A DNA stretch of 55,324 nucleotides from Ignavibacteriota bacterium (lineage in GTDB: Bacteria > Bacteroidota > Ignavibacteria > UBA10030 > UBA6906): assembly GCA_003158475.1 (NCBI GenBank), contig PMJR01000050.1, positions 1 to 55,324 on the forward strand, in the 5' to 3' direction. Both the position numbers and the translations under genes were made by a program. This document shows positions 1-55,324 of this stretch, in pieces (the stretch's first letter is position 1; each line of letters begins with the position of its first letter). Below the pieces are notes generated by a model that was not told the origin of the DNA, did not search any database, and worked only from the letters and a program-made list of their open reading frames with translations.

Positions 1-189
1 ATCCGAGCGGACGGACGGGTCGGCATTCTCGTTGATCGTCAGGGACGCGGATGTGTGTTGAATGAAAAGATGAAGTATTCCGCGGCGCACGGAGGAGAGC
101 TCAGGGAGGCGCGAGACGATCTCGGATGTGACGAGATGAAACCCCCGCTTCCGGGACGGAAGTACGATTTGTTTCTGTATACAGGGCAC
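1..189 (-). CDS. YjbQ/UPF0047 family protein, N-terminal part (runs off the left edge)
   Basis: The minus strand from 189 to the edge reads 63 codons without a stop and continues beyond the window. The translation begins MPCIQKQIVLPSRKRGFH and contains HTSASLTINENADPSVR, a hallmark of the UPF0047/YjbQ family (secondary thiamine-phosphate-synthase activity has been described for members; the physiological role is uncertain). The initiation codon is GTG at 189; an in-frame TGA lies 12 bases upstream, so no longer start is possible. There is no clear Shine-Dalgarno sequence. A TTGACA-N17-TACATT promoter lies just upstream. The active-site His-Thr-Ser stretch is present; the C-terminal half is outside the window. 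Confidence 0.85.
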   Translation of the reverse strand, partial: MPCIQKQIVLPSRKRGFHLVTSEIVSRLPELSSVRRGILHLFIQHTSASLTINENADPSVRSD

Positions 190-221
190 AGTGAGGGGAG
201 CTCAGGAGGAGATAGTGTTGT

Positions 222-250
222 AATGTACTACCTCATTTCTCACTTGTCAA
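222..250 (-). promoter_or_regulatory. sigma70-type promoter for the YjbQ-family gene
   Basis: On the minus strand TTGACA (245-250), a 17-bp spacer and TACATT (222-227) lie about 33 bases before the GTG start at 189. The -35 is a perfect consensus match and the -10 matches at four of six bases. The expected start of transcription is near 215, giving a leader of about 26 bases. Confidence 0.55.
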
Positions 251-322
251 CAGCAGACGACGCGAATTCCGGTTCCGACATTGAATGATGAAGAAGGGTC
301 ACGCCGGTCCGCCGGGTGCGCC

Positions 323-1639
323 CTATGAGAACCCGGCTTCAGTGGCAGGTGCCCGTCGCACCGGAAACGTCATGATGAACTTTGCCCCCCCGTTCTTCCG
401 GGTCTCGAGTCGGATTGTCCCCCCGTGAAGCTCTATGATCTGCCGGCATACCGGAAGGCCGTAACCATGGCCATCGACTTTCGTCGTGATGTTCTCGTGA
501 AAGAGCTTATTCCTGACTTCCTCGTCGATTCCCGGACCGTTGTCCTGCACGGAAATACGCACCATATTGCCAATCAGATCGTATTCCGTCTGCAGGATAA
601 TCGCAACACGTGCAAATGCCTCCACTGCATTGTTCACCAGATTCATCAGGACCTGCTGGACCTGGTCAACGTCCATCTGGATCATGGGGACATCTTCTCC
701 CAGAACCAGAGAAAGCCCGTTATTCTTGAACTTCGGCAGGACCCTGATGAAGTCGATGAAATCACGGCAAATGACGTTCGGATCGGCGGGGAGGAGTTCG
801 CCAGCCGCACGTCTCCCCGTCATGAGACTGTGTGAGAACTTCTCAATTCTCCTGGCACCGGCAATTGTCTTCTCGACAGTACTCTTCAGCTCTTCCGCCG
901 AAATCCGGTCAAGCTTGCGTGAAAGCTGCTCAAGCTGCAAAAGTACCACGGCGACTATGTTCCGAAGCTCATGACTTACCTCCCCTGCAATCTCCCCCTT
1001 CATCGCCATGCGCTCGGATTTGATGATCTGCTCATTGGCGTGTTTGAGATCTTCATACGTGTTCTTCAGATCCTGATAGAGCCGGGCATTTTTGATTGCA
1101 GTGGCAGCCTGACCGGCAAGGATCTCGAAGAGATAAAGGATGTCAGCCTTTTCCACAGCCTGGATGCGCTTGCTGTCGACGTAGATGACGCCGATTGTCT
1201 CCTCCGGAGTGCGAAGAGGACTGCAGATAATGGTCTTCAACTCAAGTTCCAGAACACTCTGACGAAGCTCAAACCGCCCATCGTTGAGCGCGTCTTCAAT
1301 GAAGAGCGATTCTCCCATTGTAAACACATCGTCGAGGACGGACGAACTCACCTGAAAGCTCTCGGCTTGAATGCACTCGCCACCCGCAGTCCGGCCTGTC
1401 ACAAATTCCAATTTCCGTTCCCTGTTGGCCAGCATGAGAAATCCCCGCTCCGCGTTCGTGATCCGGATCGCCTCGTCGAGCACAAGCTCCAACACGTCTG
1501 AAAGCACCAGCGACGTGTTGACCTTTCGCACAACGTTGAGGATCATCTCGAGATCCCTCATTCTCGATGCAGAGGGCTTCTCTTCCGTGGCATGGGGCTG
1601 CCGGGCAGACTCCTCCTGAAGGAGATCACCGAGGTTCAT
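323..1639 (-). CDS. GAF-domain sensor histidine kinase
   Basis: A 438-residue soluble histidine kinase. An N-terminal GAF domain (about residues 25-185) is followed by a short coiled coil, a dimerisation and phosphoacceptor helix with the motif EVSHELRN (His at about 223), and a C-terminal HATPase domain with an N box near 336, DNGPGID near 366 and GHGYGLP near 390. No membrane segment is seen, so it should sense a cytoplasmic ligand or partner through GAF. ATG at 1639 is preferred over the ATG at 1651: it has GGAAG five bases upstream and gives a 4-base ATGA overlap with the upstream TPR gene, implying translational coupling. It lies at the end of the unit headed by the sigma54-type promoter at 3700-3714. 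No receiver-domain partner with intact phosphorylation residues is adjacent. Confidence 0.9.
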   Translation of the reverse strand: MNLGDLLQEESARQPHATEEKPSASRMRDLEMILNVVRKVNTSLVLSDVLELVLDEAIRITNAERGFLMLANRERKLEFVTGRTAGGECIQAESFQVSSSVLDDVFTMGESLFIEDALNDGRFELRQSVLELELKTIICSPLRTPEETIGVIYVDSKRIQAVEKADILYLFEILAGQAATAIKNARLYQDLKNTYEDLKHANEQIIKSERMAMKGEIAGEVSHELRNIVAVVLLQLEQLSRKLDRISAEELKSTVEKTIAGARRIEKFSHSLMTGRRAAGELLPADPNVICRDFIDFIRVLPKFKNNGLSLVLGEDVPMIQMDVDQVQQVLMNLVNNAVEAFARVAIILQTEYDLIGNMVRISVQDNGPGIDEEVRNKLFHENITTKVDGHGYGLPVCRQIIELHGGTIRLETRKNGGAKFIMTFPVRRAPATEAGFS

Positions 1640-2883
1640 CGTGTCTTCCATTTAAGGGCATTGATCCGGTCCTGTGTCTTTTTCACGTCTTCCCGTGCTC
1701 CTACTTTCTTGAACGCCTCCCTGGCTTTCAGGAAGGTCCGGATTGCTTCTTCGTTCCTTTTGCGGTCCGTTTCCAGAACGCCAATTTCAAAATACGATTC
1801 CGCCGCGTTCAACTGGTTGTTGATCTCGGTATTGATCCGCAGGCTTGTGTGCAGGTATGATGCCGCCGTATCAAAACTCTTCATATCGCGATGGATCATC
1901 CCCTTCATTTTGTAGGCATCCGCCAGACCCACTTTTTCCCCTGAAGTGACAAAGAACTCGATCGCCTGAGACACCAGCTTCAATGCGACCGGCAGGTCAC
2001 AGAGATCATGATACGCATTGGCCTTCCCGAGATTCGCCAGACCCATGAGAGAGCGGTTCTGCAACGACGACGACAATGTATAGCTCGCGTCAAACTCCCG
2101 TAAAGCCTCCTTGAACACTCGCCTGGACAAATAGTTCATCCCCATGTTGTGGTGCAACTCCGCCAGGCGATTGAGATCCCCGCCTTCCTCAAAACATGAC
2201 TGTGCACGTTTATAGTGGACTACAGCCGAGTCGTAATTGCCGATGATGTTGTACGTGATGCCCAAATTCATCAGCGCAACACCCGCCATCTGAGTCTGTC
2301 GAGTCCGTTCGAAAAGTGTCAGGGCGCGCGTGAAGTATTCAACGGCCTTGGTGGTTTGTCCCTGCTCCGCATAGTTTGTCCCCAGGATATTCTCAACCCG
2401 GCCAAGCGCCTCGTGACGTTTCAATTCGGAATAGATCACGCGGCTGCGTCCAAGGTCGGCGGCGGACTGCTTCCACCGGGCTTTGCGAGAGTAGATCTCG
2501 CCGCGACGCATACGCGCTTCGGCGATGTATCCCTTCTCTCCACACTTCTCTCCCTGAGCAAGGGCCATCGTGTACATCTCTTCGGCCCGGTCCGTCTCGC
2601 CGTGCACTTTGAAGATGTCACCGATGCCCAACATCACCTGGCACACCTCCTCCGTTGCCAGTCGATCATGACAGAGCGTAATCAACTGATCCAGGTTATA
2701 TTGATTACCAAGCGATATCCCCCGCCGCTGTCCTCGCGTCGGTCCGGCACTCTTCTCCCACATCATGCTTCGCTCAAGTGCTTCCGATCGCCGCAGGTCC
2801 TTCATCATACGTGTGACGACATTGGGCGTGCAGTAGTTCTTGACCACGCCGAGGATTTGATCTGTGACGATTTCAGTCTTCAT
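1636..2883 (-). CDS. TPR-repeat protein
   Basis: A 415-residue, apparently soluble protein made mostly of tetratricopeptide repeats from about residue 75 to the end. Recurrent signatures include ALGRVENILGTNYAEQG, AGVALMNLGITYNIIG and LAELHHNMGMNYLSRR, each followed by a second helix of the pair. No catalytic domain or signal peptide is visible. ATG at 2883 (MKTEIVTDQ) is taken as the start; the open frame extends to a TTG at 2934, but that sits directly against the stop of the preceding gene. It is translationally coupled to the GAF histidine kinase downstream. The repeats resemble those in the C-terminal half of the large kinase nearby, which suggests a scaffolding or sensing role in the same pathway. 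That role is inference. Confidence 0.85.
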   Translation of the reverse strand: MKTEIVTDQILGVVKNYCTPNVVTRMMKDLRRSEALERSMMWEKSAGPTRGQRRGISLGNQYNLDQLITLCHDRLATEEVCQVMLGIGDIFKVHGETDRAEEMYTMALAQGEKCGEKGYIAEARMRRGEIYSRKARWKQSAADLGRSRVIYSELKRHEALGRVENILGTNYAEQGQTTKAVEYFTRALTLFERTRQTQMAGVALMNLGITYNIIGNYDSAVVHYKRAQSCFEEGGDLNRLAELHHNMGMNYLSRRVFKEALREFDASYTLSSSLQNRSLMGLANLGKANAYHDLCDLPVALKLVSQAIEFFVTSGEKVGLADAYKMKGMIHRDMKSFDTAASYLHTSLRINTEINNQLNAAESYFEIGVLETDRKRNEEAIRTFLKAREAFKKVGAREDVKKTQDRINALKWKTR

Positions 2884-2934
2884 CGCTCGCAGGTAGTTTA
2901 GTTTTGGAAACGATGCTTTCAGTTGTCGCCGCAA

Positions 2935-3579
2935 CTATCGGCCAAATGCGTATGCCGAGAAGTGCGGAAGCTCGCCGTTATTACAGACGAGACGTCCTTG
3001 TGGAATGTTAATATGGACGAACTGAGCATCCATCCTGATCCATTCCCCGGTGCTGTCTACATACCAGAGGTATACTTTGTCGTGTGGTCTCAGTCCTGAT
3101 AGGTCCATACCCTTTACGTCGACATCGAGCAACGCCGGCTTGAGGAATGTCGTACCGTGCGGACCGAATGTAAGGTCAATGTTTGATCGCAGGACCTGAT
3201 CGTCAAGCGACATCGTTGCCACAAGAGTGTCCGTAACACCGTGGGGCTGGAATGTCACTGACAGGCTGGCATCCAGCTTCCGGGTCACGCCATCGGTGTC
3301 CACGTAAGAATACTTGAAGTCCAACTCGAGTCGCCCGCCATGCTCGGGCGTTATCACTGCAGTGTCTGCGACTATCTTCCCCAGGCCATGAGTCCCCGGA
3401 AGTTTGATGAACTGCGGCCCCGAAGCAGTCACAGGGTTATCCTGGAAACTCACCGGCGAATCATTCTGGCAGCCAGGCAAAAATATCACAAGTCCCAGAA
3501 GATTCCCCAGAACCAGTGCGATCAACGATCTCGAGTATTTCATCTTGTTCCCTGCCGCGACGAGTTGGATCTTTTTCAT
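2935..3579 (-). CDS. Putative lipoprotein, function unknown
   Basis: An exported protein of 214 residues with a hydrophobic segment ending in LVIFLPGC, a lipobox-like cleavage site, so probably membrane-anchored through a diacylglyceryl cysteine. The mature part is rich in short beta-strand-like stretches and resembles no family I can name. ATG at 3579 follows AGGGGGG at six bases; ATG at 3543 (MKYSRSL) also has AGGGA at five bases and would give a more usual 25-residue signal, so the start is uncertain by 12 codons. It is the first gene after the sigma54-like promoter at 3700-3714 and lies 51 bp before the TPR gene, so it is probably the leading gene of a sigma54-controlled unit. Confidence 0.75.
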   Translation of the reverse strand: MKKIQLVAAGNKMKYSRSLIALVLGNLLGLVIFLPGCQNDSPVSFQDNPVTASGPQFIKLPGTHGLGKIVADTAVITPEHGGRLELDFKYSYVDTDGVTRKLDASLSVTFQPHGVTDTLVATMSLDDQVLRSNIDLTFGPHGTTFLKPALLDVDVKGMDLSGLRPHDKVYLWYVDSTGEWIRMDAQFVHINIPQGRLVCNNGELPHFSAYAFGR

Positions 3580-3699
3580 TGTAATTCCCCCCTGAATCTT
3601 GAATGAGTAACCGACAACAAGCATCAAGTCCGTGTCACCTGTCTCCCCTCTTCGTGCGGAATTCACCGAAACGATGATGACACTTCACGACAGAGAGAC

Positions 3700-3714
3700 G
3701 CAATTCCTATGCCA
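3700..3714 (-). promoter_or_regulatory. sigma54-type (-24/-12) promoter
   Basis: The minus strand reads TGGCATAGGAATTGC, which matches the consensus TGGCACGN4TTGC at all positions except the weakly conserved sixth and seventh bases. The GG and GC doublets are separated by exactly 10 bases, as required. It is preceded by C, also as in the consensus. It lies between a gene for a sigma54-type activator and the lipoprotein-TPR-histidine kinase unit, pointing at the latter. The predicted transcript start is near 3689, about 110 bases before the ATG at 3579. Confidence 0.75.
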
Positions 3715-3718
3715 GAAG

Positions 3719-3741
3719 CCGGCCAGGATGGGAATGGCCGG
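3719..3741. repeat. Inverted repeat upstream of the sigma54-type promoter
   Basis: CCGGCCA-N9-TGGCCGG forms a perfect 7-bp dyad ending five bases upstream of the -24 element (positions about -30 to -55 relative to the predicted start). No T-run follows on either strand, so it is not a typical terminator. It could be a binding site for a regulator, although classical enhancer sites lie further upstream. Confidence 0.5.
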
Positions 3742-3868
3742 AATTGAATTGTGGTGAAGGAGAAGGGGGGAAGCTGAGGCAGGGCGGGGTTTCTGGAGAG
3801 ATGGTATTCGGGTGACCCTCATCATGAAGCGGAACAAAACGATACACGTGCCTCCTCAAAACGTTACA

Positions 3869-5302
3869 TCACTCCTCAATGCCGTCCCGCGGGTTCCTCA
3901 GTATCCGGTCGAGCCGGGGCCGGGAGATCCCAAGGATTTTTGCCGCTTTGGCTTTGTTACTCCCGATGTGCTCGAGAACCTTCTGTGCGAGCATTCTCTG
4001 CACTTCAGTCAGCGATGCCCGGTCAAGTGGAATGAGGAGCATGAGTGTATCTACTTCTTTCGGCGGAAGGCTTTCGGGTTTGTTTATGACTACGTTTCGT
4101 CTCACCGGAGCGGCCTTCCTGCTTTCGAAATCGAAGTCATGTTCGGTGATCCAATCAGATTCTTCAAGGAGGAAGGCGCGTTCAATACTGTGCTTCAACT
4201 CACGGACATTCCCCTCCCAATCATGTTCCATGAGGATCTGCAGAGCGTGAGGGGTCAGACCCCGGATCTTCTTGTTGTATTCCCTGTTGAAGGAATCGAG
4301 AAAACTGCGGCACAGCAGGGGGATGTCCTCCTTCCTCTCGCGCAAGGGGGGGAGCTCGAGCGGAAGGATCTTCAGGCGATGGTACAGGTCCTTACGAAAC
4401 TCCCCCGTTCTCATTTTTGCCTCAAGGTCAACGCTCGTGGCGGCAATCACACGCGCCCTGACGGGAACATCACGCACACCCCCGACTCTTCGCATCGAGC
4501 GATCTTCGATAACTTTCAGGAGTTTTGACTGAGTTGCGAGAGAGATGTCGCCGATCTCGTCGAGGAAGATTGACCCGTCGCCTGCGAGCTCGAAGAGTCC
4601 GATCTTCCTTTCCTTTGCATCCGTAAATGCCCCCCTTTCATATCCAAAGAGCTCCGATTCGAGGAGGGTCTCCGGCAGGGCCGAGCAGGCGATGTCCACA
4701 AACGGGCTGTTCCTGTTTTTTCCGTTATAGTGAATCGCCCGCGCAAAGAGCTCTTTCCCCGTCCCCGTCTCTCCTGTGATCAGCACTGTCACCGTACTGT
4801 TCCGGATGACCTTCTGTGCGCGATCGAGCGTGACCTTCAACAGCGGAGACTTGCCAATGATCTGCCGGAAGTCGTATACCACCTGTTGGAGCTCGACGAA
4901 TTTTTCTTTCTTTTTCTTTGCGATCCAGTCATTGTACACCATTGCGATCTGCTGGGAGATCTTTCTCTGCTCACCGGGAACAATGAAGTAGGCCGACACA
5001 CCCAGCTTGACGAGTTCAACCGCGACAGCATGGTCAGGATCATTCGCCATTGCCAGAATGGGTACGTCCGGAAACTGCGACGAGAATTCGCCCAGTGCCG
5101 ATCGCATCATGATATTGTCATGCGTCACGTCGAGAAGCACCAGGTCGGGAGTCTTGAACATGGCCCGGCCGGAAAGAAAATGCGGCGAGGAGACAAATTT
5201 CAGGTGCATGTCGTCGGCAGGCTGGATGTACCGCCGAACCCGCTCCATGATTCCCTTCCTGCCTGACAACAGAATGACGAATTTGTCGTTGCGGGATGCC
5301 AA
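3869..5302 (-). CDS. NtrC-family sigma54-dependent activator with degenerate receiver domain
   Basis: 477 residues in the standard order receiver (about 8-125), AAA+ activator (about 148-385) and Fis-type HTH (about 435-470). The AAA+ part has Walker A GETGTGKE (177-184), GAFTDA at 224-229 (usual GAFTGA, the sigma54-contact loop), Walker B SIFLDEIGD (244-252) and the arginine-rich PPLRERKEDIPLL segment. The receiver keeps Asp58 at the phosphoacceptor position. It lacks the acidic pair after strand 1 (LLSG instead), the Ser/Thr after strand 4 (Ala) and the Lys before the conserved Pro (VPG), so normal phosphorylation is doubtful. The start is TTG at 5302 with AGGAG ten bases upstream; the next ATG would cut into the receiver. 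The gene follows the Ser/Thr kinase by 13 bp, which makes that kinase or a ligand the more likely input. Confidence 0.93.
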   Translation of the reverse strand: MASRNDKFVILLSGRKGIMERVRRYIQPADDMHLKFVSSPHFLSGRAMFKTPDLVLLDVTHDNIMMRSALGEFSSQFPDVPILAMANDPDHAVAVELVKLGVSAYFIVPGEQRKISQQIAMVYNDWIAKKKKEKFVELQQVVYDFRQIIGKSPLLKVTLDRAQKVIRNSTVTVLITGETGTGKELFARAIHYNGKNRNSPFVDIACSALPETLLESELFGYERGAFTDAKERKIGLFELAGDGSIFLDEIGDISLATQSKLLKVIEDRSMRRVGGVRDVPVRARVIAATSVDLEAKMRTGEFRKDLYHRLKILPLELPPLRERKEDIPLLCRSFLDSFNREYNKKIRGLTPHALQILMEHDWEGNVRELKHSIERAFLLEESDWITEHDFDFESRKAAPVRRNVVINKPESLPPKEVDTLMLLIPLDRASLTEVQRMLAQKVLEHIGSNKAKAAKILGISRPRLDRILRNPRDGIEE

Positions 5303-5315
5303 CCTCGGGTGTCTC

Positions 5316-8300
5316 CTACATGTTCAGGTGTGAATCAAGCGCTGCGAGGATTCGCTCCTTATCATCTGCCATAAGATAGCTATTCTTCAGCCCGGATGAC
5401 GTGAATTGAGCAAGAAAAAACCGCAACACGAGCCTTGCCTTTATAAAGCACTCCTTTGCCCTCTCCCCCTGTCCGCGCTTGAGAAACTCCTTTCCCAGCG
5501 CAACGGCCAGTTTCCAGGTCACCTCCGTTACCGGTTCCTTCGCAATCGCGTCGAATCCCTCCCGGAAGAGCGTGAGCGGCTTCTCCGGAACACTTGACGG
5601 GGAAGATGCGGCGATACTCCCGAGCAGATACGACGCCTCGGCCACGATCTGCGGACGTACACTCCGCCCTCCAGAATCCTTTGCCTGCCCGGCAAGTGTC
5701 ACTGCCGCGCCGAGCCTGCCCATGCGATATTCGCATTCCGCCATACGCACCTTGAGAAGGTGCCATCGTTCGCTCTCTGCCTCATCATGAGGAGATTGCT
5801 CTGACTGCGTAAAGAAGAGGAGCGCTGCGTCATACCTGTCGAGGTCCATCATGTGCATTCCTCGAAGCCACAGCAACCGGAATCTGAAGGTTTCCAGACT
5901 CCTGGCATTCATCAGTGCTTCAGCCTCATCGAGATTCCCCCCCACCGATTCCACAGCACCCACCACACAATTCACCTGTGCGAGTTGCAGCAGCGTCTCC
6001 ACCATTTCCTGGCCGTCATCCATGTCGCGATACAATCGCCGGGCATTTTCCCACAGCAGGAGCGCATGTTCATAGCGCCCCTCCGCAAAATTCACCTCGC
6101 CAAGGTTCGTGAGCACATAGGCACCTCCCTTCCTGGAATCCAGCCGGGAAAAAATCGCCCGGGCTTCGTCGTAGAAGTTCCTGGCCTCCTGAAACCGCTT
6201 CAGCTTGAAATGGGCGATGCCGAGATTGTTCTGAATCTGCGCTTGCTGGTTCAGGCTGCCATACTCCCTGCTCGTCGTCAGCGCATCGCTCAGGTGCTCT
6301 ACCGCCCCAACGATGTCTCCTTTCGCACTCATCACATTGGCAATATTCATCATGGCATCAGCAACCCGCGCATGCTGTCGCGACGCCGAATAGATGTTCA
6401 TTGCCTCCTTGAAGTACCCGGCCGATTGATCAAGCAGACCCTGAAAGAACGAGGCAATACCAAGATCGTTATAGATGGAGGCGATGATCCCAGGGTTGCG
6501 GAGCTCCTTCGCCCGGGCAAGCTGGGCCGTACTCAAACGCTCAGCTTCAACAAAATTCCCGGTTGCTATCTCGATTCCCACAAGCTCCTGCTGGAGCTCC
6601 GCCAGCACCGTGGTGTCAACGGAGGTCCGGAGACCAGCCATGATATGTCGCTTTGACTCCTCGTAATTCCCCAGTCGGGAGTGAGCAAACCCGGCAGTCT
6701 TGTGGAGTGTCACCTCTTGAACAATATCCAGGGAGATTCTCCCGAGTTGTTCCTCTGCCAGCTTCACGGCTTCGCGAACGTCCCCGCAACTGAACAAGGC
6801 CTGAGCGAGCTTGATATTGATCCGGTCACAATCCGATGGAGGCGAGCCCCCGGCGAGGAGGACGGCGTCAGAGTAGAGCTCCTTCGCCATCCGGTACGCG
6901 GCAATCCTCATCCCCTCGTCCCCTGCAGCTTCCAGCCAGTGGATGCCCGGGGCGTCTTTTCCTCCCGACCTGTACTGGTACGCGAGCTCCTGTAAATCAG
7001 AAACTGTCCGGATTCCCGCAAACTCCTCCATCGCCGAAGCGACGGCAAGATGACTCTCCTTCCTGTTCTCCCCGATTGCCGCATACACGAGAGCCTTCAA
7101 TCTCTCATGCCGCATCACAAACCTCTGACCGTCTTCATGCGAAGCGATCAGGCCTTCTGATTCGAGCGAGGAGAGGTACGCGATCGTCCGCTGCGGTTGA
7201 AACGGCAGGATGGCCTGAATGATCCCCAGACGCGCCGGCCACATGAAGCACGAGAGAATACCCAGGGTTAACTGCCGTTCCCGGCCAATCGTCTTGTACC
7301 GCGCCAGCAGGAGCTCGTCTATGTCGCGGGGGAGCTCTCCCAGAACGGCCTCAACAAGCTCCGCTGTGCCGGGAGACCGGTCCGGTAGAACCCTCGGCAG
7401 GAGGACGCTCACAGCCCGGAGGGCCTCAACGATGAGCGCCGGGAGACCTCCATACAGTTGATGAAGTCGAATCCCGAGCAACTCACCCAGCTCCGCCGGC
7501 GACAGCGTTGAGGCGCTCATAGCAGAAACGGATTGCGCGTCAAGCTCTTCCAGACGAACATGACGGGCGCCGACCGGCAGACTCGCTTCACCGTGCGCGG
7601 CCGCAAGTAGCAGCAACCGGTCCGACCGCGCATCGCGGGAAGCCATCCGCAGTATCTCCCCCGATTCAGGGTCGAGCAGATGCGCGTCATCAATAATAAC
7701 AATAAGAGGAAAGAGCGACGACATCCCGCTGATCCAGCGTGCCAGAGCGTCGACGACTTTGTCTTTCTCCTTCACCCAGCTCACATGCAGCCCGCCGGCA
7801 GCGGCGTCGTCCACTCCGGGCACTCCCCCGATCACATCGGCAAATCTCTCCATCAACGCACCGGCTTCGACGGACCGGGACATCCCTTCTGCCCGGAGGA
7901 GAGGCAGGAGCGAGAGGATTCCGCTAAACGGCAGATCGCGCTGAGAAACGGTTACTTCGAAAACCGGAACATCGGCCGCCCGCGCCACCCGCGCCATTTC
8001 GCTCAAAAGAGCCGTCTTCCCGATTCCTTCGGGGCCTTCAACAACGATCGCGACGCAAGGATCGGCTTCAGAATCACCGGACAACGAGGCAATTGCTGAA
8101 CCGATCACCCCCTTCTCCTTTTCCCGCCCGACGAAGCCCGGCCTGGGGAGCCGGTCAATGGCAAGGGTCGCCGCACCCAGATCATTTTCCAGCAAACCGC
8201 GGGCAGCTTCCCCCGCCGACTTGTACCGGCGGCCGGGATCCTTCTGGAGGAGGTTCGTCACAAGGGGGAGGAGTGAGGAATACTCCCGGTCAAGGCACCT

Positions 8301-9020
8301 GTGGAATTCCGGCTCTGTGGTCAACACCTTTTTGATAAGCTCGACCGGATCGCCTGCTTCAAACGGACAACGATCTTCGATAAGGTGGTATATCGTTGCG
8401 CCAAGCGAATACAGGTCAACCCGGTTGTCGAAAGTCTCGTGTCGCAAGAGCTCCGGAGCTGTGTATTCAAGCGTACCCCGGAGCGGGAATTCGAGTGTTG
8501 TATTCAGTCGGGCGCCGAAACCGAAATCCGTCAGCTTCAGCACCGGGAATTGATCATCGTCTTTCCCACCTGATATCAGGAATATGTTCTCAGGCTTGAT
8601 GTCAAAGTGGATGATTCCCCTCTGATGAACATACGAAAGCACACCGAGTGCCTGGAGCACGAAATGGTTCAATTGCGCAGGGCCATCATGTTGCCGCCGG
8701 TGATCTTGCCACCACTCCCCGGCGGTTGATCCCTGGAGATACTCCATCGCGAAGAAGCGACGGCCCTGCAGGGCCGCGTCGTCGCTGTGGCGTATCATGC
8801 CAAAGTCGGATACCCGTACAAGGTTCGGATGGCGCAGCGCAGCAAGGATCGATACTTCATTCCTGAATTGTTCATCAGCGACGCGTCCGGATCGATCTTC
8901 TCCGTGAAGAATCTTCATTGCGGACTGCCGGCCTTCCTTCAGCACATCTTCAACAAGAAACACTTCTCCGCTGCCACCCTCCCCCAGTTTCCTCAGCGTG
9001 CGGTACCGGAAATTGATCAT
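5316..9020 (-). CDS. Large Ser/Thr protein kinase with AAA ATPase and TPR regions
   Basis: 1234 residues. The N-terminal eukaryotic-type kinase domain (about 1-285) has the glycine loop GEGGSGEV (13-20), Lys36 in AMKIL, Glu55, catalytic loop HFDIKPEN (139-145, Asp140), DFG (165-167) and APE (188-190). The Arg of HRD is Phe, so it is a non-RD kinase. A linker with GFVGREKE leads to an AAA/STAND-like ATPase (about 298-560) with P-loop GPEGIGKTAL and Walker B LIVIIDDAHLLD. The rest (about 690-1190) is TPR-like. This layout is known from bacterial kinase-ATPase-TPR sensors. ATG at 9020 lies three bases after the stop of the permease gene, with GGAG nine bases upstream. No membrane segment is evident. 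The close linkage to a peptide transporter and a sigma54 activator suggests it relays uptake or peptide status to transcription; that is inference. Confidence 0.92.
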   Translation of the reverse strand: MINFRYRTLRKLGEGGSGEVFLVEDVLKEGRQSAMKILHGEDRSGRVADEQFRNEVSILAALRHPNLVRVSDFGMIRHSDDAALQGRRFFAMEYLQGSTAGEWWQDHRRQHDGPAQLNHFVLQALGVLSYVHQRGIIHFDIKPENIFLISGGKDDDQFPVLKLTDFGFGARLNTTLEFPLRGTLEYTAPELLRHETFDNRVDLYSLGATIYHLIEDRCPFEAGDPVELIKKVLTTEPEFHRCLDREYSSLLPLVTNLLQKDPGRRYKSAGEAARGLLENDLGAATLAIDRLPRPGFVGREKEKGVIGSAIASLSGDSEADPCVAIVVEGPEGIGKTALLSEMARVARAADVPVFEVTVSQRDLPFSGILSLLPLLRAEGMSRSVEAGALMERFADVIGGVPGVDDAAAGGLHVSWVKEKDKVVDALARWISGMSSLFPLIVIIDDAHLLDPESGEILRMASRDARSDRLLLLAAAHGEASLPVGARHVRLEELDAQSVSAMSASTLSPAELGELLGIRLHQLYGGLPALIVEALRAVSVLLPRVLPDRSPGTAELVEAVLGELPRDIDELLLARYKTIGRERQLTLGILSCFMWPARLGIIQAILPFQPQRTIAYLSSLESEGLIASHEDGQRFVMRHERLKALVYAAIGENRKESHLAVASAMEEFAGIRTVSDLQELAYQYRSGGKDAPGIHWLEAAGDEGMRIAAYRMAKELYSDAVLLAGGSPPSDCDRINIKLAQALFSCGDVREAVKLAEEQLGRISLDIVQEVTLHKTAGFAHSRLGNYEESKRHIMAGLRTSVDTTVLAELQQELVGIEIATGNFVEAERLSTAQLARAKELRNPGIIASIYNDLGIASFFQGLLDQSAGYFKEAMNIYSASRQHARVADAMMNIANVMSAKGDIVGAVEHLSDALTTSREYGSLNQQAQIQNNLGIAHFKLKRFQEARNFYDEARAIFSRLDSRKGGAYVLTNLGEVNFAEGRYEHALLLWENARRLYRDMDDGQEMVETLLQLAQVNCVVGAVESVGGNLDEAEALMNARSLETFRFRLLWLRGMHMMDLDRYDAALLFFTQSEQSPHDEAESERWHLLKVRMAECEYRMGRLGAAVTLAGQAKDSGGRSVRPQIVAEASYLLGSIAASSPSSVPEKPLTLFREGFDAIAKEPVTEVTWKLAVALGKEFLKRGQGERAKECFIKARLVLRFFLAQFTSSGLKNSYLMADDKERILAALDSHLNM

Positions 9021-9023
9021 CGG

Positions 9024-10301
9024 TCATTTCTCCGGCGCGTCCGGGTTTCCCTCGACGGCGAGATTCCCGCCCATTGAATGGGCTGCGACAAGCACGACGG
9101 CCAGGAGAATCCCGGGGAACACGCCAATCCACCACGCCGAGGCGAGATAGCCCGTTGCTTCTCCCATGATGTTCCCCCAGGTCGCAGTCGGAGGTTGAAT
9201 GCCAAGCCCGAGAAATCCCAACGAGGCTTCACCCAGAACGGCGTTGGCAAACTGCAAAACGGTGGCTGTCACTATCACGGGCCGGAGGTTCGGGAGGAGA
9301 TGCCGGGTGATGATTTTCCAGGTCGAAACGCGAAGCAGCCTTGCCGCGAGAATGAACTCCCGTTCACGCAGCGAGACCACTTCAGCTCTCACGACTCTGG
9401 CGATCCCCATCCACCCGGACAGGGAGAGCACCACAACGACCGTGGTGATGGACTGACCGACGAACGCAAGGATCCCAATGACGAGAAACAACGATGGAAT
9501 TGCAAGGAACAAATCCGTGAGCCGCATGAGCACGCCATCAAGAACGCCGCGGGACAATCCCGCCGAAAATCCGACCGCGCCACCTAGAAGCAGCGCTCCC
9601 AGGGCGGCACTGATTCCTATTCCCAGCGAGACCCTGGTTCCCGCGACAACCCTGGAGAAGACATCCCTTGCATTATCGTCTGTGCCGAACAGGAAGATCG
9701 TCCGAAACTCTCTGAGTGCAGCGCCCGCCGGCTGACCGACAGCCGCAGGATCAGCGGGTGGGTTCCTGCTCAACAGCACGGTCCGGTGCAACAGATAGTG
9801 ATTCGCCTCCGTGAACGCGCGATGGATCGGACCCGCTGTGTCAGGGTCCGGACTGCCCGGATCAAGAAACTCCCGAACGTACCCTGTGGAGAGCGGCGGC
9901 AGCAATCGTGTCGTGACAAGGTTTCCCTGGATGTTCGGGTCAATGAGCGTCAGGAACGGCGAGGCAGCGGCCACGAACACGACCAGGCCGAAGATGCCCG
10001 TCGAGGAAACTCGCGCCCGGGTGATTGCCGATGGAACCTCCCGCACGATTTCTTTCCCCCTGTTCCGCACGGACACAATGACCGAGCGCAACAGCCACAA
10101 AGCTGTGACAATCCAGACTGTGCCGGCGACCCAATACTCAACGAGTGCAGGGTTCCAATAGGTGCCGAAAGGAGCCCGATGACCCGTTTCGAGAACACAC
10201 CACGCCGCGAGAGATACGAGACTCGCAAGGATCAGCCGGTAGTGAACCATACTGACCAGAGCCACGATGGAAACCACGAGGATGCGCAAGGTGCGTTTCA
10301 C
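9024..10301 (-). CDS. Dpp/Opp-type ABC transporter permease (DppC-like)
   Basis: 425 residues, longer than the usual 280-310 because of an N-terminal extension with extra membrane segments (about residues 5-130). The C-terminal half is the standard binding-protein-dependent permease domain: DDNARDVFSRVVAGTRVSLGIG, then the EAA loop with VVRAEVVSLREREFILAARL and final helices with LGFLGLGIQPP, a DppC/OppC signature. It forms the inner-membrane channel with the next permease. The start codon is GTG at 10301, six bases after the preceding stop, without an obvious Shine-Dalgarno sequence. It belongs to the run binding protein, permease, permease, kinase, activator. Confidence 0.92.
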   Translation of the reverse strand: MKRTLRILVVSIVALVSMVHYRLILASLVSLAAWCVLETGHRAPFGTYWNPALVEYWVAGTVWIVTALWLLRSVIVSVRNRGKEIVREVPSAITRARVSSTGIFGLVVFVAAASPFLTLIDPNIQGNLVTTRLLPPLSTGYVREFLDPGSPDPDTAGPIHRAFTEANHYLLHRTVLLSRNPPADPAAVGQPAGAALREFRTIFLFGTDDNARDVFSRVVAGTRVSLGIGISAALGALLLGGAVGFSAGLSRGVLDGVLMRLTDLFLAIPSLFLVIGILAFVGQSITTVVVVLSLSGWMGIARVVRAEVVSLREREFILAARLLRVSTWKIITRHLLPNLRPVIVTATVLQFANAVLGEASLGFLGLGIQPPTATWGNIMGEATGYLASAWWIGVFPGILLAVVLVAAHSMGGNLAVEGNPDAPEK

Positions 10302-10307
10302 TGTTTT

Positions 10308-11270
10308 CTATGTAAGCCGGATACGAGGATCAAGCCAGGCCCTGAGGAAGTCCGCAAGGATATTCGCCGCCACGACCAGGGCGCCTCCAGAAAGCGTACA
10401 TCCGAGAATCATGGGATAGTCACGGCTGAAGATCGCCATCACGGCAAGCCTTCCCATGCCGGGCCACGCAAACAATGTCTCGCTGACAAGGACACCGGTG
10501 AGCAGCACGCCGATTTCGACACCGAGCACTGAAATGACGGGCCCCAGCGAGTTGGGAAGAATGTACGAACGAAACACCCTGCCCCTGGAGAGTCCCATGC
10601 CGATGGCAGCGGCGACATGGTCCTGCCTCATCGTCTCCGTCATGCTCGTTCTGAGATACCTTGCAATCGCTCCAATTCCGGGCGCCGCAACGGTAAGTGC
10701 GGGAAGCGCCAGGTGCTTCAGCAAGTCCCCGAACGCCGTCAACCCGCCCATCTGTTCCGCGCCGACAGCGTGCATCTGTGACGAGGGAAAGATCCCGAGC
10801 GAGAAAGAGAAGAGCGAAAGCAAGAGGATCCCGACCCAGAAGGACGGTAGCGAGTAGGCGACAAGGGTCAGGTTCGACAGAGAACGATCGAACCACGATC
10901 CGACATATCTGATGGCAAGCGCAGCAAGGACGAACGCGAGAAAACACTCGACAACAAGGGCGGTTCCGCCGAGCAGAAGAGTATTCGGGAACACGTGCAG
11001 GAGAACGTCCCTGACAGGAGCATTGTGTGCGACCGAATACCCAAGTTCGCCGCGCAGGGTTGAGGAGAGCCACGCCAGGTATTGATCCCACAATGAACGG
11101 TCAAGGCCGAACTGCGCGCGAAGCTGTTCGGCGACACGCGGCGGAATTCCCGGTGAAATGAACAAGCTTGCCTGATCACCGGGAAGCAAACGAGAAACGA
11201 AAAAGACAAGCGTCACCAACCCGAAAATCATGGGGATCGCGTGAAGCACCCTCCGTGTCAGGAATTTCAC
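10308..11270 (-). CDS. Dpp/Opp-type ABC transporter permease (DppB-like)
   Basis: A 320-residue inner-membrane permease. The N-terminus MKFLTRRVLHAIPMIFGLVTLVF and the following LLPGD motif are typical of DppB/OppB, as are the EAA loop with AIARYLRTSMTETMRQDHV and the motif VSETLFAWPGMG. About six membrane helices are visible. GTG at 11270 aligns with the family start; GTG at 11291 is possible and would add seven residues. Neither has a strong Shine-Dalgarno sequence. It lies 66 bp after the binding-protein gene and six bases before the DppC-like gene, and should form the heterodimeric channel with it. Peptides are the likely substrate, but nickel or other oligo-ligand uptake cannot be excluded from sequence alone. 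Confidence 0.92.
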   Translation of the reverse strand: MKFLTRRVLHAIPMIFGLVTLVFFVSRLLPGDQASLFISPGIPPRVAEQLRAQFGLDRSLWDQYLAWLSSTLRGELGYSVAHNAPVRDVLLHVFPNTLLLGGTALVVECFLAFVLAALAIRYVGSWFDRSLSNLTLVAYSLPSFWVGILLLSLFSFSLGIFPSSQMHAVGAEQMGGLTAFGDLLKHLALPALTVAAPGIGAIARYLRTSMTETMRQDHVAAAIGMGLSRGRVFRSYILPNSLGPVISVLGVEIGVLLTGVLVSETLFAWPGMGRLAVMAIFSRDYPMILGCTLSGGALVVAANILADFLRAWLDPRIRLT

Positions 11271-11336
11271 GAGGGACAACGCGGTACCCACTGCCGGTGA
11301 TGCACGTGTCTCCAGAAGGGTTTGTCCATATGCGTA

Positions 11337-13046
11337 CTACTGTGATGTCGATGCATCGGCCTGACCGGCGGGGCCGACATGCCATTCCCAGGCGTTATGC
11401 ATAGTGCCCAGCACGCCAATACGCGTGCCTCGCACACCCCTGTTGACGGCGACGATACTGTTGATCCAATACAGGAATGTGCATGGCTGCTCTTCATGGA
11501 CGATCCTCTGAAACTCCTTCCAGAGCGCGGCGCCGTCAGTTTCCGATTTCAGATTTCTTGCTGCGGCGAGAATACTGTCGACGCGCGCGTTTCGAAACCC
11601 GGTAAGATTGAACGGATACTTCGCAAGATCAGATCCCCAGAGATCATCCAGCTGCATTTGAAGAGGCACGCTGAAGCCTGCCAGCCACGCATCATACTTT
11701 CTTGTCGTGACCTCCTGCCAGAATGTCGCCCGCTCGACCTGCTCGATCTTCATATCAATCTTCACCTGCTTCAGTTGTTGTTGCACGGCCGCCGCAACAA
11801 CAGTTCTCAACTGGTCGCCCGCGGGGACCTTGAGGACAAACGAAAACCGGACCTTGTCCCTGACGAGAATACCATCGCCGCCTGTATCCTTCCACCCTTC
11901 CCGCTCGAGTAATTCCCTCGATCCTTGCGGGTCGAACGGAAGAGGCCTCAGGCTGTCGTCGTATGCCCACCTGAAGAGCGGAGAGATTCCTCCGAAGGCC
12001 ACCTGTCCATGTTTGCCGAGGTACGCATGAACGAGCTCATCTCTGTTGATGGCCATTGTGAGAGCCTTGCGGACGATACTTGATCCGAAGAGCCTGTGGG
12101 GTCTGATCGTCGCGGACGACGAGCCGGCATGAGTCTCGATCTCGATATTGTTCCAGCCGAGGAAGTCGTAGTCCCTTCCGGGCGTGGAGATTATTTCGAC
12201 GTCGCGTGCGTCCGCTGCGAGCTTATCAGCATCGTCCGGCCTCACGCCGCTCACCATGTCGACGTCCCCCGATTGAAGCTGGGATAACCGCGAGCGATAA
12301 TCCGGGATGATGCGAAGTATCAACTGTGAGAGCTTCGCGGGATACGGGACCACAGACTCCGGATTCGGCTGGAGCACGATCTCCTGCAGGGGTGTCCACC
12401 TCGCGAGGGAAAACGGCCCATACCCTACCGGTGATTTGTTCACAGGATCGGTTCGAATAGCCTTGCGCGGGAGATTCACAAGAATATGGGCCGGCAGTAT
12501 GGGAAGTCCGGCATCAAACAACTGTCCCGGATACGCTCTGGCAAAATGGAAGAGTACCGTGGAATCATCTTTCGCTTCGACACTTTTCCGTATGTCAAGC
12601 TTCCCACCGGTATGCCTCAGATTGTCCACTGCTGCTTGCCGGACGCTCGCAACATCAGGGTCACCGTACAGCTCGTACGTGAGCTGGACGTCCCTTGCCG
12701 TCACCGGCGTCCCGTCGGTCCATCGTGCGTTGGGAAGCAGATGAAACACAATGTCACGATCCTGATTGGCGTATTCCCACGAGCGGGCAAGCAACGGGCC
12801 ATACCTGAGCTTGCCCGAGTTGAGATCAAAATCGGAGCTCACCAGGGCGGGGAACAGAAGGTCGTTGATCTCTCCCGCGGCGATGTCTTCCGCAAAGAGA
12901 GGATTGAAGCTGTCTATGTCACCTGCAATAGCAATAACAACGACGGGTCGATGGAGTGATCCCGACTCCCCCTCTTTCTTTGTTCCGCATCCAAGCAGCG
13001 GAATCGAAAGGACAAGCGGGAGGACAAGACAAACTCTTGGTCTCAT
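11337..13046 (-). CDS. Peptide-type substrate-binding lipoprotein (SBP family 5)
   Basis: A 569-residue extracytoplasmic solute-binding protein. The signal MRPRVCLVLPLVLSIPLLGC ends in a clear lipobox (LLGC), so it should be a lipoprotein. The mature part shows the SBP_bac_5 pattern: DSFNPLF near the start, then LARSWEY, NARWTDGTPVTARDV (the classic family segment), and near the middle VRKALTMAINRDELV. ATG at 13046 has AGGAGGGG seven bases upstream; the open frame extends to 13217, but that would bury the signal peptide and overlap the promoter. The gene heads the transporter-kinase-activator run and has its own consensus-like promoter at 13090-13118. Confidence 0.94.
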   Translation of the reverse strand: MRPRVCLVLPLVLSIPLLGCGTKKEGESGSLHRPVVVIAIAGDIDSFNPLFAEDIAAGEINDLLFPALVSSDFDLNSGKLRYGPLLARSWEYANQDRDIVFHLLPNARWTDGTPVTARDVQLTYELYGDPDVASVRQAAVDNLRHTGGKLDIRKSVEAKDDSTVLFHFARAYPGQLFDAGLPILPAHILVNLPRKAIRTDPVNKSPVGYGPFSLARWTPLQEIVLQPNPESVVPYPAKLSQLILRIIPDYRSRLSQLQSGDVDMVSGVRPDDADKLAADARDVEIISTPGRDYDFLGWNNIEIETHAGSSSATIRPHRLFGSSIVRKALTMAINRDELVHAYLGKHGQVAFGGISPLFRWAYDDSLRPLPFDPQGSRELLEREGWKDTGGDGILVRDKVRFSFVLKVPAGDQLRTVVAAAVQQQLKQVKIDMKIEQVERATFWQEVTTRKYDAWLAGFSVPLQMQLDDLWGSDLAKYPFNLTGFRNARVDSILAAARNLKSETDGAALWKEFQRIVHEEQPCTFLYWINSIVAVNRGVRGTRIGVLGTMHNAWEWHVGPAGQADASTSQ

Positions 13047-13089
13047 TGAGAGTCCCCTCCTGAATCGAGCGAACGAAAACACCTGGGAG

Positions 13090-13118
13090 AATATAGGTAT
13101 CGACCGTGGCGTTGTCAA
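13090..13118 (-). promoter_or_regulatory. sigma70-type promoter for the binding-protein operon
   Basis: The minus strand carries TTGACA (13113-13118), a 17-bp spacer and TATATT (13090-13095): a perfect -35 and a 5/6 -10. The transcript would begin near 13083 and have a leader of about 37 bases before the ATG at 13046. Confidence 0.75.
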
Positions 13119-13152
13119 TACAACGGGCAGATTGTACTTCTGCGTGAGCCGT

Positions 13153-13181
13153 TTGAGTTTGAGACCGCTTTTGGGTATCAT
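13153..13181 (+). promoter_or_regulatory. sigma70-type promoter for the transporter ATPase genes
   Basis: TTGAGT (13153-13158), 17-bp spacer and TATCAT (13176-13181) on the plus strand, matching consensus at 4/6 and 5/6. The predicted start near 13188 would leave only about eight untranslated bases before the ATG at 13196, which fits the absence of a Shine-Dalgarno sequence there. It is divergent from the binding-protein promoter with the two -35 boxes about 34 bp apart. Confidence 0.5.
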
Positions 13182-13195
13182 CACTCCCGAACGAC

Positions 13196-14161
13196 ATGAC
13201 AAGCACGAGCGACGCACACAATCTTCTCAAAGCAGCCAATCTCTCCGTTTCCGCCCCGATGCCGGGGGGGAGAAGAGCACTGATCGATGATGTCTCCATC
13301 ACGGTACGTGAGAGTGAGGTTCTCATCATTCTTGGCGAGAGCGGAAGCGGCAAAACCATTCTCAGCCGGTCTTTGACAAGGCTCTTTCCCGTCACTTCTG
13401 ATTTGAGAGTCGATGGTTCGGTCACATTTGAAGGTCAGGATTTGTTGCGCCTGCGTGAGGGCGAACTGTCCCCCATTCGACGCCGCAAAATACGGTATGT
13501 GTTTCAGGAACCCATGGAGTCGCTCAACCCGCTGGCCAGGATCGGTCAGCAGATGCGTCTGGCGACTGGCGACCAGTCCAACAGTGACACTCTCCTGCAC
13601 AGCACGCTGCGCCTTGTGGGACTCGATGCCGGCCAGGAGTTACTCGATCTCTACCCGCATGAGCTTAGTATCGGGATGGCTCAGAGAGTATGTATCGCCA
13701 TGGCTGTGCTTCCGTCACCAACCCTACTGATCGCCGACGAACCCACGAGCGCCGTTGATGCCTCTCTCCGGCGCAAGATACTCGATCTCCTGATCTCAAT
13801 TCAGCGCGACCGAATGATGTCGCTTGTCCTGATCACGCACGACCTCGATGTGGCGCGTTATTACGGAGACCGCATCATAGTCATGTATGGCGGGAAGATT
13901 GTCGAGTCAGCCCCGTTGAAGGCCTTTTTTGACAACCCCCTGCACCCTTACTCCCGGCAATTGGTCGACGCGCAGTCCACAGCTCAAAAGCATGCGAGCC
14001 CACCGGATCGGAACGCAGAAGCCGTCACTCCTGATGTTCGGCACCAGGGCTGCGCTTTCCAGCCCAGGTGCCCGATTGCCGAAAACAAGTGCAAGGAGAC
14101 CGCACCAGACATGGAACAGTTCGCCGGAGAAAGAGAAGTCCGATGTTTCTGCTTGAAGTAA
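13196..14161 (+). CDS. Dpp/Opp-type ABC transporter ATP-binding protein (DppD-like)
   Basis: A 321-residue cytoplasmic ATPase of the peptide/nickel transporter family. Walker A is GESGSGKT (47-54), the Q loop YVFQEPMESLNP (101-112), Walker B LLIADEP (177-183) and the switch His is in ITHD. The ABC signature reads LSIGM at 157-161 where the family has LSGGM, replacing the first signature glycine with Ile. The C-terminal oligopeptide extension with two conserved Cys (QGCAFQPRCP...NKC) is present. The ATG at 13196 has no evident Shine-Dalgarno sequence. The end overlaps the next ATPase gene by 19 bases. It faces away from its cognate binding protein and permeases but shares their intergenic region. 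Confidence 0.93.
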   Translation: MTSTSDAHNLLKAANLSVSAPMPGGRRALIDDVSITVRESEVLIILGESGSGKTILSRSLTRLFPVTSDLRVDGSVTFEGQDLLRLREGELSPIRRRKIRYVFQEPMESLNPLARIGQQMRLATGDQSNSDTLLHSTLRLVGLDAGQELLDLYPHELSIGMAQRVCIAMAVLPSPTLLIADEPTSAVDASLRRKILDLLISIQRDRMMSLVLITHDLDVARYYGDRIIVMYGGKIVESAPLKAFFDNPLHPYSRQLVDAQSTAQKHASPPDRNAEAVTPDVRHQGCAFQPRCPIAENKCKETAPDMEQFAGEREVRCFCLK

Positions 14162-14919
14162 ATGGCCTCTGCTTCACGATGCGCCTCAACTCAATTATCA
14201 GCTTCAAGAGGAAGAGACGGCCGCTGCTCACGGGGGTGTCACTTCGGATCGAAGCGGGGAATTCCGTAGCTCTGCTTGGAGAGAGTGGAAGCGGGAAGAC
14301 CACGCTCGCGCGCTGCATCGTCGGATTGCAGAAACCCGACTCGGGGACAATCGCCTACAATGGCATCAACCTCTTTCCGCAGACGGAGAACCGCAGGGCA
14401 ATTGGCGCCGGGATCCAGATGCTCTTTCAGTCAAGCGGCGCTTCCCTGGATCCATGTATGACCGTGCTGGATTCTCTTGCCGAGGGAATCACAAGCCGTG
14501 CCGGGAAATCGTCCGGAACCGTTGCGGAGGCAGAAGGGCTGGTGTCATCCGTGGGATTGTCGAGGGATTGTCTGGGACGTCTTCCGTCCCAACTCAGCGG
14601 CGGGCAACGCCAGCGGATCGCCCTTGCAAGAGTGCTTGCGGCTGCACCGCGGCTATTGGTTCTTGACGAACCGACATCAGCTCTCGATGCCCTTACTTCG
14701 GCACATTTGCTTCAGCTGCTGAAATCGTTGCAGGCAAAGGAAGGTTTTTCTCTTCTTTTCATAACCCACCACGTACAGACCGCGCTCTCCTTCTGCGATC
14801 GTGTCGCCGTACTCCACGACGGAGTGATTGTGGAGGAAGGCTCAAGCGAGGATGTGCACAAGCATCCTCGCCATGAATACACACGACAGCTCCTGGAGGA
14901 TAGCTGGATTTCCACTTGA
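14143..14919 (+). CDS. Dpp/Opp-type ABC transporter ATP-binding protein (DppF-like)
   Basis: A 258-residue partner ATPase with a complete set of motifs: Walker A GESGSGKTT (46-54), Q loop MLFQSSGASLDP, signature LSGGQRQR (151-158) and Walker B LLVLDEPTSALD. The ATG at 14143 (MFLLEVNG) lies inside the end of the preceding gene, with GGAGAAAGAGAAG upstream; the open frame to 14068 is only overlap. It lacks the Cys-containing C-terminal extension of DppF proteins and is therefore shorter than the usual 320 or so residues. With the DppD-like subunit it should power the permeases at 9024-11270. Because the partner has an altered signature motif, this subunit supplies the only canonical LSGGQ of the pair. 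Confidence 0.92.
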   Translation: MFLLEVNGLCFTMRLNSIISFKRKRRPLLTGVSLRIEAGNSVALLGESGSGKTTLARCIVGLQKPDSGTIAYNGINLFPQTENRRAIGAGIQMLFQSSGASLDPCMTVLDSLAEGITSRAGKSSGTVAEAEGLVSSVGLSRDCLGRLPSQLSGGQRQRIALARVLAAAPRLLVLDEPTSALDALTSAHLLQLLKSLQAKEGFSLLFITHHVQTALSFCDRVAVLHDGVIVEEGSSEDVHKHPRHEYTRQLLEDSWIST

Positions 14920-15086
14920 TGTATGGGACCTGCGAGAGAGATTGTCAGGGGACGATGCTGCAGACGAACGGGGTCTTCAATTCGTACCGGCTGACCCCGC
15001 AGGGGAATTTCCAGCCGAGCTTCGTGATCGACATGGGGGGAAGACAGGACCATGACATCCTTGCATATGGGGGGAGCGTGTGTTAG
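14919..15086 (+). CDS. Possible 55-residue protein coupled to the DppF-like gene
   Basis: A short open frame whose ATG overlaps the TGA of the DppF-like gene (TGATG), as in translational coupling. The translation starts MYGTCERDCQGTMLQTNG and ends AYGGSVC. Codon third positions are GC-rich like the neighbours. I recognise no family. It may be a genuine small protein, a gene remnant, or chance. Confidence 0.3.
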   Translation: MYGTCERDCQGTMLQTNGVFNSYRLTPQGNFQPSFVIDMGGRQDHDILAYGGSVC

Positions 15087-15089
15087 ATT
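15061..15089 (+). promoter_or_regulatory. Weak candidate promoter before the epimerase leader
   Basis: TTGCAT (15061-15066), 17-bp spacer and TAGATT (15084-15089). The match is only 3/6 and 4/6. It is listed because the same -10 (TAGATT) appears at 34992-34997 and because a promoter here would place the hairpin at 15140-15174 inside the leader. Confidence 0.25.
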
Positions 15090-15139
15090 TCCAGTGTCCG
15101 CACACGCGGGGGCGTGAATTTCAAAAAGATCTTTGCATC

Positions 15140-15174
15140 GGTCTCTTCGCAAAAATGCGGAGAGGCCTTTTTTT
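15140..15174 (+). terminator. Intrinsic terminator hairpin, possibly an attenuator
   Basis: An 11-bp stem (15140-15150 with 15157-15167, two G-U pairs, six-base loop AAAAAT) is followed at once by seven T. This is a textbook rho-independent terminator. It ends nine bases before the ATG of the epimerase gene at 15183, so transcripts of that gene that start upstream must read through it. It may terminate the ATPase unit, act as an attenuator, or both. Confidence 0.75.
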
Positions 15175-15182
15175 CTTCTCTT

Positions 15183-16040
15183 ATGAAATACGGCGCACAC
15201 TCCTACATCTTCACGGAACGCTGGTCGGACGACCAGCTGCATATACTGGACACGGCAAAAGAACTCGGGCTCAGCATGGTCGAGATCGCCGTGGGGGACG
15301 ATGTCTTCTTCGACCGCCGCAGGAGCGGCAAGCATGCCGCATCCCTGGGACTCGACCTTTTCGTCGGGCCGGGAGGCGTGTGGCCTTTGGAATGCGACCT
15401 CTCGGCGGATGAACCGGAGAACCGCGCACGGGGTCTCACCTGGCACAAACGGCAGGTGGACGCCGCCGCCGAACTCAGCGCGGTGGCATACGCCGGAGCG
15501 CTCTATGGGCATCCCGGCGTCGTCCAACGGAGGCCGCCCCCTTCGGATGAATACCCCCGGACCGCCGAAGGGCTGCATGCGCTCGCGGAATACGCGGCCG
15601 CGAGAAATGTCGTGATCGCGCTCGAGCCGATGAGCCATTTCCGTAGCCACATGGTCAACACGCCCGAACAGGTGATGCGGCTGATCGGCCTCGCCGACCA
15701 CACGAACCTGCGCGTCCTCTTCGACACGTACCACTTCGTCACGGAGATACGGAGCTACGAAGCGGCCCTCCGTACCATCGCGCCACGCCTCTACGCACTC
15801 CACGCGTGCGAAAACGACAGGGGGACCCCCGGAGGGGGACTCATTCCATGGGAGGCGATATTCTCCGTCCTCCGTGAGACAGGGTTCAGCGGGTACGTAA
15901 GTCTTGAAAGTTATAATTCTTCAGTCGGCGATTTCGCGATTCAGAGAGGGTTGTTCCACAACGTCTGTCCGGACGGACGGGCGTTCACGGAACGCGGGAT
16001 CGCATTCTTGAAGCGGATGGAGGCGAAGGCACGGAAGTAA
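15183..16040 (+). CDS. Sugar isomerase/epimerase, TIM-barrel (tagatose/psicose 3-epimerase-like)
   Basis: A 285-residue member of the xylose-isomerase-like TIM-barrel superfamily. It resembles D-tagatose/D-psicose 3-epimerases. Metal and catalytic motifs are visible in order: ALEPMSHF (Glu), FDTYHF (Asp), HACENDRGTPGGG (His, with the END-RGTPG signature) and VSLESY (second Glu). Start MKYGAHSYIFTERW at 15183 fits the family; the longer frame from 15114 would translate the terminator hairpin. The exact sugar cannot be told from sequence. No other sugar-catabolic gene is adjacent, and the next gene is convergent. Confidence 0.85.
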   Translation: MKYGAHSYIFTERWSDDQLHILDTAKELGLSMVEIAVGDDVFFDRRRSGKHAASLGLDLFVGPGGVWPLECDLSADEPENRARGLTWHKRQVDAAAELSAVAYAGALYGHPGVVQRRPPPSDEYPRTAEGLHALAEYAAARNVVIALEPMSHFRSHMVNTPEQVMRLIGLADHTNLRVLFDTYHFVTEIRSYEAALRTIAPRLYALHACENDRGTPGGGLIPWEAIFSVLRETGFSGYVSLESYNSSVGDFAIQRGLFHNVCPDGRAFTERGIAFLKRMEAKARK

Positions 16041-16111
16041 GGTGCAATCAGTTTCCCGTTGCATGGTCCCCACACTGCCTGGAATCGGCGGGATCAACGA
16101 TCACGCCAACT

Positions 16112-16130
16112 GCGGCGCCACAGGCGCCGC
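16112..16130. repeat. Palindrome GGCGCC-ACA-GGCGCC
   Basis: GCGGCGCC-ACA-GGCGCCGC, a perfect 8-bp dyad with a 3-base centre, lies in the 104-bp gap between the convergent epimerase and NTPase-fusion genes. No T-run follows. Its core is repeated at 42463-42481 with a single base change in the centre. Confidence 0.55.
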
Positions 16131-16144
16131 TTCGGGCGTGACCG

Positions 16145-17629
16145 TCAGTGCGACGAGGAGTCTTTGCCGGGACTGCGTGGAGCGTCATCTTTAGGCCGGA
16201 CGGTGTCAAGCGCATGGCGATAGGCAAGCGCCGGTCCCCAGTGCCCGCGGGCCTGAAGCCAGGCGATGAACCTGTGCATGTCGAAGACGCGAACAAGAGA
16301 GAAAAGCACGAACCCGATCCCGGCCGCCCTGACAACGACCCAGAGGGCGGATTCAAGAGGCGAGCCGGACGCCAGTGTGAAGGCCACCACGATGAGGACC
16401 GGCAACCAGAAAAGCGGGCGCAAGAGATCCCTGAGTCCCCGCTTCATCGCTTCGGTCCTGCTCGCCGGCTTCCCCCCCAGGGCGATCCCTTTCCGCTTCC
16501 GAAACACGGCATCCCGAAGACGCCCGGGCATGTGCTGGCGCCGCTTCCATGCAATCAAAGTGAGCAGGCACGAGACCGCGCCGCAGGCGACCGACCAACC
16601 GGCGATCAGCACCAGCAGCCCCGGAGTCCTGACGTTCAGCAGCTTCGCCCCCCACGTGATGATGGAATCGTAGGCACGAATCAGATCGCTCCCGACGAAC
16701 AGGAACTGGAGCGCAACCCCCTGTATCGCCGACCATGCACCGACAAGGAACCCCCCGAGCGCAACACCGAGTACATTCCAGCCGAGAACGGTCACCGCCC
16801 CCCCGTACAGGAGTCCCTGCATGGCGATGGCGAGCATCGGGCGTAAACGGTTTCCGGCAGGCGAGAGGGCCTTGAGCGAGGCGGAAATGAACGGGACCCA
16901 GACGACGCGCCTCCGGTGACGCAGGCCTGAAGCGGCGTACGTCATGATCACCGATTGCATGCTCGACATGAAGAGCCCGGTCATCGGCGCCTGGATCCCG
17001 TGAAGCAGAGCCCCGACCGAGGACTCGAACCCTCCGGCGCCCCCTCCGTACAGTCCCACCCGAATCCAGTCCGGATGTTCGTCGCACGCCCGGCGGAGAG
17101 TCTCCCACGCCTCCGGAGACGCCGCGTCGATCAGCATGTCGAACCCGGTCCCGAGCCTTTCTTTCAACGCCCCCTCCTCCCCCGCACGGACAGCGACAGC
17201 GATGACCCCCGGGTTCGACAAGACGATCCTGGACCAGAGCGCCATATGCCCGCCCCCGGCCGCCTCGACGGGCCCGAGCTCATCGATGATCACGAGCGAC
17301 GGGGGATCCCCGCTCCCAAGACCGTCCGCCCAGAGATCGAGCTCGCGCGCAGCCTCAGGATCAAACCGATACGGAGGCTGGAGAGCAGGATCACGGACGG
17401 CATACGGGAGACGCCTGGAATCCCTCAGCAACTCCAGGTCGTACCGCTCCGCACCGCGCCCCTCCTCCGGACGTTCACCGGCGCGTGCGACGAAGCCGTC
17501 CAGAGACCTCCCCTGGACGCGCCACCAGTCGGCAAGCCTGCACAGGAGAGAGGTCTTGCCAGAACCGACTTTCCCGAGTATCCCGATAAGGAGCAATTGA
17601 CAAGAGAAGGAAAGTTTCACAAACGACAA
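16145..17629 (-). CDS. THEP1-like NTPase fused to a polytopic membrane domain
   Basis: 494 residues. The first 185 or so form a small P-loop NTPase: Walker A GKVGSGKT (19-26), then RSLDGFVARAGERPEEGRG and YDLELL, and Walker B LVIIDELGPVE (112-122), an arrangement like the THEP1/DUF2478 nucleoside-triphosphatases. The rest (about 190-470) has roughly six hydrophobic segments, with GFESSVGALLHGIQAPMTG and PAGNRLRPMLAIAMQGLLYG, reminiscent of ECF-transporter-like membrane components. The C-terminus is basic and charged. I know of no characterised protein with this layout. The start is uncertain: TTG at 17629, GTG at 17620 and TTG at 17596 are all possible and none has a clear Shine-Dalgarno sequence. 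It is the last gene of a minus-strand run, 23 bp after the GWxTD gene. Confidence 0.7.
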   Translation of the reverse strand: MSFVKLSFSCQLLLIGILGKVGSGKTSLLCRLADWWRVQGRSLDGFVARAGERPEEGRGAERYDLELLRDSRRLPYAVRDPALQPPYRFDPEAARELDLWADGLGSGDPPSLVIIDELGPVEAAGGGHMALWSRIVLSNPGVIAVAVRAGEEGALKERLGTGFDMLIDAASPEAWETLRRACDEHPDWIRVGLYGGGAGGFESSVGALLHGIQAPMTGLFMSSMQSVIMTYAASGLRHRRRVVWVPFISASLKALSPAGNRLRPMLAIAMQGLLYGGAVTVLGWNVLGVALGGFLVGAWSAIQGVALQFLFVGSDLIRAYDSIITWGAKLLNVRTPGLLVLIAGWSVACGAVSCLLTLIAWKRRQHMPGRLRDAVFRKRKGIALGGKPASRTEAMKRGLRDLLRPLFWLPVLIVVAFTLASGSPLESALWVVVRAAGIGFVLFSLVRVFDMHRFIAWLQARGHWGPALAYRHALDTVRPKDDAPRSPGKDSSSH

Positions 17630-17652
17630 TGATGCATGCGTTGTAACAAAGC

Positions 17653-19899
17653 TCAGTCTCCCGTCAATTGCAGCAGCCGGGACTTCGAGAATGTGCGGAC
17701 CATTTTCCTGTCTGTAACCTCCACCGTGAGCGTACAGATCCCCCTGTCATACGCGCGGACGTCGACCCGGGCCAGCTCCGCGGCCGATTCGTCCTGCCCG
17801 GAATGGTCGCCGTCGTATGCGACGATGCTCGCGTCGTTCGGGCCCGATTCCCCCGGCGTCAGCAGGACGCGGGAGCGATAGGCTGTCTTTCCGTCGGCGT
17901 CCTTCGTGAGGTTGTATATCTGCCAGTAGACGTACAGAGGTTTGGCCCGGGGCACGGCATCGAACGGGCTCGCAATCACCTTCACGCCGTTGATTTCGAT
18001 GCTGCTCCTTGCGTTGGACGGGAGGAGGAGCTCTATGTCACTGAGCATCGGCACGGTCGCCGGGTAGTCCGGTATGCGGATCTGCCTGTCCCACGTCGAG
18101 ACCATATCCAGACCGAGGGGCCGTGCGTGCATCGCGATCCTGACAGAATCGGGGCGGAGCACGAACCGGTACAGCTCGACGTACGAGCCGGTCGTCCCGG
18201 ACCCGAGGGGAAGCGAAAGCGTGTCGAGCTCGGAGGCCATGACCTCGCCGTTCGTCTTATTCATGGAGAGGCCGATTTCGATGCGAAGGGTCTTCACAGT
18301 ATCACCGAGGTCCTTCGCAATGTCCCCCACGGGAATGGCATAGGAGACATTCACGAGCGTTCTTCCGGTGTCGCCCCTGAAGGCATTGACCGAATGGGGA
18401 ATGGCGAACACCTTCGTCTCCTTCTTCCATGTGTGCTCGTCGGTCGCAAGCGCGCCACTGACCGTCGTCTCCGATTCCACACGCAACTGGTCCTGCAGTT
18501 CCGACTGGTCGAGCACCTGTCCGTTCAGAAGCCTGTTATACCTCTGGTCCCACATCACGAGGTTCTCCCACATCTGGTGATCCTCCGGGAGACTGGTGAG
18601 GCGCCAGTTGTTCCCGGTGGAATTTACCTGGGTGAAATAGAATATCCTTTTCGGCGATTCCTCCGTCCCGTTGTAAAGCCAGGATTCGTTGAGATTCTCT
18701 CCTATGGTCCGCTGGATATCGTCGGGGTCCCCGTGACGCACATACACCAGCCCTTTGTCGTTGAATTCCTGATTCAGCGAAAAAGCCCGGGGGAAATTGA
18801 GATAATGCAGCTTGTCGGGATCGTTGAAGTGGGTCCGGAATCCGTAGTATTCGAACTCCTGTTCCGCGCGGATGATCCGGCGTTCGTGCTCGGCAAGACG
18901 GACATTCAACTTTGCGGCCGGAGAGGGGTTTCGGAGATTCCAGAAAAGGCGGAAGAACGCCGACTTCTTCCGGTCCGATGTGAGTGACCTGTAATGCTTC
19001 AATTCGAGGTCGGTGAGGATATACTTGACGTCTTCAAAGATGACGGCCGACCCGAGCCACGAAGAGATACTGTCGACGCCGCTCCAGTAGAACGCTTCGC
19101 CCCGTGCAGGGTCTCCCTGCGCAAAGCGAATCCTTGCAAGTGAACAGTAGATCGCCTGGAGGGGAATTCCTTCCGCGCGGCCGAGAATGTCTTTGAGAAG
19201 CTGTTCGGCCTCCACGTATCTCCTCTGCCGGCGCAGCGCCTCCGCCGCAAAGTAGAGGGCAAACGGGTCGCGCCTCCGCCCCAGGAGCTGAAATATCTCG
19301 CCCGGAGACACGTTGGCCACCACAAACCGGTAGAGCTTGAAGAGGCCCAGCGGAGCGTCATACAGATCGGGTTTCCGTTCAATCTGCAGGCGCCCCAGGT
19401 CGAGGGCCGGGTCGTATTCGTCTTTGTAACGATAGAGGAGAGCAAGCTGGTAGAGTACATCCTGGTATGATGAGTCCCGCGCAAGCACCCAGAGAAAATT
19501 GTCCATGGACTTCTGCCATTGCCTCCTCCTCAGCAGCCAGGCAACCTGGGCACCGTATTCGCGGCGGCAAATCCCACCGTAGTAACGGGCGGCAATGCTT
19601 CCGGTGTCCCGGTCCATGACTTCCTCGAACTGGTCGCAGCCCTCCCCCCATTCATTCTCCGCAATGGCGACTTTCCCCAGTCCGAGGCGGGCTGCAGTCG
19701 ATTTCCTGTCCTCGTGAAGAACCCAGGAGTAGATCTCTTTGGCTCTGGCGGTGTTCTCGAGCCGGAGCTCCTTGCCGGCTGCGGCGAGTGAATCTGCGGG
19801 CTTCGGGACGGCGTTCTGTGCACGCATAGACGTGCCGGCCCCAAGCAGAAGGATCAGGAGTACGAACTGCCTGTGAAGTGGGCTGCATGTTCTTTTCAT
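17653..19899 (-). CDS. GWxTD-domain TPR protein, exported
   Basis: 748 residues with an N-terminal signal (MKRTCSPLHRQFVLLILLLG, likely cleaved after MRAQ). Residues about 30-270 are TPR-like. The segment around FNDKGLVYVRHGDPDD (about 365-400) is the characteristic core of the GWxTD domain family. The C-terminal part is beta-rich and contains VSTWDRQIRIPDYPATVPM. GWxTD proteins are common in Acidobacteria, Ignavibacteria and related phyla; no biochemical role is established. The gene overlaps the end of the lipocalin gene by four bases (ATGA), so they are translationally coupled. Confidence 0.8.
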   Translation of the reverse strand: MKRTCSPLHRQFVLLILLLGAGTSMRAQNAVPKPADSLAAAGKELRLENTARAKEIYSWVLHEDRKSTAARLGLGKVAIAENEWGEGCDQFEEVMDRDTGSIAARYYGGICRREYGAQVAWLLRRRQWQKSMDNFLWVLARDSSYQDVLYQLALLYRYKDEYDPALDLGRLQIERKPDLYDAPLGLFKLYRFVVANVSPGEIFQLLGRRRDPFALYFAAEALRRQRRYVEAEQLLKDILGRAEGIPLQAIYCSLARIRFAQGDPARGEAFYWSGVDSISSWLGSAVIFEDVKYILTDLELKHYRSLTSDRKKSAFFRLFWNLRNPSPAAKLNVRLAEHERRIIRAEQEFEYYGFRTHFNDPDKLHYLNFPRAFSLNQEFNDKGLVYVRHGDPDDIQRTIGENLNESWLYNGTEESPKRIFYFTQVNSTGNNWRLTSLPEDHQMWENLVMWDQRYNRLLNGQVLDQSELQDQLRVESETTVSGALATDEHTWKKETKVFAIPHSVNAFRGDTGRTLVNVSYAIPVGDIAKDLGDTVKTLRIEIGLSMNKTNGEVMASELDTLSLPLGSGTTGSYVELYRFVLRPDSVRIAMHARPLGLDMVSTWDRQIRIPDYPATVPMLSDIELLLPSNARSSIEINGVKVIASPFDAVPRAKPLYVYWQIYNLTKDADGKTAYRSRVLLTPGESGPNDASIVAYDGDHSGQDESAAELARVDVRAYDRGICTLTVEVTDRKMVRTFSKSRLLQLTGD

Positions 19900-20459
19900 T
19901 GCCCCTGCTTCGTCATCACAAGTGCGGTGAGGTCATACCCCTGATCCCTGATCCGTTCCAGGATCGCACTGTACACATCGCCACTGAGGACCGGAGTGCG
20001 GGAGAGTATCCAGAGGTATTCGCGTGACGGCTCGCCTATGACCGCGTAGGTGTAGTCGGGCGCAAGATCGATGATCCAGTAGTTCCCCCACACGAAGGGG
20101 AAAATGGACAGAAACGGGGGGGCAAACCGCACCTCGAGCTTCGAGGGGGGATCCTCCGCACTTTTCCTCCGTGCCTTCCCTTCCGCTTCCGAAATCTCCC
20201 CGTTCGCTTTGCGGCAGCGATTGACTACGCCGACAGTGCCGTCTTCCAGGAGGGTATACGTGGCAGTTACATCACTGACGCAGTCCTTCTGGAAACGGTT
20301 CGGGAGCCGCGCGATCTCGTACCACGTTCCGCAATAGCGGGCAAGATCGACCGATTTAACGACTTGAAGAGGCAAGGATTGGGGATCGCCCGCAAGCGGG
20401 GGGAACGGCATCGTGAATACCAGTGCGGTGAGGAGAAGATATGCGGTCATGGAATGCAT
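19896..20459 (-). CDS. Lipocalin (Blc-like)
   Basis: 187 residues with a signal peptide (MTAYLLLTALVFTMPFPPLAG; an extra upstream Met gives MHSM). The lipocalin hallmarks are clear: YCGTWYEIARLPNRFQ at the N-terminus and NYWIIDLAPDYTYAVIGEP toward the end, as in bacterial Blc proteins that bind lipids or fatty acids in the periplasm. Unlike E. coli Blc there is no lipobox Cys, so it should be soluble in the periplasm or released. Translationally coupled to the GWxTD gene. Confidence 0.92.
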   Translation of the reverse strand: MHSMTAYLLLTALVFTMPFPPLAGDPQSLPLQVVKSVDLARYCGTWYEIARLPNRFQKDCVSDVTATYTLLEDGTVGVVNRCRKANGEISEAEGKARRKSAEDPPSKLEVRFAPPFLSIFPFVWGNYWIIDLAPDYTYAVIGEPSREYLWILSRTPVLSGDVYSAILERIRDQGYDLTALVMTKQGQ

Positions 20460-20483
20460 GATCCGGTTGTGTCAGATGGAATC

Positions 20484-20612
20484 TCAGCGAGGAAACCCCG
20501 CCGATGAAATCACCGAACGGATCTGGCCGAGATGCCGTTCTTCGTGCGCGCCAATCGCGTCAAGGACCCGCTCCTCGTCCCTGTAGATTTCTTCGATATC
20601 GTGAAATGTCAT
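20484..20612 (-). pseudogene. DinB-like C-terminal remnant (42 residues)
   Basis: A short minus-strand frame, MTFHDIEEIYRDEERVLDAI followed by GAHEERHLGQIRSVI, ends in the His-x2-His helix motif seen at the C-terminus of DinB/YfiT-type four-helix proteins. At 42 residues it lacks the other helices and metal ligands. GGAGG lies 12 bases before the ATG, at the end of the BNR gene six bases upstream, so it may still be translated. It is most likely a remnant of a deleted gene. Confidence 0.4.
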
Positions 20613-20618
20613 GTCTGT

Positions 20619-23600
20619 CTACTTCCTCCATTCCGGGACGCGCCCCGGCGTCCAGGGAGCGCCGAGACCTTCCATCCGATTCTCGATGCCCTTCAGATTC
20701 GTGTCCACCAGGGTGTGGAGATTCGCAAGGAGAGGGGCAAACTCGTCCGCCGCCCTCTCGTAGGCGTCACGCTGCGTCTGCGTCGGCGCACCCGAGGACT
20801 GCCACTGGTCGTCCACTATCCCGTTCACGAGGTCGACGATCGATTGAACCTCCGGCTCGTTGCGCGAGGTCAATGTCCTGTCCCCTTTCAGAACACGTGT
20901 CACCTCGCGGAGGTTCGCTTCCAGCGTGTCGACTGCCCGGCTGAGTCCCGCCGAAGGCGCCTGCATTTCATTCATTGCTTTTTTCATCAGCGCGATCCGG
21001 TTGTTCAGTTCATCCACCGACTGCGACGCTCCGAGGACGGCCCGCTGAAGCGATGCGACCGAGCGCTGGAATTGCTGAAGCGCATTCCTGTCCGGGGCCG
21101 GAAGTGAGCTGTTGGAGAGGACGGCGGCTGAAAAAGCTGCAGGCGCGCCAATTTCGGTCGTGACGCCGTCCACTCTCTTCGACATGCTCACTTTGTATGT
21201 GCCGGGCATGGCCAGAGGGGACTGATCCCCGAAAACGAAGGCATCGGGCTCCGCCTCTTTCAGCCGCGCAGGAGTGAGGGGGGAATACCGGAGGTTCCAT
21301 GTGACCCTGTTGAAGCCCTTCGTTAGCGGACCGCTCAGCCTCCGGACGACATTGCCCGAACCGTCGGTCACGGTCAGCATGAGGGCGGGAGGCTCTTCCT
21401 CGTCCTCCCGGCGGAGCTCCTCGTAGGACGGGTACGGAGAAGTCTCCCCTTTCTTCAGGGCATCCTTCTCTTTCTCCTTCCGGGTCTGCGCGCGGGTCTT
21501 GAGTGTGTCCTTCAGATAGTACGTGAAGGTCGCGCCGAACGGGGGATTCGGAGCGGTGTAAAATGATTCTCCCTGGAATCCCTTCCCTGCCAGCCCGTAC
21601 GGACGCGACTCAATGTACATGGGAGCGTCCTTCACCGGGAAGAGACGGGATTCCTGAGCCAGCATCTCGGCCGTGAGGCCGCGCAGAGGAGTGTAATCAT
21701 CGAGGATATAAAACCCTCGCCCGAACGTGCCGAGGACGAGGTCGTTTTCCCGCTTCTGTATTGCGATATCCCTCACGGCGATCGTCGGGAGTCCCCCTTT
21801 AAGCTGAACCCATTTTTTCCCCCCGTCAACCGTAAAGAAGAGACCGAACTCTGTCCCCGCAAAAAGCAGGTCCCTGTTCACGGGATCTTCCGCAAGAGTA
21901 TAGACAGTCCCCCGCACGGGGAGATTCCCGCTCACCGAGGTCCAGGATCGTCCGGCGTCCCCGCTCCTGAGGAGGTACGGGTGGAAGTCAGCGTTCTGAT
22001 GGTTATCAAACGCGGCATAGACCGCTCCGGATTCGTGGCGCGAGGGGGTGACGCAACTGACATACGTATTCAGGGGGATCCCGGGGAATTTCTCCACCGC
22101 TCTCCAGATCGTCCCGCCGTCCTCGCTCACCCGGAGAAGACCGTCGTCCGTGCCGACGTAGAGGAGCCCTTCCTTCAGCGGAGATTCTGCAAGCGAGACA
22201 CAATTGCCATAGAACGACGTGGAAGAGTTCTTCGCGACCGCGTCGATCCCCCAGACCTTCCCCATGACGGGGAGATTGTTCCTGTCGAGCTTCCTTGTCA
22301 GATCGCCGCTCACTTTCCTCCAGGTGTTCCCCCTGTCATCGCTCCGGAAGAGGAGGTTTGCCGCGAAATAGAGCCTCGTGTGTGAATGGGGGCTTATAAT
22401 AAGAGGCGAGTCCCAGTTCCACCGGAAGGGGGGCTCTCCGGTCCCTTCCTTCGGCTGTATGCCCATCAGCTCGCCGCTCTTTTTGTCAAACCGGACAAGT
22501 CCCCCGTACTGTGATTCGGAATAGACCGTGTTGGGGTCCTCCGGATCTATGCGGGTGACAAACCCATCCCCCGTTGCGGATACCAGCCAGTTTGCGTTTT
22601 CTATTCCCGAAGCACTTGCGGTGCGGGACGGGCCCCCGAGGGAGAAGTTATCCTGCGTGCCGCCGTAGACGTTGTAGAACGGCGCCGCCCCGTCGACGTC
22701 GACACGATAAAACTGCGTGATCGGCAGATTGTTCTTGAACGCCCAGGTCTCGCCACGGTCGAAGCTTTCGTAGACTCCCCCGTCGCAGCCGTCCAGGTAG
22801 TAGTCCGGTTTCTTCGGGTCGATCCAGAACGCGTGGTTATCCACGTGCTTGGATTTTTCACCCAGGTTGCGGAACGTCTTCCCCCCGTCGTCGGTGACCT
22901 TGAGGAAGACGTCCATGGAGTAGACGCGTTCGACGTTCACGGGGTCGCAGTAGATCTTGTTGTAGTACTGGGGGCCCCCCGGGACGTAGTCGCCCCGTTT
23001 CTCCCATGACCCGCCACGGTCTGCGGTCCTGTAGAAACCCCCTTTGGTGTTCGGGAGCTCGATCACCGCGTAGATGATGTCGGGGTTGACGGGTGAAATC
23101 GCAAGACCTATCCTCCCGACATCCCCGTCCGGAAGCCCGCCCGAGAGCTTTTTCCATGTAGCGCCACCGTCCGTCGATTTATGTATCGCACATTCCGGAC
23201 CGCCGTCGATGAGCGTCCAGACATGGCGCCGTCGCTGGTATGCAGCTGCGTAGAGAACGTCCGGATTCCTCGGATCCATGACCAGGTCGCTCACACCGGT
23301 GTTCTCGCTGATATTCAGGACGAGGGTCCACGTCTTTCCGGCGTCGGTCGTCTTGTAGAGCCCGCGGTCCCCCCCGGGACCCCAAAGGGGTCCCTGTGCG
23401 GCGACATACACGACGGAAGAGTTGCGCGGATCGATCACGATCTTCCCGATATGCTCCGAGGCCTTCAGACCCAGGTTCTCCCAGCTCTTCCCTCCGTCCT
23501 CCGAGCGGTATATCCCGTCGCCGTATGAGACGCTCCGCTGGCTGTTGTTCTCTCCTGTCCCGACCCAGACCACGGAGGGGTTGTTCGGGTCAATGACAAC

Positions 23601-23909
23601 GCACCCGATCGAATACGATGATTCGCCATCGAAGACCGGCTCCCATGTCGTGCCGGCATTGACGGTCTTCCAGACACCGCCCGACGCCGCGGCAACGAAG
23701 TACCTGCTCCGGTCGCGCGGATCTACGGCGATATCCGCGACCCTACCGGAGGTGACAGCGGGACCGATGGAGCGGAACTTGAGCCCCTTGAACGTCTCGG
23801 CCGACAGCGGATCCTTCGCTTTGCCGGCGTCGGGTTCATCGTTGGGTCTGAACCCGGAATGAGCCAGCAGAGAGAGGGCGCACAGAACAAGGGGGAGAGA
23901 TCGGGTCAT
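20619..23909 (-). CDS. Exported BNR/Asp-box repeat protein (sortilin-like propeller)
   Basis: 1096 residues with a signal peptide MTRSLPLVLCALSLLAHSG. At least ten Asp-box repeats of the form S/T-x-D-x-G-x-T-W occur between about 70 and 750, for instance YKTTDAGKTWTLVL, HKSTDGGATWKKL, FRSDDRGNTWRKV and LRSGDAGRSWTSV, indicating two propeller-like domains of the sortilin/VPS10 or YCF48 type. The last 250 residues contain an FnIII-like or beta-rich part and a helical region. No sialidase RIP motif or catalytic residues are seen, so an enzymatic role is not supported. ATG at 23909 has GGAG eight bases upstream; the frame to 24326 runs through the hydrolase gene and is discarded. Confidence 0.88.
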   Translation of the reverse strand: MTRSLPLVLCALSLLAHSGFRPNDEPDAGKAKDPLSAETFKGLKFRSIGPAVTSGRVADIAVDPRDRSRYFVAAASGGVWKTVNAGTTWEPVFDGESSYSIGCVVIDPNNPSVVWVGTGENNSQRSVSYGDGIYRSEDGGKSWENLGLKASEHIGKIVIDPRNSSVVYVAAQGPLWGPGGDRGLYKTTDAGKTWTLVLNISENTGVSDLVMDPRNPDVLYAAAYQRRRHVWTLIDGGPECAIHKSTDGGATWKKLSGGLPDGDVGRIGLAISPVNPDIIYAVIELPNTKGGFYRTADRGGSWEKRGDYVPGGPQYYNKIYCDPVNVERVYSMDVFLKVTDDGGKTFRNLGEKSKHVDNHAFWIDPKKPDYYLDGCDGGVYESFDRGETWAFKNNLPITQFYRVDVDGAAPFYNVYGGTQDNFSLGGPSRTASASGIENANWLVSATGDGFVTRIDPEDPNTVYSESQYGGLVRFDKKSGELMGIQPKEGTGEPPFRWNWDSPLIISPHSHTRLYFAANLLFRSDDRGNTWRKVSGDLTRKLDRNNLPVMGKVWGIDAVAKNSSTSFYGNCVSLAESPLKEGLLYVGTDDGLLRVSEDGGTIWRAVEKFPGIPLNTYVSCVTPSRHESGAVYAAFDNHQNADFHPYLLRSGDAGRSWTSVSGNLPVRGTVYTLAEDPVNRDLLFAGTEFGLFFTVDGGKKWVQLKGGLPTIAVRDIAIQKRENDLVLGTFGRGFYILDDYTPLRGLTAEMLAQESRLFPVKDAPMYIESRPYGLAGKGFQGESFYTAPNPPFGATFTYYLKDTLKTRAQTRKEKEKDALKKGETSPYPSYEELRREDEEEPPALMLTVTDGSGNVVRRLSGPLTKGFNRVTWNLRYSPLTPARLKEAEPDAFVFGDQSPLAMPGTYKVSMSKRVDGVTTEIGAPAAFSAAVLSNSSLPAPDRNALQQFQRSVASLQRAVLGASQSVDELNNRIALMKKAMNEMQAPSAGLSRAVDTLEANLREVTRVLKGDRTLTSRNEPEVQSIVDLVNGIVDDQWQSSGAPTQTQRDAYERAADEFAPLLANLHTLVDTNLKGIENRMEGLGAPWTPGRVPEWRK

Positions 23910-23989
23910 GAGATACTCCGTTACAAAAAACGTGGTTTGTTCGGCTGCAAGCGTGATGCGAAAGGTCCGGGTGGTCTCCTGCTCGCACA

Positions 23990-24871
23990 CTATTTGGAAA
24001 GGAACTCGCCGACAACTTCGTTGAATTCTTCCGGTTTTTCCATGTTCACCATGTGCGCCGCCCCCTTGATGACGACTTTCCGGGACCCGGGTATACCCTT
24101 GAGAACCAGGCCGGAGATTTCCTGTATGCCGGCCATGTCCAGGTCGCCCTGGACGAACAGTGTCGGGATGTGGATCGACGAAAGACGCCCGATCGCGGGA
24201 GGCTGGAGTGGGATCGTCGTGTTGTCGGGTTCCGGTTTGCTGAGCGTGGCCTTGCACATTTCCCGCACCTTCTGCCGGACGTCGCGATTCACCTGCTCCG
24301 GAGTACGGTGCGGACCGTCGGTCCACGAGCGCTGGAAATACTCAACATACGCGTTCATGTCCTTTCTTGCAGCCGCGTCGGCCTGCTTCTTCTGATTCAC
24401 CTTCAGCGTGGAATCCCGGAATTCGTATCCCGACAAACCCGAGGAGACAAGGACGAGGGCGCTCACCTTCTCGGGGTGTGCCAGCGCGAAATCGATCGCG
24501 ATGGCTCCGCCGAGAGAAAGTCCGACAAGTCTCGCACGCTGTATCCCGAGCGCCTCCATGATCCTGTTGAGGTCCTCGTGGTAGGAAAACGAGTCAGGCA
24601 GGCCACGCGAGAGTCCGTGATTCCTGTTGTCATACCGTACGACGCGTGACCAGCGGCTGAAGAGCTCGAACTGTCCATCCCACATTCTCCTGTCGAGGAG
24701 TCCTCCGTGAATAAGGATCAGCGGTTCTCCCTTCCCGGTCTCTTCATAGTAGAGTGAATACCTGCCGACGGGGACGTACCCCGTTTTGACCGGCGGGGGC
24801 GGCCCGGGTGGGGTTTCCCCGGGGAAGAGGAAAAACATCAGCAGGCATATCAGCGCCGTCAGGTGTTCCAT
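23990..24871 (-). CDS. Exported alpha/beta hydrolase
   Basis: 293 residues. A hydrophobic N-terminus (MEHLTALICLLMFFLFPG) looks like a signal peptide or anchor. The alpha/beta-hydrolase fold is clear: oxyanion LIHGGLLD, RYDNRNHGLS, nucleophile GLSLGG (Ser near 118), acid in FVQGDLDM and His in KGAAHMVNMEKPEEF near the end. The family includes esterases, haloperoxidase-like and lactone hydrolases, and the substrate cannot be assigned. GGGAGG precedes the ATG by nine bases. It is the first gene of the minus-strand run and lies 81 bp before the BNR gene. Confidence 0.88.
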   Translation of the reverse strand: MEHLTALICLLMFFLFPGETPPGPPPPVKTGYVPVGRYSLYYEETGKGEPLILIHGGLLDRRMWDGQFELFSRWSRVVRYDNRNHGLSRGLPDSFSYHEDLNRIMEALGIQRARLVGLSLGGAIAIDFALAHPEKVSALVLVSSGLSGYEFRDSTLKVNQKKQADAAARKDMNAYVEYFQRSWTDGPHRTPEQVNRDVRQKVREMCKATLSKPEPDNTTIPLQPPAIGRLSSIHIPTLFVQGDLDMAGIQEISGLVLKGIPGSRKVVIKGAAHMVNMEKPEEFNEVVGEFLSK

Positions 24872-24982
24872 CTGTCACCGCCTCCCAAGTGCGAAGCAGA
24901 CCGGCCAATGGACCGGGTCCACGAGTGAACATACGGAGAGATAGTAACGAATACAATCAGAGGATCAGCGAGTAGCAGAAGA

Positions 24983-25035
24983 CATCCGCCGGTTCACCGG
25001 GAGCGAGATTCGGGAACTCCGTGTGCCGGCGGATG
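24983..25035. repeat. Long imperfect hairpin upstream of cydA
   Basis: CATCCGCCGG (24983-24992) is a perfect inverted copy of 25026-25035; CAC and GTG next to the arms extend the pairing. The arms enclose about 33 bases with a further GGAG/CTCC pair. It sits 77 bases before the cydA ATG in the 240-bp divergent gap. There is no T-run after it, so it could be a regulator site or a leader structure. Confidence 0.5.
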
Positions 25036-25111
25036 CGGCATCGGAGGAATATAGCAAGATCGGCAATGTTTTGCTACATTACACATCGATCGAGATGAAA
25101 GGACCTCCCAT

Positions 25112-26452
25112 ATGGAAGACGCTCTCCTCCTCCACAGATTACAATTCGCATTTACTGCTTCGTACCACTACCTCTTCCCACAGCTCACGATGGGACTCGC
25201 GCTGCTCATTGTGATAATGAAATGGGCATCACTCCGCACCGGCAACGAGCTGTACAATAACAGCGCGAGATTCTGGGGAAAGATATTCGCAATCAACTTC
25301 GCGGTCGGCGTCGTGACAGGGATACCGATGGAATTCCAGTTCGGCACGAACTGGGCCCGTTTCTCCACGTATGCGGGGGGAGTCATCGGGCAGACGCTCG
25401 CCATGGAAGGGGTCTTCGCATTCTTCCTGGAGTCCAGTTTCCTCGGGCTGTTTCTCTTCGGTGAAAAGAAGCTCGGCCCGAGGTTGCACTTCCTGTCGGC
25501 ATTCATGGTGTTCCTCGGGTCCTGGATTTCGGGGTACTTCATCATCGTGACAAACGCATGGATGCAGCACCCGGTCGGCTATGCGCCCGGACCGAACGGG
25601 ACGGTAACGCTGAGCAGCCTGGGGGACCTGCTCCTCAACCCCTGGGCCCTCTGGCAATACCTGCACAACATGACCGGGGCGGTGGTGACCGCATCATTTT
25701 GCGTCGCTGCGGCGGGCGCATATTATCTCCTTGCCCGCAGGGATGAAGAGTACGGGAAAATATTCGTCCGCATCGGCGTCATCGCGGGGCTCATCTCGTC
25801 GTTCCTGATGGCATTTCCCACCGGCGATGCGCAGGGGAAGAACATCGCGTTCAACCAGCCCGTCACGCTTGCGGCGATGGAGGGTCTGTTCCAAACCGAG
25901 GACGGGGCCCCCCTCGTCCTCATCGGACAACCCGACATGGAAAAGAAAAAACTGGACAACCCGCTCCACGTCCCGAAGATGCTGAGCGTCCTTACGTACA
26001 ACCGGTGGGGAGCAGAAGTGAAGGGACTGAACGCATTCCCTGAGTCCCTCTGGCCGACCAATATCCCGCTCCTCTATTACAGTTACCACATCATGGTAGG
26101 ACTGGGGACCATATTCATAGCGATCACCGCGGCAGGGAGCTGGCTCCTCTGGAGGAAGAGAGCGTACGCCGCGCGGCCGTTCCTCTGGGTTCTGATGCTT
26201 TCTTTCCCCTTTCCGTTCATCGCGAACACCGCCGGCTGGACTACCGCCGAACTCGGGAGGCAGCCGTGGCTTGTCTACGGCCTCATGCGGACCCCCGCAG
26301 GGACATCTGCCAACGTCTCGGCTGGAAATGCCCTTTTCACGCTCATCGGCTTCCTGGGACTGTACTTTGTCATCGGTGTGCTCTTCCTTCTCCTGGTGAT
26401 GAAAGCGATAGGGGCAGGACCCGCCCACGTCTCCCATCACGAAAGGGAATGA
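25112..26452 (+). CDS. cydA: Cytochrome bd oxidase subunit I
   Basis: 446 residues, a polytopic membrane protein. It begins MEDALLLHRLQFAFTASYHY, with His19 as the conserved heme-ligand position. Further landmarks are GIPMEFQFGTNW, MEGVFAFFLESSF, HNMTGAVVTASF (heme His region), the GRQPW motif near the C-terminus, and a short Q-loop typical of non-enteric and cyanide-insensitive-type oxidases. It transfers quinol electrons to oxygen in the cytoplasmic membrane and generates a proton gradient by vectorial chemistry. AAAGGA lies about eight bases before the ATG. It forms a pair with cydB four bases downstream. A CydX-like peptide or cydDC assembly genes are not in the window. Confidence 0.97.
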   Translation: MEDALLLHRLQFAFTASYHYLFPQLTMGLALLIVIMKWASLRTGNELYNNSARFWGKIFAINFAVGVVTGIPMEFQFGTNWARFSTYAGGVIGQTLAMEGVFAFFLESSFLGLFLFGEKKLGPRLHFLSAFMVFLGSWISGYFIIVTNAWMQHPVGYAPGPNGTVTLSSLGDLLLNPWALWQYLHNMTGAVVTASFCVAAAGAYYLLARRDEEYGKIFVRIGVIAGLISSFLMAFPTGDAQGKNIAFNQPVTLAAMEGLFQTEDGAPLVLIGQPDMEKKKLDNPLHVPKMLSVLTYNRWGAEVKGLNAFPESLWPTNIPLLYYSYHIMVGLGTIFIAITAAGSWLLWRKRAYAARPFLWVLMLSFPFPFIANTAGWTTAELGRQPWLVYGLMRTPAGTSANVSAGNALFTLIGFLGLYFVIGVLFLLLVMKAIGAGPAHVSHHERE

Positions 26453-26456
26453 GCCC

Positions 26457-27497
26457 ATGGAGATACTCTGGTTCTGCATCATCGCGTTCATGCTCTGCAT
26501 GTACGTCATACTCGACGGTTTCGATCTCGGAGCGGGGATACTGCACCTTTCCGCCGCGCGGAATAACGACGAACGCCGGAGCGTCCTCGGAGCGATCGGG
26601 CCCTTCTGGGACGGGAACGAGGTCTGGCTGATTGCGGCGGGGGGTACGCTCTACTTCGCATTCCCTCGCCTGTACGCATCGAGCTTCAGCGGGTTTTATC
26701 TTCCCCTGATGATTGTCCTCTGGCTCCTGATACTCCGGGGACTGGGGATAGAAATGCGCCACCAGGTGGACCACCCGATGTGGCGTTCATTCTGGGACGG
26801 CACATTCTCGATCGCCAGCGCGTTGCTGGCAATATTCCTGGGGGCCGCCCTGGGGAACGTGGTCCGAGGGGTTCCTCTCGGCCCGGAAGGGTACTTCTTC
26901 ACACCGCTCTGGACCTCGTTCACGGTCCAGCCGGACGCCGGCATACTCGACTGGTTCACCGTCCTGATGGGACTCGTCGGGCTCTCGACGCTCGCCGTTC
27001 ACGGCGGAAACTACATTGCGATGAAGACTACCGGGGACCTGCAAGTGCGGGCACGTGCGGATGTGCGCCTCTGGTCATGGGGTATGCTCCTCACGTCTCT
27101 CGGTGCGGCGGTCTCCGCTTTCGCGATCAGGCCCGGCATATGGACCAATTATTCGGAGCATCCATGGGGTTGCGTCTTCCCGCTGCTCGGGGCGGCGGGA
27201 CTGGGCGGGATGTTCTATTTCAACCGTAAATCGGACGACGTGAAGGCGTTCCTCTCGTCATCGGCGTTCATCGTCGGGATGCTCTCATCGACCGCGTTCG
27301 GACTCTTCCCTTACGTCCTTCCCTCCTCGACCGTGGAGAGTTACGGGCTGACGGTCTACAATACGGCGGCGCAGAGTTACGGGCTGGGGATCGGGATCGT
27401 GTGGTGGACGATCGGGATCGTCATCGCGCTAGGCTATTTTACGTACCTCTTCCGTTCGTTCAGGGGAAAGGTCAAGGTTCAAAAGGAGGGATACTGA
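26457..27497 (+). CDS. cydB: Cytochrome bd oxidase subunit II
   Basis: 346 residues, about nine membrane segments, typical length for CydB. Recognisable stretches are VILDGFDLGAGIL near the N-terminus, PFWDGNEVWLIAAGG, RGLGIEMRHQ and the C-terminal WWTIGIVIALGYFTYL. It is the structural partner of CydA and lies four bases after it, a single transcription unit. The 3' end is 11 bp from the convergent deacetylase stop, where GCCCG/CGGGC pairing spans both ends. Confidence 0.97.
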   Translation: MEILWFCIIAFMLCMYVILDGFDLGAGILHLSAARNNDERRSVLGAIGPFWDGNEVWLIAAGGTLYFAFPRLYASSFSGFYLPLMIVLWLLILRGLGIEMRHQVDHPMWRSFWDGTFSIASALLAIFLGAALGNVVRGVPLGPEGYFFTPLWTSFTVQPDAGILDWFTVLMGLVGLSTLAVHGGNYIAMKTTGDLQVRARADVRLWSWGMLLTSLGAAVSAFAIRPGIWTNYSEHPWGCVFPLLGAAGLGGMFYFNRKSDDVKAFLSSSAFIVGMLSSTAFGLFPYVLPSSTVESYGLTVYNTAAQSYGLGIGIVWWTIGIVIALGYFTYLFRSFRGKVKVQKEGY

Positions 27498-27508
27498 GGC
27501 CCGGCCGC

Positions 27509-28267
27509 TCAGCACGGGCGTACTCCAGTCGGGAGTTTTTTCGAGGCAATGAGCCGGCTGACTGTGACGAATGTGTACCCCCTTCTCCGGAGATTCGCGA
27601 TGATCTCCGGCAGCGCCTCCGCCGTGTGCCACCCGCGCGCGTTGATATGCATGACGATAATTGAACCTCCCCGCGCCATCGACGAAACATACCGGACGAT
27701 CGCCTGCTCCGGAATCAGGGAGTCGGGGTCGCCGGAGGCGAGGTCGTACTGGATAACGGTCAGTCCGAGCGACTCTGCTATCGCGGCGACGCGCGCGTCC
27801 ACTTCACCGTACGGGGCACGGAAGAGGATCGGCTCTTTTCCGATGACCCGGGTTACGGCGCGCTCCCCCCTTCGGAGCTCATTCCTGATGCTGTCGTCGG
27901 AAAGCGTCACCAGGTGCGGATGCATATAGGCGTGATTCCCGAATTCAATCAGGGAATCAGATGCGAGGGGTCGAAGGGCGCGGGCGACGTCTTTCGCCCA
28001 CTTGCCGCCGAGGAATATCGTCGCGGGAGTCCGCGTTCGGAGAAGGACGCCGGCGACCGCCGTGTCGAGTTTCCCGCGCCCCCGGGAGGAGCAGGCATCG
28101 AACGTGAGAGCGATCTCCCTCGTCTTCCGCGGCCCGTGCCGTATCACGCCCGGGATATCGGGGACCGGGTGGGTTTTGCCGCCGGAGAGCGGCGCGGCAG
28201 AGACCATGGCCGAGGCGATAAGGAAGCAGGCACAGGACGAAGAGAGCCGCCGGGTCTTCCGGTTCAT
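27509..28267 (-). CDS. Polysaccharide deacetylase (NodB-type), exported
   Basis: 252 residues with a signal peptide (about 25 residues, ending SAAP). The NodB fold shows motif 1 as ALTFDACSS, where the usual TFDDG has Ala at the second Asp; TFDAC is found in a distinct subset of the family. Motif 2 is GNHAYMHPHL (two metal His) and motif 3 FRAPYGEVD. It probably removes acetyl groups from peptidoglycan or another exported polysaccharide. ATG at 28267 follows GAGGGGGG at five bases; an ATG at 28282 would overlap the TerC stop (ATGA). It is the last gene of the metallo-hydrolase-TerC-deacetylase run. Confidence 0.85.
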   Translation of the reverse strand: MNRKTRRLSSSCACFLIASAMVSAAPLSGGKTHPVPDIPGVIRHGPRKTREIALTFDACSSRGRGKLDTAVAGVLLRTRTPATIFLGGKWAKDVARALRPLASDSLIEFGNHAYMHPHLVTLSDDSIRNELRRGERAVTRVIGKEPILFRAPYGEVDARVAAIAESLGLTVIQYDLASGDPDSLIPEQAIVRYVSSMARGGSIIVMHINARGWHTAEALPEIIANLRRRGYTFVTVSRLIASKKLPTGVRPC

Positions 28268-28278
28268 AGAGCCCCCCC

Positions 28279-29211
28279 TCATTGACGGTGCCCCGGACCG
28301 GACCTCTTGCGGCGCTGCCCGATAAGCGATGCGACAATGGCAACGGCAAGCACCGCAATGACGATCGCCAGGGCAGTGCCGATCGGGATATGGACAAAAT
28401 CGACAAGGAGCATCTTGAGCCCGATAAAAATAAGCACAACCGAGAGACCGTGGCTCAGGAACTTGAACGTCTTCAGGACGCTCTCGAGGAGGAAATAGCT
28501 GGCGCGAAGGCCGAGAATGGCGAATATATTCGATGTGAATGCAATGAACGGATCGTGCGTTACCCCGAACACCGCCGGGATCGAATCCACGGCGAACACG
28601 ATATCCGTCGTCTCGATGGTGATGAGGACAAGAAAGAGGGGTGTGAGAAGGAGCCTCCGGTCCTTACGGAGGAAGAAGCGTCCCGCACCGAACTCCGCTG
28701 TCACCGGAAACAGGGTGCGTGCAGCGCGGATGATCAGGTTCCTGTCGGGGTGCACCTCGACGTCCTTTTCTTTCAGCATCTTCCAGCCGCTGTAAACGAG
28801 GATGGCACCGAAGAAATAGAGTATCCACTCAAACCGCACGATAAGGGCGACACCGGCCGCGATAAACAGGGCGCGTGTCACCAGGGCGCCGACAACCCCC
28901 CAGAACAGCGCACGGTGATGGTATTGCCTGGGAACGCCGAAGTAGGAAAAAATCAGGACGAACACGAAGAGGTTGTCGAACGAGAGGGCGCGCTCTATTA
29001 CATAGCCGGTGAAAAATTCCAGTCCCCGCTCCGGCCCCGCGGAGAGGAACACCGCGCCGTTGAACAGGAGGGCGACGACGGTCCACACGATGCTCCAGAT
29101 GAGCGCTTCCCTGAAACCGATCTCGTGCGCTTTCCTGTTGAAGACGCCGAGGTCGATCGCCAGCATCAGGACTACGACGACGCCGAACGCGATCCAGAGA
29201 AGGCTCATCAT
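28279..29211 (-). CDS. TerC family membrane protein
   Basis: A 310-residue polytopic protein with about eight membrane helices. ERALSFDNLFVFVLIFSYF and ETTDIVFAVDSIPAVFGVT carry the two conserved acidic motifs of TerC/Alx proteins, which are linked to tellurite resistance and to manganese or calcium export in related members. The metal handled here is unknown. Its ATG overlaps the stop of the upstream metallo-hydrolase by four bases. Confidence 0.93.
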   Translation of the reverse strand: MMSLLWIAFGVVVVLMLAIDLGVFNRKAHEIGFREALIWSIVWTVVALLFNGAVFLSAGPERGLEFFTGYVIERALSFDNLFVFVLIFSYFGVPRQYHHRALFWGVVGALVTRALFIAAGVALIVRFEWILYFFGAILVYSGWKMLKEKDVEVHPDRNLIIRAARTLFPVTAEFGAGRFFLRKDRRLLLTPLFLVLITIETTDIVFAVDSIPAVFGVTHDPFIAFTSNIFAILGLRASYFLLESVLKTFKFLSHGLSVVLIFIGLKMLLVDFVHIPIGTALAIVIAVLAVAIVASLIGQRRKRSGPGHRQ

Positions 29212-29945
29212 TTCATATTCCGGACGCGTACCTCGACCCCTTTCGTCTCCTTCAGCAGCGGGGCAAGTTTTCCGGGATCAGTCTGGGAAAAGTGATACGG
29301 GTAGAGAATCCTCGGCTTGAACGCCTTCGCCGCCTCCGCGACCATTTCCGGGGTCATTGTATAGGGGAGATTCATCGGGAGGAAGGCGACGTCGATGTCC
29401 CTGAGCGCTTCCATCTCCGGAGTGTTCTCGGTGTCCCCCGCAATGTAAATCCGCGTGTGCCCGATCGTCACCACATAGCCGTTCCCTTCCCCCTTCGGAT
29501 GGAACGGTGTGCCGTCGGGGCGCATATGAACGAGATTGTATGCGGGGACGGCTTCGACCGTGAGCCCCATGACCTTCTGCACGTCACCGTTCTTCATGAC
29601 GATGCCGCCGCTCACGCGTTCAGCACACTTCGCGGTCAGGAGCATCACGGTCGACCCGGTCCGGAGAAAGTTGATAGCCGTCGAGTCGAGGTGATCACCG
29701 TGGTGGTGCGTGATGAGTATGAGGTCGGCTTGCGGCAGTGTGCTGAAACCGGGGAGAGTGCTCCAGGGATCGATATGGATTGTCTTTCCCCCCCACCGGA
29801 GCATGAGCGTGCCATGACCGACAAAAGTGATCTCCACATTTCCCGCCGTCGTACCGATCGTGTCCCGTTGAAGTTCTTCCGCGGCCCTCAAAGGGACCAC
29901 GGCCGCAATGACGGCGCATGCGAACGATGCTACGATCCGGATCAT
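29208..29945 (-). CDS. Exported MBL-fold metallo-hydrolase
   Basis: 245 residues. A signal peptide (MIRIVASFACAVIAAVVPL, cut after LRAAE) precedes a metallo-beta-lactamase fold with HxHxDH at 80-85 (HHHGDHLD), IAGDTENTPEM (metal Asp) and a late His in LYPYHFSQTD. It resembles UlaG-like/UPF0173 hydrolases, but with an export signal. ATG at 29945 has GGAGGA five bases upstream; the frame to 30005 lies outside the signal peptide. It heads the metallo-hydrolase-TerC-deacetylase run. Confidence 0.9.
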   Translation of the reverse strand: MIRIVASFACAVIAAVVPLRAAEELQRDTIGTTAGNVEITFVGHGTLMLRWGGKTIHIDPWSTLPGFSTLPQADLILITHHHGDHLDSTAINFLRTGSTVMLLTAKCAERVSGGIVMKNGDVQKVMGLTVEAVPAYNLVHMRPDGTPFHPKGEGNGYVVTIGHTRIYIAGDTENTPEMEALRDIDVAFLPMNLPYTMTPEMVAEAAKAFKPRILYPYHFSQTDPGKLAPLLKETKGVEVRVRNMK

Positions 29946-30019
29946 CTGTTTCCTCCAGAGTGTGTGCGACTCAGACGTGACGAAACTCCGGGAATATAAC
30001 ACCAATCAGGGGATAGTTC

Positions 30020-30157
30020 AACGTCCTGGGCCTGTTCGTGATCGACGGAAGCGTCACTCCCACGTCGCTCGGCGTGAATCCGCAGATCACGCTCCTCGCC
30101 ATCGCGGAGAAGAGCGCCGAGTGGGTGGCGGAGAATTTCGCCGGCCTCGCCGGGTGA
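30020..30157 (+). pseudogene. C-terminal remnant of a GMC-family oxidoreductase
   Basis: The plus strand reads 45 codons and a TGA: LFVIDGSVTPTSLGVNPQ, then ITLLAIAEKSAEWVAENF. This is the characteristic C-terminal FAD-binding end of GMC (glucose-methanol-choline) oxidoreductases. The preceding sequence belongs to the leader of the opposite-strand metallo-hydrolase and does not encode the rest, so only the tail survives. Confidence 0.75.
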
Positions 30158-30507
30158 GACCATTGTTGCACTGATTTACAGATAATGCGCGGACAGCAAT
30201 GTCGCCGTGCACAGATGCGAGTGACGGTGAACACTTGCATTCAATTGCGCTTCGCGCATTGGAACGGTAACCTGGAGGGGCGGCTGTTCGGCATTCATTT
30301 TTGCAGGACTCTTGTCCGATGTCGGGCGGGAGGCCGAACCTTTTTTGGTGGAGACGAAGAAGGTCGTGCTGATCCGCCGAGATCGGGGGACGTGCCCGGG
30401 ACCGGGAAGGATGTGTATAACCCGCTCAAACGCAACTTCCGGGCCTTTCTATAGTATAATGAGGTGAATTATCCCATCCACGTCCTTCCCGAACCAGAGA
30501 GCCTCTC
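30158..30507. other. Intergenic stretch upstream of the DUF5916 gene
   Basis: I see no gene in these 350 bases. They contain a short GC hairpin around 30245-30256 (TGCGC-TTC-GCGCA) and a TATAAT at 30455-30460. Confidence 0.4.
30455..30460 (+). promoter_or_regulatory. Candidate -10 element of the DUF5916 gene
   Basis: A perfect TATAAT lies 48 bases before the start codon at 30508, giving a predicted leader of about 40 bases. No good -35 is seen at 16-18 bp (GCAACT at 17 bp), so the call rests on the -10 alone. Confidence 0.3.
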
Positions 30508-32757
30508 GTGCGCACATATCCGATAATCAGTGTCACATGTCTGATTTTCGGGTCCGTCGTCTTTTGGGCGCAATCGTCTGCATTCGAAGTGCCGGATTCC
30601 ACCAGGCCGGAAATCCGCGCCGCGAAGATCGAGGGGAACCTCAAACTGACAGGGAACCTTGACGACCCGCGCTGGAATACCGCGCAGCCCGTTCTGCTCA
30701 ACTACGAGATTCAACCGGGGGAGAACACACCTGCCCCCCAGAAAACGATTGCGCGCGTCTTATACAATACCGACTACGTGTATTTCGGTTTCGACTGCAA
30801 GGACACCGACCCGGCGGCAATACGCGCCCACATCAGCGACAGGGACAAGATATTCGACGACGACTTTGTCGGCATAATTCTCGATACATACGGCGACTAC
30901 CAGCGCGCGTACGAGTTCTTCGTGAACCCGTTCGGGATACAGGCGGACCTGCTCCGGACCGGATACAACGAAGACGACAGCTTCGACGCGGTATGGGAAA
31001 CGGCGGGGGCAAGGAACAAAGATGGATGGACGGCCGTCATGGCGATACCGTTCAAGAGCATCCGGTTCCCTGCCAGTCAGGAACAGAAGTGGTCATTAAC
31101 ACTCGGGAGAATATATCCGCGGGCCAGCCGTGCGTTCTTCTCCTGGACTCCCAATGACCGGAACAACCCCTGCCTGCAATGTCAGGGAGGATACCTGACG
31201 GGAATCTCCGGCGTGCAGTCCGTCTCCTCCGTCGAGCTCCTGCCCTACGTGGTCGGGCAGCAAAGCGGCCAGGTCGCCGACGACTCCGACCCCTCGTCGC
31301 GGTTCGAGAACGGGAAACCCAAGGGGAGAGTCGGGGGCGGCATACGATTTTCCCCCACCCCCGACCTCGCATTCGAGGCGGTCGTCAATCCGGATTTCAG
31401 CCAGGTCGAGTCTGACGCGACACAGATCAGCGTTAATTCCACGTTCGCACTGTTTTACTCCGAAAAGCGCCCATTCTTCCTTGTCGGCGCCGACATGTTC
31501 CAGAACCAGACCGGGACATTCTACTCCCGCACAATCAACAATCCCATCGGCGGGGCACGTGCGATCGGGAAATCAGGTTCGCTTTCATTTTCGTACCTCG
31601 CGGCCGCGGACCGGAATACCCCCTATATCGTCCCCGGAGAAGAGGGGAGCGATGTCGTCCAGACCGATGTGGAGTCGTTTTCCAATGTCGCCCGGGGGCG
31701 CTATGACTTCGGAAACGAGACGTACGTCGGCGGCATGGTGACCACACGGAACTCGGCCCGCGCGCACAACTATGTCGGCGGCCTTGACTGGAATTACAAG
31801 TTCATGGGGAACAACTCGTTCCGCGGCGAGGTGTTTCTTTCCGATACAAAGGAATTGACCGACCTCAACCTCTTCTCCGACACCCGTCAATTCGGGTCGA
31901 CCGGCCGCGATGCCGCGTTCAACGGGGAACAGTACAGCGGATCCGGGACGTACCTGTCGCTCCGGCACGACGGACGGGAGTACAGCGCCAACCTGCAGTA
32001 CCAGGACCGGAGTCCGACGTTCCAGGCACAGGACGGATTCGTGCCGAGCAACGACAACCGGACCGCCATGTTCAACCAATGGTATTCTTTCTATCCCAAC
32101 AGCGCGGTTGTCGACATGTGGGCACCGGAAATCGATGCCGGGATCCATTACAACTATGAGGGAGTCAAGAAAGAACAATGGGTGGTGCCGAACGTCTATG
32201 CGCAGCTCAAAGGACAGATCAACATCAACGCAGTGTATTTCCTTGTTAATGACGAACTCTTCAAGGGAGTACAGTTCCGGAATATCAACAGGGTGTCGTT
32301 CAACCTCAACTCCCGCCCAGTGAGCGTTCTCTCCCTCAGCGGCAATTTTGCGTTCGGGAGATTTATCAACCGCACCGACGCGCCGGCTCTCGGCACCGGG
32401 CATACGATCTACCTGACGGCCCTGATCAAGCCGACTTCGCAGTTTCAGATCGAACTGGACTTCTCACGGGCCCGGCTGAGAAGTGTCGGGACAGGGGACC
32501 TCTTTTTCGACGGATATATCGCCCGCACGGTGGGGATCTACCAGTTCACCTCTGAATTCCTGCTCCGCCTGATAGGGCAGTATGACCAGTTCAACAACAA
32601 AATCGATATCTATCCCTTGTTCAGCTACAAACTGAACCCCTACACCATATTCTACGCGGGTTCGACGTACAGTCTGTCGGATTACGGCCCGCCGTTCGGA
32701 ACGGAACAGACCGTGAGGCAGTACTTCCTCAAGCTGCAGTACCTCATAAGGACATAA
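30508..32757 (+). CDS. DUF5916 outer-membrane protein with CBM9-like domain
   Basis: 749 residues. A signal peptide (MRTYPIISVTCLIFGSVVFW, cut near QSSA) is followed by a carbohydrate-binding-like domain (about 40-235) with GNLDDPRWNTAQPV and AYEFFVNPFGIQADL. The remainder is the DUF5916 beta-barrel (motifs ELLPYVVGQQSG, PDLAFEAVVNPDFSQVESD and YSEKRPFFLVGADMF) ending in an aromatic strand (QYFLKLQYLIRT). Such proteins are widespread in Bacteroidota and relatives; the barrel probably lies in the outer membrane and may bind or pass glycans. The start is GTG at 30508. It is monocistronic by position; the next gene is convergent. Confidence 0.88.
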   Translation: MRTYPIISVTCLIFGSVVFWAQSSAFEVPDSTRPEIRAAKIEGNLKLTGNLDDPRWNTAQPVLLNYEIQPGENTPAPQKTIARVLYNTDYVYFGFDCKDTDPAAIRAHISDRDKIFDDDFVGIILDTYGDYQRAYEFFVNPFGIQADLLRTGYNEDDSFDAVWETAGARNKDGWTAVMAIPFKSIRFPASQEQKWSLTLGRIYPRASRAFFSWTPNDRNNPCLQCQGGYLTGISGVQSVSSVELLPYVVGQQSGQVADDSDPSSRFENGKPKGRVGGGIRFSPTPDLAFEAVVNPDFSQVESDATQISVNSTFALFYSEKRPFFLVGADMFQNQTGTFYSRTINNPIGGARAIGKSGSLSFSYLAAADRNTPYIVPGEEGSDVVQTDVESFSNVARGRYDFGNETYVGGMVTTRNSARAHNYVGGLDWNYKFMGNNSFRGEVFLSDTKELTDLNLFSDTRQFGSTGRDAAFNGEQYSGSGTYLSLRHDGREYSANLQYQDRSPTFQAQDGFVPSNDNRTAMFNQWYSFYPNSAVVDMWAPEIDAGIHYNYEGVKKEQWVVPNVYAQLKGQININAVYFLVNDELFKGVQFRNINRVSFNLNSRPVSVLSLSGNFAFGRFINRTDAPALGTGHTIYLTALIKPTSQFQIELDFSRARLRSVGTGDLFFDGYIARTVGIYQFTSEFLLRLIGQYDQFNNKIDIYPLFSYKLNPYTIFYAGSTYSLSDYGPPFGTEQTVRQYFLKLQYLIRT

Positions 32758-32794
32758 AAAAACGGAGATCCCGTCAGGGAGCGGCGGGACCTCC
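32756..32794 (-). terminator. Intrinsic terminator of the cytochrome genes
   Basis: A 10-bp stem with one mismatch (32764-32773 with 32785-32794, 11-base loop) is followed on the minus strand by seven T (32756-32762). It lies 24 bp beyond the stop of the mono-heme cytochrome gene, and its T-run overlaps the stop codon of the convergent DUF5916 gene. Confidence 0.8.
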
Positions 32795-32818
32795 ATCCAG
32801 ATTTCGCCTTCAAAACAG

Positions 32819-33460
32819 TTACTTCTTTACGGTGGCGCCTCCGCCGCCGTTGGGCATGACGCCGACGTCGAGAGTGTAAAGCGTCTCAATCGCGGAGGGG
32901 TCGTCGGTCGCCGTGTCGTTGTTGTCGTCCGGGATCCGGTGATTGACGGGCTTCAGGTGACGGAGATACACAAGCACAGCGTACCGGTCCTCCGGCGTCC
33001 AGTTCGAGTAGGCCGCCCAGGGCATATCACGGTAGTGCGCGACCCGCCCTTCCGGGAGGAGCCCGGAGCGGAGCACACGCTGGACCTGTTCATCCGTGCG
33101 GCGGGCCAGCCCGGTTTCCGCATCCGGTGTGAGATTCCTCGTGTTGAACGTCCCGTACCCTTTGAACGTCCCCTTCCCCCCCCCGGAAAGATAGGCATCC
33201 CACTTCGGCCCCTGATCCCCGAGCGGCGTGTGGCAGCCGCTGCAGTCGTTCACCGTTGCGATGTACTTCCCCCGCTCCGCGATGGCGCGTAAGGCGGGAT
33301 CGGTGATCCCGTCAAGCGAGGGTGCGGCCTCAACGGTCTGACGGGTGAACTCCTCAGGCGGGATGAGCGTGAACGGCGGTATGAAATAGAGGAACGCAAA
33401 GAACGCGATCACGGCCAGGGTGCCCACAATTATCCCGATCCATTTGAATACCTTTTTCAT
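32819..33460 (-). CDS. Membrane-anchored mono-heme cytochrome c
   Basis: 213 residues. An N-terminal hydrophobic segment (about 7-30) without a clear cleavage site should anchor it to the membrane with the heme domain outside. One CxxCH is visible (CSGCH near 75). The Met-ligand region is probably MPW near 145, in the stretch RDMPWAAYSNWTPEDRYAVL. The domain is clearly related to the third heme domain of the upstream protein. The ATG overlaps that gene's stop by four bases (ATGA). An electron-transfer role is likely; the partner is unknown. Confidence 0.9.
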   Translation of the reverse strand: MKKVFKWIGIIVGTLAVIAFFAFLYFIPPFTLIPPEEFTRQTVEAAPSLDGITDPALRAIAERGKYIATVNDCSGCHTPLGDQGPKWDAYLSGGGKGTFKGYGTFNTRNLTPDAETGLARRTDEQVQRVLRSGLLPEGRVAHYRDMPWAAYSNWTPEDRYAVLVYLRHLKPVNHRIPDDNNDTATDDPSAIETLYTLDVGVMPNGGGGATVKK

Positions 33461-34815
33461 TGCCGGCCCTCCCCTGTTGACTGTCCTACGCTCGATTCAT
33501 TCGCGGAGATCGCTTTTTCCTTCAGCGTTCCCGCGTTCCCCGGGAAGACGTGGAGAGGGATGTCTTTCTTGAGTATGAGGGCCTGGAACTTCCCCCAGAG
33601 ATAGGAGAATATGTTCGGCGACTGTGGATCCGGAATCTTATTGTACACCGGGGGGATTGTCCGGAGATATGCGACGATGGCATTCAGATCGTCCGGTTTC
33701 ATCGAGGCAAACGCGGGCCACGGCATCGGATAGGGGATCATCCGTTTTCCGTTCCGGCGGATCCCCTTCGTCAGAAACGTCTTTATCTGCTCGTCTGTCC
33801 AGTTTCCGAGTCCCGTCTCCTTGTCCGACGTCAGGTTGTAGGACACGACGTTGTCAAACGGGTACAGGTCCCAGCGCTGCCCTCCAGCAAATTTCAATTC
33901 TTCCGTCATGCTCCCATCTTCCGATACAGGGGAATGGCAGAATGCACAGCCGATCGTCGCAACGAGGTATTTGCCCCGTACGACCGGATTCAGTTTCGCC
34001 CCGCTCTCAAGCCCGGAATAGAACTCTATGACTTCCTTCTCGTTCATCGTCCAGACCGGCTTCCGGGCAATCGATGAGACATAGTTCGCGAGGTCCCACA
34101 TCTCGTGATCCGTCGCCGATCCGGCGAACGAAGGCATCGGACTGCCGTCGATCCCCGTGCTGAACCTGAGATAAATGTCGCGGGGAGTCGAACCGCCCCG
34201 GAATGTCCAGGACTCCGTAAGGTTCGTCGGTTTGAGATCATTCCCCCAATCATCCTGGAAATCCGTCGTCATGGCATCCTTCCCCGTTCCATCAACTCCG
34301 TGACAGCTCCCGCACTGCAGTGTTTCGTATGCCTTCTTCCCAGCCGCTATGCTGAGCGGGGAGGAAGGAACCGCCGCACCGACATTTATCGGCTTCGGCA
34401 TCTCTCTCGAGAAACGGACTGAAAATGATTTTACATACTCAACGACCGCCTTCAATGAGTCATCCCCGATGAACGGTTTCCAATCGGGCATCGCCGTCGC
34501 ATGGAGGCCGTTCCTGACGGTCGTCAGGAGATCCTCGTCGGTCGGGATGCTCCCCGACTCCGTGGAACGGAACTTGAATTTTCCGGTTGTAAAGTCCCGG
34601 GGGCGAGGATTCAGCAAAGCAGACGCGGGGCCATTCCCTTTCCCTTCACTGCCGTGGCATGCCACGCATCTGGATTCGTAAATAGACTTTCCCGGCAAGG
34701 GATCAGCGGCCGGTTTTCCGGTCTGGCCATCCGCAAAATACGGGGTTAACGCCTGACCGAGCAGCAAAGCCCCGGAACAGAGGCCCGCACGAGCAGCCCT
34801 CTTCCAATCTGGCAT
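33457..34815 (-). CDS. Tri-heme cytochrome c, exported
   Basis: 452 residues with an export signal (about 28 residues; MPDWKRAARAGLCSGALLLG). Three CxxCH motifs are visible: CVACHGSEGKG, CGSCHGVDGTG and CAFCHSP, each starting a separate heme domain. The third domain resembles the neighbouring mono-heme protein (shared pattern GKY-AT, NLT-D-ETGL, TDEQ and PMPW). ATG at 34815 has AGG about nine bases upstream; the frame to 34941 lacks a signal. It is transcribed with the mono-heme gene from a promoter at 34992-35020, leaving a leader of about 170 bases. Confidence 0.9.
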   Translation of the reverse strand: MPDWKRAARAGLCSGALLLGQALTPYFADGQTGKPAADPLPGKSIYESRCVACHGSEGKGNGPASALLNPRPRDFTTGKFKFRSTESGSIPTDEDLLTTVRNGLHATAMPDWKPFIGDDSLKAVVEYVKSFSVRFSREMPKPINVGAAVPSSPLSIAAGKKAYETLQCGSCHGVDGTGKDAMTTDFQDDWGNDLKPTNLTESWTFRGGSTPRDIYLRFSTGIDGSPMPSFAGSATDHEMWDLANYVSSIARKPVWTMNEKEVIEFYSGLESGAKLNPVVRGKYLVATIGCAFCHSPVSEDGSMTEELKFAGGQRWDLYPFDNVVSYNLTSDKETGLGNWTDEQIKTFLTKGIRRNGKRMIPYPMPWPAFASMKPDDLNAIVAYLRTIPPVYNKIPDPQSPNIFSYLWGKFQALILKKDIPLHVFPGNAGTLKEKAISANESSVGQSTGEGRQ

Positions 34816-34899
34816 GGGTGCGCCTTTCTGTTGTGGTTGTGAGATCCTGAGCTGGGTGTCGGGGGGGATAGAGACAAAAAACCGGCAAATGCGGTGTGG

Positions 34900-34920
34900 C
34901 ACGATTCTGCTGAAATCGTG
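34900..34920. repeat. Inverted repeat in the cytochrome leader
   Basis: CACGATT-N7-AATCGTG, a perfect 7-bp dyad, lies in the leader of the cytochrome genes about 85 bases before the ATG. It could be an operator or an RNA hairpin. Nothing else is seen between 34816 and 34990. Confidence 0.4.
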
Positions 34921-34991
34921 GCTACGGGGGACAGTCCGCATTGCCGTTGCCGGGAGAATGTGACATGAACAGAGAACAGAGAATGCGATTG

Positions 34992-35020
34992 AATCTATTC
35001 CGAAGAGAGATAAAAGTCAA
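34992..35020 (-). promoter_or_regulatory. Promoter of the cytochrome genes
   Basis: Minus-strand TTGACT (35015-35020), a 17-bp spacer and TAGATT (34992-34997). Matches are 5/6 and 4/6. Its -35 forms the left half of a palindrome whose right half is the -35 of the divergent promoter. Confidence 0.5.
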
Positions 35021-35029
35021 CTTTCTCCT

Positions 35030-35058
35030 TTGACTTTTGCATTCCTTTTCGACACAAT
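35030..35058 (+). promoter_or_regulatory. Promoter of the glycine-zipper protein gene
   Basis: TTGACT (35030-35035), 17-bp spacer and CACAAT (35053-35058). The match is 5/6 and 4/6. The -35 lies in the palindrome AAAAGTCAA-N9-TTGACTTTT (35012-35038). The predicted start near 35065 supports initiation of translation downstream of that point. Confidence 0.4.
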
Positions 35059-35111
35059 TAGATGGTTTTTTGCGACTACTCCCTCACTGCGGGATCATTG
35101 GCGAGGAGACG

Positions 35112-36971
35112 TTGGAGAGCCTGATTCTCATAGAAGCTGCGGCAGGCTTGATTTTGCTCGCGGCGTTCGCATACGCCGTCGCCAGGGTGCTCAGCCTGCG
35201 ACGGCTAGGGGCTCAATTCTACTACCGCCCCCGGAGGGAACCCGTCCCGCTGGCAACCATACTGAAAGACGTTTTCCCCGATGCCCAGCTCTCGCCAAAG
35301 GAAAGAGAACAGCTTCACAGGTTCGGTATCGACGGAGGAGGTCCCCACTGGACCGAGTGGATACACCGGCAGAACCTGAGCAGGCTTTCGATTATCAGCA
35401 AGTCGGGAGAGTCCGGCTGGTCCGGGGCAATGACGCTTCACAAGCTTCATGAAACGGACGGCCACATTACGGAATCGATCTCGTATCTCGTCCGGAGGCG
35501 GCTGGAGGCTTTTGCCGACCTCCGCAAACCCCCCCACGGGAGGACGAATGCAGGTGATGAGAGAACGAATGCCGACATGCATGACAGGCTGTTTGCCGAA
35601 CACATCCTCGCCGACAGCCTGAAGGGCCGCGCGCACAGCGTGACGTTTGCCGAGAGTCCGGACCGGGGGATCCACCAGGCCGTTGTGGACGGCAGAACGT
35701 TCGAACTCGGGGGGGCGCTGCAATTCGATTTTCAAAATCACTTCGAAGAATACCCCGGGACCAGCATACTGACCCCCGGGGATTTCTTCCGCGCAGAAGA
35801 GGGTCTTTTCACGATCGATCACGCCCCCGGATCATACAAGCTGAGCATACTCGGAGGCGGAGGGCTGGACGCGGCTTTCGGAACAAACAAAGCGCTTGCC
35901 GGAAATGTTGCAGTTGCGGCACCGCACATCCCCGTACTCGCCGCCGCGGGGGACGTCGATTTCCAGAACCCGTTTCTCACACTGGGGCTCTCCACCATGC
36001 GGGAGATACGTCTCCTGAAAAAGAAGCACACGAACCTGCTGACGTCGGTGAAGAACATCGGGCTGGATGCCGCCGGGACCGGGATCGGCAGCTTCGCGGG
36101 AGCAAAGGCGGGCGCGACAATCGGAACTGCGGTCGCTCCGGGAATGGGGAGCGTCGTCGGCGCAATCATCGGGGGGATCAGCGGCGCATTCGCCGGACGG
36201 AGCATCAGCAACAGGATCAAGTTCTCGCGGGCCGAGACAGCCCGGAGCCACTACGAAAAGAAGATCCTGGAATTCGAACAGAGGGTCCGGGAGGTGACAC
36301 GAGCGGCCATGGATGCCCTTGAAACCATCCTGGAACGGGAACGGTCTGTGCTGGCGACCATGGGGTTAAAAAGAATGCGGGAACTCGAGGCGCTGACGAC
36401 ACGCCTGGAATCAAAGCGCCGGAGCGCGTACGTGCTCCCGCGCGAATCGATGCGGGATTTCTTTTCCCGGTGCGAGACGGACATCCGCGAGGAGGCGAAG
36501 GAGATCGATGAGGCTCTGCGGGGTATCTCCTTCCGTGAGAGAGTCCTCTGGCCCGGGGAAGCGGCGGCCCGACTTTTTGTCCAGAAGAAATACGTGATGG
36601 GACACCTGGCGGAGCTTGTGACCGCACGCTCCGCTCTCCTCGATCCCGCCTGCTCTCTGGGTGACGTGGAGCGGACGGAGGTGTGCCTGGAACTTCTCGC
36701 GGCGTTCGGCGGACATGAGGACGACATCCGGAAACATCTTACCCGGTACAAAACGACCGCGCTGGAGAACCTCCGAACTCTGATCGATTGGCCCCCGGTG
36801 CTGCTCAAAGAGCTCGCGAGGACACGCGCGGCATCGCTCAGGCGGATCAGCGGGAAAGCCGCGATCCTCCGCCGCACTACCGGGGTGGAATTGAAACGGG
36901 ACGTCACAAAAGCGAAGAGAGCACAGACTCTCTTCGCGAAGGAACTGAGGAAGCTCGGACTTGTCAGATAG
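35112..36971 (+). CDS. Unrecognised membrane-anchored protein with glycine-zipper segment
   Basis: 619 residues from TTG at 35112, which has GAGGAG just upstream and begins directly with a membrane helix (about 2-26, ESLILIEAAAGLILLAAF). The open frame extends to TTG at 35037, but that lies in the promoter palindrome. The next 270 or so residues are probably a folded domain without recognisable motifs. A glycine-rich zipper follows (about residues 326-370: AGTGIGSFAGAKAG, then GMGSVVGAIIGGISGAFAG), after which the protein is alpha-helical with coiled-coil character and strongly basic at the end. Glycine zippers insert into or line membranes, as in TMP and bacteriocin-like proteins. I cannot name a family or function. 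It lies 12 bp before an MFS transporter gene. Confidence 0.6.
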   Translation: MESLILIEAAAGLILLAAFAYAVARVLSLRRLGAQFYYRPRREPVPLATILKDVFPDAQLSPKEREQLHRFGIDGGGPHWTEWIHRQNLSRLSIISKSGESGWSGAMTLHKLHETDGHITESISYLVRRRLEAFADLRKPPHGRTNAGDERTNADMHDRLFAEHILADSLKGRAHSVTFAESPDRGIHQAVVDGRTFELGGALQFDFQNHFEEYPGTSILTPGDFFRAEEGLFTIDHAPGSYKLSILGGGGLDAAFGTNKALAGNVAVAAPHIPVLAAAGDVDFQNPFLTLGLSTMREIRLLKKKHTNLLTSVKNIGLDAAGTGIGSFAGAKAGATIGTAVAPGMGSVVGAIIGGISGAFAGRSISNRIKFSRAETARSHYEKKILEFEQRVREVTRAAMDALETILERERSVLATMGLKRMRELEALTTRLESKRRSAYVLPRESMRDFFSRCETDIREEAKEIDEALRGISFRERVLWPGEAAARLFVQKKYVMGHLAELVTARSALLDPACSLGDVERTEVCLELLAAFGGHEDDIRKHLTRYKTTALENLRTLIDWPPVLLKELARTRAASLRRISGKAAILRRTTGVELKRDVTKAKRAQTLFAKELRKLGLVR

Positions 36972-36983
36972 GGCCCCCACTCC

Positions 36984-38252
36984 ATGGACAGACCCCTGCT
37001 GAACGAGGCGAAGACGCTGACACGCGAGCATTACCAGATCCTGTTCATGAGCTGGGCAGGCTGGGTGTTCGATTTCTATGACCTCATACTCTACACGTTC
37101 CTGCTGATACCGATCGGTCAGGAGCTGGGACTTTCGAACGTCCAGCTCTCCTTCGTCCTCGGGTCATCGCTCGCGGCGACGGCGGCGGGGGGAGTCATGT
37201 TCGGGCTTCTCTCCGACAGATTCGGGAGAAGAACCGTCCTGCAATGGACGATACTCTGCTACAGCATCGGGACGTTCCTGAGCGGGCTTTCGCCGAACCT
37301 TGCACTTCTCCTCGTTTTCCGGGTGATCACGGGACTGGGAGTCGGTGGCGAATGGGCCACCGGGCAGACATATGTGGGCGAGACGTTTCCCCCGCACGTC
37401 CGAGGGAGGTACGGCGCATTCATGCAGACGGGGGCGCCGATCGGCGTGGCACTGGCATCGGTGATAGGGGGGATCGTCGCACCGGTGATCGGCTGGCGGG
37501 CTGCGTTTTTTATTTCGTTCCTCCCGGCCGTGCTCGTGATATTCATCCGGAAGAGGCTTCCGGAGTCCGATGTCTGGTTGTTGAACAGGGAGCGCCGCGC
37601 CGCGGGCGAGGATGCACCGCGATCCGGCGCGGAGGATTTCGCCCGCAAGATCCGGCTCCTGTTTTCGGATTCCTACAGGCGCATTTTCGTTCTCTCACTG
37701 GTTCTGGCGATATTTGACATGTCTGCGTACTGGTTCACGTACTCGTGGCTTCCGGGATACCTGCACGAGGAGCGTCATTTCTCCATGGTGAAATCGGCGA
37801 TCTGGGTCCTTGTGACGCAGGCGGGGGGGTTCTTCGGATACTTCACGTTCGGGTTCGCTGCAGACAGCCTCGGCAGGCGTCCTGCGTATTCCATCTACGC
37901 AGTAATCCGGGCGCTCGGTCTCGCGATGGTGACGCTCTTCTGGGGACCCATCGCCGCATACCCGGGGATAATACTCGTTTTCATGTTCCTCGTGGGGTTC
38001 GGGACAGGCATGTTCGGCGGGTACGGCCCCCTGTTTTCAGAGTTGTTTCCGACGGATATCCGGAACACCGCCATGGGGTCGGCGTTCAACCTCGCCCGCG
38101 GAGTGCAATTCCTCACGCCCGTCGTCATCGTCTGGATCGCACGGTCCTACGGAATGGCAGGAGGCATATTCCTTGCCTCCCTGTTCGCACTCCTGACCGG
38201 GTCCTGGATCTGGATGTTCCCGGAGACAAAGGGGAAGCAGCTGGAAATTTGA
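36984..38252 (+). CDS. MFS transporter (metabolite:H+ symporter type)
   Basis: 422 residues and about 12 membrane helices. The N-terminal half has GWVFDFYDLILYTFLLIPI and the loop-2 motif GLLSDRFGRRTVLQ, with a helix-4/5 region LGVGGEWATGQTYVGE, matching the metabolite:H+ symporter (sialate, shikimate, aromatic acid or lactate-type) branch. The substrate is unknown. It lies 12 bp after the glycine-zipper gene, and the S53 peptidase starts 72 bp later. Confidence 0.92.
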   Translation: MDRPLLNEAKTLTREHYQILFMSWAGWVFDFYDLILYTFLLIPIGQELGLSNVQLSFVLGSSLAATAAGGVMFGLLSDRFGRRTVLQWTILCYSIGTFLSGLSPNLALLLVFRVITGLGVGGEWATGQTYVGETFPPHVRGRYGAFMQTGAPIGVALASVIGGIVAPVIGWRAAFFISFLPAVLVIFIRKRLPESDVWLLNRERRAAGEDAPRSGAEDFARKIRLLFSDSYRRIFVLSLVLAIFDMSAYWFTYSWLPGYLHEERHFSMVKSAIWVLVTQAGGFFGYFTFGFAADSLGRRPAYSIYAVIRALGLAMVTLFWGPIAAYPGIILVFMFLVGFGTGMFGGYGPLFSELFPTDIRNTAMGSAFNLARGVQFLTPVVIVWIARSYGMAGGIFLASLFALLTGSWIWMFPETKGKQLEI

Positions 38253-38324
38253 AGTTTACGCACGACGCGACCGGGTACCACTGTTCTTTGACACACACAA
38301 AACAAACAACGGGAGGAGAGGGGC

Positions 38325-39878
38325 ATGGCAAAAACCAGATCTGCCGGATCAGGCTACATGAAACTCGCGGGAAGCTTCAAAGCAGCACCGAAGGGAACAA
38401 GGACGGACACGCTCGGCGCCGATGAGGTCGCCGAAATCACGGTGCGCATCCGCGGGAGCAAATTGCTGAACCCACAATCGAAGCCGGGCAAACGCACTTC
38501 GCGCGAGGAGTTTGAAAAACAGTACGGCTCTTCGGACAAGGACCTCGCGGCAATAGAACAATTCGCCCACGAGCATCATCTCAGCATCGTCGAGTCGAGC
38601 GGTGCGCGCAAGAGCGTGATACTCAGGGGGAGGGTGAAGGACCTTGAGGACGCGTTCATGGTCCACCTTTCCCACTACCGGGACGCCGGAGGAAATGTGT
38701 TCAGATGCAGAACCGGCGAAATCTCGATACCAAGGTCGCTCGAGAAGATCATCGAGGGGGTATTCGGGCTCGACAACCGACCTGTCGCACGGCCGATGTT
38801 CCAGGTGGAAACCCGGGACGGGAAGTACATCAACCACGCAGCATCTCCCCAGAGTTTCTCTCCCAATACGCTGGCCGGTATCTACGGCTTCCCCAAGAGC
38901 GCGACAGGCAAAGGTCAGTGCATCGGCATAATTGAACTCGGGGGCGGATACCGCACAAAGGACATCAAGGCGTATTTCAACTCGCTGAATATTCCGCTTC
39001 CGTCCGTGAAGGCCGTCTCTGTCGATGGCGGGCTCAACAGTCCCTCAACGGCGGACAGCGCCGACGGCGAGGTGATGCTCGACATTGAAGTCGTTGGCGC
39101 TGTGTCCCCCGGAGCGTCAATGGTCGTCTACTTCGCGCCTAACACGGACCAGGGATTCCTGGATGCGATCACGACGGCCGTCCATGACACAAAGAACAAA
39201 CCGAGCGTGATCTCGATCAGCTGGGGTTCCGCGGAGAGCCAGTGGACCGCCCAGTCGCTGAAGAGCTTCAACGATGCCTTCAACGCGGCCGCGACGATCG
39301 GGGTGACCGTCTGTGCCGCTGCCGGGGACCAGGGTTCCGCCGACGGTCAGACGGACGGGAAGGTGCATGCAGATTTCCCCTCATCAAGTCCTTTCGTCCT
39401 CGCCTGCGGCGGAACAAGACTCACCGTGCACGGGACCGCCATACAGTCAGAAGTTGTCTGGCATGAGTCGAACGACTCCGCCACCGGGGGAGGAGTGAGC
39501 GATGTGTTTCCTCTCCCGGACTACCAGAAGAAGGCGGGAGTGCCGCCCTCGGCGAGCTCGGGGTTCAAGGGAAGGGGAGTACCGGATGTTGCAGGAGACG
39601 CCGATCCGCAGACCGGGTATAACGTGCTTGTCGACGGACAACAACTGGTGATCGGCGGAACGAGCGCCGTGGCGCCACTCATGGCCGCATTGATAGCGAG
39701 GGTGAACCAGGTGAGGGGGAAGGCGGTCGGATTCATACATCCCACGCTGTACGCCAGCCCGAAACTCTGCCGCGACATCACGCAGGGGGACAATATCACC
39801 ACGTCGACGCATAAGGGATACAAGGCCGGCCCGGGTTGGGATCCGTGCACCGGGTGGGGTGTTCTGTCCGGGCTTTAG
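38325..39878 (+). CDS. S53 family serine-carboxyl peptidase (kumamolisin-like)
   Basis: 517 residues. A pro-domain (about 20-160, Pro-kumamolisin activation) is followed by a sedolisin catalytic domain. Catalytic Glu249 and Asp253 lie in DGEVMLDIEV, the oxyanion Asp335 in AAGDQG and nucleophile Ser447 in GGTSAVAPL. The C-terminal calcium site shows CRDITQGDN (484-490) and GWDPCTGWG. The family acts at acid pH outside the cell, but this sequence has no evident signal peptide (MAKTRSAGSG...). GGGAGGAGAG precedes the ATG. Confidence 0.93.
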   Translation: MAKTRSAGSGYMKLAGSFKAAPKGTRTDTLGADEVAEITVRIRGSKLLNPQSKPGKRTSREEFEKQYGSSDKDLAAIEQFAHEHHLSIVESSGARKSVILRGRVKDLEDAFMVHLSHYRDAGGNVFRCRTGEISIPRSLEKIIEGVFGLDNRPVARPMFQVETRDGKYINHAASPQSFSPNTLAGIYGFPKSATGKGQCIGIIELGGGYRTKDIKAYFNSLNIPLPSVKAVSVDGGLNSPSTADSADGEVMLDIEVVGAVSPGASMVVYFAPNTDQGFLDAITTAVHDTKNKPSVISISWGSAESQWTAQSLKSFNDAFNAAATIGVTVCAAAGDQGSADGQTDGKVHADFPSSSPFVLACGGTRLTVHGTAIQSEVVWHESNDSATGGGVSDVFPLPDYQKKAGVPPSASSGFKGRGVPDVAGDADPQTGYNVLVDGQQLVIGGTSAVAPLMAALIARVNQVRGKAVGFIHPTLYASPKLCRDITQGDNITTSTHKGYKAGPGWDPCTGWGVLSGL

Positions 39879-39927
39879 AGGCTGAGGCGCCCGTGGGGAA
39901 TCAAAAGGAGTGCCGTCCGCAGTTCAG

Positions 39928-39943
39928 TCCCGCCTGAAATCGG
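39928..39943 (+). repeat. Dispersed 16-bp repeat, copy 1
   Basis: TCCCGCCTGAAATCGG, identical at 43107-43122. Both copies follow a GTGCCGTCC string and lie in non-coding sequence. A 6-bp dyad (CAGTCC...GGACTG) embraces copy 1. Confidence 0.4.
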
Positions 39944-39982
39944 CTGGACTGTTAGTCACGCCAGAGATCGTCGTGATTGTTA

Positions 39983-40069
39983 CTATGCATACGACTTCGC
40001 GGCGTCTGCAAAGGCCTTCAGGTTTTCCACGGGCGTATCAAAGAAATGATCTGAAAATACCTGGAGAGT
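39983..40069 (-). pseudogene. Coding-like remnant of unknown protein
   Basis: The minus strand has an open 28-codon frame ending in TAG: VTLQVFSDHFFDTPVENL, then KAFADAAKSYA. The composition and GC-rich codon third positions look like a C-terminal coding tail, and it has no start of its own. It overlaps nothing but abuts the phosphoesterase stop. I cannot name a family with confidence. The rest of 39879-40080 has no gene. Confidence 0.25.
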
Positions 40070-40080
40070 GACGGAGAGGG

Positions 40081-40737
40081 TTACAAGATTGACCGGTTCT
40101 CGAGCTCTATTATTTTGTCGATCGTCATCACGACGTAATACCCCTTCCCGGCCGGACCGCAATTGACGACCGGCAGCCCATCGATCCTGTCGATCCCGCG
40201 GGCTTCATGTATATGACCACAGATTGTGGCGTCGGGCTTCCTCAGTCTGATGAAATCACGCACGGCGCTGCTCCCGACATGTTTCCCTGAATGCGTGAGA
40301 TCGATCGCTGTGTCTTTGGGGGAGGCGTGGGGGACAAATATCTTCCAGCGGGCCGCAGCAACACCTTTCCACCCTGCCTCCGCCCGGGCCATGATCTCCC
40401 TCTCAGAAATTTCGTTCAGGGTGTGCAACGGCGAGGCGGGTGCCGCCGAGACGCCGAAAAATCCCGCCTCTCCGATCACGACGTCGCGGGAATCAATAGA
40501 GACACCAAGCTGTTCGAGCTTCCGCTCCAGAGGGAGCGGGTCCATGTTCCCCGCAACGGCAAGGACAGGCTTCCGGAAATCTTCGATCCGCCGGATCGCC
40601 TTTTCGAGTTCGGAAGGTGTCCCCCCCGTGGTAATATCGCCTGCCAGTATCACCAGGTCGAAATTTCTCTCCAGAGCGAGGATTCGCAAGACCATATCGA
40701 TCGATCCGTGCAGATCACTGAACGCAAGAACGCGCAT
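40081..40737 (-). CDS. Metallophosphoesterase
   Basis: 218 residues, calcineurin-like. Motifs occur in order: FSDLHG (D-x-H), LAGDIT (GD), AGNMD (GN-x-D, with Met where most have His), VPHAS (His) and CGHIHE (GHxH). AAGGAG lies seven bases before ATG 40737; the upstream ATG at 40743 would have the same sequence only two bases away. Substrates of this family include phosphodiesters and nucleotides and cannot be assigned here. Confidence 0.9.
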   Translation of the reverse strand: MRVLAFSDLHGSIDMVLRILALERNFDLVILAGDITTGGTPSELEKAIRRIEDFRKPVLAVAGNMDPLPLERKLEQLGVSIDSRDVVIGEAGFFGVSAAPASPLHTLNEISEREIMARAEAGWKGVAAARWKIFVPHASPKDTAIDLTHSGKHVGSSAVRDFIRLRKPDATICGHIHEARGIDRIDGLPVVNCGPAGKGYYVVMTIDKIIELENRSIL

Positions 40738-40787
40738 GAACATTCTCCTTTTCGATTTCCCGCATCATGGCGGACTGGGAGTCCTCG

Positions 40788-40807
40788 ATGTCCGGTACAG
40801 CGGACAT
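40788..40807. repeat. Palindrome between divergent genes
   Basis: ATGTCCG-GTACAG-CGGACAT, a perfect 7-bp dyad centred near 40797, is 50 bp upstream of the phosphoesterase start in the 292-bp gap to the TIGR03118 gene. Its size and placement fit an operator for a dimeric repressor. The rest of the gap holds no gene I can support. Confidence 0.45.
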
Positions 40808-41029
40808 TCTCCCCGTTCACGGATATGATTACCGGCGCCCGGCGCCATACTCGTCGTATGAGTCCTGTGTGCCCGCATGGCCGCCGGGCCGCAGGCAACT
40901 CTTCCATCCTCTCGTTTGTTTACAGACCAACCGGTACCCCCATGTGACGGCGGGTCCAACCATCGGGCCCCGTGATATCCCGCCGCCTGCGCAATTCGGT
41001 TCTCATTCCACACAAAAGAAGGAGGAGAA

Positions 41030-42199
41030 ATGGATACGTCCCCCCTGTTCCGGCTCTGCCGGATACCTGTCTTCACGCTGATCTCCCTGCTGGTCCTCTC
41101 CGAAGGGTGCAGCCACGGCGGTAAAAGTTATTCCCCGACCGGTCCTTCCCCAGACGCCATGGGAGGGAACGCCGCCCCCGCAAACCAGGCGCTGTCACTC
41201 GCAAAAGAAGACGGCGCGCAGAGTTTTCAGGTGAATCTCGTCTCGGACGTCACGACCATAACGGCCAGGAGAACCGACATGAATCTCCTGAACGCGTGGG
41301 GGATCGCAGTGACTCCCACCGGGATACTCTGGATTGCTGCGAACCATTCAAGTCTTGCCGTCGTCTATGACAAGAGCGGGAACAGCCTGAGAGCACCTGT
41401 CAGTATTCCGACGACCGGAAGCTCCACCGGAGGCGCCCCATCCGGAGACGTTTTCAATCCCACGAGCGGCTTTCCCGTCCCGGGAAACGGGTTGCCCGCG
41501 AAGTTCCTCTTCGCCGGGGAAGACGGGATCATCTCGGCTTGGAACTCGGGCTCCAGCGCCGTCGTCGCGGTTGACAGGTCCGGTGCCGACGCCGTCTACA
41601 AAGGGATCGCCCTGGGCTGGTCGGGAGGGCACGCCAGGCTGTATGCTACGAATTTCAAAGGTGGAACAGTAGAGATATTTGACGAGAATTTCAATCTCCT
41701 GAGCGATACGAAGTTCAAGGATCCGGGTATCCCCTCCGATTTCGGGCCCTTCAACATACGCAACATCGACGGGAAGCTTTTTGTTACATTCGCGAAGCAC
41801 AAGCCACCGGAAAATGCAGACGATCAATCGGGAGCGGGATTCGGGTATGTCGACGTCTTCTCCCCCGAAGGGAAGTTGATCAGGCGTTTCGCTTCAAAGG
41901 GGGCGCTGAATTCACCCTGGGGCCTCGCCGAGGTCGATGGGGGGAAAGGACGGGGCGGAGAGTTGATACTCGTCGCCAATTTCGGAGACGGCAGGATCAG
42001 CGTCTTCGACACCGACGGAAAATTCAAGGGACAGTTGCAGGACGAGAAGAAGAAGCCGATCACGATCCAGGGGCTCTGGGCCATCACGTTTCTCGACGAT
42101 TCCGAAGGAAAACACCCGGGATCTCAGAGGCTCTACTTCACGGCGGGACCCAACGACGAAACCGACGGAATATTCGGCTTCCTGAACATCGGGGAATAG
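41030..42199 (+). CDS. TIGR03118 family protein, exported
   Basis: 389 residues with an N-terminal signal ending near LSEGC; the Cys could be lipidated, although Glu at -2 is unusual. The mature part matches the TIGR03118 pattern: RRTDMNLLNAWGIAVTPTG, LPAKFLFAGEDGIISAW, GHARLYATNFKGGTVEIFD and NSPWGLAEVDGG, repeated blades of a propeller-like fold. No function is established. AAGGAGGAG precedes the ATG by four bases. The XRE regulator follows by nine bases. Confidence 0.88.
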   Translation: MDTSPLFRLCRIPVFTLISLLVLSEGCSHGGKSYSPTGPSPDAMGGNAAPANQALSLAKEDGAQSFQVNLVSDVTTITARRTDMNLLNAWGIAVTPTGILWIAANHSSLAVVYDKSGNSLRAPVSIPTTGSSTGGAPSGDVFNPTSGFPVPGNGLPAKFLFAGEDGIISAWNSGSSAVVAVDRSGADAVYKGIALGWSGGHARLYATNFKGGTVEIFDENFNLLSDTKFKDPGIPSDFGPFNIRNIDGKLFVTFAKHKPPENADDQSGAGFGYVDVFSPEGKLIRRFASKGALNSPWGLAEVDGGKGRGGELILVANFGDGRISVFDTDGKFKGQLQDEKKKPITIQGLWAITFLDDSEGKHPGSQRLYFTAGPNDETDGIFGFLNIGE

Positions 42200-42208
42200 A
42201 GCCCCCTC

Positions 42209-42457
42209 ATGGGAGATCCAAGGATCTCGAACAGGATCCGCAGGCTCCGGTTTGACCACAACGAGATGACACAGGAGCGGCTGGCAGACCTGGCGGGTGT
42301 GACACGCCAGACGATCATCGCCCTCGAGGGGAGCAAGTACGTCCCCTCGCTGGGGCTGGCGTTCAGACTTTCACGAGTGTTCGGCGTAACGGTCGAGGAT
42401 GTCTTCCAGCTCGTTGAGAACGGGGTTGTCACCGGGAGCTCGAAACATACTGAATGA
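42209..42457 (+). CDS. Small XRE-family regulator
   Basis: 82 residues. A helix-turn-helix is clear: IRRLRFDHNEMTQERLADLA followed by GVTRQTIIALEGSKYVPSLG, as in single-domain Xre/YozG proteins. The remaining tail is short. It begins nine bases after the TIGR03118 gene, so the two probably share a transcript. Related regulators often pair with a small membrane protein, but none is adjacent. Confidence 0.9.
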   Translation: MGDPRISNRIRRLRFDHNEMTQERLADLAGVTRQTIIALEGSKYVPSLGLAFRLSRVFGVTVEDVFQLVENGVVTGSSKHTE

Positions 42458-42460
42458 TGC

Positions 42461-42483
42461 TGATGGCGCCTCAGGCGCCATCA
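42461..42483. repeat. Palindrome GGCGCC-TCA-GGCGCC after the regulator gene
   Basis: TGATGGCGCC-TCA-GGCGCCATCA, a perfect 10-bp dyad with a 3-base loop, starts four bases after the regulator stop. No T-run follows. The core is shared with 16114-16128. Confidence 0.6.
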
Positions 42484-42514
42484 CGCATGTGGAAGATGGA
42501 TGAACAGGAGAGAT

Positions 42515-42811
42515 TCAGCGGACTTTTTTTGCAAGCGCTTTCGGGTATTCGACAGAAAGAGCGTACTTCTGGACCTCCTTCAACTCCCGGGGGAAGAGAT
42601 CCCGGAGGTTCACATTCGGCATGCCGTGGACATAGATTTCATCCGCGACGAACTCCGCCTTCCCCCCCTTCGGGACGAAGTGACCTTTCACGCGCGCGTC
42701 GAAATGCACGGGCGTCTTGTTCACCTTCCGCTCGATCTTGACGTCGAATTCGCTGCGGAGCTTTATCGACGGCTCTGCAGTGTACCCAAAAATGAGCCCC
42801 TTGAGATCCAT
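42515..42811 (-). CDS. Hypothetical 98-residue protein
   Basis: A short soluble protein (MDLKGLIFGYTAEPSIKLRS...), without signal or membrane segment. It has beta-rich character with VHFDARVKGHFVPKGGKAEF and ends in Lys/Arg. I know no family. It is probably real: a canonical TTGACA-N17-TATGAT promoter lies 65 bp upstream and GGGGGACC just before the ATG acts as a Shine-Dalgarno sequence. Its neighbour on the left is convergent. Confidence 0.65.
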   Translation of the reverse strand: MDLKGLIFGYTAEPSIKLRSEFDVKIERKVNKTPVHFDARVKGHFVPKGGKAEFVADEIYVHGMPNVNLRDLFPRELKEVQKYALSVEYPKALAKKVR

Positions 42812-42875
42812 GAAGGTCCCCCGAATGTGAGATGGTTATGGACGAGCGATGAATGGTCGGACAGAATGGCGAGTA

Positions 42876-42904
42876 ATCATACGCACGCCGGGGACGAATG
42901 TCAA
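42876..42904 (-). promoter_or_regulatory. sigma70-type promoter of the 98-residue gene
   Basis: Minus-strand TTGACA (42899-42904), 17-bp spacer and TATGAT (42876-42881): 6/6 and 5/6. The transcript start is near 42869, leaving a leader of about 58 bases. Apart from this, a terminator hairpin and the 16-bp repeat, the 325-bp stretch 42812-43136 holds no gene. Confidence 0.75.
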
Positions 42905-43023
42905 ATCCTGAAGGGTATTCCCCTCTCACCTGTGATGTGCGTCATCACAAATTTCGGCGAAAGATCGCGCGGCGACGACTCAAAGACGCATAAATGTGCG
43001 ATCGGTCAAGGGGCAGGAAAAGG

Positions 43024-43055
43024 GAAAGCCGTCCCGGTACATCGGAACGGCTTTC
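43024..43055 (-). terminator. Hairpin terminator after the M28 peptidase gene
   Basis: A 13-bp stem with one mismatch (43024-43036 with 43043-43055, six-base loop) lies 81 bp past the peptidase stop. On the minus strand it is followed by CCTTTTCC, a moderate T-tract, so terminator activity is likely but not certain. Confidence 0.5.
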
Positions 43056-43106
43056 ACGGAAGTGCCGTCCACCACCAATCACCCCTCAGAGCATCGTGAT
43101 CGTTGA

Positions 43107-43122
43107 TCCCGCCTGAAATCGG
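43107..43122 (+). repeat. Dispersed 16-bp repeat, copy 2
   Basis: TCCCGCCTGAAATCGG, identical to 39928-39943 and again 3' of a gene, here 15 bp past the M28 peptidase stop. Confidence 0.4.
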
Positions 43123-43136
43123 TGCGACTTCCAGAA

Positions 43137-44855
43137 TCAAGGAGTTCGCTGGCCCCCTGCCGGCAAAGGCTTCCGGGGGAATTTCGCATCCCTGTTGGCC
43201 GCCGTGTAAGCGAATACTGCAATAATCGTGGCAGCCTGCGTCATGTCGGGCTCCTGTGCCCTTTCGTACACGTCCATATTATAGTGGTGCGTCCGGCTGT
43301 CGTATTCCAGCGGATCCTGTATGAACTGGAACCCGGGGAGCCCGATGCCGTCGAAGGACTGGTGATCGGTCCCTCCCGTGTTCTGGATCGTGATCGTCTG
43401 CGCCGTCGGATCGCCGAAGGCTGTAAACCAGCTCCGGAATATCGGACGCGCAGCCTCATTCCCCTGAAGGTAAATGCCCCGGATCCGTCCGCTCCCGTTG
43501 TCGTGGTTGAAGTAGACGGAGAGTTTGTCGTATTCGGGTGTTGTCTTCAGTTCTCCCCCCCCGCCGCCGGGGAGACCGCCGCCAGTGTCCCCGGCGCGCT
43601 TGCCGAATATTGCCGAGACATACTCACGGGATCCGATAAGCCCCTCCTCCTCCGATCCCCACAGGCCGATGCGGATCGTCCGGCGCAGCTTCAATCCGTC
43701 ATTCTTCATGACCGTCTCGAGTATCCGCATCGCTTCCATGCAGGCCGCGGACCCGGTGCCGTTATCCGTCGCCCCGGTCCCGCTGTGCCAGCTGTCGAAG
43801 TGAGCCCCGATCATGACGACTTCATCCTTCAGATCGGTTCCGGGAATCTCTCCGATTATGTCGAACCCGGAATCCGCCTTTGTCATCGCGACCTCGAGGT
43901 TCATGTCGAGCCTCACTTTCTCCCCCATCCGGAGCATGCGCACGATCCGGTTATAGTGTTCCGAGGCGAAGACTATCTGAGGGATAATCTCAGGCGCTTT
44001 CGGGTCGTACGGCGATATGCGCTGATTGAACGGGACGTCGGCCGACTGGGGGACGGTTGCAGACTGAACAAGCAACGTCCCTCCATCGCCACGCCCCCCG
44101 GTGATCGCTGCGAGGGCTCCTTCGTTCTGCGCGAATTCGAGCTTCCGGGGGTTCACCTGCATCTCCTGCCAGCGCTGTATCACCGTCGCGCTGTCGACAT
44201 CGGGTGCGAACTGGCGCATGAGCGTGAACATCGAATCGAGTGTCGGAACCCTTTCGAAGAGTCCCCGTCGTCCGCCCCGGCGCACACTTTGCACGTCCGC
44301 GTTCGCCATCTCCAGGAGAGCAGAGTCGTCACGCCGAACGCCCAGTGGCTCGAAGTGGGGCTTCAAATCCGCGGGAGTGCTCAGGAGCACATACTTCCCT
44401 TTGAGCTTCCCTTTGTATGCGTCAAAATCCCCGGGCTTCTTCACGTCCAGGTACACGACCTCCGCCTCGGTCTCGTCCACGCCGGGAGACCATGCCGCGG
44501 GGTAGGCGATTACCGGATAGGGGACCGGCGTCTTGACCATCGCGTAGAAATTCTTCAGCGACCAGCCTTTGCCGAGAGGCGCCCAGTGCTGGTAGTGCAC
44601 ATTCTGGAGACCCCAACCCTTCAGTTCCTTTCCCGCCCAGTCTGCTGCCCGTTTGAATTCGGGGGACCATCCCAACCGAGGACCGTACACATCCGATAGG
44701 GTGCTGAGGATCTCCATAACGTGAGAATTCTTTAATCCCTCTTCCTTGATCCTTGCGACTGCTGCAGTATCGACCTTCTCGCGCGGCATCTGGGCGAAAG
44801 CACAGCCCGACACCAACGAAAGAAGTACGATGATCCTGGTCATAGTGCGCTTCAT
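43137..44855 (-). CDS. M28 family metallopeptidase with PA domain, exported
   Basis: 572 residues with a signal peptide (MKRTMTRIIVLLSLVSGCAF, cut near FAQ). A PA-like insert lies near residues 120-200 (KGKLKGKYVLLSTPADL). The M28 zinc ligands are visible: His and Asp in GAHFDSWHSGTGATDNGTG, Glu-Glu in GLWGSEEEG, Asp in YFNHDNGSG and His in GGTDHQSFDG. It should be an aminopeptidase or carboxypeptidase of the periplasm or outside. AGGAGG lies ten bases before ATG 44855; the frame to 44939 is discarded because it would bury the signal. Confidence 0.92.
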   Translation of the reverse strand: MKRTMTRIIVLLSLVSGCAFAQMPREKVDTAAVARIKEEGLKNSHVMEILSTLSDVYGPRLGWSPEFKRAADWAGKELKGWGLQNVHYQHWAPLGKGWSLKNFYAMVKTPVPYPVIAYPAAWSPGVDETEAEVVYLDVKKPGDFDAYKGKLKGKYVLLSTPADLKPHFEPLGVRRDDSALLEMANADVQSVRRGGRRGLFERVPTLDSMFTLMRQFAPDVDSATVIQRWQEMQVNPRKLEFAQNEGALAAITGGRGDGGTLLVQSATVPQSADVPFNQRISPYDPKAPEIIPQIVFASEHYNRIVRMLRMGEKVRLDMNLEVAMTKADSGFDIIGEIPGTDLKDEVVMIGAHFDSWHSGTGATDNGTGSAACMEAMRILETVMKNDGLKLRRTIRIGLWGSEEEGLIGSREYVSAIFGKRAGDTGGGLPGGGGGELKTTPEYDKLSVYFNHDNGSGRIRGIYLQGNEAARPIFRSWFTAFGDPTAQTITIQNTGGTDHQSFDGIGLPGFQFIQDPLEYDSRTHHYNMDVYERAQEPDMTQAATIIAVFAYTAANRDAKFPRKPLPAGGQRTP

Positions 44856-45007
44856 GTGTGCGGTGCCTCCTGAGGTAAGTAAATTAGGGGGGAACGGAAG
44901 TCCGGTCATCCCGTTCATCGTGCTTGCAGAGTGACGCAACGCCTCCCGAAACGACGAGGGGGACGTATTCCCCCTCCTCGAGATGCAGATCGTTCCCGAT
45001 GAATTCT

Positions 45008-45115
45008 CTAATCCTCCGCCGACTCCTGAACCACTTTCTTGTTGAACTGATCACGTTCCCGCAGGAGGCTCTCGATATCCCGCTTGCCGATAATGGAGCG
45101 CAGGCGCCCCTTCAT
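45008..45115 (-). pseudogene. Possible SPFH/flotillin-like remnant
   Basis: The minus strand reads MKGRLRSIIGKRDIESLL, then RERDQFNKKVVQESAED, before a TAG. The pattern (RLRSIIG, LL-RE-R--FN) resembles the conserved segment of band-7/SPFH proteins, where many more residues would follow. The match is short and the call tentative. Confidence 0.22.
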
Positions 45116-45249
45116 ATAGCAATGAAGATCAACACGTGGAGCCTCCCGGTTGTTGAACAGAGTTCGGATTGCAGGAGAAAGGAAAGGACAGGAATGAGAC
45201 AGTGACAAAATGTACTTTTTACCGCGGCCGATTGCAAGGTATCTGGCAG

Positions 45250-45273
45250 GGGTTTCTGATCGGGTTTCTGATC
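45250..45273 (+). repeat. 12-bp tandem duplication
   Basis: GGGTTTCTGATC occurs twice in a row, followed by another GGG, in non-coding sequence. Confidence 0.5.
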
Positions 45274-45474
45274 GGGAAGGTATCAATAGGGAGCATTCTC
45301 GTCGCGGGAGGCTCCTCAAGCGCCGCCAGACGAAAAGAGGAGAAAAACCAGTACAACGTGCTCTCGCCACCGCAGTTCCTTGCTACTATAGCTTACAGGA
45401 AAGCGGCCGCAAGGGGAAGTGCAAATGCGGTAGAACGTCTGAAGATGATGGGCGGGGAGGGGTGAACGATAGAC

Positions 45475-46245
45475 TCATTCCTCCCCGTGGTCACCGGGCA
45501 TCCGGTTCTTCTCCCTGGTATATCCCGCCGGCACCTCGAATTCTGAAGCCGGGATAGCTCTTCGGTCGATTTTTGCCACCGTCTTCACGTTCCCGTGAGA
45601 ATCGGTCTCGATGGGAAAACCATCGATTTGCTTGAACCATTCACCCAGGTCTCCTTTCCTCCCCGCGATGCCGGACATGCGATCGAGGAACCCTTCCATG
45701 TCACGCTTCATGGTTTCATATCCCGGGACCTGCTTCGATGCCCAGATAGTCTCGGACTCCTTCCCGTTGATCTTCACAATGTACCTGTCGCACGCATATC
45801 CGTTTATCGTCTTGTGCTCGCCGGTCGAGAGAACCTCACGTGCAGCGTCGGAGGAAGAGGGCCGGTTCTTCATCGCCGCCATTTTCTCCTTCATTTGCTC
45901 CCGCTGATCAGGAGGAAGCGACGCAAGTCGTTTGGCCATCATGTCGTCTGTTCTCGACCTTGCGTTGTCTACCATGGCCTTCATCTCTGCGAATGTCATG
46001 GCCGTGTACGTCTTCTTCTCTGGATTGAGATGATAGATCGTCTCCCTGTCAAACCGGAGTATGGAGATCTCCGAGCGATCCCCGCTGACTGATTTGAACA
46101 TCTTCGGCATGTAGTACATTTTGTCCTCAACGCCGGAACCCCCGGAACGGGTGCTCTCTATGTAAAACCCCTGCGCGCTGACCAGGGAGGCGAACAAGAG
46201 AGAAAGCAAAACGGGGGAACAACCAAGGACGATTTGCCGCTTCAT
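45475..46245 (-). CDS. DUF4412-domain protein, exported
   Basis: 256 residues with a signal peptide (MKRQIVLGCSPVLLSLLFAS, cut after VSAQ). The remainder matches DUF4412: YYMPKMFKS near the start, then ILRFDRETIYHLNPEKKTYT and a central CDRYIVKI. Function unknown; it probably resides in the periplasm or is exported. GAGG lies six bases before ATG 46245. Confidence 0.85.
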   Translation of the reverse strand: MKRQIVLGCSPVLLSLLFASLVSAQGFYIESTRSGGSGVEDKMYYMPKMFKSVSGDRSEISILRFDRETIYHLNPEKKTYTAMTFAEMKAMVDNARSRTDDMMAKRLASLPPDQREQMKEKMAAMKNRPSSSDAAREVLSTGEHKTINGYACDRYIVKINGKESETIWASKQVPGYETMKRDMEGFLDRMSGIAGRKGDLGEWFKQIDGFPIETDSHGNVKTVAKIDRRAIPASEFEVPAGYTREKNRMPGDHGEE

Positions 46246-46381
46246 GGATACCTCTATTCGGTGAATTGCACTGACGCGAGGGACTAACAGACCCAACGCA
46301 AATTCACCTCCTCGGGTTCCGTGAGAGACCATGAATCGAGTCAGGGATGGTCGATTTCTATCTCCGGGTCGACTGACTCTG

Positions 46382-46735
46382 TTATGCAAGCAAATTGCGC
46401 GATTCGTCGTTCAGGAGCACCCACAACGTGTAGACGCCCAGCGCCGTACCAAACGGAAAATGGAGCAGGTTCAGGCAGCCGACGATGATCGCAACAATCC
46501 TCGCCCACGACCTCATCCTCAGCAGTCCGATCCCGGCGATGATACCAGGGATGGCAAGCACAGTGATCAGGACACAAACGATCATGCCGATCGTCCCGAG
46601 TATGCCCATTGCCAGGGCGTCGTGGGTCAGATACCCGATGCCTGACATCAGCGCGAAGCAGAAAACGGCAACAGCCAGCGCCAGGCCGCTGTACACCAGA
46701 TGGAGGATTCCGAGAAGCTCGATATGTTTTTTCAT
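46382..46735 (-). CDS. Small four-helix membrane protein
   Basis: 117 residues, four hydrophobic segments, a GLLRMRSWARIVAIIV motif and a short C-terminal tail. Similar small membrane proteins are common but uncharacterised. ATG at 46735 has GGAG six bases upstream; the frame from 46756 would overlap the ACT gene stop. It lies 17 bp after the ACT gene. Confidence 0.75.
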   Translation of the reverse strand: MKKHIELLGILHLVYSGLALAVAVFCFALMSGIGYLTHDALAMGILGTIGMIVCVLITVLAIPGIIAGIGLLRMRSWARIVAIIVGCLNLLHFPFGTALGVYTLWVLLNDESRNLLA

Positions 46736-46752
46736 GGTGTACTCCATTCCGT

Positions 46753-47160
46753 TCATTTGACACCCAGTGCCCTGGCGGCTTTTTCAACATCCTCCTGCGC
46801 GACCCAGAGCAATGCGCCGTATTTTCCCCCGACTGCCACCGCGCTGCTCGCCGTGATGTTTATTCCCTCCCGGGCGAGGGCTTCCAGCGTCGTTAAGAGC
46901 GCTCCGGTCTCGTCAGTCCCCCTCACGAGAAAGCCCGTCCCCTCCTGAAAGGCTATCCCCACCGTCTTCCATATGTTCCTGAGCTTCTCCGGCTTTTTCG
47001 GGAGGACGTACAATTCGGCTTTGCCGGGCTGGGCATCGAATCCCGAACATCCGATCAGGCCGACATTCTTGACCTTCAATTCCTTCGCCACAGCCAGCAG
47101 GGCACCGGGCTTGTCTGTAATCGTCGTCTTGAAATACGTCACTCGTTCTGGTTTTGCCAT
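46753..47160 (-). CDS. ACT-domain-type small protein
   Basis: 135 residues containing two beta-alpha-beta ACT-like units: VTYFKTTITDKPGALLAVAK at the N-terminus and GTGFLVRGTDETGALLTTLE later. The paired ACT layout is typical of small amino-acid-binding regulatory proteins. AAAGGAG precedes ATG 47160 by five bases. It is probably expressed from the promoter at 47238-47266 with the membrane gene. Confidence 0.8.
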   Translation of the reverse strand: MAKPERVTYFKTTITDKPGALLAVAKELKVKNVGLIGCSGFDAQPGKAELYVLPKKPEKLRNIWKTVGIAFQEGTGFLVRGTDETGALLTTLEALAREGINITASSAVAVGGKYGALLWVAQEDVEKAARALGVK

Positions 47161-47237
47161 GGCGACTCCTTTCAAATATCCGGTGAGGCTCCCGGTGGTT
47201 ATGCGGGGCAGGGACGGGTGGTCGAAACGGTCGAGCA

Positions 47238-47266
47238 AAGATAGCGCGCCGGGGCGTCAAATTCAA
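47238..47266 (-). promoter_or_regulatory. Promoter of the ACT-domain gene
   Basis: TTGAAT (47261-47266), 17-bp spacer and TATCTT (47238-47243) on the minus strand, 4/6 each. The leader would be about 71 bases. It is immediately next to the tandem repeats. Confidence 0.42.
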
Positions 47267-47279
47267 GGCTCTCCGGAAG

Positions 47280-47324
47280 TACACCTCTTCCCTGTACACC
47301 TCTTCCCTGTAAACCTCTTCCCTT
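47280..47324. repeat. Tandem repeat A, 15-bp unit, three copies
   Basis: TACACCTCTTCCCTG occurs at 47280-47294 and 47295-47309, with a third copy (TAAACCTCTTCCCTT) at 47310-47324. It sits in the 333-bp gap between the ACT gene and the ABC exporter genes. No gene lies in that gap. Confidence 0.9.
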
Positions 47325-47384
47325 GTATTACTCCAGGATGTGTATTACTCCAGGATGTGTATTACTCCAGGATTACTCCAGGAT
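47325..47384. repeat. Tandem repeat B, 17-bp unit, about 3.6 copies
   Basis: GTATTACTCCAGGATGT starts at 47325 and 47342, with GTATTACTCCAGGAT at 47359 and a last part copy (TTACTCCAGGAT) to 47384. It follows tandem repeat A without a gap. The period differs from A, so two expansions are adjacent. Confidence 0.9.
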
Positions 47385-47493
47385 GAATGGGTGAGTGGTG
47401 TGTTTGGTCAAAACGCATTATCTTGTCGCTGCGTTTCCTCACGATGGGTTCAGTATACGCGGTATTCGACGGACACATTTTCTACGAGAGACC

Positions 47494-48378
47494 ATGAACC
47501 TCATTATAGAGCATGTCAGCAAACGGTACAGCGCGGACGTCTGGGGACTCAGGGATTTTTCACTCTCGCTCGCACCCGGGGTCATCGGACTTCTCGGGCC
47601 GAATGGTGCGGGAAAGACCACGCTGATGCGCATACTTGCCACAATTTCGAAGCCTACCGAAGGGAGCGTCCTCTGGAACGGCACCGACATTGTCCGCTCA
47701 CCGGATGGGCTCCGTGGAGTGCTCGGATACCTGCCCCAGGATTTCGGGGTCTATCCGAACCTGACCCCGGTCGAGTTCCTCGGCTATATCGCAGCAGCAA
47801 AAGGGCTTGACGCTCCGACTGCACGCAGACGGATCGACGAACTGCTCCTTCTCGTCAACCTCGACGGGGAACGGAGCCAGCGGCTGGGGGGATTCTCGGG
47901 GGGGATGCGCCAGCGGGTAGGGATCGCGCAGGCACTCCTGAACGATCCCCGCCTTTTGATCGTTGACGAGCCGACGGCCGGATTGGACCCCGAGGAGCGT
48001 GTCCGGTTCAGGAACCTGCTCTCCGATCTCTCGGGAGAAAGGATCGTCATACTCTCCACACACATTGTCTCAGACGTCGAGGCTGTCGCCACGGACATTG
48101 CCATCATCGTCGGGGGGCGGTCTGTGGTACATGAACAGCCGGAGGCGCTCCTCGCCCGTGTGCGAGGCCGCGTGTGGGAGTGGGTCGTGCCGAGCGGCGA
48201 TCTTGTCGCGGTCCGGTCGCGCTTCCTTGTGAGCGGCACGCTCCGCAGGACCGACGGTGTCCTGTGCCGCGTGATTGCGGGTGAATCTCCCGCCCCGGGG
48301 GCACGATCCGCGGATCCATCCCTGGAAGACGCGTACCTCCATCTCGTGTCGGGAGCGAGGACGGGAGTTACCGCATGA
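47494..48378 (+). CDS. ABC exporter ATP-binding protein
   Basis: 294 residues. Walker A is GPNGAGKTT (about 34-42), the Q loop YLPQDFGVYP, signature FSGGMRQR, Walker B LLIVDEPTAGLD and switch ILSTHIV. It resembles ABC-2-type exporter ATPases with a short C-terminal regulatory part. ATG at 47494 (MNLIIEHVSKRY) is chosen; the frame to 47395 is within the repeat-flanking leader. The stop overlaps the permease ATG by four bases. Confidence 0.94.
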   Translation: MNLIIEHVSKRYSADVWGLRDFSLSLAPGVIGLLGPNGAGKTTLMRILATISKPTEGSVLWNGTDIVRSPDGLRGVLGYLPQDFGVYPNLTPVEFLGYIAAAKGLDAPTARRRIDELLLLVNLDGERSQRLGGFSGGMRQRVGIAQALLNDPRLLIVDEPTAGLDPEERVRFRNLLSDLSGERIVILSTHIVSDVEAVATDIAIIVGGRSVVHEQPEALLARVRGRVWEWVVPSGDLVAVRSRFLVSGTLRRTDGVLCRVIAGESPAPGARSADPSLEDAYLHLVSGARTGVTA

Positions 48379-49937
48379 GTACCCTGAGAACTCTGGCATC
48401 ACTCATGAAGGCCGACATACTCGAGCGAACGCGCAGTTACAGCTTCCTCGTGACTATCGCCGCGACACTCTACCTTGGGTACCTCGTCAATGACGGGACG
48501 ATCGGCGTTCACATGGGCAACGCCCGGCCGGTGCCCAACTCTGCCTGGACCGGCATGGCGGTGGCACTCTGCACCATAACATTCGTCGCCCTCGTCGGAT
48601 TTTACGTCGTGAAAAATGCCATCGAGCGGGACCGGGAGACGGGCGTGGGGCAGATACTCGCAGGAACCCCGGTGAGAACGACGCTTTACATGATGGGAAA
48701 GCTCTTCAGCAATTTCGCGGTCCTGGCGATCGTGACGGGGATTATGGCTGTCGCCGCCATTCTCATGCAGCTTTTCAGGGGAGAGGGACTCGACATCCCT
48801 GTGATGGTGTCGCCGTTCCTGTTCCTGGCATTGCCGGCCATGTTTTTCGTCGGCGGAACGGCGGTTTTTTTTGAGAGCGTGACTCTCCTGCGCGGAGGAT
48901 TCGGGAACGTATTCTATTTCTTCGCCTTTACCGCGGTCATCGTTGTGCCTATGCAGACAGGCATCATGGCCACCGATGTATTCGGCTTGAAGCTTGCGAT
49001 AGACAGGATCCAGGCCGACGTGCGCGCTCATGTGCCGGATTACAACGGGGATTTCGCCATCGGAACGGCGGCAAACGAGATTGCGGGATCAAAACCGATG
49101 GTGTGGGGGGGATTGCCGTGGACAGCGGAGAACATCGGCACCAGGGCGCTCCCCATTGCCTACGGGTTCGTACTGTCGCTCGTTGGGGCCGGGCTCTTCG
49201 ACCGTTTTGCGGCACGGTCGGCCGGGAGCCACAAGGGACGGTTCAGGAAACTCCTGAACAGAGTTGCCGGGTCGCCGCTCCAGAGGATCCCGGGCTTGAT
49301 ACTCCTCCCATTCGAAGTGCTTTTCAGCCGGTTTGTGTCGGGACGAATACTCGTCGCCGAACTCAGACTGATGCTGCAGGGGCTTGCCTGGTGGTGGTAC
49401 GCGGTTGCCCTGGGTCTCTGGATTGCATCTGTCTCGATGGACCCGACATCCGCCCGCGAGACCATCTTTCCCGTCCTCTGGATCTGGCCCGTGCTCTTGT
49501 GGTCAGGGATGGGAACCAGAGAAAAACACTTTCGCACCGGCAGCATACTCTTTTCCGCACCCCGCCCCCTCGCGCGTCAACTGCCGGCGACATGGGGAGC
49601 GGGATTCGTCGTCGCGATGATATTCGCTTCGGGAATACTTTTAAGGCTGGCGATGAGCGGAGAGACCGCGGTCTTTCTTTCGATTGTCGCCGGTGCGATC
49701 TTTATCCCGTCACTCGCGGTCGCGCTCGGGGTCTGGAGCGGGACGAGCAAGACATTCGAGGCGTTCTACGTGGCATTCTGGTATATCGGACCCGCCCATC
49801 ACACGCCGGCGATCGATTTCCTTGCAACGACGGACAAGGCGGTATCTGCCGGCACACCGGTGGTGTTCGCGATCGCCGCGGCTCTGCTGTTCATGCTGGC
49901 GCTCGGCGGGCGATTGCGACAGATCACCGCCGCGTGA
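48375..49937 (+). CDS. ABC-2-type exporter permease
   Basis: 520 residues with about 12 membrane segments in two halves (six about 20-260, the rest about 330-515), joined by a long linker. The family is the large ABC-2 permease type; the substrate is unknown. It is translationally coupled to its ATPase (ATGA). Convergent with the thioesterase gene 48 bp away. Confidence 0.9.
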   Translation: MSTLRTLASLMKADILERTRSYSFLVTIAATLYLGYLVNDGTIGVHMGNARPVPNSAWTGMAVALCTITFVALVGFYVVKNAIERDRETGVGQILAGTPVRTTLYMMGKLFSNFAVLAIVTGIMAVAAILMQLFRGEGLDIPVMVSPFLFLALPAMFFVGGTAVFFESVTLLRGGFGNVFYFFAFTAVIVVPMQTGIMATDVFGLKLAIDRIQADVRAHVPDYNGDFAIGTAANEIAGSKPMVWGGLPWTAENIGTRALPIAYGFVLSLVGAGLFDRFAARSAGSHKGRFRKLLNRVAGSPLQRIPGLILLPFEVLFSRFVSGRILVAELRLMLQGLAWWWYAVALGLWIASVSMDPTSARETIFPVLWIWPVLLWSGMGTREKHFRTGSILFSAPRPLARQLPATWGAGFVVAMIFASGILLRLAMSGETAVFLSIVAGAIFIPSLAVALGVWSGTSKTFEAFYVAFWYIGPAHHTPAIDFLATTDKAVSAGTPVVFAIAAALLFMLALGGRLRQITAA

Positions 49938-49985
49938 AGCGATTCATCAGACGCGGAATGACACGGCAAACCCCGCCGTTCCCCC

Positions 49986-50438
49986 TCACGGCCGGCTCCC
50001 CTTTCCTACCGAGATCGCGTTGGCAGTTCCCGTCGCAACAAGCTTTCCGCGCGCGTTCCGGGCCTCGGCGGTCATGACCAGCGTCGCCGGTCCCATGGAA
50101 ACGACGCGCGCAGTCACAGTCAGCGTGTCCCCGACAACGACAGCGCGGACATACTGAGTGTGGATATCAAGAGTCGATGCCGGGTTTCTCATTGCAAGAT
50201 AACTGAGCGGACCCATCACATTATCGAGGGCAGCGGTAATGAAACCTCCCTGCATCGCCCCGACAGGATTGAGCATGTTCTCCGTGACAGGAAAGGTCAC
50301 GGTGAGGGAGGAGCGGGATTCGTAGTCGGTGAACTTCCCATTCATTGTGACAAAACAGGGGGGAGGGAAGACGGCCGGGGTTTCGAGCATTTCCTGAAGC
50401 GTACCGATCTCTTCCTCCAGTTTCGGGGGGTAGGGCAT
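49986..50438 (-). CDS. PaaI-type hotdog thioesterase
   Basis: 150 residues. The motif NPVGAMQGGFITAALDNVMG corresponds to the PaaI signature N-x2-G-x2-HGG-x4-D, with Gln replacing His. The fold should hydrolyse acyl-CoA; the acyl chain is unknown. It is transcribed from the promoter at 50501-50529 with a leader of about 56 bases. Confidence 0.88.
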   Translation of the reverse strand: MPYPPKLEEEIGTLQEMLETPAVFPPPCFVTMNGKFTDYESRSSLTVTFPVTENMLNPVGAMQGGFITAALDNVMGPLSYLAMRNPASTLDIHTQYVRAVVVGDTLTVTARVVSMGPATLVMTAEARNARGKLVATGTANAISVGKGSRP

Positions 50439-50500
50439 GAAGTTACCTGAGGAATGTTTTTGTTTGGAATTCGTGTGAGGAGCACCTGTCGAATCAAGGA

Positions 50501-50529
50501 AATATAGATACGAATCCCGTCATGGACAA
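50501..50529 (-). promoter_or_regulatory. Promoter of the thioesterase gene
   Basis: Minus-strand TTGTCC (50524-50529), 17-bp spacer and TATATT (50501-50506): 4/6 and 5/6. Confidence 0.5.
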
Positions 50530-50547
50530 CAGGAAACGTATTCCGGC

Positions 50548-50576
50548 TTGTTTTTCCGAAGTTACGACCCTACATT
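50548..50576 (+). promoter_or_regulatory. Weak promoter of the PLP decarboxylase gene
   Basis: TTGTTT (50548-50553), 17-bp spacer and TACATT (50571-50576): 3/6 and 4/6. The ATG follows 26 bp later with GAGGAG in between, a compact leader. Confidence 0.35.
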
Positions 50577-50601
50577 ACCCGACCCCAGAAGAGGAGTAAC
50601 G

Positions 50602-52107
50602 ATGAACGACATTCCCCGCCGCCATGCAGCGCTTGACATGAGTCCCGATGAGTTCAGGCAAATCGGACACGCGCTTGTCGATCGGATCGCGGAGTTTCTC
50701 GCATGGATACAGGATCGGTCGAACCCTGTCACCCGCGCCGAACGACCCGGCCAGATCCGTTCGCTTCTGGGAAGCGGTCCGTTCCCCGAAAAGGGGACGC
50801 CGGCCGAAGAGCTCCTCAGCGAGGTATCGACACTCCTGTTCGATCATTCGCTCTTCAACGGGCATCCCAGGTTCTGGGGATACGTCACCTCTCCCGCTGC
50901 GCCGGTGGGGATCCTCGGGGACTTCCTTGCATCTGCGGTGAACCCGAACGTCGGGGCGTACGACCTGTCGCCTGTCGCCACTGAGATTGAGCGTCAGACC
51001 GTGCGATGGATCGCGGAGATGATCGGGTACCCCGCCTCCTGCGGGGGGATACTCGTGAGCGGGGGGAATATGGCGAATTTCGTCTGCTTCCTCGCGGCGC
51101 GCAAAGCGAAAATCCCCTGGGATATTCGGAAAGAAGGTGTGGGAGACACGAGGCCGGGACGGCTGAGGATCTACTGCTCGACCGAAACGCATACCTGGAT
51201 CCACAAGGCCGCTGACCTCTTCGGGCTTGGGCACGATGCGATAGCGTGGATCCCTGCGAATGAGAATCAACGCATGGAAACGGAGGCGCTCCGGAAGCAG
51301 ATCAGCGCGGACCTGAAGGGGGGGATGATACCTCTCATGGTCGTTGGAGCGGCGGCAACAGTAGGCACGGGCGCAACCGATCCTCTCCTGGAGATCGGAG
51401 CGATATGCCGGGAACACCACCTCTGGTTTCATGTCGACGGGGCGTACGGCGGGTTCGCCGCGGCTCTCCCCGAGGCATCCGCCGACCTGAAGGGGCTCAG
51501 GGATGCTGATTCGCTGGCTGTCGATCCGCACAAATGGCTCTACGCTCCCCTCGAAGCGGGATGCGCACTTGTCCGCGATCCGAAGGCTCTTCTGGATACC
51601 TTCAGCTATCACCCGGCATATTACCGCTTCGATGAGCATGCCGATGAGGGGCTCACGAATTTTTATGAGCTCGGACTTCAAAACTCGCGCGGGTTCAGGG
51701 CGCTCAAAGTCTGGCTTGCCCTCCGTCAGGCGGGGCGGGGAGGGTATGAGCGTATGATACGGGAAGACTGCAGAATTGCAGCGGAGCTCTTCAGATCACT
51801 CGGGTCGCACCCGGAAATCGAGCCGCTCACATGCAACCTGAGCATCGCCACGTTCAGGTACGTCCCTGCAGATCTCCGCGGCGCGGACAGGAGCGGCGAG
51901 GAGTACCTGAACAAACTCAACACTGCGGTCCTTGCCCGCATCCAGTCAGGGGGAATGATGTATCCCTCCAATGCCATCGTTCAGGGGAAATATGCAATAC
52001 GCGCGTGCGTGGTGAATTTCAGGACGACCGTGGAGGACATACTGGGTCTCCCGGACCTTGTCGTCAGCACGGGGAGGGAAATCGACAAGGAGATGAGACC
52101 GGCATGA
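50602..52107 (+). CDS. PLP-dependent decarboxylase (aromatic amino acid decarboxylase-like)
   Basis: 501 residues of the group II decarboxylase family. The PLP Lys is 311 in AVDPHKWLYAPLE; His197 in STETHTW and Asp279 in FHVDGAYGGFA are the other cofactor residues. It should convert an amino acid (aromatic, Glu, or diamino acid) to its amine; which one cannot be told. GAGGAG lies six bases before ATG 50602. Monocistronic by position. Confidence 0.92.
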   Translation: MNDIPRRHAALDMSPDEFRQIGHALVDRIAEFLAWIQDRSNPVTRAERPGQIRSLLGSGPFPEKGTPAEELLSEVSTLLFDHSLFNGHPRFWGYVTSPAAPVGILGDFLASAVNPNVGAYDLSPVATEIERQTVRWIAEMIGYPASCGGILVSGGNMANFVCFLAARKAKIPWDIRKEGVGDTRPGRLRIYCSTETHTWIHKAADLFGLGHDAIAWIPANENQRMETEALRKQISADLKGGMIPLMVVGAAATVGTGATDPLLEIGAICREHHLWFHVDGAYGGFAAALPEASADLKGLRDADSLAVDPHKWLYAPLEAGCALVRDPKALLDTFSYHPAYYRFDEHADEGLTNFYELGLQNSRGFRALKVWLALRQAGRGGYERMIREDCRIAAELFRSLGSHPEIEPLTCNLSIATFRYVPADLRGADRSGEEYLNKLNTAVLARIQSGGMMYPSNAIVQGKYAIRACVVNFRTTVEDILGLPDLVVSTGREIDKEMRPA

Positions 52108-52197
52108 CGTCCTCGCACGAGAGGTCAGAAAGTCGAAACTGCGCGATTTGAGATGGGCCGAAATCTTCCACACGAGGATTGCCGCGGAGTTGCCACC

Positions 52198-53106
52198 TCA
52201 GTACTGGTGAAACGCATCGGAGACAAATTTGAGTACCTCAGGGAGTGCGGCCCGCCAGTATGTCCAGGTATGACCGCCATCGCGAACGCGGAATTCACGG
52301 GGAATGCCGTTTTTATGCATGGCATTGTTCACAAGGCAGTTCCCATCGATCAGAGAATCATCATCGCCGCAGTCGATGTACCACCGGACGGCCTTCTTCC
52401 GGTCCTCAGGCATATTCTCGACCAGGGACAGTACGCTGTGGCTTCTGTAATACGCTTCGATTGCGAGACTGTCCGGAGGATTCCCGGTGACGGGCTGGGC
52501 GAACCGGGCCACGCTGTTCTTCGTTTCGGCCGGCGTCAAGGGACCTGTCCCTGCGCTCAACGGGCAGGCTGACGAGAAGAGTTCGGGATGATGCAACGCA
52601 TAGAGATACGTCCCTTCACCTCCCATGGAGAGGCCGGACACGGCCCGGTACCGCTTTTCCCCCTTTATCCGATAGGTCTTCTCCACGAAGGGAATGAACT
52701 CCTCGAAGAAAAAGTCTTCGTACCGCCATTCTCCCCTGATGTCGTTCGAGTAGCCGCGGCGCCCGGTGTTGGCGTCGGGCATCACAATGATCATCGGCGT
52801 CGCGTACCCCTCGTTGATAGCCTTGTCGGCGATATGTAAGACCTCTCCAAACTGCACCCACCCCGTCTGGTCATCGCCGCCCCCGTGCAAAAGATACAGG
52901 ACCGGATAGCGGCGCTGCGAAGTCGCGTAGTCGGGCGGGAGATACACGGCGTATTTGCGCTCACCCCCGAGAATTTTGCTGTCCAGAGAGAGATCGTCAA
53001 GCACTTTGCCCGTCTGGGCGGACAGCATCGCCGGTGACAGGGCGAGCAGGAACGCGATCAGACGGCCATTTGCCCCGGGTAAACAACGACGCTTACAGGT
53101 AGCCAT
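52198..53106 (-). CDS. Exported esterase (esterase D-like alpha/beta hydrolase)
   Basis: 302 residues with a signal peptide (cut near LSAQ). Catalytic motifs: GLSMGG nucleophile, DCGDDDSL acid region and DGGHTWTYWR His. LLHGGGDDQTGW is the oxyanion turn. It resembles feruloyl/acetyl-xylan esterases or trehalose-mycolyl-type putative esterases. It follows the GH27 gene by 23 bp, so the two probably act on the same plant or microbial polysaccharide. Confidence 0.88.
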   Translation of the reverse strand: MATCKRRCLPGANGRLIAFLLALSPAMLSAQTGKVLDDLSLDSKILGGERKYAVYLPPDYATSQRRYPVLYLLHGGGDDQTGWVQFGEVLHIADKAINEGYATPMIIVMPDANTGRRGYSNDIRGEWRYEDFFFEEFIPFVEKTYRIKGEKRYRAVSGLSMGGEGTYLYALHHPELFSSACPLSAGTGPLTPAETKNSVARFAQPVTGNPPDSLAIEAYYRSHSVLSLVENMPEDRKKAVRWYIDCGDDDSLIDGNCLVNNAMHKNGIPREFRVRDGGHTWTYWRAALPEVLKFVSDAFHQY

Positions 53107-53129
53107 GTTTCCTCCTGAGCATAAAGGGT

Positions 53130-54296
53130 CTATCGTACAGGCGCGAGTCTCATCAGGACAACATTATGTGATGGAATCACACCGTCAAATTCCTCTTTCG
53201 TCGTTCCGAGGTCTTTGGTATTCCAGATATCCCTCACGCGAAACGTTCCCTTGAGGAACGGGAGATTGTTCCAATTCAGGTGCATTTCCATCCTGTTGTC
53301 GCCGCCATTGAGCACACACACGGCCCACTCACCGTTCGAGAGTTCCTTCACCCATATTTCTTTCCCGGGATTCTCGATAAACCTGTAGCCCTGCTTTCCC
53401 AGGGGGTCCTGATCGATGGCTATGACTTCGCTGTTCGTCAGGATGTCGCGGACCTCTTTGGACATATTTCTCACGTCATTTCCGGCCATGAGCGGTGCTG
53501 CGAGGATGCACCAGAGGCTGAAATGAGCTCTGGCTTCGCCAAGCGACAAACCCTTGTTGCCGACTTCCAGCATGTCGGGATCATTCCAATGGTCGGGCCC
53601 CGCGTATTTTTCCAGACCCACCTGTTTGTCCAGAATGACTTTCCACCCCATATCATACACACCCTGGCAGTCGTAGCAATCTCTTATGTCGCCTGTGGTC
53701 CGCCAGAGATGGCCGACTTTCGTCGCCCATAACCAGGGTTGATTGTTTCCCCATTCACACAGGCTGAAGACCACAGGACGACCTGCTGCGTGGAGCGCAT
53801 CCCGCATGGTTTTATACGTCTCTTCCGCATTCGCGGTACCATGGTTGCACCAGTCATATTTCAGGTAGTCTACGCCCCAGGAGGCATATGTCCGGGCATC
53901 CTGGAATTCATGTCCGCGTCCCCCGGGAAACCCGGCACATGTTTGCGTTCCGGCGCAATTGTGGATTCCAAATTTAAACCCTTTCGCGTGGAGAAAATCA
54001 CCCAGCGCTTTCATCCCCCCGGGGAACTTCGCGGGATCAGCAACCAGGTTTCCCATCGTGTCTCTCGCCATTGCCTCCCAACAGTCGTCGATCACGATGT
54101 AGGTATATCCCGCTTTTTGCATCCCGTCCGAAAGGAGGGTTTCTGCCACCCCCTTTATCAACTGTTCGTTGATATTCCCGGCAAACATATTCCAGCTATT
54201 CCATCCCATCGGGGGCGTGGGGGCCAGCCCCTCGAATTTTTGCGCGAATGCGGTCATGGAGGTGACCAGGAGAAGCAAACAAGCACACTGTCTCAT
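53130..54296 (-). CDS. GH27 alpha-galactosidase-like enzyme, exported
   Basis: 388 residues with a signal peptide (MRQCACLLLLVTSMTAFAQ). The family start TPPMGWNSWNMF is clear. The nucleophile Asp is in YLKYDWCN, and the acid/base Asp lies in the region LWRTTGDIRDC. GH27 members cleave alpha-galactosides or N-acetylgalactosaminides. ATG at 54296 follows AAGGGA; the frame to 54413 lacks the signal. Confidence 0.94.
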   Translation of the reverse strand: MRQCACLLLLVTSMTAFAQKFEGLAPTPPMGWNSWNMFAGNINEQLIKGVAETLLSDGMQKAGYTYIVIDDCWEAMARDTMGNLVADPAKFPGGMKALGDFLHAKGFKFGIHNCAGTQTCAGFPGGRGHEFQDARTYASWGVDYLKYDWCNHGTANAEETYKTMRDALHAAGRPVVFSLCEWGNNQPWLWATKVGHLWRTTGDIRDCYDCQGVYDMGWKVILDKQVGLEKYAGPDHWNDPDMLEVGNKGLSLGEARAHFSLWCILAAPLMAGNDVRNMSKEVRDILTNSEVIAIDQDPLGKQGYRFIENPGKEIWVKELSNGEWAVCVLNGGDNRMEMHLNWNNLPFLKGTFRVRDIWNTKDLGTTKEEFDGVIPSHNVVLMRLAPVR

Positions 54297-54506
54297 TGGA
54301 GCATCCCTTTGTTGTGTGGTGGAGGAACAGTCCTGCGGGGCAAAGAGGCGGATTGTCAGCCGAACGCGCCGCCTAAACTTACCCATTGAAGCGCAAAGAC
54401 GCAATGTCCGCACAGAGGGAGCGGCATGTTCCCTCCTCTCTTCTCATCAGGCGATACAGTGCAAATAAACAAAAGTTGCACGGAAGTGTTCAGTGGCGAC
54501 TGACGC

Positions 54507-54977
54507 TCATCTGGTCGATTCGACGTTCTTTACCCGATCCTTGATTACAATGGTTTCGGCGATGCGGTCATGCACCGTGCATCTGTTGGGGTGGATGAAA
54601 TACTGGAGAAACCCGAAGCCGAACTCCAGAAAGGATGCACCATATCCCAGAGAACGCTCCAGGGAATTCCACAGGGTCATCCGCTCGCGGACAATAGAGA
54701 TGACCCGGATCCCGAAGAGCCACTTGCCGGCGGACCGACCGTTCGTCCAGTAGGTCCATAGCGTGAAGTATATGACAAGAAAAACTAGGCTGTACCAGTG
54801 GGTGAAGTCAAACACCAGATGGATATCATCCTGGAGAACCATACCAAGCCTGGGTGCGAGCCAGATACCGAGCCTCAGGAGGGAGTAAAAAACCAAGAAT
54901 ACAAGAAAGAAATCTATCGCGAAAGCCGCTCCGCGGCTCTTGAAAGACGCAAGGGGCTTGCCGCGCAGCAGCACCAT
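54507..54977 (-). CDS. RDD family membrane protein
   Basis: 156 residues with about three membrane helices. KSRGAAFAIDFFLV carries the RDD-type Arg and Asp, and NGRSAGKWLFGIRVI is another hallmark. Function unknown, possibly a transporter accessory. ATG at 54977 is preferred; the open frame extends to 55256 but its first 90 residues are low-complexity and Arg-rich without motifs. Confidence 0.8.
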   Translation of the reverse strand: MVLLRGKPLASFKSRGAAFAIDFFLVFLVFYSLLRLGIWLAPRLGMVLQDDIHLVFDFTHWYSLVFLVIYFTLWTYWTNGRSAGKWLFGIRVISIVRERMTLWNSLERSLGYGASFLEFGFGFLQYFIHPNRCTVHDRIAETIVIKDRVKNVESTR

Positions 54978-55324
54978 CCGACTCGTTTCATAGGCATCGT
55001 ATGTGCGAAGGCTCTTCCTGCTCACAGGGAATTCCCTCCTTCTTGTCACTGGCGTTAATCCACAATCCCGAAAACCTGCTCTGAACGTCGTCCGCCTGTT
55101 CCTTCGATTCCGCCTCTTTCGTGCAGGCGTACGCCGGTAATTTTTCAGCGCGCCGGTTAAGATAGCGACTATTCCATCTGTTTCCAATCCACATTCCTGT
55201 GGCCATAAACCGGAGCCCTTCGCACGGATTGCCTTTCTAACTGAATCGTCGCACATTATGGCGTTGCGGTCGGGTATCTTTCAGCACGAATGGACAACGA
55301 TTGTCATCTTCTCCCAGACGAGCC
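54978..55324. other. Right-end stretch without a convincing gene
   Basis: I see no supported gene in these 347 bases: the long RDD frame continues through much of it but shows no domain, and no partial gene is evident at the right edge. Confidence 0.35.

Follow-up and report, generated by a model that had tools for sequence, protein, structure and literature searches.

The minus-strand sequence at 3714-3700 of the window, the stretch of 55,324 nucleotides analysed here, is very probably the sigma54 promoter of a predicted operon for a lipoprotein, a TPR protein and a histidine kinase, controlled by the product of the adjacent gene, a sigma54 activator predicted to bind sites of the type TGTAACG-N3-CGTTACA. 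The promoter is ordinary in kind; the useful outcome is the conserved enhancer together with the conserved gene cluster, which provide the little-studied Ignavibacteriae with a specific sigma54 regulatory unit comprising promoter, enhancer palindrome, activator and targets.

All genes of the cluster lie on the minus strand, in the order oppA, oppB, oppC, Ser/Thr kinase, sigma54 activator, promoter, lipoprotein, TPR protein and histidine kinase. The peptide-transporter-like genes (9024..13217) run in the same direction and are conserved neighbours; a permease domain was detected in oppC, and the names oppA and oppB were assigned from sequence and neighbours rather than by family search. They are followed by a Ser/Thr protein kinase that also contains AAA and TPR regions (5316..9020), the activator (3869..5302) and, beyond the promoter, the lipoprotein gene (2935..3579). 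The TPR protein (1636..2883) begins 51 nt after the lipoprotein gene and overlaps the gene of the GAF-HisKA-HATPase histidine kinase (323..1651), both being assigned to the cluster by synteny. Comparison of gene order showed that this arrangement is kept in several genera, and this conserved, apparently undescribed cluster contains a standard sigma54 module; no Ignavibacteria system of such kind was found in a literature search of a limited library. Close relatives found in a named collection belong to the Ignavibacteriae; they are MAGs, and the isolate names of several point to a fen, which relates the bacterium to peat-dwelling members of the group.

Domain search and alignment resolved the activator into a pseudo-receiver, an AAA+ domain and a C-terminal Fis-type DNA-binding helix-turn-helix (HTH). 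Matches to Sigma54_activat (E 1.8e-62), to an AAA lid and to the Fis-type HTH (PF02954, E 1.6e-5) bear out the sequence-only reading, in which this gene had been taken for a sigma54 activator. The Walker motifs and the GAFTDA loop are retained in all eight aligned orthologs, and the loop variant (GAFTDA versus GAFTGA) occurs in other activators of the genus as well. An AAA+ sigma54-interaction domain with Walker A and B motifs and a GAFTGA-type loop, joined to an HTH, characterizes the protein as a sigma54 enhancer-binding protein. A receiver-like domain, the AAA+ sigma54-interaction domain and the Fis-type HTH are shared with activators of the NtrC/ZraR/AtoC type, from which this protein differs in the GAFTDA loop, in scoring below the cut-off of every named NCBIfam equivalog, and in the loss from the receiver of the acidic pair and the conserved Lys, only Asp58 being retained in the alignment. 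The domain is thus not that of a phosphorylatable two-component response regulator; as the acidic pair and the lysine are missing, ordinary His-Asp activation is doubtful and the input of the activator uncertain.

Immediately past the stop codon of the activator gene, on its 3' side, is the predicted enhancer (3830-3868, about -142 to -180), where two TGTANCGTTTTG units stand 22 bp apart. Predicted activator site 1 (3857..3868, minus strand, about -169 to -180), directly behind the stop, contains the half-site TGTAACGTTTTG, belongs to direct repeat D3 and is conserved in related loci. Predicted site 2 (3830..3846, minus strand, centre about -150) reads TGTATCG TTT TGTTCCG, a degenerate form of the palindrome; its unit TGTATCGTTTTG (3835-3846) forms with that of site 1, at the 22-bp spacing, a pair conserved within the genus. 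The window's site 2 fits the palindrome at 10 of its 14 positions, which by itself gives a shuffle p of about 0.09; with a copy so degenerate, the assignment rests on the relatives. At the equivalent place 11-13 of the 14 positions agree in five close loci (L017, L022, L025, L066 and L071). Among more distant relatives the 17-bp palindrome is perfect in L079 and L086, and L087 carries it three times, each copy perfect and 23 bp from the next; in these three loci it precedes the -24 box by 98-123 bp. Measured from the best palindrome, the -24 box is 130-132 bp away in the window and the five close loci and 98-126 bp away in most of the others, with an outlier of 207 bp in L078; a clear palindrome was not found in L067, L068 and L069.

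The sites are also specific to this locus. Allowing up to three mismatches, the tandem pair has two matches genome-wide (reversed control, 0), both at activator/lipoprotein junctions that carry a sigma54 site (the window's own and that of contig C132), and across 12 genomes the palindrome with at most one mismatch was found at this junction and in one other place only. Its place before the promoter, constant among the loci, and its locus specificity mark the palindrome, even if degenerate in the window, as a putative upstream activating sequence. Enhancer sites of sigma54 promoters are described as lying 100 bp or more upstream in the background section of a study on Desulfovibrio vulgaris, in which most sigma54 promoters were within 100 nt of the nearest activator site (PMC4641369); the spacing found here is usual for a sigma54 enhancer. 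The D. vulgaris promoters reconstructed there share with the present one the -24 GG/-12 GC elements, an activator gene adjoining the operon it targets and activator sites that precede the promoter, and they were found by the same comparative approach (PMC4641369); phylum, activator subfamily and palindrome differ, and relatives of the present locus often replace the C of the -12 box. A sigma54-dependent promoter whose palindrome is bound by a different regulator would fit the fact that TGTAACG-N3-CGTTACA is a predicted site only, with a degenerate copy in the window, but this alternative is improbable, as in the genomes searched the motif is almost confined to the side of this activator gene, at enhancer distance.

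The promoter itself, TGGCATAGGAATTGC (3700..3714, minus strand), has a predicted start at about 3688, and lies 155 bp past the activator stop; neither strand of the window has another exact TGGCAYR-N5-TGC. It had been described from the letters alone as near-consensus, and this holds: 13 of 15 positions agree with TGGCACG-N4-TTGC at GG-N10-GC spacing, and one of the two mismatches is a T at the Y position, a usual variant. By itself the string is not significant and constitutes weak evidence, being near background genome-wide: with up to one mismatch it occurs 9 times in the window (10.4 expected), and TGGCAYR-N5-TGCW was counted 19 times in the genome against 12 for the reversed control. The site is convincing because rpoN is intact, because of its position after the activator gene and because it is conserved across species. 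An intact, full-length copy of rpoN, the absence of which had been named beforehand as evidence against the promoter, is present in the genome.

The window shares the sequence TCTGGCANNGGAATTGC with three other loci of its genus (G002:C63, G002:C85 and G000:C132), although most of the remaining intergenic sequence has diverged among the four. The activators of G002:C63 and G002:C85 are 92% and 77% identical to that of the window, respectively, and G000:C132 holds an activator fragment; L022 has exactly the TGGCATAGGAATTGC promoter, and L017 and L025 have nearly the same one. Of 22 loci taken from the class downstream of orthologous activators, 14, representing several genera and families, have an exact TGGCAYR-N4-TTG no more than 330 nt past the activator stop, and near-matches were found in three further loci (L025, L067 and L068). 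Where a locus has a site, its score was reached by 0 to 1% of single-base shuffles. For control, 27 loci behind non-orthologous activators of the genus were taken, one of them without sequence; the motif is present in two of the remaining 26, both representing one orthologous promoter. The f9 genomes (L081, L082 and L085) are counterexamples, with no such promoter behind the activator. The GG-N10-GC core, rpoN in the genome and conservation before orthologous genes place the site among sigma54-dependent promoters, and its position between activator gene and lipoprotein gene in several genera agrees with the earlier proposal that it points at the lipoprotein-TPR-histidine kinase genes. A fortuitous -24/-12 match, with the operon transcribed from a different promoter or through continued transcription of the activator gene, is highly improbable. 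The near-background frequency of such strings in the genome and the close spacing of the genes, all on a single strand, speak for it; the recurrence of the string at the equivalent place in many genera, and its rarity behind other activators, speak against it.

The -12 box ends in A, G or T rather than C in many relatives (all four bases occur across L066-L071 and L078-L089), and on this comparison its last base is not fixed in the clade. A search of seven genomes for YTGGCAYR-N4-TTGH yielded 117 matches against 70 in the control, the last base being A in 54, C in 44 and T in 19; more than half of these matches may be background. At two other loci (L050, G000:C24, and L032, G003:C45) the sigma54-like site TGGCACATATNTTGA, conserved and with A for C at -12, stands at a constant distance behind a different activator gene.

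The sequence-only reading had also proposed the GC-rich inverted repeat CCGGCCA-N9-TGGCCGG as the activator's binding site. The repeat does exist just upstream of the promoter (3719..3741, arms 3719-3725 and 3735-3741; -31 to -53 relative to the predicted start); its role as activator site is not supported. None of the homologous promoters examined contains it, and with up to two mismatches it occurs in 48 places of this genome, as does the control (48); as an operator it was rejected on these two grounds, and its presence in the window is probably due to chance. Despite its perfect 7-bp arms and its position, there is very little likelihood that the activator binds it, as it is lacking in L017, L022, L025, L066 and L071, where the activators, if intact, are 77-92% identical, it is no more frequent than the reversed control, and a different palindrome is conserved at a fixed place instead. 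The TGTAACG...CGTTACA palindrome, about 110 bp further upstream than the repeat, is the better enhancer candidate and most likely the site that the activator binds. The expected location of activator binding is thereby corrected, and a binding assay on the fragment 3695-3760 would probably be negative.

In the most likely mechanism, the activator would bind the TGTAACG-N3-CGTTACA-type sites right behind its own stop codon and, once bound, contact sigma54-RNA polymerase through DNA looping, the operon being transcribed from the predicted start. Control of the activator by the histidine kinase of the operon, by the upstream Ser/Thr kinase or by both may then provide feedback. To name the Ser/Thr kinase as the input is a guess from gene order, 13 nt separating its gene from the activator gene that follows. 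In the f9 genomes, which belong to the same class, the histidine kinase gene directly follows the activator gene, without the promoter in between, an arrangement that supports a functional pairing of the two. A more speculative and rather unlikely extension is a nearly single-target sigma54 circuit in which the Ser/Thr kinase, and not His-Asp phosphotransfer, switches the pseudo-receiver activator of the operon beside a peptide importer; if true, the Ignavibacteriae would possess in it a self-contained loop that senses the envelope or peptides.

The lipoprotein has no family match in Pfam or NCBIfam. Its first 12 codons (window 3543-3579) resemble the start of a different lipoprotein that is complete in L022 and L025, and in G002:C85 two lipoprotein genes stand side by side, which suggests that a first lipoprotein gene was lost by in-frame deletion and that the native start is probably 3543. 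Between the promoter and the lipoprotein gene the 5' leader contains a GAGANNGGTGAC block (window 3634-3645, minus strand), conserved at the same place in L017, L022, L025, L066 and L071; it was discarded as a conserved leader peptide, neither reading frame nor start codon being conserved. A partial duplicate of the locus is found in L017 (G000:C132, about 1120-2241), with the C-terminal fragment of the activator, the enhancer pair, a sigma54 promoter TGGCACGGGAATTGCA and a lipoprotein gene, preceded by unrelated sequence. The activator of the window, if functional, could act in trans at this second site.
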